A DNA stretch of 22,374 nt from a virus. How positions within the stretch are numbered: position 1 is the first letter of the stretch; the number at the start of each line of letters is the position of its first letter. Below, one piece after another: positions 1 to 22,374 of the stretch. The position numbers and the translations under genes are program-made. The notes beneath the pieces are model-generated. The model made no database searches. It was not told where the DNA came from and saw only the letters and a program-made list of their open reading frames with translations. The stretch is taken from IMG/VR virus record IMGVR_UViG_3300029319_000566, positions 1 to 22,374 of that record; one strand, given 5' to 3'.

Positions 1-63
1 ACCTTGATTTTTTATTTGTTGTTTTATCTTGGTAGAAGTATCTCCCAAATATCCAAATGACAT
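1..63 (-). CDS. Partial tail-associated protein (N-terminus only, runs off left edge)
   Basis: An ATG at 63 on the minus strand opens a frame that stays open to the window edge, giving 21 residues beginning MSFGYLGDTSTKIKQ. A strong ribosome site (AGGAG) lies 7 bases upstream, and the start is 9 bases after the stop of the preceding 110-aa gene, so this is very probably the next gene of the late operon. From memory, similar N-termini occur on tail-fibre or lectin-like virion proteins of uncultured marine phages; nothing in 21 residues proves this. Position at the distal end of the structural block, after a fibre-type protein, fits a tail or receptor-binding role. Confidence 0.7.
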   Translation of the reverse strand, partial: MSFGYLGDTSTKIKQQIKNQG

Positions 64-72
64 TGGTTACTC

Positions 73-405
73 CTAATCTGTTATTTCAAGATAACTTGCA
101 AAAAATTCTATATCTGATGCTGCTGATGCTAATACTTGTATTTTATCAGTTGCCATAAGAACTAATTTAGATGTACCTAGTAAATCTAAAGAAGTATCAG
201 CAGGCACTGACATAGTCTTAGCAATATATGCATCTCCTGAAGAACCATCTACGACCCTTACATCAACTGTTGCATCATTAGTTCCGTCTACATTAGTTGC
301 TCTGAGCATTAAGACTATTGCCTCATGGTTAGCATCTAATGCAGGAATTAAATCTGCAAGAGATGTAGTTCCATCGTGATATGCGTTCTTAAATACATTT
401 GCCAT
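73..405 (-). CDS. Small beta-rich virion protein (110 aa)
   Basis: Begins MANVFKNAYHDGTTS and contains a pattern of alternating hydrophobic strands (residues about 28-105) with an ATNVDGTNDATVDVRVVD segment, typical of a single beta-sandwich or jelly-roll domain without cysteines or signal peptide. From memory, proteins of this size and pattern are common among structural genes of marine cyanophages and pelagiphages, usually annotated only as hypothetical or virion proteins. It starts 10 bases after the stop of the 190-aa fibre-type gene, with a good AGAGGAA ribosome site. Likely a tail decoration, fibre component or trimeric spike subunit; the exact role is unknown. Confidence 0.75.
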   Translation of the reverse strand: MANVFKNAYHDGTTSLADLIPALDANHEAIVLMLRATNVDGTNDATVDVRVVDGSSGDAYIAKTMSVPADTSLDLLGTSKLVLMATDKIQVLASAASDIEFFASYLEITD

Positions 406-415
406 ATTATTCCTC

Positions 416-988
416 TTATCCTAGTGCTATTATTAATCCAATATCAGCAAACCCTTGATTTGCTATATAGGCTTTAACAGACTGTTGTGAAGGTGGTTGC
501 GTAGCTGAATCGCTAGCAAAGTTATCTTCATCCAACAATGTTAAACCAGTAGAATCAACATATGCTTTTATTGACTGTTGTGTTGCTAGATGTGACGCAG
601 AGTTAGATGCCATATTATCTTCATCTTTTACAATTCCAGATGTATTAACTGCAGTACCAGCTGAGTTAATTATTGTATCTACTCTGTCGTGTACATCTTC
701 AAAATGTTGTTTAACTACAGCTAATCTAACAGTAGTACCTGATGCATGAGTTGGGTCAGTACCATGTTTGCTATCAATGTCTCTTGTTATTGTAGCGTTA
801 CTATGGTCAGTACCAGATGCCCAAAGAACTACTTCTCTAGAACTATCATTATCAGGGTCTATTACAAAATATGCAGGTGAGTCTACACCTGGGTCTGCTG
901 TAAGATTCATCGAAGTACCACCGCTTGCAAGTTGTGCAGCGAGGGTAGTTTCAAAAGCGTTTACTAAATTACTTTCTTGTGCTGTCAT
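416..988 (-). CDS. Tail-fibre-type protein with DEDN...QQSIKAYVD repeats (190 aa)
   Basis: Two parts are visible. Residues about 15-92 form a beta domain ending in an ITRD...HGTDPTHASGTTV segment, similar in layout to residues 26-104 of the 334-aa protein at 2992-3996. Residues 122-145 and 153-176 are two copies of a repeat (DEDNMASNSA...QQSIKAYVD and DEDNFASDSA...QQSVKAYIA). This repeat is common in phage tail-fibre shafts, where it forms short linkers between modules. The protein ends soon after the second repeat, so it may be a short fibre or the virion-anchoring half of a split fibre. The start has a GGAGATG ribosome site and lies 24 bases after the propeller gene, with a TATAAT box in that gap. 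Confidence 0.75.
   Translation of the reverse strand: MTAQESNLVNAFETTLAAQLASGGTSMNLTADPGVDSPAYFVIDPDNDSSREVVLWASGTDHSNATITRDIDSKHGTDPTHASGTTVRLAVVKQHFEDVHDRVDTIINSAGTAVNTSGIVKDEDNMASNSASHLATQQSIKAYVDSTGLTLLDEDNFASDSATQPPSQQSVKAYIANQGFADIGLIIALG
461..625 (-). repeat. Tandem coding repeat in fibre-type gene
   Basis: Two divergent 24-codon repeat units, 554-625 and 461-532, separated by 7 codons. At the protein level they share DEDN, AS.SA, QQS and KAY; at the DNA level they are clearly diverged, so this is an old duplication rather than a recent slip. Confidence 0.7.
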
Positions 989-996
989 ACATCTCC

Positions 997-1002
997 ATTA
1001 TA
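997..1002 (-). promoter_or_regulatory. TATAAT box before the fibre-type gene
   Basis: A perfect TATAAT on the minus strand lies 8 bases upstream of the ATG at 988. Its context GTGTATAAT is shared with the box at 6439-6444. No convincing -35 element was found, and in this AT-rich sequence the box could be chance. If used, it would give a very short leader or leaderless message. Confidence 0.3.
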
Positions 1003-1012
1003 CACATTAAAT

Positions 1013-2992
1013 TTATCCAAACCTCATTATAGCATATCCATTTACCCCAAGTATATTACCAGAAGTTACTGAATCGAACGTGGCTTGTCTCGTTCCTCTG
1101 ACAGTTAGTATAGCATACTGTGTTACGCTGCCAACGTTTGGATTACTTATTATTGGATAACTTACTTTTTCTACAACACCACGTATTGTTTCTGCAGGGT
1201 CGTATATTTCTAATACAACAGAACTACCTTCTTTTAATTTAAGAGATTGATAAATAGTTTCTCCTAAATTTTTAACTTTAATTGGTTTTCTAAAAGGTCG
1301 TTCTACTCTATCAGATATATTGACAGGTATTTGTACAACAACTAATTCTGGTCTAGCTAATGCTCTTAATTGTATAGATTTAAACTTTGGTGTTGAGTCA
1401 TTAGTAGGAGTTTTAAGCACAACTTTTGCAGTTATATATCTTGCAACTCTTGTAAGCTGTTGTTCATCACCACCTATACCAGATAATTGATTTAATTCTA
1501 ATGACCAATCACTATCATCAGGGTCATTTATAGCTTCAAATTTATTAGATAAATATACTTCTACACTATCAGAACCAGATAAATTTTCTGTTTCTATCTC
1601 TACACCAACAAACTGTTTAGATTCTGCAGTAAAAAAATCTGCTGGTGATGTTATAACATAACCTTCAGATGCAAATGTAGATGTTTCAATATATACATCT
1701 ATACCACTAAGTATTGTTACAAACTTGCCATTACTTTGTGTAATAGTATTTATTTTTGCAGTTGTGTTAGAACTATGTGTTTGCACTAAATCTCTTGCTA
1801 AACCTGTAGTAGGAAGATAATATCTCCATAAATTACACTCAGTAGAACTTTCATGTATACCAACATAAACACTATCTCTTGATACAAACATAGCTCTTGG
1901 AGAAGTATCAATACCAGATACGTCCCATTGTTTAATTAATTGTCTGTTACCTAATACATACAAGTCATCAGCTACTGCTACTTCAGCTTTATAAAATCTA
2001 CCAATATTTGTATTTACTTCTTTAGTTCCTAAAAATATAATTCCTTCAGATGCAGCCATAGAATATATTTCTTCAAAAGGTATTTTTGTTTGTCCTTTAT
2101 TTACATATGCACCTGATACTAATTTAAAAGAATAAACATTACTATCAGTAGCACCTGCAAGAACTACAGCTCCTCCGTCAATAACAGTTGATACAGAGTG
2201 TTCACTTTCTATACTTACTATTGTATCTCCATCAGCTAAATCACTACTACTCCAAGTTTTACCAAATGGACTTACAGACCATATCCTTGTTGCAGTTGCA
2301 TCTGTACCAGTAATAAACAATCTATTCTTTACAAACCATACGCCATTAAGACCACCACTAGATGTTTGTGCTGTAGTTTCTTCTGACCAAGATGTGCCAT
2401 CAAATTTTATTAACTCTGAGTTACTTGTTCCATTAGCAGTAGTTAAATACAAACCATTGTTAAAAGCTGCTATACCTGTAAAGTTATAATTAATTGTCAA
2501 ACCTGTAGATACAGCTGCCCAAGTAGAACCATTGTTTGTAGATTTATAAATAGTTGTATTATCAGTTAAATATAAATGTCCATTAGCTGTTTGAGCTATA
2601 TAGTTGTTTGTACCACTTAAACTTATAGATTTTGCTTCTGTGCTAAATAATAAACTAATATTGTATGATGTTTCATCATCGTGAAATACATCTACATTTT
2701 TACTATCCCAATATCTATTAACATCATTAGCTTTACCATTAGCTCTATGTGCAGTATCTAAACCTTCACCAGCAGAAAAATTATTTCTAGAAAAAACTCT
2801 ACCAATATTAGATGTAAAGTCTTCTGCATTTTGTTTTACATTAACAGCATTTTCTGCACCAACATCTGATGATTCTATAATCATTTGTTGGTCAGGACTT
2901 ATAGCTGCTCTATATAATTGATTGTCTAATCTAAAGTCATATCCTTTTCTTTGTGGATTAGAAACTTCGGCTTGTGTAGTTAACCTTGGCAT
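1013..2992 (-). CDS. Tail nozzle-like beta-propeller protein (659 aa)
   Basis: The central part (roughly residues 115-430) is a run of repeated blade-like units: NGHLYLTDNTTIYKSTNNGSTW at about 137-158 holds an Asp-box-like motif (S-x-N-x-G-x-T-W), followed by NNGLYLTT...FDGTSW at 178-202 and KNRLFITG...FGKTW at 222-249. This is the signature of a beta-propeller. The C-terminal third is beta-rich without obvious motif. Podoviral nozzle proteins of the T7 gp12 type carry a propeller, and this gene directly follows an adaptor-like gene by a TAATG overlap, so I infer the tail nozzle. A tail-bound glycan-binding or sialidase-like protein is the alternative, but no catalytic set was identified. 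Confidence 0.65.
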   Translation of the reverse strand: MPRLTTQAEVSNPQRKGYDFRLDNQLYRAAISPDQQMIIESSDVGAENAVNVKQNAEDFTSNIGRVFSRNNFSAGEGLDTAHRANGKANDVNRYWDSKNVDVFHDDETSYNISLLFSTEAKSISLSGTNNYIAQTANGHLYLTDNTTIYKSTNNGSTWAAVSTGLTINYNFTGIAAFNNGLYLTTANGTSNSELIKFDGTSWSEETTAQTSSGGLNGVWFVKNRLFITGTDATATRIWSVSPFGKTWSSSDLADGDTIVSIESEHSVSTVIDGGAVVLAGATDSNVYSFKLVSGAYVNKGQTKIPFEEIYSMAASEGIIFLGTKEVNTNIGRFYKAEVAVADDLYVLGNRQLIKQWDVSGIDTSPRAMFVSRDSVYVGIHESSTECNLWRYYLPTTGLARDLVQTHSSNTTAKINTITQSNGKFVTILSGIDVYIETSTFASEGYVITSPADFFTAESKQFVGVEIETENLSGSDSVEVYLSNKFEAINDPDDSDWSLELNQLSGIGGDEQQLTRVARYITAKVVLKTPTNDSTPKFKSIQLRALARPELVVVQIPVNISDRVERPFRKPIKVKNLGETIYQSLKLKEGSSVVLEIYDPAETIRGVVEKVSYPIISNPNVGSVTQYAILTVRGTRQATFDSVTSGNILGVNGYAIMRFG

Positions 2993-3996
2993 TATGTAGG
3001 ATATGTAATATTATTTAACGCTACTGGTTCTGGATATTTTGCTCTTAAATTACTTCTAGCTTGTTGTATTAATAACTGTTGATATTGTAATAAAGAGTTT
3101 CTTAAAGAATTACCACTGCCTGTTGGAAAGTTTGCAGCAGCTAATTGGTCAGTAATATATTGTGTATCAATTCTATTTATGTCTTTGCCAGCTACAAGAT
3201 GTGCTGCTACACCTGCCATAATAATTGGTTCATATTCTGTTTCTAAACCAATAGATGCTAATGTTGTACTCTCATCTGTAGGTGGTATAAATTTTTTCTT
3301 AAAAGTTACATATACTGTATGACCTGCACTAATACCAGTAAATTGTATTGCATGTACAACACTAGGTCCTGATGTATAAGTAATAGTTCTAGATGCACCA
3401 GTATCATCTGTATATGTAAAAGGATTAGGTAAATCAATCATTTCAACAGCTACACCTTGATACTTTAAACCTGTTTGGTCTGAGCCAGAACTAAAGTCTG
3501 TATATTGTGATATAGCTTTTATAGGTGCTACTAAATAATTAAAATCTCCTGGAGTATCTGGTGTACCTAACAATGCATACCCTGTACCAGATGTCATAGT
3601 TCTTGTTTCTACAGCAAACAAAGTAGGATATAAATTTTCTATTTGGTCAGCTATAGAATCAAATACATTTTTTCTTAAAAATTCTGGTGCTATTTTAATT
3701 TCATCTCCAGCAGAATGAGCTGCTGCAGTTGTGCCTCTTACACCTCTTTTAATAGTAATAGTATTACTCGTAGCATTTAGGTTTGTAGAATACATTAACT
3801 CTGTACCTACTTCTATAATTGTTCCTGCGTCTAATGCATCTTCTTCTTCCTGTGTAAAATAATCACCATCAAATGTTAAAGATGTTGCAGAATCAGATAT
3901 ACCAGAAGCTAATATAGAAAATGATTCAACATTATCTGCTGGTTCTAAATATTCTCTAAACGTTCTATCAACTAACTGACCTACTGTTGTACTCAT
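2992..3996 (-). CDS. Adaptor-like head-tail connector protein (334 aa)
   Basis: The N-terminus (TVGQLVDRTFREYLEP) is helical, followed by a small beta domain at residues 26-104 ending in IKRGVRGTTAAAHSAGDEI, and a helical C-terminus (about 250-320, rich in Q and L). Mixed helical/beta proteins located between the capsid gene and a nozzle-like gene are typical of the gp11-like adaptor ring of podoviruses, although this one is longer than usual because of the extra beta domain. Start and stop both overlap neighbours by TAATG, implying coupled translation with the 64-aa and 659-aa genes. The function is inferred from position and size, not from a diagnostic motif. Confidence 0.6.
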   Translation of the reverse strand: MSTTVGQLVDRTFREYLEPADNVESFSILASGISDSATSLTFDGDYFTQEEEDALDAGTIIEVGTELMYSTNLNATSNTITIKRGVRGTTAAAHSAGDEIKIAPEFLRKNVFDSIADQIENLYPTLFAVETRTMTSGTGYALLGTPDTPGDFNYLVAPIKAISQYTDFSSGSDQTGLKYQGVAVEMIDLPNPFTYTDDTGASRTITYTSGPSVVHAIQFTGISAGHTVYVTFKKKFIPPTDESTTLASIGLETEYEPIIMAGVAAHLVAGKDINRIDTQYITDQLAAANFPTGSGNSLRNSLLQYQQLLIQQARSNLRAKYPEPVALNNITYPT

Positions 3997-4190
3997 TAGG
4001 CTACCTTATCTTCTGCATTGACAGTCTTAGCAAAATGTGTTTGACCTAATAATGCCATACTAAATAAAGCACTTCTTACTTCACTTACAGGTATAGCTTC
4101 AGATAAAGGATATGATTCTTGTATAGGAGTAGAACCTTTAGAATCTATATCTAAAGCTCTTCCCTCTTTGAGAATTAAGAGCATACTCAT
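3996..4190 (-). CDS. Small hypothetical protein in structural block (64 aa)
   Basis: A 64-aa protein starting MSMLLILKEGRALDID, with no cysteine, no convincing membrane segment and no motif I recognise. It is believable as a gene because it starts with an AGGAGCAACA ribosome site 8 bases after the stop of the 112-aa gene and ends in a TAATG overlap with the 334-aa gene. Placement between capsid-decoration-like and adaptor-like genes suggests a small virion or assembly factor. Confidence 0.65.
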   Translation of the reverse strand: MSMLLILKEGRALDIDSKGSTPIQESYPLSEAIPVSEVRSALFSMALLGQTHFAKTVNAEDKVA

Positions 4191-4198
4191 TGTTGCTC

Positions 4199-4537
4199 CT
4201 AACTATCTCGTAATAAAACTGTTATTGCTGAACTGGTATCTTCTGTTGAACCTGATACAAACCTTATAGAACCTGTTGATGCAAATGCAAAACCTGATGG
4301 GTCTACTCTTGTAACTGTATTTGCAGCAACTGTGTAAGACACTGCACTACCATCTGTTTCTTTTACATCAATAAAGGTACCCCCACCATCTTGGTCTGGT
4401 GACCATTGTACGGATACGCTTGTTCCATTAAAAGCTGCGTTAGGTAACAATCCTCCTAGTAACATTCCCTCTGTCGCAATACCAGGACTTTGAGTAACAC
4501 TACCAGTATAAGTAACCTTTTTTAATTTATTTGCCAT
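4199..4537 (-). CDS. Small beta-rich virion protein, possible capsid decoration (112 aa)
   Basis: A threonine-, serine- and glycine-rich protein with repeated short strands (VSVQWSPDQDGGGTF, VSYTVAANTV, GSIRFVSGS), the composition of a compact beta-sandwich exposed on a virion. It is the first gene after the major capsid gene and starts behind an AAAAAAGGAAACA ribosome site. Decoration or cement proteins are often encoded exactly here, so that is my best guess; a head-tail joining protein is possible. A stem-loop separates it from the capsid gene, which could adjust its expression relative to the capsid protein. Confidence 0.65.
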   Translation of the reverse strand: MANKLKKVTYTGSVTQSPGIATEGMLLGGLLPNAAFNGTSVSVQWSPDQDGGGTFIDVKETDGSAVSYTVAANTVTRVDPSGFAFASTGSIRFVSGSTEDTSSAITVLLRDS

Positions 4538-4559
4538 TGTTTCCTTTTTTACATATTAG

Positions 4560-4599
4560 CAGAACAAAGGGAGCAGGTGGAGCTACTCCCAAAGTTCTG
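4560..4599 (-). promoter_or_regulatory. Stem-loop between capsid and decoration-like genes
   Basis: CAGAAC (4560-4565) pairs with GTTCTG (4594-4599), and GGGAG (4569-4573) pairs with CTCCC (4586-4590); a symmetric 3x3 internal loop separates the helices and a 12-base loop caps them. It is the only GC-rich hairpin in this part of the operon. There is no T-run downstream on the minus strand, so it is not a standard intrinsic terminator; an mRNA processing or stabilising hairpin 3' of the capsid gene is more likely. Confidence 0.55.
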
Positions 4600-4606
4600 T
4601 TTAATT

Positions 4607-5728
4607 TTAACTTTTAACTTTTGAGAATTGCAAGTGATATGAAGGAGGACCAAATTCGTATCCCATCTCCATGTATATTGCTTTTCCAACTCGTGCAAAG
4701 TCGTCTTGGTCAATGTCTCTTACGAACACAGTTCCATATCCTGGGATATTTGTAAAAACTGGTTGTATGAAAGCAAAGTCAAGAATGAACGCTGATTCAG
4801 ATGGCATGATATTAGGGTCAATGACCATCATACCGATAGAACCAAACGGTGTTACAACAGTATCAATGTCGATACCTGCAACGTTTCTATCTCTTGGAAG
4901 AATAGCTGCGGCTAAACCAATAGTACCTCCAACTAATTCTTTGTTAAGAGCTAGTAATTGCTTAGGTGTAACTACTAATACAGGATTAATCATTGGCGCT
5001 GAAGCATCATATAGACGTTTCATTGCTTCTGCTATTGCATCCCATGATAAGTCACGAGCTGCAGTAGAGTCGTCTCCTCCAGAGTCACAATAGTGGATGT
5101 TACCACCTGTGCCAGTAGGAGCTGTTGAGTTATTTGCATTTGCATTTAACCCAGTCCACTCTAATAGTCCACGCATTTCACGTGTACCACTACCTGGTGT
5201 AGTGTTTGCACCGTCAGCGAATGTTCCGTTAAATGCGAACCATTCTACTTCCCTTGCTACTTTTTCGAGAGCCAAAGACATTTGCTCTGCAAATTCATCA
5301 ATGATTGGATTACCACCAGCTAATGCTAATTTATCACCAGCTGTTGTTGTTCCATCACCATCTGAAGCGTTAATAATATTAGCGCTCAAATCAAATGGAT
5401 TTTGATGTTGATATGTTGCCATTGCAGTGTAAGTCATCTTTACACCTTTATGGAAAACCTGAGTAACAGATGTGTATGCAACCCTGTCTCTACCTAAGTA
5501 TTCTGTAGGTTGAGCGCCTTCTTGACCTTTAGTAGGTTCAGAAGAAACGACTGCATTATCAGCTGCCTGGATTTGCCAGAAAGTTGATTGTAAGACTTTA
5601 CCACCGTTCAAGCCACCTGTTGCAGAGAGAAATGGTGTTCTTTGACCACCAACACGAAATAATTCACCAGAAAAGTTATTAATTTTCTGAGAATATATCG
5701 AGTCATTTGTCAGCGAAATTGCTGCCAT
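4607..5728 (-). CDS. Major capsid protein, HK97-fold, SU10-like
   Basis: Forms the icosahedral shell. The 373-aa length, the N-terminal segment with GELFRVGGQRTPFLSA and VLQSTFWQIQAAD, the central EQMSLALEKVAREVEWFAFNG (long spine-helix type) and the C-terminal FVRDIDQDDFARVGKAIYMEMGYEFGPP match the pattern of HK97-fold capsid proteins of the phage SU10 group (DUF5309-like). The start is fixed by a strong GGAGGT site 7 bases upstream. The gene follows the scaffold with a 41-base gap and precedes a small beta protein. No N-terminal prohead protease target is evident, and no protease gene is seen in the window. The assignment to capsid is firm; the exact family is from memory. Confidence 0.85.
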   Translation of the reverse strand: MAAISLTNDSIYSQKINNFSGELFRVGGQRTPFLSATGGLNGGKVLQSTFWQIQAADNAVVSSEPTKGQEGAQPTEYLGRDRVAYTSVTQVFHKGVKMTYTAMATYQHQNPFDLSANIINASDGDGTTTAGDKLALAGGNPIIDEFAEQMSLALEKVAREVEWFAFNGTFADGANTTPGSGTREMRGLLEWTGLNANANNSTAPTGTGGNIHYCDSGGDDSTAARDLSWDAIAEAMKRLYDASAPMINPVLVVTPKQLLALNKELVGGTIGLAAAILPRDRNVAGIDIDTVVTPFGSIGMMVIDPNIMPSESAFILDFAFIQPVFTNIPGYGTVFVRDIDQDDFARVGKAIYMEMGYEFGPPSYHLQFSKVKS

Positions 5729-5769
5729 TTTATACCTCCGTATTTAATTGTTGCTTGTACTTAAAGTAA

Positions 5770-6243
5770 TTATTTAGGTTGTTCTTTAAGAGCCTCTTGT
5801 GCGTATAGTCTTGCACGGATAGAATCTTTTGTACTACCCTTTGCAATGATTTGCTCTAGTTGCTCTTCAACACCTAATGGTACATCAGACTGTGAATTTG
5901 CATCAAGTGCAGCCACTCTAGACCTAGCATCATCTTGAACTACTTGCTGTTGTTCAGGTTGTGGTTCTTCCTTTACCTCAGTAGCAGGTTCAAAACCATA
6001 CTCATCTTTAGCAAACTGTGAAATAGCTTCTGCATTTACAGGGCCATCATACACTTGTTTTAACGCTTTACCGAAACCTTTGTCAGTAGATAAACCTAAC
6101 TGACCAAAGACCGAATCAATTTCTTTTTCCTTATAAGAAGCTAACTCTGCCTCTAATTTTTTGATAGATTCATCTTTTCTATCAATAGTTTCTCTCATTT
6201 GTTTTACACCATTTTCTGCTGGTGCATCAAATTCATTTTCCAT
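5770..6243 (-). CDS. Capsid scaffold protein (157 aa)
   Basis: A highly charged protein with a predicted coiled coil at about residues 13-41 (MRETIDRKDESIKKLEAELA), a low-complexity E/Q/P stretch around 93-106 (EVKEEPQPEQQQVV) and a charged helical C-terminus. This composition, its length and its place directly upstream of the capsid gene are those of phage scaffolding proteins, which guide capsid assembly and leave or are degraded before packaging. The start is set by an AGGAGGT site. It is the first gene after a roughly 200-nt non-coding leader, unlike the rest of the tightly packed operon, so its expression may be separately controlled. Confidence 0.8.
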   Translation of the reverse strand: MENEFDAPAENGVKQMRETIDRKDESIKKLEAELASYKEKEIDSVFGQLGLSTDKGFGKALKQVYDGPVNAEAISQFAKDEYGFEPATEVKEEPQPEQQQVVQDDARSRVAALDANSQSDVPLGVEEQLEQIIAKGSTKDSIRARLYAQEALKEQPK

Positions 6244-6264
6244 TAGTACCTCCTCTATGTGTTT

Positions 6265-6408
6265 ACCTGTCAGACAAGACCATAGGAATCTTGTCGCGGT
6301 GCTACCTTACCACTTGGTTTGTATCTCTGGTAGCTATAAGCTACAAACCCATTACTCTACGATTTTATTACAAGCTTTCTACGTAGGCTTTGAAAGCTGA
6401 TTGCAGGT
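6265..6408 (-). ncRNA. Candidate structured leader RNA upstream of scaffold/capsid genes
   Basis: The gap between the 316-aa gene and the scaffold gene can fold into a closed multi-helix structure. A closing helix pairs CTG/CAGGT (6397-6399 and 6404-6408) with ACCTG/CAG (6265-6269 and 6271-6273). Inside are three hairpins: AGCTTTC/GAAAGCT (6373-6379 with 6392-6398), GGTTTGTA/TACAAACC (6316-6323 with 6342-6349, itself capped by a small GCT/AGC stem) and GACAAGA/TCTTGTC (6273-6279 with 6289-6295). Edges of the outer helix overlap two hairpins by one or two bases, so alternative folds may compete. It ends about 14 bases before the scaffold ribosome site. Function unknown; a cis-regulator of the capsid cassette is the natural guess. 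Helices were found by eye. Confidence 0.5.
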
Positions 6409-6438
6409 CTTTAAGCGGACCACGCAACGCATAAACTT

Positions 6439-6444
6439 ATTATA
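6439..6444 (-). promoter_or_regulatory. Candidate -10 box for scaffold/capsid transcript
   Basis: A perfect TATAAT on the minus strand lies 3 bases after the stop codon of the 316-aa gene, in GTGTATAAT context, at the start of the only long non-coding gap of the late block. A -35 element is weak (ACTGGA or similar at 16-18 bases). A start about 7 bases downstream would put the whole folded leader in the message. Extra transcription of scaffold and capsid, the most abundant products, makes biological sense. Confidence 0.4.
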
Positions 6445-6446
6445 CA

Positions 6447-7397
6447 CTAATTCTCTATAAGTCCAGTAACTTCGTCACCTTTTTTAGCAGCGCCTAATGT
6501 CAATCCACCTTGTGATTGTATTTCTGCTTGTATTCTTTGCAACCTTCTATTAGCTGCTGTATCACCTAATGCTGCTTTTTCTAATGTTTCTAATTGTAAA
6601 TTTCTTCCTACATTTGCTGCAGATTGCATTGCAGCACCTGCTTGACTATATAACTGTCTAGCTGATGCTTGTGTTAAACCTTGTTTTCTTAATGCTTCAA
6701 ACTGTGCAAATGTTCTACTAAATCCTCTAGATGTAGCCTCTGCTTGTAGTTGTATAGTTGCTATATCTCCTGCTAACACTTTATCTTGTATTTTAGGATT
6801 AATTAATGCAGCAAATATAGTTGGTTGGTCAACATTAATATTGTATTGTTCTCTAAATAATCTTTCTACTTCAGGTATTTGGTCTTGAATGCCAGAATAT
6901 ACAATATCTATACGTTGTTGAAACTCTGCACCTGATACTTCAGATGTAACTAATTGTTGAAAATCATCCTCAAAATCAGTAAAATCCTGTATTCCTACTT
7001 CACCTAATGTTTGTTTGTAAGTTGCAATAGTAGATAAAGCACTGACTTCATCCATGATTAAACTACCATCAGCTCTTTTAAGATAACCAAAACTTTCTTT
7101 CCATTCAGATGTATTTCTAGTTGCACCTATTGCTATATCTGGGTCACCTGATTTAACCCATTCTTTTGCAAATGCATTTAGTACGGACTCTGGTAAAAAT
7201 GCAAACATTGCTTGTCCTATTTGGTAACCTTCTGTTTCTTGTCTTTGTGTTTCTTGGACTGCAGACATGTCACTACCACCGAAATCTGTACCTGCTACAG
7301 AAGGGTCTCTAGAATAACCTACTTGTTCTAACTCTATAGCTCTTTCTTCAGATACTTCATAAAAAGTATCTAAATCTTTTCTATATACTCTTACCAT
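6447..7397 (-). CDS. Putative internal/ejection virion protein (316 aa)
   Basis: Begins MVRVYRKDLDTFYEVSEERA and is mostly helical and glutamine-rich, with a C-terminal half (PTIFAALINPKIQDKVLAGD ... ALRKQGLTQASARQLYSQAG ... ALGDTAANRRLQRIQAE) that looks like a helical rod. From memory this C-terminal pattern recalls structural proteins of actinobacterial phages, which is not proof. It is the last of five consecutive large helical proteins after the portal, joined by a TAATG overlap to the 414-aa gene and preceded by an AGGGAAG site. I infer a component of the internal core ejected with DNA. No enzyme motif is seen. Confidence 0.5.
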   Translation of the reverse strand: MVRVYRKDLDTFYEVSEERAIELEQVGYSRDPSVAGTDFGGSDMSAVQETQRQETEGYQIGQAMFAFLPESVLNAFAKEWVKSGDPDIAIGATRNTSEWKESFGYLKRADGSLIMDEVSALSTIATYKQTLGEVGIQDFTDFEDDFQQLVTSEVSGAEFQQRIDIVYSGIQDQIPEVERLFREQYNINVDQPTIFAALINPKIQDKVLAGDIATIQLQAEATSRGFSRTFAQFEALRKQGLTQASARQLYSQAGAAMQSAANVGRNLQLETLEKAALGDTAANRRLQRIQAEIQSQGGLTLGAAKKGDEVTGLIEN

Positions 7398-8641
7398 TAT
7401 CTTCCCTCTACATATGCTGTGCTTGATACAACACCACTACCAAATGCACCCATCATTGCTTTTTGTAAATCATTCTTAGTTTTTTGATAATCTCTTTCCA
7501 ATCCTATATTTCTTAAATATTCTTGTTCTTTAGATGTATCATTCATTCTAATAATAGAATCTAATGCAGGGTCATTTTCTTTGAGTTCTACACCAAGTAC
7601 ATTCTTAGCTACTTGTTTTTTAGAAGCTACTATAAAATTCCAATTTACATTTTTATCGTACATAGGATATAAAGCAAACCTTTGGTCTTTTAATGTATCT
7701 TCAAATACACTTTGATAGTTAGGGTCGTTTCTAATTTTGCCTGCTTCTGCTGCTATATCAAATGTATCGTGTAAATAACTAGGTAAATATTTATTTAATA
7801 ACTCCTGTACCCCATCCATACCAGCGTTTGTTTTAGTACCTTTACCTGCAATAGCATCTAAAAACCCTGCATTTAAAGTATCCTTATATGGTGAGTAATC
7901 ATCTGTTGCACCACTAACTTGTCTTATAACTTCTTGTTGCGACATAATACCTTTAGTCATTAAATCAGCTAGGTACTCTACACCAGTAGGTGGTATGTCT
8001 CCACCTGATTTAGCAACTAATCCATTTATATATGCAATGTTTTCTTTTTTAAGATTTTGAAATCCAACAAAATCAGTCTTAATCATTTCTTCTGCATCTA
8101 TCTCATCTTGTGATATACCTATACCACCTTGTGAATTAGGAAGTCTTTTTAATATATTTCCGTATTCTTCTGTGTTAGCAAAATATGTAACTGCAGCATC
8201 CATATCACCATCAAGTTGTTGTGTAAGTATTGCTATTTGTGCTAAGTATTCTTCATCTTTCCACAATGCATTTCTTGCACCATATGTTTTATTTAAAGAT
8301 TCTTGTGCATCAAAAAATGTTTTAAGTATATCTTGTGCATCATCTGCAATAGCAGGTGTTATTTGATTTACATCTATAGCTACACTTACTAACCTATCAT
8401 CATTAAAAAATCCTGACATAAACGTATCATTATCTGTTACATAAATACCTGCTGATGCTCTTACTTGTTGTTCACTTTGGCCAGCTACTTCTTGTAAATC
8501 TGTTAATTGATATATTGTAGAGTTTGCAGGTGTATCAAATACATAAATAACATCTCCTACATCTACAACTATTTTGTACTCATTAGTATCTTTGATATAC
8601 ATTAACTGTGCTGATTGGTCTGATTTAACTTTATAACTCAT
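7397..8641 (-). CDS. Putative internal/ejection virion protein (414 aa)
   Basis: The N-terminal 65 residues are beta-rich (AQLMYIKDTNEYKIVVDVGD, VIYVFDTPANSTIYQL), and the rest is helical and acidic with long amphipathic stretches. No membrane segment, cysteine cluster or catalytic motif is visible. It overlaps the 277-aa gene by an ATGA junction and the 316-aa gene by TAATG. The arrangement of a beta cap plus a helical body and the context among other large helical proteins suggest a virion core or ejection protein; a tail-associated role cannot be excluded. Confidence 0.45.
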   Translation of the reverse strand: MSYKVKSDQSAQLMYIKDTNEYKIVVDVGDVIYVFDTPANSTIYQLTDLQEVAGQSEQQVRASAGIYVTDNDTFMSGFFNDDRLVSVAIDVNQITPAIADDAQDILKTFFDAQESLNKTYGARNALWKDEEYLAQIAILTQQLDGDMDAAVTYFANTEEYGNILKRLPNSQGGIGISQDEIDAEEMIKTDFVGFQNLKKENIAYINGLVAKSGGDIPPTGVEYLADLMTKGIMSQQEVIRQVSGATDDYSPYKDTLNAGFLDAIAGKGTKTNAGMDGVQELLNKYLPSYLHDTFDIAAEAGKIRNDPNYQSVFEDTLKDQRFALYPMYDKNVNWNFIVASKKQVAKNVLGVELKENDPALDSIIRMNDTSKEQEYLRNIGLERDYQKTKNDLQKAMMGAFGSGVVSSTAYVEGR

Positions 8642-9471
8642 CTAGATAACCTATCTATTCCTGCTCTCATCCACTCTCCACCATATTTACCAGTTTTTTC
8701 TTTTAATTTTTCATCTAACATAACTGATGGTAAAAACTGTGTTGCATCACTAAATACACCTAAACCTTCAATAACTGCATCAATAGTTTCTACTTCTTGT
8801 GCTGGAGGTATATATTGTTGATAACCAGGTAACATCATTTTTGTCATACCCTCTTTAATTTTAGGTGCCTGTTTAGCTCCGATAGCTGCACCTGTACCAG
8901 CAATAGCTGCTGCAACTAAACCTAACATTTCACCTCTAATCCATTTACTAGCAATATCACCTAAACCTACTTTACCTAATGTAACTTCTGCTATTTCAGA
9001 TATAGGGTCTAACCATGCACCACCTGCTCTACCTATAACATCACCAAGAACATTAGGATTAACTTTATATTTACTAATAGTATCTTGTACAAAATCTTTT
9101 TTAACTCCTAGGTTTGTTGCTAACTCATCTATAGCTGAACCCATTTTATTTTTAAGAAAATTATCTACAAATTCTTGTTCAAGCTTTGGACTTTCCATAC
9201 CATAAATTTTTGTATTTTTATCATTTAACCAATATATCTGGTCTGGCTCGACATCTATTACTACACTTTTATTAAAACGTGATTTAAAATTTTCTAATCC
9301 TGTAATTTTTAAAATAGTATCACCTTTAACTTTTCTATAGTTTTTAGGTGCAATAGTTGTTTTTTTTGCCACATTTTCAACTTGACGTCCCATTCTTGCA
9401 AATTTTTTATTAGGAACATCAACACGTGTTTCACCAGTTTGAGTTGTATATTGTATCTTATCTTCTTCCAT
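8638..9471 (-). CDS. Putative ejection protein with hydrophobic segment (277 aa)
   Basis: The N-terminal half is basic (KKFARMGRQVENVAKKTTIA, APKNYRKVKG). Residues about 182-199 form a hydrophobic glycine/alanine stretch (MLGLVAAAIAGTGAAIGA) that could insert in a membrane. Basic proteins with one hydrophobic helix that are encoded with giant helical proteins are typical of the phage ejectosome, where they help build the channel through the cell envelope. It overlaps both neighbours (TAATG upstream, ATGA downstream). The function is inferred; no family was recognised. Confidence 0.5.
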   Translation of the reverse strand: MEEDKIQYTTQTGETRVDVPNKKFARMGRQVENVAKKTTIAPKNYRKVKGDTILKITGLENFKSRFNKSVVIDVEPDQIYWLNDKNTKIYGMESPKLEQEFVDNFLKNKMGSAIDELATNLGVKKDFVQDTISKYKVNPNVLGDVIGRAGGAWLDPISEIAEVTLGKVGLGDIASKWIRGEMLGLVAAAIAGTGAAIGAKQAPKIKEGMTKMMLPGYQQYIPPAQEVETIDAVIEGLGVFSDATQFLPSVMLDEKLKEKTGKYGGEWMRAGIDRLSR

Positions 9472-10841
9472 TACGCTCCAAACTGTGCAGACATAAGTTT
9501 ATTCTGCATATCCTTAATAGCTTTACCTTTTTCAAATGCACTCATTTCATCTTCCATAGCATCTTCAAACTTACCTTCAAATATTTCTTGTGGTGATGAT
9601 GGTAACTGACTTGACAACTCACTAAGGTTGGTAGTTGTAGTAACTTGTGTACCTACATCTAAACCACCACCTTGACCTGGATTTATTGTTGTAGTTTCTT
9701 TCAAATCAAAATTATCTAATGCATATTGAAATGATTTATATTGTGCATAACCTTCATCATAACTACTTGCTAGTGCAGATGACCACTCAGTTAATTCACC
9801 AGCTGTAGCACTTCTACCTATGTTTGCTACAAAATATGCATCAACCATAGTTTCTAAATTTTCTGGAGAAGGTGGTATATACTTTATAGCTTCTGCTTCT
9901 AAGGCTTTATCTAGTTCTAATTTATCTAACTCAATATTTTGTCTGCCTATTTCTTGTACTGCATAAGCAAATAAGTTTCTTTCAAAACTTATGTCCATAT
10001 CTTGATATTGAACATCAGCAAAAAAAATTGGTTCTTGTGACATTATGTCTGCTCTTAATGCAGAATCAGGACCAGCATTTATATTTTGGTCTGCCCATAA
10101 CATAACTTCTTCTATTTTTTGTCTTAGCACTTCACTATATTGTCCTAAAGTACCTGCAAAATCTTCTTTAGTTGCAATATTGTGGTCTATCAAAAACTTT
10201 TGAAATGCTATTTTCTCACTGTATGTAGAGTTCATAGCCAAGATATGAGAATGTAATACATTATTAAAGTATCCTTGTGATACTTGTAATTGACCTTCTC
10301 CTGTTGGAACTAACCTAGTACCACTCTGTGGGTCTATAGCAAATGTATTATTAATTACAAATGTTTTTAACTCATCAAGAATTGTTTCATTATCTTTACC
10401 AACAGTATTCATACCATATTGTTGTGCAATAGCACCAATAGTTCCGTCTTGTAATGCACGGTTAAAAGATACTAATGTGTTTTCTAATGCTTCTTGTTGT
10501 TCTGGTGGTAAAGTTATTCCTTGTTCACCTTCAATACTAGGTAAGTCAACACCTGCAAAATCTACTTGTTGTACTGTAGAATCAAATATACTTTTAATAG
10601 AATCTATATCACCTTGCAATGCAGCATCTTGTAATTGTTTTATTACCTCTGGTTTATCTGCAAAATACACATTATTTTCTAAAGATTTTATAGCACTATT
10701 AATATTAAAATTACCTGTTAGTTGTAATTCTGGAAACATAGATTGATAAGTAATTAAAAAATCTCTAATAGCTTGTTTAGAAGCTTTTACTTTTTCTTCT
10801 TGTTCTTGTGCTTGTATACCTCTAGCTACAGGCTGTACCAT
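9471..10841 (-). CDS. Putative internal virion protein (456 aa)
   Basis: A helical, glutamine-rich protein with an N-terminal coiled region (QEQEEKVKASKQAIRDFLIT) and, at about 321-361, a segment PENLETMVDAYFVANIGRSA followed by TAGELTEWSSALASSY. This resembles the short helix-GR-x-A-helix motif seen in several virion proteins and in DUF4214-like repeats. The C-terminal 75 residues contain a T/G-rich linker and an acidic helix. It follows the giant gene by a TAATG overlap behind a GGAGAATA site. I read it as a partner of the 1916-aa protein in the ejection apparatus; no enzyme motif is visible. Confidence 0.5.
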   Translation of the reverse strand: MVQPVARGIQAQEQEEKVKASKQAIRDFLITYQSMFPELQLTGNFNINSAIKSLENNVYFADKPEVIKQLQDAALQGDIDSIKSIFDSTVQQVDFAGVDLPSIEGEQGITLPPEQQEALENTLVSFNRALQDGTIGAIAQQYGMNTVGKDNETILDELKTFVINNTFAIDPQSGTRLVPTGEGQLQVSQGYFNNVLHSHILAMNSTYSEKIAFQKFLIDHNIATKEDFAGTLGQYSEVLRQKIEEVMLWADQNINAGPDSALRADIMSQEPIFFADVQYQDMDISFERNLFAYAVQEIGRQNIELDKLELDKALEAEAIKYIPPSPENLETMVDAYFVANIGRSATAGELTEWSSALASSYDEGYAQYKSFQYALDNFDLKETTTINPGQGGGLDVGTQVTTTTNLSELSSQLPSSPQEIFEGKFEDAMEDEMSAFEKGKAIKDMQNKLMSAQFGA

Positions 10842-13800
10842 TATTCTCCATCTATATAATCCAATACTTCAAAGTCATCTCTATATAACTTTAACATAAC
10901 TCCGTTCCAGACACTCCAAAACTCTGGATTGTCTGCTATAATCTGCTGTGCTTTATTATACATCCATATTCTCATAGATAATGCTCTTGTATCATCAGAC
11001 TTTAACCACCAGTCTTTTGTTGCAGTAGGTGAATATTCTTGTGATAGTTTTTCCATTTCTTCCCAGAAAGGCATTATTTCTGCAAATCCTTTTCCTGCTT
11101 CTGTTTCCATAACACCAGGTATGTTTCTCCATTTACGTCTCATTTCACTAAAAACATCTGCTGTTCTAACAGGTGTTAATAAACCATATTCATCTGCTTG
11201 GAATCCAGGTAATGCTTCTTTTAATCCTTCTCTAAATACTCTTTTAAGTTGCGTTTTCTTTTTATAATCAATATCTAATTTTTCTAAATTAGTTGTAAAT
11301 GTTTTATATCTAAAGAAACCTATTGTGTCATTAACAGCTCTTCTGTATTGGTCAGGTGATAATAAACTTTTTTCTCTTACAATATCATTCCAATCTTTTT
11401 CTTCATTAGGATTATCGGTATTTAAGTAATAACCACTAAGTTCTAATTGGTCAAATATTTCTTTATTCTCTGCTTGATATTGTTTTACTCTTACACTTGT
11501 AGGTTGTTTACCTATTTCTGATTGTGTTTTAGGACTTAAAATATAAGGATGTTCAATACCATACAATTCAAAAAACTCATTGTATGTATCTATATCATTA
11601 CCTTCATGTTTTTCTCGTATCCTTACAAATTCTTCATACAATACAGCTGTACCCCATAAATTACCTACATCATCTTTCATAAAAAATTCTGGTTTAAATC
11701 CAGTAGGACCAACAAATTGGTATATAAATTCCATTATAAATAAATTTCTAGATGCATTTTTGGAATATTCTAAGAAAGCATTGTCTATTTGTCTTTGTGT
11801 AATAGTCTCAGGAGTCCATTGATTAGGATATAATTTATTTAAATAAACACTTAACTTACCATCTTTATATAGTTTATTGTTTTGTCCAGATGCCATACCA
11901 TATCTAAAAACATCTATAGTTGCACTTGCACGCATTTTGTGTATTTCTTTAGAATTTTCATTTATATTATCAAAACTATCATTTGATGCTAATGCTGCCA
12001 TTAATTTTTTATATACAGGAGTTACAGCTATTACATCTGACACATCTTCTGGTGGACCAAAGTCACCAAACAAACTATCTTTTATATAATTCGATATATC
12101 GTTTATATAAGGATTACTTGTATTTTCAGGTAATAATCTATTTACAGCAAAACCAACCATAGGGTTAGGACCTGGTACAAAACCTTGTCCTAATAAGTTG
12201 ACACCTGCTAAATATCCTCTAGGTGATATTGTAGTTTCTGAATCTTCACCATAAATAACATTAGTCATCCAACCACCAAAAGGCATAACAAACATATCTT
12301 CTTCTGGATTTCTTGGGTCAGGTACAATAAAACCATCATCAGAACTAGAACCATAACTATCTGCTGCACCACCACCACGTAAACTAACATGTGCTTTTCT
12401 TAATACTGTAGGGTTAGCTGCAAGTAACTGTCCCCATGTTTGGAATACTTCAAACCATACTTCTGCGAATGGAAATATGTTTAATAACTTATCTGATACT
12501 GCATGTTTTTGTCTTGTGTCATAAAGTAAATTTTTAACCATAGACAATCCAAATGCTTTACTTTCAGCGTTAATTGCATTGTAATTATCTATCTTTCCAT
12601 TTTTATGTAAAGCTTTCATACCTGTAAGTTCTCGTAATGCTGATGTTGGGATGCCAGCACCTTTAGCTTCTTTTATAAACTGTGTTTGTAATTTAGGTGA
12701 CAACTCTTTCATTTTGTCTGTAATATACATCCATCTATATTGTTTAAATACTGGTGACCTGTTTAAATAATTTATAGGTTTTGTCATTAATCTATCAAAT
12801 AGATACTGTTGTGCTTCATTTAAAATATCTTCTGTTGCTTGTAATAAACCTTTAGGTGCATTGTCTGCTTCATCTGTTAAACTAGGAACTTTTACAAAAC
12901 CACCATCTAATCTTGTTTCTCCATAATATTCTTCTAAAGCATCAGTAACTTTTTTTTGTTTAAATCTTTTAACTGTTTTAAAAGGATTTTCATAAAAATC
13001 TAGTACTTCTCCATCAAGTGTTTCTAATTTACCATCTGCTATAGCTGCACGTATTCTTTTATCACCAAAGTTAGATGTTTGTAATTGATATCTATATTTA
13101 CCATCAGGTTGTTTTATTAAATCTTTACCAACTGTAACATTGCCACCAGTTTTAATTCTTATTCTTGATTCTAAATATTGTAAGTGTTGGTCTGTAAAAT
13201 CATTATTTTTTAATATTTGTTGCCATCTTGTACCACCAGCATTAAATAAATCCATTCTTGCTTGTCTACCTACAGTAGAGTTCATCCATTTAGTAAGTTC
13301 AGCAGAACCATATCCATGCTTTGCAACTTGTTGTGCAATAGGGTCATTTCTTAATGACATTAATTCATAAAACATATGTTTTGCATATCTTTTAGTTCCT
13401 ATTTCTTTTTTAGAATACGCTATATATTCTGTGTATTTATTTCTTTGTCTTCTACCAGGACCAATAAGGTCTGTAAATTTCATAATTCTTGCAGCTTCTT
13501 GTGCTTCTAATGACATTAATAATTGTTCACCATCTGTAACTTTTGCTTTTTTAAAAGGCAGTGCATTCAATACTTTGCCTATTTTTGAATTAGGGTCATG
13601 TGATGCTATCCACTGTATTGTTTTAAAAGGATTATTATAAAATGCATCTAACCCAGCTGTTGCAACACGTGCTTGTTCTTCTAAAAATACACGAGTAAAA
13701 AATGCAAGTCTTAATAAAACTAATGGTTTAAAAACATTTCTTGTATAAAAATTAGCTAAATTATTAAAATAATCTTCTTCTAATCTTTTTACACTAATTA

Positions 13801-16591
13801 CACCATCTTCAAATGGATTGACTAAAGATACATCATCTGTATTTAAAAGTTTTCTATATCGATATTTTCCGTAATCAAATACATTTTTAACATTTCTACT
13901 AAATATCCCTAATACGTCTGCATCATCATAAACCTGAAACATACCTGACATAGCTCTATTTAATAATTTGTAATCCATAAGTGGTGCTATATTGTCAGCC
14001 ATTTCAGAAAACATAGAACCTGTCATTACAGGCATGTCAACCATTTCACCTGTTACAGGGTTTTTCATATTGTACATTTCATAACCATCACCAACGTTAG
14101 GTAAGTTTTTATTATTTCTACCTGCACCATATATTTTTTGTTTTTCTAAACCTTCAAACATTTTGCCTGCATGTTGTTGTACATATTCCCAACCTTTTTC
14201 TCCACCACGTTTAAAAACTAATGCTACATCTATATCAGCTTGTTCTTTAGCAAAATCTCTTACAGCATTTTTATTTGCAAAATCTAGTTCTAAAAATTTA
14301 TTTAATCTTTGTGACATTTCTTTGCCACCATATCCATTAATTTGTAAATGACTTACTAATTGTCTATAACCAACTGATGCATTGTTTAAAGGTATTCCCA
14401 TATCAGGTATAACACCTAATAGTTTTCTATAATATGGATTGTAAGAAGAATTAAAATTAGAACTAAATCCTAAGAATTTTTCAAACTCTAATCTAGGTCC
14501 ACCAATATCATCAAGTATTTTTTGTGCTTTTAAGACATTACCTGCTGCATCCATAGTATCTACTACTGCTGGACCACCTGTAAGTTGTTTTGCAGCTCTA
14601 CTTCTAGACAAACCTCTAAGACCAGGTATATAACCTAAACCTTCATCTACAGCAACTCTTGCTGGTCTTAAAGCTTCTCCTAAATAACTACCTATACTTC
14701 TGTATGCAGCTTGTTCATTACCTATAGCAGACAATGCTCCACCTACTGTTTTACCGTATATACCACCTTTTTGTTGTAATTGTGTACCTTTACGTGCAGT
14801 TTGTTGCAACATTTTATTTAAAACAAATGAACCTTTTACAGGTAACATACCGTCTACAAAGTCTTCACTTAGTCTATACATACGGATATTTGCATTTTCA
14901 CTAATTTCTAAACCTGTATCCATCATTGCAGCAAATACTTCTCTTGCATTACCATCTGTTCCTTCTGCAAGGTTTTTTTGCACAGGCCCAGGTAGTTTTC
15001 CTAATATAGGATTTGTAGCTATAACATCTAAATCATCAATAGTTGTATCATCAACAGCTCTAAAAAAATCATCCATAACTGGTTGGTCAAGTATTTGTTT
15101 CTTAGTTAATGAAAAAAATCTAGGTACTGCACCAAAAAATGTATGATTCTTTTTTTCTCTTTTAACAGCTTTTCTAATATCTTTGTATGTAGGTGTAATA
15201 TCATCAAGTTCTTTAAATTTACCTGTCTTAGGATTAGTAATTTTACTAAAATCACCTTTTCCTGTAAACGGGTCAATCTCACCATCAGCAGCATTTCGTA
15301 TAGCTTTTCTTATAGCTACAGGGTTTATGCTTGCTAACTTACCTGTTTTTTTATTTCTACCTAATGTTTGTGCTGTTTCTAATGCAGGGTTAACTTGTCT
15401 AAAACCTTTTCTTAAATTACGTACACCTTTTATACCTTTACCAGCCAATAACTCTGGTAGTAATTGATAACTAGCATCAATAGTTCCAGACATTAAATCA
15501 AAAGCTCTACTACCTGGTTCATATATTTCACCTGCATATACTTTGCCAGGAGAATATTCAAGCAAATAGTTTTTATCTTCAAACTCTGGTTTATACAAAT
15601 CTTGTGTCATATTCAAACCCATAAAGTTAAAGTTTGATTTTCTTCTACCTGCATAAAAATTTATCTGATTAGGTTTAAATGCTGATGTATAGTGTATTTG
15701 ACCATTATCATCAAAACCTTTTAATGGTTCACCTATTTTGTTATATATAAACTTTCTAGCTTCATCAGGTGACATACCGTAATTATTAATTAAATCTATG
15801 TAATAAGGTGTATCTTCTGCTTTTACAGACTCTAAAGTCACTTTAGTAGCTCTATCAAAGTTAACAGGTTTACCATTTATAACTTGTCTCATCATATTCC
15901 ATAAGACTGGTTCTCCACCCATTTGATTTGCTTCACGTATCATATCAATATGTTTTCTAATATCACCAATTAAATTGGTATCTTTACCAATATTTTCTAC
16001 TTCAGTCATACTTAAATCTATTTGTAAGTTCTTTTGTGCAGCTTCTTTTGTAAAACCTTGTTGTAATAATTTATCGTATTCTCTTAAATCTCTTAAATAT
16101 GCTTGTGACCTACCAACAACCATGGCTTGTCCTGGTACTAAAGCATTTACAGTACTTGCAATTACAGACCATTTACCTGACGGTCCATATGTTTGAAATA
16201 ATGCATCAAGTCCAGCAAACAACCAAACACCTATTTGTGCATCACCTCTAAGTAATGTACCAAGATTCATCTTCATATTGTCTTCTAAGTTCTCATATTG
16301 GTATCTTTCTTGCATTTCTTTCCAGATTTGTGATTCTGTTTTAACTTTGTTTAATGCAAAATTATTAGATATATCGTTTGCTATAGGACTATTTGCTGTA
16401 CCACCAGCTAAAACATAAGGAACTGATATATCTGCAGGCCATTGATGTTGTTCTGTTACTTTTTCTAATTCTTCTGTTACACCATCTAATACAGAAAATT
16501 GTGTATTGTATTGACCTATTTGAAAATCGTTACGTTTATTACCTATGTAGTAATCGTTTTCTTCGTTTTCATCGAATAGATGGAAGCCCAT
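10841..16591 (-). CDS. Giant internal/ejection protein (1916 aa)
   Basis: At 5.75 kb this is the largest gene in the window, about a quarter of it. The protein is soluble-looking and mainly helical with many aromatic residues. A hydrophobic, helix-like stretch at about residues 952-973 (FKPLVLLRLAFFTRVF) and a glycine-rich region near 1405-1415 (RGGGAADSYGSSSDDG) followed by FVPGPNPMVGFAVNRLLPEN around 1480 are the most distinctive parts. Giant helical proteins encoded next to a portal act as internal core or ejection proteins (T7 gp16, P22 gp16/gp20 in role), forming the conduit for DNA into the cell. No lysozyme, transglycosylase, protease or RNA polymerase motif could be recognised. It is about 600 aa longer than T7 gp16. 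TAATG overlaps link it to both neighbours. Confidence 0.6.
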   Translation of the reverse strand: MGFHLFDENEENDYYIGNKRNDFQIGQYNTQFSVLDGVTEELEKVTEQHQWPADISVPYVLAGGTANSPIANDISNNFALNKVKTESQIWKEMQERYQYENLEDNMKMNLGTLLRGDAQIGVWLFAGLDALFQTYGPSGKWSVIASTVNALVPGQAMVVGRSQAYLRDLREYDKLLQQGFTKEAAQKNLQIDLSMTEVENIGKDTNLIGDIRKHIDMIREANQMGGEPVLWNMMRQVINGKPVNFDRATKVTLESVKAEDTPYYIDLINNYGMSPDEARKFIYNKIGEPLKGFDDNGQIHYTSAFKPNQINFYAGRRKSNFNFMGLNMTQDLYKPEFEDKNYLLEYSPGKVYAGEIYEPGSRAFDLMSGTIDASYQLLPELLAGKGIKGVRNLRKGFRQVNPALETAQTLGRNKKTGKLASINPVAIRKAIRNAADGEIDPFTGKGDFSKITNPKTGKFKELDDITPTYKDIRKAVKREKKNHTFFGAVPRFFSLTKKQILDQPVMDDFFRAVDDTTIDDLDVIATNPILGKLPGPVQKNLAEGTDGNAREVFAAMMDTGLEISENANIRMYRLSEDFVDGMLPVKGSFVLNKMLQQTARKGTQLQQKGGIYGKTVGGALSAIGNEQAAYRSIGSYLGEALRPARVAVDEGLGYIPGLRGLSRSRAAKQLTGGPAVVDTMDAAGNVLKAQKILDDIGGPRLEFEKFLGFSSNFNSSYNPYYRKLLGVIPDMGIPLNNASVGYRQLVSHLQINGYGGKEMSQRLNKFLELDFANKNAVRDFAKEQADIDVALVFKRGGEKGWEYVQQHAGKMFEGLEKQKIYGAGRNNKNLPNVGDGYEMYNMKNPVTGEMVDMPVMTGSMFSEMADNIAPLMDYKLLNRAMSGMFQVYDDADVLGIFSRNVKNVFDYGKYRYRKLLNTDDVSLVNPFEDGVISVKRLEEDYFNNLANFYTRNVFKPLVLLRLAFFTRVFLEEQARVATAGLDAFYNNPFKTIQWIASHDPNSKIGKVLNALPFKKAKVTDGEQLLMSLEAQEAARIMKFTDLIGPGRRQRNKYTEYIAYSKKEIGTKRYAKHMFYELMSLRNDPIAQQVAKHGYGSAELTKWMNSTVGRQARMDLFNAGGTRWQQILKNNDFTDQHLQYLESRIRIKTGGNVTVGKDLIKQPDGKYRYQLQTSNFGDKRIRAAIADGKLETLDGEVLDFYENPFKTVKRFKQKKVTDALEEYYGETRLDGGFVKVPSLTDEADNAPKGLLQATEDILNEAQQYLFDRLMTKPINYLNRSPVFKQYRWMYITDKMKELSPKLQTQFIKEAKGAGIPTSALRELTGMKALHKNGKIDNYNAINAESKAFGLSMVKNLLYDTRQKHAVSDKLLNIFPFAEVWFEVFQTWGQLLAANPTVLRKAHVSLRGGGAADSYGSSSDDGFIVPDPRNPEEDMFVMPFGGWMTNVIYGEDSETTISPRGYLAGVNLLGQGFVPGPNPMVGFAVNRLLPENTSNPYINDISNYIKDSLFGDFGPPEDVSDVIAVTPVYKKLMAALASNDSFDNINENSKEIHKMRASATIDVFRYGMASGQNNKLYKDGKLSVYLNKLYPNQWTPETITQRQIDNAFLEYSKNASRNLFIMEFIYQFVGPTGFKPEFFMKDDVGNLWGTAVLYEEFVRIREKHEGNDIDTYNEFFELYGIEHPYILSPKTQSEIGKQPTSVRVKQYQAENKEIFDQLELSGYYLNTDNPNEEKDWNDIVREKSLLSPDQYRRAVNDTIGFFRYKTFTTNLEKLDIDYKKKTQLKRVFREGLKEALPGFQADEYGLLTPVRTADVFSEMRRKWRNIPGVMETEAGKGFAEIMPFWEEMEKLSQEYSPTATKDWWLKSDDTRALSMRIWMYNKAQQIIADNPEFWSVWNGVMLKLYRDDFEVLDYIDGE

Positions 16592-16977
16592 TATCTATTC
16601 CTATTGTTAATTAACTCCATAATGATAGGAGAAGGATTTATGTCATACATAGCTTGTAACATCAAATCTATGTTATCTGTTCGTTTAACACCAGATGACC
16701 CATCACCTATTGGTACTCCTTCTGTTATTGGCTCATTAGGTCTTTCTGTTGGTGCAAAAACATTAGGATTAACATCTACTTGTGATGCTACAGGTAATGG
16801 CGCACCTTGTTGTTGATTTACGAATTGTTGATTATCACCATAGTCAGCATCAGGTAATCTTCTAAGAGGTTGTGTTTTACTTCCAGCTCCACCATCTGTT
16901 CTTTGTCCACCTTGTGGTGTTGCTACAGCTGCTGGTTTAGAAGGTTGTCTGTAGCCACCTCTTCTATTCTTGGTCAT
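16591..16977 (-). CDS. Disordered small protein (128 aa)
   Basis: The first 95 residues are a low-complexity, glycine-, glutamine- and proline-rich tract starting with a basic stretch (MTKNRRGGYRQPSKPAA); only the last 30 (IDLMLQAMYDINPSPIIMEL) look like a folded helix. Such proteins near the portal can act as linkers or internal head proteins. The start is supported by GAGG 9 bases upstream and overlaps the end of the 54-aa gene by 14 bases; its stop overlaps the giant gene by TAATG. The C-terminal helix may be a docking peptide for the giant or portal protein; this is inference. Confidence 0.6.
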   Translation of the reverse strand: MTKNRRGGYRQPSKPAAVATPQGGQRTDGGAGSKTQPLRRLPDADYGDNQQFVNQQQGAPLPVASQVDVNPNVFAPTERPNEPITEGVPIGDGSSGVKRTDNIDLMLQAMYDINPSPIIMELINNRNR

Positions 16978-17128
16978 AACTGTCTGCCTCGTTAGTAAAT
17001 AATATAATTACTCCTGGTCTTGGATATACAATTTGCACAACTTGTTCAGATAATATATCTATCTCGTCTGCTACACCATATTCTTGATATACCATTTCCC
17101 AGAACTCACTCTCGTAATACTCTTGCAT
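16964..17128 (-). CDS. Small acidic protein after portal (54 aa)
   Basis: I place the start at 17128 (MQEYYESEFWEMVYQEYG), 1 base after the portal stop, giving 54 residues. An upstream in-frame ATG at 17176 would give 70 aa but overlaps the portal gene by 47 bases. The protein is acidic, aromatic-rich at the start and has a beta-like hydrophobic core (VVQIVYPRPGVIILFTN). No family is recognised. A GGAA sequence 7 bases upstream is a weak ribosome site, so translation may depend on coupling with the portal gene. Confidence 0.6.
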   Translation of the reverse strand: MQEYYESEFWEMVYQEYGVADEIDILSEQVVQIVYPRPGVIILFTNEADSYDQE

Positions 17129-17129
17129 T

Positions 17130-18908
17130 TTAAATTCCAAATGCCTGTGCCATTGTTGGAACACCTTGACCTCCACCTTGTGCTAATAGTTGTTGTTGTA
17201 TCATTGCTTCCTGTTCAGGAGACATCTGTGGTTCTTCAGGTGTATAGAATTGTTTCATTATTTCTGTAATAGCATTTGGATTTTCATAAATTGCTATTGC
17301 AGCCATAGTTGCAGATGGGTCACCTTGTGCCGACCTTGCAAGTATAGAGTCAAACAATACACCTTCTGCTTTGTTTTTTCTAATACGCTCTTGTACTTTT
17401 GCTATATTTTCTAGACCGTCAATATTATCTTGTAATGTTTCTACATCTATAACACCAGCTTGTAAAAGTTGTAAACCTGTAACAATTTTCTGTGGTTCAT
17501 CAAAACCAGCCATAACACCGTAGATACGTCTTGTAGTAAAATTACCTCCTATATCTTTAAGAGGTTGATAATTCTCACTAAAAGCTGCACCTGCGTAATA
17601 ACCTGCCATAGGTTTTTTAGTTATACCTTGTTGATAAGATAGAACTACATCTAGCTCTAATCTTTTTGCATCCATATCAATTAAACCATGTTTAATTATT
17701 TCTCTATATTCATTTATCATCAAAGACATAGTGCTATTTAATTCTGATAAACCTGCACCAGTTACAAAAGAGTTTGGAGATTGTGAGTCATCAGTTACTG
17801 GATAACCACCTACCATTCTTAGTTGTCGTTCTAATCTATCAATTTGTTGAAACAACTGATATGGAATATTGTTTGATGGTTTAGATACTTGTGTACCAGG
17901 AGACAAGTAGTTTACAGCAAATCTACCTTTTCTATATTGACCAGACTCTAACTCACCTGATATGTTTGTTTCAGTAAATACTGAGTCTTCCATAGCTATA
18001 GCTGACATAATATTTATTTTTGCCATCATAGCCATTAAACCTATTACGTGGTCATATTGTCCTTTGAGTTCATCAAAAGAAACTTTCTTCATAAACACAA
18101 ATGGTGGTGTAGATAATACGTTAGGTATAAAATCTAATATCATTGACCTTTCAGGAAATACAACGTATGTACCACCTTGGTCATAATATTCTATTATCTT
18201 TACACCTTGTGTTGTATTGTCTTCCCAGTTAGAAGATGTATTACTATCGTATGTTAAAAAAGATGATGCTGCTGTAGATATGTTATCTGTATCATCTTCA
18301 TCTTTGTTTAATATCTCATCTGCAAACTCTGGATAAATTTGTGCAAGTTTATATCTAGGTACTCTTCTAACAACTGCTAGTTCTCTTGGTTGTTGGTCAG
18401 GACCAAAGTTTCCTGGAAATGTATCGTATGGGTCTCTTAGTTCTGCAGAAGGATATGCAAAACCATTTTTATCTATCTTAGTTGTCATAACCCAAGCACA
18501 ATAACCATAACCAGGTAACCATCTAGATGCTTGTGCTAATTGTAAATTTAAATTTTGTTTGTCATCATAGTTTGTAACAATACGTTCTAGTTTATCTGCC
18601 ATAGCTTTAGACCTTGTAGAGTCATTGTTGTTAGGTACATCTACTCTTACTTGTGGTACACCAGATACTTTTTGTGCAAGTCTATCAATACCAGATTGCA
18701 ACATGTTTGGTGCAGGTAACAAGTCAGCATCTGACGTTTCCATTGTGTTACCTAATAATGCTTTTATACCATCAGGTCCACCATTGAGTATTGCTTTTAT
18801 TCTTGCTTTAGATATTTGTCTATCTTGTACACCTTTACCAGAAGTTAATGTTGCAGCAGACCTTACGATTTCTTGATAATCTTTTAGTCCTATGTTCTCT
18901 ATTGCCAT
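17130..18908 (-). CDS. Portal protein (592 aa)
   Basis: Forms the dodecameric ring at the special capsid vertex through which DNA is packaged and ejected. It directly follows the large terminase (10-base overlap), has the size of podoviral portals, and shows the expected mix of an N-terminal helical part, a beta-rich wing (RWLPGYGYCAWVMTTKIDKN, LRDPYDTFPGNFGPD), a long stem/clip region (VSFDELKGQYDHVIGLMAMM) and a glutamine/methionine-rich helical C-terminus (MSPEQEAMIQQQLLAQGGGQ), which in other portals builds the crown or barrel. No sequence motif is diagnostic for portals, so this rests on architecture and position, but I consider it solid. Confidence 0.85.
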   Translation of the reverse strand: MAIENIGLKDYQEIVRSAATLTSGKGVQDRQISKARIKAILNGGPDGIKALLGNTMETSDADLLPAPNMLQSGIDRLAQKVSGVPQVRVDVPNNNDSTRSKAMADKLERIVTNYDDKQNLNLQLAQASRWLPGYGYCAWVMTTKIDKNGFAYPSAELRDPYDTFPGNFGPDQQPRELAVVRRVPRYKLAQIYPEFADEILNKDEDDTDNISTAASSFLTYDSNTSSNWEDNTTQGVKIIEYYDQGGTYVVFPERSMILDFIPNVLSTPPFVFMKKVSFDELKGQYDHVIGLMAMMAKINIMSAIAMEDSVFTETNISGELESGQYRKGRFAVNYLSPGTQVSKPSNNIPYQLFQQIDRLERQLRMVGGYPVTDDSQSPNSFVTGAGLSELNSTMSLMINEYREIIKHGLIDMDAKRLELDVVLSYQQGITKKPMAGYYAGAAFSENYQPLKDIGGNFTTRRIYGVMAGFDEPQKIVTGLQLLQAGVIDVETLQDNIDGLENIAKVQERIRKNKAEGVLFDSILARSAQGDPSATMAAIAIYENPNAITEIMKQFYTPEEPQMSPEQEAMIQQQLLAQGGGQGVPTMAQAFGI

Positions 18909-20809
18909 GTTGGTAAATCTATCTCCGTTACTTTGTACTCGCCATAACTAGGATTATAATCTAATCCTATGTCTGCAGCATGTTCTTTTTGCATGCGTCT
19001 AAACACCTTCATTGGAAACCACCCAGCCATAACTATGTCTGTTTTCTCTTTGTTTCTTCTAGAGACAGGTTTCCCATCAAAGTATAACAGTTGTTGCCTA
19101 TATTTTTGTACTTTTGCTGTAGATTCTCCATCACCAGCAGGCAAATGTATTCTTTTGTTTTCAAACAATGCAGCCATTGCACCTACACCATATAGTGGGT
19201 CATGTTTGTTTTTACCAGTCAGGTGTCCTTGTGTTGTTATACCAGAACGTAATGTAAATTCTTTTATAGAATCATCTTGTCTTATTGCAGTCTGAAAACC
19301 ATTTTCTTCTATAATCCAATGTCTACAGTCATACTTATGTAACCAGTCAGACATTTGGTCTAACGCTGCACGTGTACCTCCACCTCGTCTGTTTTCTAAA
19401 TCAACTAGATAGAGTTCACCTCTGTATTGGTCTATACCCCACAAGACGCTTGCTTGGTAACCACTTGATGCAGGGTCTAAACCAGCAACTAAATACAAGT
19501 TTTTATATACTTGTCCTAAAACTAAATCAGGTCTCATACATTGGTCAATCATGTTCATTGTAAATATCTGTGTACCTTCTACATATGCTTGGTTGTAATA
19601 CACCATCTCAAATGTTTGTCTACCACCTGTAGATTCTGCAGACCGCAACCTAGATTGTAACCATTTAAAACTTCTTTTAGTTGGCCATAACATGCAATTA
19701 ACATGGTCCTCTACAATATGTTCTGGTATCTCACATTCTATTTTGTGTGCTGTTTCTACAATCGATGTAAAGTTTTCTGACTCTAGTAAATGGTTATATA
19801 AATCATCAGGATGTTGTCTAGAGCCAATAACAACTACAGCTGTATGTTCTTCTTTACGACTAGATAGTGTTGTTGTCCACCATTGTCTTGTAGATTCTCT
19901 AGCACCAGGTTGTTGTGTAGTTTGATGGTCCTCTATGTCGTCAGCAATAATCAAATCACAGTCTCTAGATAATATCTTGCCACCCTTACCTACAGCAACC
20001 ATAGTAGGTGATTTAATACCTGCTACTGTTCTTGTGCCTACAGTAAATTGATTCTGTGACCAGTTCTTACCTGACCTGTTATCTGGTTTAAAATTTGTAC
20101 CAGGTGCGCAAAAATCTGCCTGTAGTTCTTCATTAGTATCTAACACGTCTAACACAGCAGATAATGCGTTCTTTGCTATATCTTCATTACCACCTACCCA
20201 CATAATTCTTATGTTTGGATTAAGACATATCTGGTAAACAGCAAAGTGTATTAACAACTCTGTCTTACCATGTCTAGGTGGGCTAAGTATTAATAGTTCT
20301 TTACCATTGTCTATAGAATCTATTATGTTATTTATCCAGTTTGTATGAAAATCCGCGGTCTCGTATTTTTTTCCTAGTTCTGTTTCAAAGTATTTGTTGC
20401 GGAAGCTTGAAAAATTTTTGAGGTTTCTTTTAGCTTCTTTGGATAACTCCCACTCTTCTGCAGCTATTGCATTTTTACTATCTATCTTGAAGGCAGCAAG
20501 CATACGGGAAACGGTAGCAGAAGTGCAACCAAGGAGAGAAGCCGCCTCGACTACCGTCATGTCGCCATTTGCTACTGCCTCTGCTAATCCCTCGCTTACG
20601 AAAGCTCGGTAATACTGTCCCCTACGCACACTAGCGTAGTCCCCGTTATCACTATTATATTCCTTATTGATAGGTTTTGTGTCAACTTTCTGATTATGTC
20701 TTTTTGCTGCTGCCCAGACTCTTTTGTTGCATTGGGTAGAGCAGAATTTACGTTGTTTACCTGTTAGACGCTTTTTACAGCTAGGTGCGTGACATATCAA
20801 ATTTGTCAT
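18899..20809 (-). CDS. terL: Terminase large subunit with N-terminal Zn-finger/HTH extension
   Basis: The ATP-driven DNA-packaging motor and headful nuclease. Walker A is SPPRHGKT at residues 176-183, Walker B is LIIADDIED at 286-294, and RNase-H-like nuclease acidic residues lie at D445 (VAGLDPASSG), E501/E502 (IIEENG) and D591 (TDIVMAGW). The extra N-terminus is unusual: C6, C11, C23 and C27 form a possible zinc-binding cluster (CHAPSC...FCSTQC), and residues about 84-110 (MTVVEAASLLGCTSATVSRM) form a helix-turn-helix. No separate small terminase gene is visible, so this extension may supply DNA recognition. The start at 20809 has AAGGAT about 11 bases upstream and lies just downstream of a minus-strand promoter, making this the first late gene. 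Confidence 0.93.
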   Translation of the reverse strand: MTNLICHAPSCKKRLTGKQRKFCSTQCNKRVWAAAKRHNQKVDTKPINKEYNSDNGDYASVRRGQYYRAFVSEGLAEAVANGDMTVVEAASLLGCTSATVSRMLAAFKIDSKNAIAAEEWELSKEAKRNLKNFSSFRNKYFETELGKKYETADFHTNWINNIIDSIDNGKELLILSPPRHGKTELLIHFAVYQICLNPNIRIMWVGGNEDIAKNALSAVLDVLDTNEELQADFCAPGTNFKPDNRSGKNWSQNQFTVGTRTVAGIKSPTMVAVGKGGKILSRDCDLIIADDIEDHQTTQQPGARESTRQWWTTTLSSRKEEHTAVVVIGSRQHPDDLYNHLLESENFTSIVETAHKIECEIPEHIVEDHVNCMLWPTKRSFKWLQSRLRSAESTGGRQTFEMVYYNQAYVEGTQIFTMNMIDQCMRPDLVLGQVYKNLYLVAGLDPASSGYQASVLWGIDQYRGELYLVDLENRRGGGTRAALDQMSDWLHKYDCRHWIIEENGFQTAIRQDDSIKEFTLRSGITTQGHLTGKNKHDPLYGVGAMAALFENKRIHLPAGDGESTAKVQKYRQQLLYFDGKPVSRRNKEKTDIVMAGWFPMKVFRRMQKEHAADIGLDYNPSYGEYKVTEIDLPTWQ

Positions 20810-20833
20810 TAAAATCTATATCCTTGTAGATTG

Positions 20834-20861
20834 TTGCTTAGATAGAATTATATGTTATAGT
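20834..20861 (+). promoter_or_regulatory. Plus-strand extended -10 promoter for small-gene block
   Basis: TTGCTT at 20834-20839, a 16-base spacer and TATAGT at 20856-20861 with a TG one base upstream (TGTTATAGT, extended -10). A sigma70-type promoter firing right would start at about 20868 and transcribe the 37-aa gene and everything beyond. It lies inside the divergent intergenic region and shares bases with the opposing promoter. Confidence 0.5.
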
Positions 20862-20875
20862 TCTACTAAATACAA
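20847..20875 (-). promoter_or_regulatory. Minus-strand promoter for terminase/late block
   Basis: A perfect TATAAT (20847-20852 on the plus coordinate, read on minus) is preceded at 17 bases by TTGTAT (20870-20875), a half-matching -35. It drives toward the terminase start at 20809. It interleaves with the plus-strand promoter, so the two may interfere or be jointly regulated. Confidence 0.5.
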
Positions 20876-20919
20876 ACACTCAAACTAAGTATTTTGTTAC
20901 AGGTGAAGGTGCAATCGGG

Positions 20920-21033
20920 ATGCAAAAAGCTGCTGACTGGCAAGACAGTAACGTAGAAACGCAAAAGCAGTACCCAAGGAGATTAGAAAAGTTTGATTTA
21001 GGCCTCCGCGACTATATGCCCGCTTACGCCTAA
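20920..21033 (+). CDS. Small hypothetical protein (37 aa)
   Basis: A 37-codon frame, MQKAADWQDSNVETQKQY ... DYMPAYA, starting at an ATG with AAGG about 10 bases upstream and roughly 50 bases downstream of the plus-strand promoter. The frame is open upstream back to 20842 without another ATG or GTG start, which supports real coding selection but leaves the start slightly uncertain. It is charged, with two basic residues in the centre (PRRLEKFDLGLRD) and no cysteine or membrane segment. No family recognised. Its codon use is richer in G and C than the flanking non-coding DNA, which argues that it is a gene. Confidence 0.5.
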   Translation: MQKAADWQDSNVETQKQYPRRLEKFDLGLRDYMPAYA

Positions 21034-21097
21034 AACCCCTGTACTTACTTACTGTTTTATGTACAAAAGATTACCAACATATTTTTCTAGACATACG

Positions 21098-21109
21098 TAC
21101 TATATAGTA
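21098..21109. repeat. 12-bp perfect palindrome
   Basis: TACTATATAGTA reads the same on both strands. It may be an operator for a dimeric regulator or simply a chance AT-rich palindrome; it is the first of a string of inverted repeats. Confidence 0.5.
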
Positions 21110-21128
21110 AGAGTGCAGATTAACATCT

Positions 21129-21223
21129 GCTAGTCATACAATACTTACAGACAGATAAAATATACATACCTTCGGTATATATTTTACTGCTGTAATGTAT
21201 TGCTGTATGTAATACAGACTAGC
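21129..21223 (+). other. 95-nt near-continuous hairpin
   Basis: Helices nest from outside in: GCTAGTC/GACTAGC (21129-21135 with 21217-21223), CAATAC/GTATTG (21139-21144 with 21197-21202), TTACAG/CTGTAA (21145-21150 with 21090+100 series, i.e. 21190-21195), CAG/CTG (21152-21154 with 21187-21189), TAAAATAT/ATATTTTA (21156-21163 with 21179-21186) and ATAC/GTAT (21166-21169 with 21175-21178) around a CTTCG loop. Bulges inside are one or two bases; the largest unpaired stretch is on the outer 3' side. About 34 bp pair without any coding constraint. It has no T-run after it, so it is not a standard terminator. It could be an RNase III substrate, a small RNA or a replication hairpin. Confidence 0.7.
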
Positions 21224-21227
21224 TTGC

Positions 21228-21243
21228 TACTGTATGTACAGTA
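21228..21243. repeat. 16-bp palindrome, copy A
   Basis: TACTGTATGTACAGTA: 7-bp arms around TG. Its reverse complement is identical, base for base, to copy B at 21399-21414. Candidate operator for a dimeric regulator. Confidence 0.6.
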
Positions 21244-21257
21244 TTTAAATTAAATAC
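21241..21257. repeat. 17-bp inverted repeat
   Basis: GTATTTAA and TTAAATAC flank a single central A. It overlaps the last three bases of the preceding palindrome. AT-rich, so chance cannot be excluded. Confidence 0.45.
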
Positions 21258-21287
21258 GACCATATGTAGTTTAAATGTATTCCTATA

Positions 21288-21331
21288 TAGATATATGTTT
21301 TATATATCCTTTGGATATAAAACAATATCTA
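21288..21331 (+). promoter_or_regulatory. Hairpin upstream of 86-aa gene
   Basis: TAGATAT/ATATCTA (21288-21294 with 21325-21331) closes a stem TGTTTTAT..ATCC/GGATATAAAACA (21296-21309 with 21313-21324) with a 2-base bulge and a TTT loop. It ends 32 bases before the start codon at 21363, leaving the ribosome site free. One of a series of pre-gene hairpins on this strand. Confidence 0.6.
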
Positions 21332-21362
21332 TTATGTCAACTAGATTATGAAAGGAGATTAT

Positions 21363-21623
21363 ATGTCTTATCTAGTAAAGAATAACGTAAGGTGCAACTA
21401 CTGTACATACAGTATTGTACATAATGGCGAGCGCTACTGGAAGCGTGGTAACAAAGTTAACCAGCGTACAGGCGAGCCAATTAGGTATCCATTGTATCTG
21501 CACTTTACGTGTGGTAAAGAACTCTATGCTAAAGGTGAAAACCTTTGGCTATGGGGCAAAAAAGATAGTCCTAAGTCTAAGATATCTAAGAGTAGATTTC
21601 GAAACCTAAGACTATTTAGCTAA
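21363..21623 (+). CDS. Small basic putative zinc-binding protein (86 aa)
   Basis: I choose the ATG at 21363 (MSYLVKNNVRCNYC) over the one at 21348, because AAAGGAG sits 7-8 bases before 21363 and would lie inside the coding frame otherwise. The 86-aa protein is strongly basic and aromatic, with C-x2-C at residues 11-14 (CNYC) and a further H-x2-C (HFTC) near residue 50, a spacing suggestive of a small treble-clef or zinc-ribbon fold. The C-terminus is a lysine/serine/arginine tail (KKDSPKSKISKSRFRNLR) that could contact nucleic acid. No family recognised. A copy of the 16-bp palindrome lies inside its coding sequence over the CxxC codons. Confidence 0.75.
   Translation: MSYLVKNNVRCNYCTYSIVHNGERYWKRGNKVNQRTGEPIRYPLYLHFTCGKELYAKGENLWLWGKKDSPKSKISKSRFRNLRLFS
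21399..21414. repeat. 16-bp palindrome, copy B (inside the 86-aa gene)
   Basis: TACTGTACATACAGTA, the exact reverse complement of copy A 155 bases upstream. It encodes the Y-C-T-Y-S part of the CxxC region, so coding constraint and binding-site constraint would overlap here. Confidence 0.6.
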
Positions 21624-21667
21624 TTATATAATACTGTACTGAGCCTATGCCAGTACAGTATATATAA
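21624..21667 (+). promoter_or_regulatory. Intergenic hairpin with AGCCTATGC loop (first copy)
   Basis: Starts at the base after the TAA of the 86-aa gene. Perfect 11-bp stem ATACTGTACTG/CAGTACAGTAT (21631-21641 with 21651-21661) extended, past a bulged A, by TTATAT/ATATAA (21624-21629 with 21662-21667). The 9-base loop is AGCCTATGC. No T-run follows. The next ribosome site (AGAAAGGA) begins 11 bases downstream. Likely an mRNA processing, stability or coupling element. Confidence 0.7.
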
Positions 21668-21692
21668 ATAATATTATAGAAAGGATAATGTT

Positions 21693-21779
21693 ATGGAAAC
21701 TATAGATGAAATCTACTATGGAGATATCGTTGACGAACAAGTCGCTAACTATCTTTATTGGTGGTATTACTATGAATAA
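21693..21779 (+). CDS. Tiny aromatic protein (28 aa)
   Basis: METIDEIYYGDIVDEQVANY followed by LYWWYYYE: an acidic N-terminal half and an extremely aromatic end, seven W/Y in the last ten residues. The ATG at 21693 has AGAAAGGA 8 bases upstream, the strongest argument that it is translated. Its end overlaps the start of the 51-aa gene by 8 bases, so the two are probably coupled. No family recognised. It could be a membrane- or protein-binding peptide that acts on the host early in infection; it could also mainly serve to couple translation. Confidence 0.55.
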   Translation: METIDEIYYGDIVDEQVANYLYWWYYYE

Positions 21780-21927
21780 ATATATCCAAACTACTTGGTT
21801 TTACTATTGGATATGGTTACCTATTGCTTGTGCTATTGAAACTAAAAGCAATCTATACGAAGTATATAGTGAGCTTTGGTTGATTAATAGCATCAAGCTA
21901 GGTAAATATAAACAATACTTAGGATAG
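21772..21927 (+). CDS. Small aromatic, possibly membrane-associated protein (51 aa)
   Basis: MNKYIQTTWFYYWIWLPIAC followed by a more polar C-terminus (YEVYSELWLINSIKLGKYKQ). Residues 8-21 are strongly hydrophobic and aromatic, possibly a short membrane-interface helix. The start at 21772 lies inside the end of the 28-aa gene (8-base overlap) with GGTGGT as a weak ribosome site, so it is probably translated by coupling. The longer frame opening at 21706 overlaps the 28-aa gene and has no ribosome site. No family is recognised. The next hairpin starts directly after its stop codon. Confidence 0.55.
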   Translation: MNKYIQTTWFYYWIWLPIACAIETKSNLYEVYSELWLINSIKLGKYKQYLG

Positions 21928-21968
21928 ATATCCTAGTGCGTTAAGCCTATGCTAACGCACAAGGATAT
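21928..21968 (+). promoter_or_regulatory. Intergenic hairpin with AGCCTATGC loop (second copy)
   Basis: Begins at the base after the TAG of the 51-aa gene. ATATCCT/AGGATAT (21928-21934 with 21962-21968) and GTGCGTTA/TAACGCAC (21936-21943 with 21953-21960), separated by one A.A mismatch, give a 15-bp stem. The 9-base loop AGCCTATGC is identical to that at 21642-21650, although the stems are unrelated. Not followed by a T-run. Confidence 0.75.
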
Positions 21969-22024
21969 GTATATGCAAGTATATATGTCAAGTATAAGCT
22001 ATAAGAAAGAAAGTGAGTTATATT

Positions 22025-22297
22025 ATGGCAAAACCTATGAATCCGGTTGTCTGCGGTATATCAGGCAAAGTAATGACCGAATGGCGTGAGCGCACATTCG
22101 TGCAAAGATACATCAAAGGTGAATTGGTAACAATTCCTTTGTATCTTAGCATTGATGAAGTGATTGCACTTCACAAGCAAAGTCCTACTTATATTGATAA
22201 GAAGGCAGCTGAAGCCGATGCAGTTGAATCTGCAAAGTCTGATGCCGAGGACAACGCTGTTGAGGAACAACAGCTTGAAGGGATTAGCGAGTTCTAA
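22025..22297 (+). CDS. Small hypothetical protein with acidic tail (90 aa)
   Basis: I choose the ATG at 22025 (MAKPMNPVVCGISGKVM); a GTG at 22013 in frame would add four residues and has AAGAAAGAA upstream, so either start is possible. The first 55 residues look folded (TEWRERTFVQRYIKGELVTI, PLYLSIDEVIALHK), and the last 33 are an acidic, alanine-rich tail (EADAVESAKSDAEDNAVEEQ), of the type found on DNA-mimic or host-protein-binding phage proteins. No family recognised. It shares a C...G-basic-PLYL layout with the 86-aa protein but lacks its second cysteine pair. Confidence 0.75.
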   Translation: MAKPMNPVVCGISGKVMTEWRERTFVQRYIKGELVTIPLYLSIDEVIALHKQSPTYIDKKAAEADAVESAKSDAEDNAVEEQQLEGISEF

Positions 22298-22305
22298 TTC
22301 CTTTG

Positions 22306-22350
22306 TAAGTCTTTAGTACCTATCCAGTAAGGTAGGTACTATAAGATTTA
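22306..22350 (+). promoter_or_regulatory. Intergenic hairpin before the last gene
   Basis: TAAGTCTT/AAGATTTA (22306-22313 with 22343-22350, one G.T pair), TAGTACCTA/TAGGTACTA (22314-22322 with 22333-22341) and CC/GG (22324-22325 with 22331-22332) around an AGTAA loop. About 19 bp with single-base bulges. It ends immediately before the AGAAAGGA ribosome site of the next gene. The loop differs from the two AGCCTATGC hairpins. Confidence 0.7.
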
Positions 22351-22365
22351 TAGAAAGGAATAACA

Positions 22366-22374
22366 ATGTGTGAC
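22366..22374 (+). CDS. Start of next small gene (partial, 3 codons)
   Basis: ATG TGT GAC at the window edge, preceded by AGAAAGGA 6-7 bases upstream, the same ribosome-site context as the 28-aa gene. Only Met-Cys-Asp is visible, so nothing can be said about function. Confidence 0.5.

Follow-up and report, generated by a model that had tools for sequence, protein, structure and literature searches.

Comparison of sequences indicates that the gap in front of the scaffold-like gene in a 22,374-nt stretch of viral DNA (the window, by which we mean the whole stretch analysed) encodes a conserved structured RNA that is a row of H-type pseudoknots, four in leaders of the window's own type (type A) and three in two further types (C and D). 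The initial annotation had predicted a folded leader RNA at this place, with a closing helix around three hairpins; the conserved, structured leader stands, and the fold proves to be a series of H-type pseudoknots in place of the helix and its hairpins. Structural conservation in relatives, which the annotation had proposed looking for, is provided by covariation in three separate alignments.

The gap before the scaffold and capsid genes

Every open reading frame of at least 150 aa in the window lies on the minus strand. An uncoded gap of 203 nt (positions 6244-6446, minus strand) runs from ORF 6447-7397(-), whose sole match is phrog_8424 (unknown function), to ORF 5770-6243(-). The next-largest gaps of the late block are only 69 and 41 nt, and neighbouring genes mostly overlap or touch, in agreement with the annotated gap of about 200 bases in a tightly packed block. 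That this gap lies directly before scaffold and capsid was also borne out. The major capsid protein gene (4607-5728, minus strand, 373 aa) matches phrog_1328 and Pfam SU10_MCP (144.5 bits; cut-off 24.1), and the 157-aa product of 5770-6243 (minus strand), which matches phrog_7813 of unknown function, is scaffold-like by position, occupying the same place as the annotated scaffold gp06 of Mycobacterium phage Mendokysei. The pre-scaffold gap of Mendokysei itself is just 69 nt, compared with 203 nt in the window.

Elsewhere in the window, a 1916-aa ORF (10841-16591) and a 592-aa protein (17130-18908) found no counterpart in Pfam or PHROGs under the thresholds applied; the latter may be the portal protein, judged by position. 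Upstream of the terminase gene, about 500 nt (20810-21350) are without a long ORF. This region, perhaps an origin or regulatory region, contains a 37-codon ORF (20920-21033, plus strand) ending in DLGLRDYMPAYA, and nested palindromes seen by eye at about 21120-21260, before short plus-strand ORFs.

Relatives and leader types

Relatives were gathered by way of the capsid, searching IMG/VR three times and GTDB genomes once, which yielded at least 162 capsid-bearing loci on approximately 157 contigs, six of the 162 with too little upstream sequence. Among the matches listed, the leader was present in the same place in all 156 loci with enough upstream sequence, and these loci held 125 distinct leader sequences; four contigs were found twice (L062/L180, L063/L197, L065/L234 and L242/L260), L216 and L225 mark two places of a single contig, and many other loci are near-identical. 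The contig carrying L216 and L225 (IMGVR_UViG_3300020468_000009, 52,898 bases) has two capsid genes about 41 kb apart, perhaps through assembly redundancy at the ends of a ~42-kb genome.

Leaders were assigned to types by short sequence patterns of our own making, whose letters are conserved partly by choice, giving 67 loci of type A, 42 of type C, 45 of type D (three of them the mosaic type B: L065, L234 and L246, two of which are one contig) and two others. The window leader is of type A and identical to that of L001. The two loci that fit no type pattern, L226 and L248, form a fifth type (E) by eye; their leaders lie approximately 0.5-0.7 kb upstream of the capsid gene, and the last pseudoknot of L248, read by eye, consists of CAAAUUA/UAAUUUG with loop CACAC pairing with GUGUG, and abuts AGGAG. 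Capsids are 70-86% identical to that of the window (12 compared), and any capsids of types A and D are at least 63% identical. The leaders of types A, C and D have little sequence in common, with most letters differing between types, and a nucleotide search with the window leader against 50,697 named phage records found no match.

Architecture of the pseudoknot chain

The fold was read by eye, each unit consisting of a hairpin stem (S1) whose loop bases pair downstream (S2); all positions below are on the minus strand. Pseudoknot 1 has a short S1 (6415-6430; GCG 6430-6428 with CGC 6417-6415), in which two of four type A pairs changed on both sides and the outermost pair is not formed in 19 of 56 type A rows, that of the window included; the same stem covaries in types C and D, in other letters. 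Its S2 (6402-6426) pairs UGC 6426-6424 and GGUC 6421-6418 with GACC 6409-6406 and GCA 6404-6402, and the outer two pairs of the type C stem occur as CU/AG, GA/UC, CC/GG, GU/AC and UG/CA. In pseudoknot 2, S1 (6373-6398; AGCUUUC 6398-6392 with GAAAGCU 6379-6373) lacks both-sided changes in types A and C, and its counterpart in type D changed on both sides in all eight pairs; the pairing count of the type A stem is lowered by five rows (the L029 group) that are one base out of alignment. S2 of this unit (6357-6386; CUACG 6386-6382 with CGUAG 6361-6357) varies in one of five pairs in type A, from A-U to G-C in 9 of 56 rows, and on one side only in type D.

Pseudoknot 3 is seen in type A; its S1 (6316-6349; GGUUUGU 6349-6343 with ACAAACC 6322-6316) changed on both sides in four of seven type A pairs and was not seen in types C and D. 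Three of six pairs changed on both sides in its S2 (6301-6334; GCUACC 6334-6329 with GGUAGC 6306-6301), which appears in relatives as GUUACCC/GGGUAAC or CCCUACC/GGUAGGG. In pseudoknot 4 of type A, S1 (6273-6295; GACAAGA 6295-6289 with UCUUGUC 6279-6273) is paired in 100% of cells with five of seven pairs changed on both sides, and S2 (6255-6285; CUAUG 6285-6281 with CAUAG 6259-6255), which ends directly before the Shine-Dalgarno sequence, is paired in 280 of 280 cells with three of five pairs changed on both sides, the variants in relatives being CACAG/CUGUG and CACGG/CCGUG. In the type D alignment (A5), no variation was seen in the last hairpin stem.

The closing helix of the initial annotation, which we read as the outer helix UUUAUG/CAUAGA, pairs in only 226 of 333 type A cells. 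The partner that its 3' strand takes instead is the last hairpin loop, a pairing present in all 280 cells. Energy folding of the gap as a single sequence, a method blind to pseudoknots, gave no significant result (z = -1.29), with 16 of 200 shuffles folding equally well.

Covariation and strand

Three alignments, made from plain sequence, were scored. Type A (A2) comprised 56 distinct of 67 loci and 48 pairs; type C (A3) comprised 30 of 32 distinct rows and 36 pairs, the near-duplicates L181 and L214 being left out; and type D comprised 33 of 35 distinct rows (A4, leaving out L009 and L011) or 31 rows and 35 pairs (A5, leaving out the mosaic rows L065 and L246). In type A, 97.6% of 2638 cells are paired, 20 of 48 pairs have both-sided changes, and the covariation score is 0.162, compared with 0.077 for shuffled and at most 0.049 for slid controls. 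The corresponding values are 96.9%, 12 of 36, and 0.294 (0.122 shuffled, at most 0.084 slid) for type C, and 97.8%, 17 of 35, and 0.305 (0.160 shuffled, at most 0.084 slid) for type D. Scores are thus about twice those of shuffles and more than three times those of slid controls. Support is uneven between helices, and the number of further pair types in type C does not exceed shuffles (24 versus 27.5), while that in type D was reached by 19 of 500 shuffles.

Because the structure was read from the same alignments, all column pairs (18,952 in A, 18,565 in C and 18,763 in D) were also ranked without it. Among the five best pairs, three (A), five (C) and three (D) fall in the structure, with 0.01 expected; among the best 40, 10, 7 and 9 do so, with about 0.1 expected. 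The remaining top-ranked pairs lie outside the structure, as shared ancestry would give. G-U cells exceed A-C cells by about 8 to 1 (85:11 in A, 58:7 in C and 54:5 in D), indicating that the folded molecule is the mRNA-sense (minus-strand) RNA. A remnant of coding sequence, which the annotation had named as a finding that would speak against a structured leader, is contradicted by stops in all three sense frames of all 56 type A leaders and by leader lengths that take all three residues modulo 3; the antisense frames contain stops in 56, 56 and 55 of the 56.

Spacing between the promoter box and the ribosome-binding site

The TATAAT box and perfect AGGAGGT noted in the initial annotation were located at 6444-6439 and 6254-6248, respectively. 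The former (6439-6444, minus strand) is a putative promoter -10 box, and all 67 type A loci have TATAAT at the corresponding distance from the Shine-Dalgarno sequence, none lacking it. The latter is the Shine-Dalgarno sequence of the scaffold gene (6248-6254, minus strand), its GGAGG standing 5 nt ahead of the ATG at 6243. A transcript is expected to start a few nucleotides after a -10 box, where the first pseudoknot begins. The first paired base follows the box (TATAAT or TATACT) by 6-8 nt in all 56 type A rows, by 7-11 nt in type C, and by 7 nt in 29 of 31 type D rows, the other two being without a box. At the other end, the last paired base lies 0-1 nt from the Shine-Dalgarno core in all 56 type A rows, 4-5 nt from it in type C and 5-9 nt in type D, such that the last pseudoknot abuts the core only in the window's type among the three aligned. 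From -10 box to Shine-Dalgarno sequence, the aligned leaders measure approximately 150-195 nt.

A consensus match sought at the window promoter revealed no canonical -35 element at 16-18 nt; the relative L262 has TTGACT-17-TATACT. No terminator-like site was found on the sense strand of the leader in the window, including between leader and gene, and attenuation is therefore unlikely.

Distribution and co-inheritance

The leader patterns matched 279 IMG/VR stretches (A 99, D 89 and C 91), of which 249 carry the leader (71, 89 and 89, respectively), on contigs that overlap heavily with those found by capsid. Beside each of the 249, and on its strand, lies the scaffold, capsid or upstream gene. 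The remaining 30 stretches (28 of type A, 2 of type C), which would place the leader before other genes, are chance matches in coding sequence; for the 28 stray type A stretches, the nhmmer match is absent or weak (E 0.01-0.2). A type A covariance model found a single copy per record in seven type A phage records (42-45 kb) and in two type B records (those of L065 and L246, E 8.9e-14 and 1.9e-16), and a single copy in the metagenome-assembled genome (MAG) described below; six records of types C, D and E gave none.

Agreement in leader type was scored on nearest relatives more than 5% apart. Leader type agrees with the scaffold in 126 of 126 tests and with the upstream gene in 130 of 131, compared with 110 of 121 for the capsid, and capsids of types C and D are up to 97% identical where the scaffolds average 27%. 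These comparisons suggest that upstream gene, leader and scaffold have been exchanged as a block against the capsid, which would disfavour the capsid protein as a sequence-specific binder of the leader and leave the scaffold protein possible. Type B is a mosaic, with pseudoknots 1 and 2 like those of type A and a last pseudoknot like that of type D, and for this reason single pseudoknots may be exchanged between leaders as well.

Host

The only two capsid relatives in GTDB genomes are on two contigs of one MAG, Actinomycetota bacterium RS345. An 800-base middle piece of each of L018 and L261 is unchanged in the other, indicating that the phages on MAG contig PBPX01000048.1 and on the IMG/VR contig of L018 are almost the same. 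The 42 genomes of the order of RS345 are about 0.6-1.1 Mb, a size that fits streamlined marine Actinobacteria such as 'Ca. Actinomarinales' (PMC7771536). When these 42 genomes of the order of L261's MAG were searched for leader copies under stricter filters with model R1, which sees types A and B only, that MAG alone matched. WhiB, which would point to an actinobacterial host, was missing from all 15 phage records searched for it, and the control of that search worked. Streamlined marine Actinobacteria are a plausible host, and we go no further than plausible because phage contigs can be misbinned and WhiB is absent.

Comparison with known RNAs

The comparison with Rfam that the initial annotation had proposed gave no Rfam 15 match in the window at the gathering threshold, and no known riboswitch, tRNA or tmRNA identity was matched at threshold (Rfam, ARAGORN). 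A permissive Rfam search of the window leader and of one leader each from types C and D returned either nothing or scores far below gathering; one match, to SAM-II, fell on the antisense strand of one of the latter two leaders with an E of 3.1. The string AAGGTAGCACCGCG at 6295-6308 is T-box-like by consensus; there is no T-box match in Rfam, and AAGGTAGCACCGCG overlaps pseudoknot 3 S2 and varies in relatives. In tmRNA, pseudoknots 1-4 are chained in one RNA, a likeness to the type A leader, yet ARAGORN finds no tRNA or tmRNA gene in the window.

STAXI RNAs resemble the leader in having tandem pseudoknots (three or four here, by covariation), a likeness of layout only and not of membership. 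They occur near genes for SSB, integrase, topoisomerase and antirestriction proteins and often have UUCG tetraloops, whereas the units of our leader differ from one another, its consensus folds contain no UUCG tetraloop, and it precedes scaffold and capsid genes; the location typical of STAXI was found for none of the 249 pattern-found leaders, all of which lie beside the scaffold, capsid or upstream gene. STAXI was likewise not matched by cmscan at E up to 10 for the window leader and up to 5 for one type C and one type D leader.

The translational operator of S15 is a single pseudoknot bound by the gene's own product. Like our leader, the S15 (rpsO) operator is an mRNA pseudoknot and the T4/T2 gene 32 leader has an H-type pseudoknot in a 5' phage mRNA leader, upstream of the ribosome-binding site; the gene 32 message is very stable (PMC3014915), and its one pseudoknot lies 67 nt upstream of the start codon and is followed by an unstructured A+U-rich stretch. 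The window RNA differs in having three or four pseudoknots in a row, the last of which abuts the Shine-Dalgarno sequence in type A, and in belonging to another gene and phage group. Marine phages also carry the manA and wcaG RNAs and a glutamine riboswitch, which are structured and partly leader-positioned; they accompany metabolic genes or tmRNA in phages of cyanobacteria, SAR11 and OM43 (PMC2864571, PMC9004378, PMC9964418). The nearest layouts are thus the T4 gene 32 leader, with a single pseudoknot, and STAXI, in tandem but with DNA-manipulation genes. Our survey of the open literature, which took in few subscription papers or preprints and covered pseudoknots in tandem within phage leaders, structured RNAs of phages, RNAs beside phage capsid genes and H-type pseudoknots near phage Shine-Dalgarno sequences, turned up no account of this RNA.

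Proposed function

We give about even weight to the reading that the RNA is a cis-acting 5' leader that shields the end of the mRNA and keeps the scaffold ribosome site open. Sequence comparison shows the pseudoknots and the strand that folds, together with their constant position and spacings, and the mechanism is what we infer beyond that. The gap would form the 5' untranslated leader of a separate scaffold-capsid mRNA, with transcription probably starting from the TATAAT box directly at pseudoknot 1 to give a knotted 5' end. An RNA with a pseudoknot at its very 5' end offers no free end to the degradation enzymes RppH, RNase E and RNase J. The first pseudoknot of the leader would likewise leave 5'-end-dependent RNases without a single-stranded foothold, giving a long life to the mRNA from which the most abundant proteins are made. 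A pseudoknot that ends at an unpaired Shine-Dalgarno sequence can sit on the 30S platform, as the S15 operator does. The last pseudoknot of the leader may similarly keep the Shine-Dalgarno sequence unpaired and give the 30S subunit a defined docking site, from which large amounts of scaffold, and then capsid, would be made. Counting against protection and docking, a role in protection or boosting alone does not obviously call for four pseudoknots, the -35 of the window is poor, pseudoknot 2 S1 lacks both-sided changes in types A and C, and types C and D have 4-9 nt before the Shine-Dalgarno sequence. The 5' strand of that stem, moreover, is almost constant in types A and C and could form a weak pairing with the Shine-Dalgarno sequence (-4.4 and -5.2 kcal/mol, compared with -7.2 and -8.9 for the S1 stem), which would fit a switch instead.

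Such a switch, in which this strand either stays in its stem or pairs with the Shine-Dalgarno sequence as decided by an unknown ligand or by the order of transcription, seems unlikely to us. Pseudoknots beside a Shine-Dalgarno sequence are typical of several riboswitches, GCUUUC of type A can pair with GGAGGU in 331 of 336 cells, and GUCUU of type C can pair with AGGAC, the strands hardly varying; the alternative pairing is nevertheless weak, half G-U in type A and without compensatory change, has by eye no counterpart in types B and D, and is accompanied by no Rfam riboswitch at threshold. Few unpaired letters are common to types A, C and D by eye. As the main rival to our reading, we hold it possible, if doubtful, that the leader is an autoregulatory operator whose pseudoknots are bound by a phage protein, most likely the scaffold, which would shut off its own translation once heads are supplied, as T4 gp32 does on its leader pseudoknot. 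Gene 32 provides a phage precedent (PMC3014915), and leader and scaffold types agree in all 126 nearest-neighbour tests. Two recurrences across types, seen by eye, are candidate protein contacts: CC starting the 5' strand of S2 and AG(A/U)G after its 3' strand. The leader adjoins the scaffold gene, however, so that linkage alone explains the agreement, and the upstream gene agrees nearly as well (130/131); the capsid is an unlikely sequence-specific binder, since capsids as much as 97% identical go with type C and type D leaders that have little sequence in common.

Two further explanations dispense with a role in translation or in RNA. High structural conservation, and a size close to that of phi29 pRNA, would suit a noncoding RNA in its own right, released from the leader for instance to serve a structural or packaging task and playing no part in scaffold translation. 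We consider this very unlikely, as nothing terminator-like was found in the window between the leader and the gene, the last pseudoknot reaches the Shine-Dalgarno sequence in type A and comes to 9 nt or less from it in C and D, and none of the 249 pattern-found copies is away from these genes. A DNA-level element resembling RNA, such as an origin or a recombination or packaging site, would account for a position near a module boundary, where leader, scaffold and upstream gene stay together and the capsid goes apart. The large excess of G-U over A-C on one strand in three alignments and the kept spacings to promoter box and Shine-Dalgarno sequence make this highly improbable.

More tentatively, the protective, ribosome-docking leader may represent mRNA leaders of a new class, built as a modular chain of self-standing pseudoknots that acts as nuclease-resistant 5' cap and ribosome-docking platform. 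Such a chain would be selected for its shape more than its sequence, would run from the first transcribed base up to the Shine-Dalgarno sequence or a point shortly before it, and would be exchanged in single units and in linkage with the scaffold. The families of sequences assembled here are ready for the study of 5'-end protection and ribosome docking by pseudoknots, and a compact RNA of this kind could show how a tailed phage sets its scaffold and capsid output. Three or four pseudoknots before the head genes have been kept in a clade of marine phages, perhaps of streamlined Actinobacteria; if our reading is true, a pseudoknot-chain leader would set the amount of scaffold and capsid made in a streamlined marine host.
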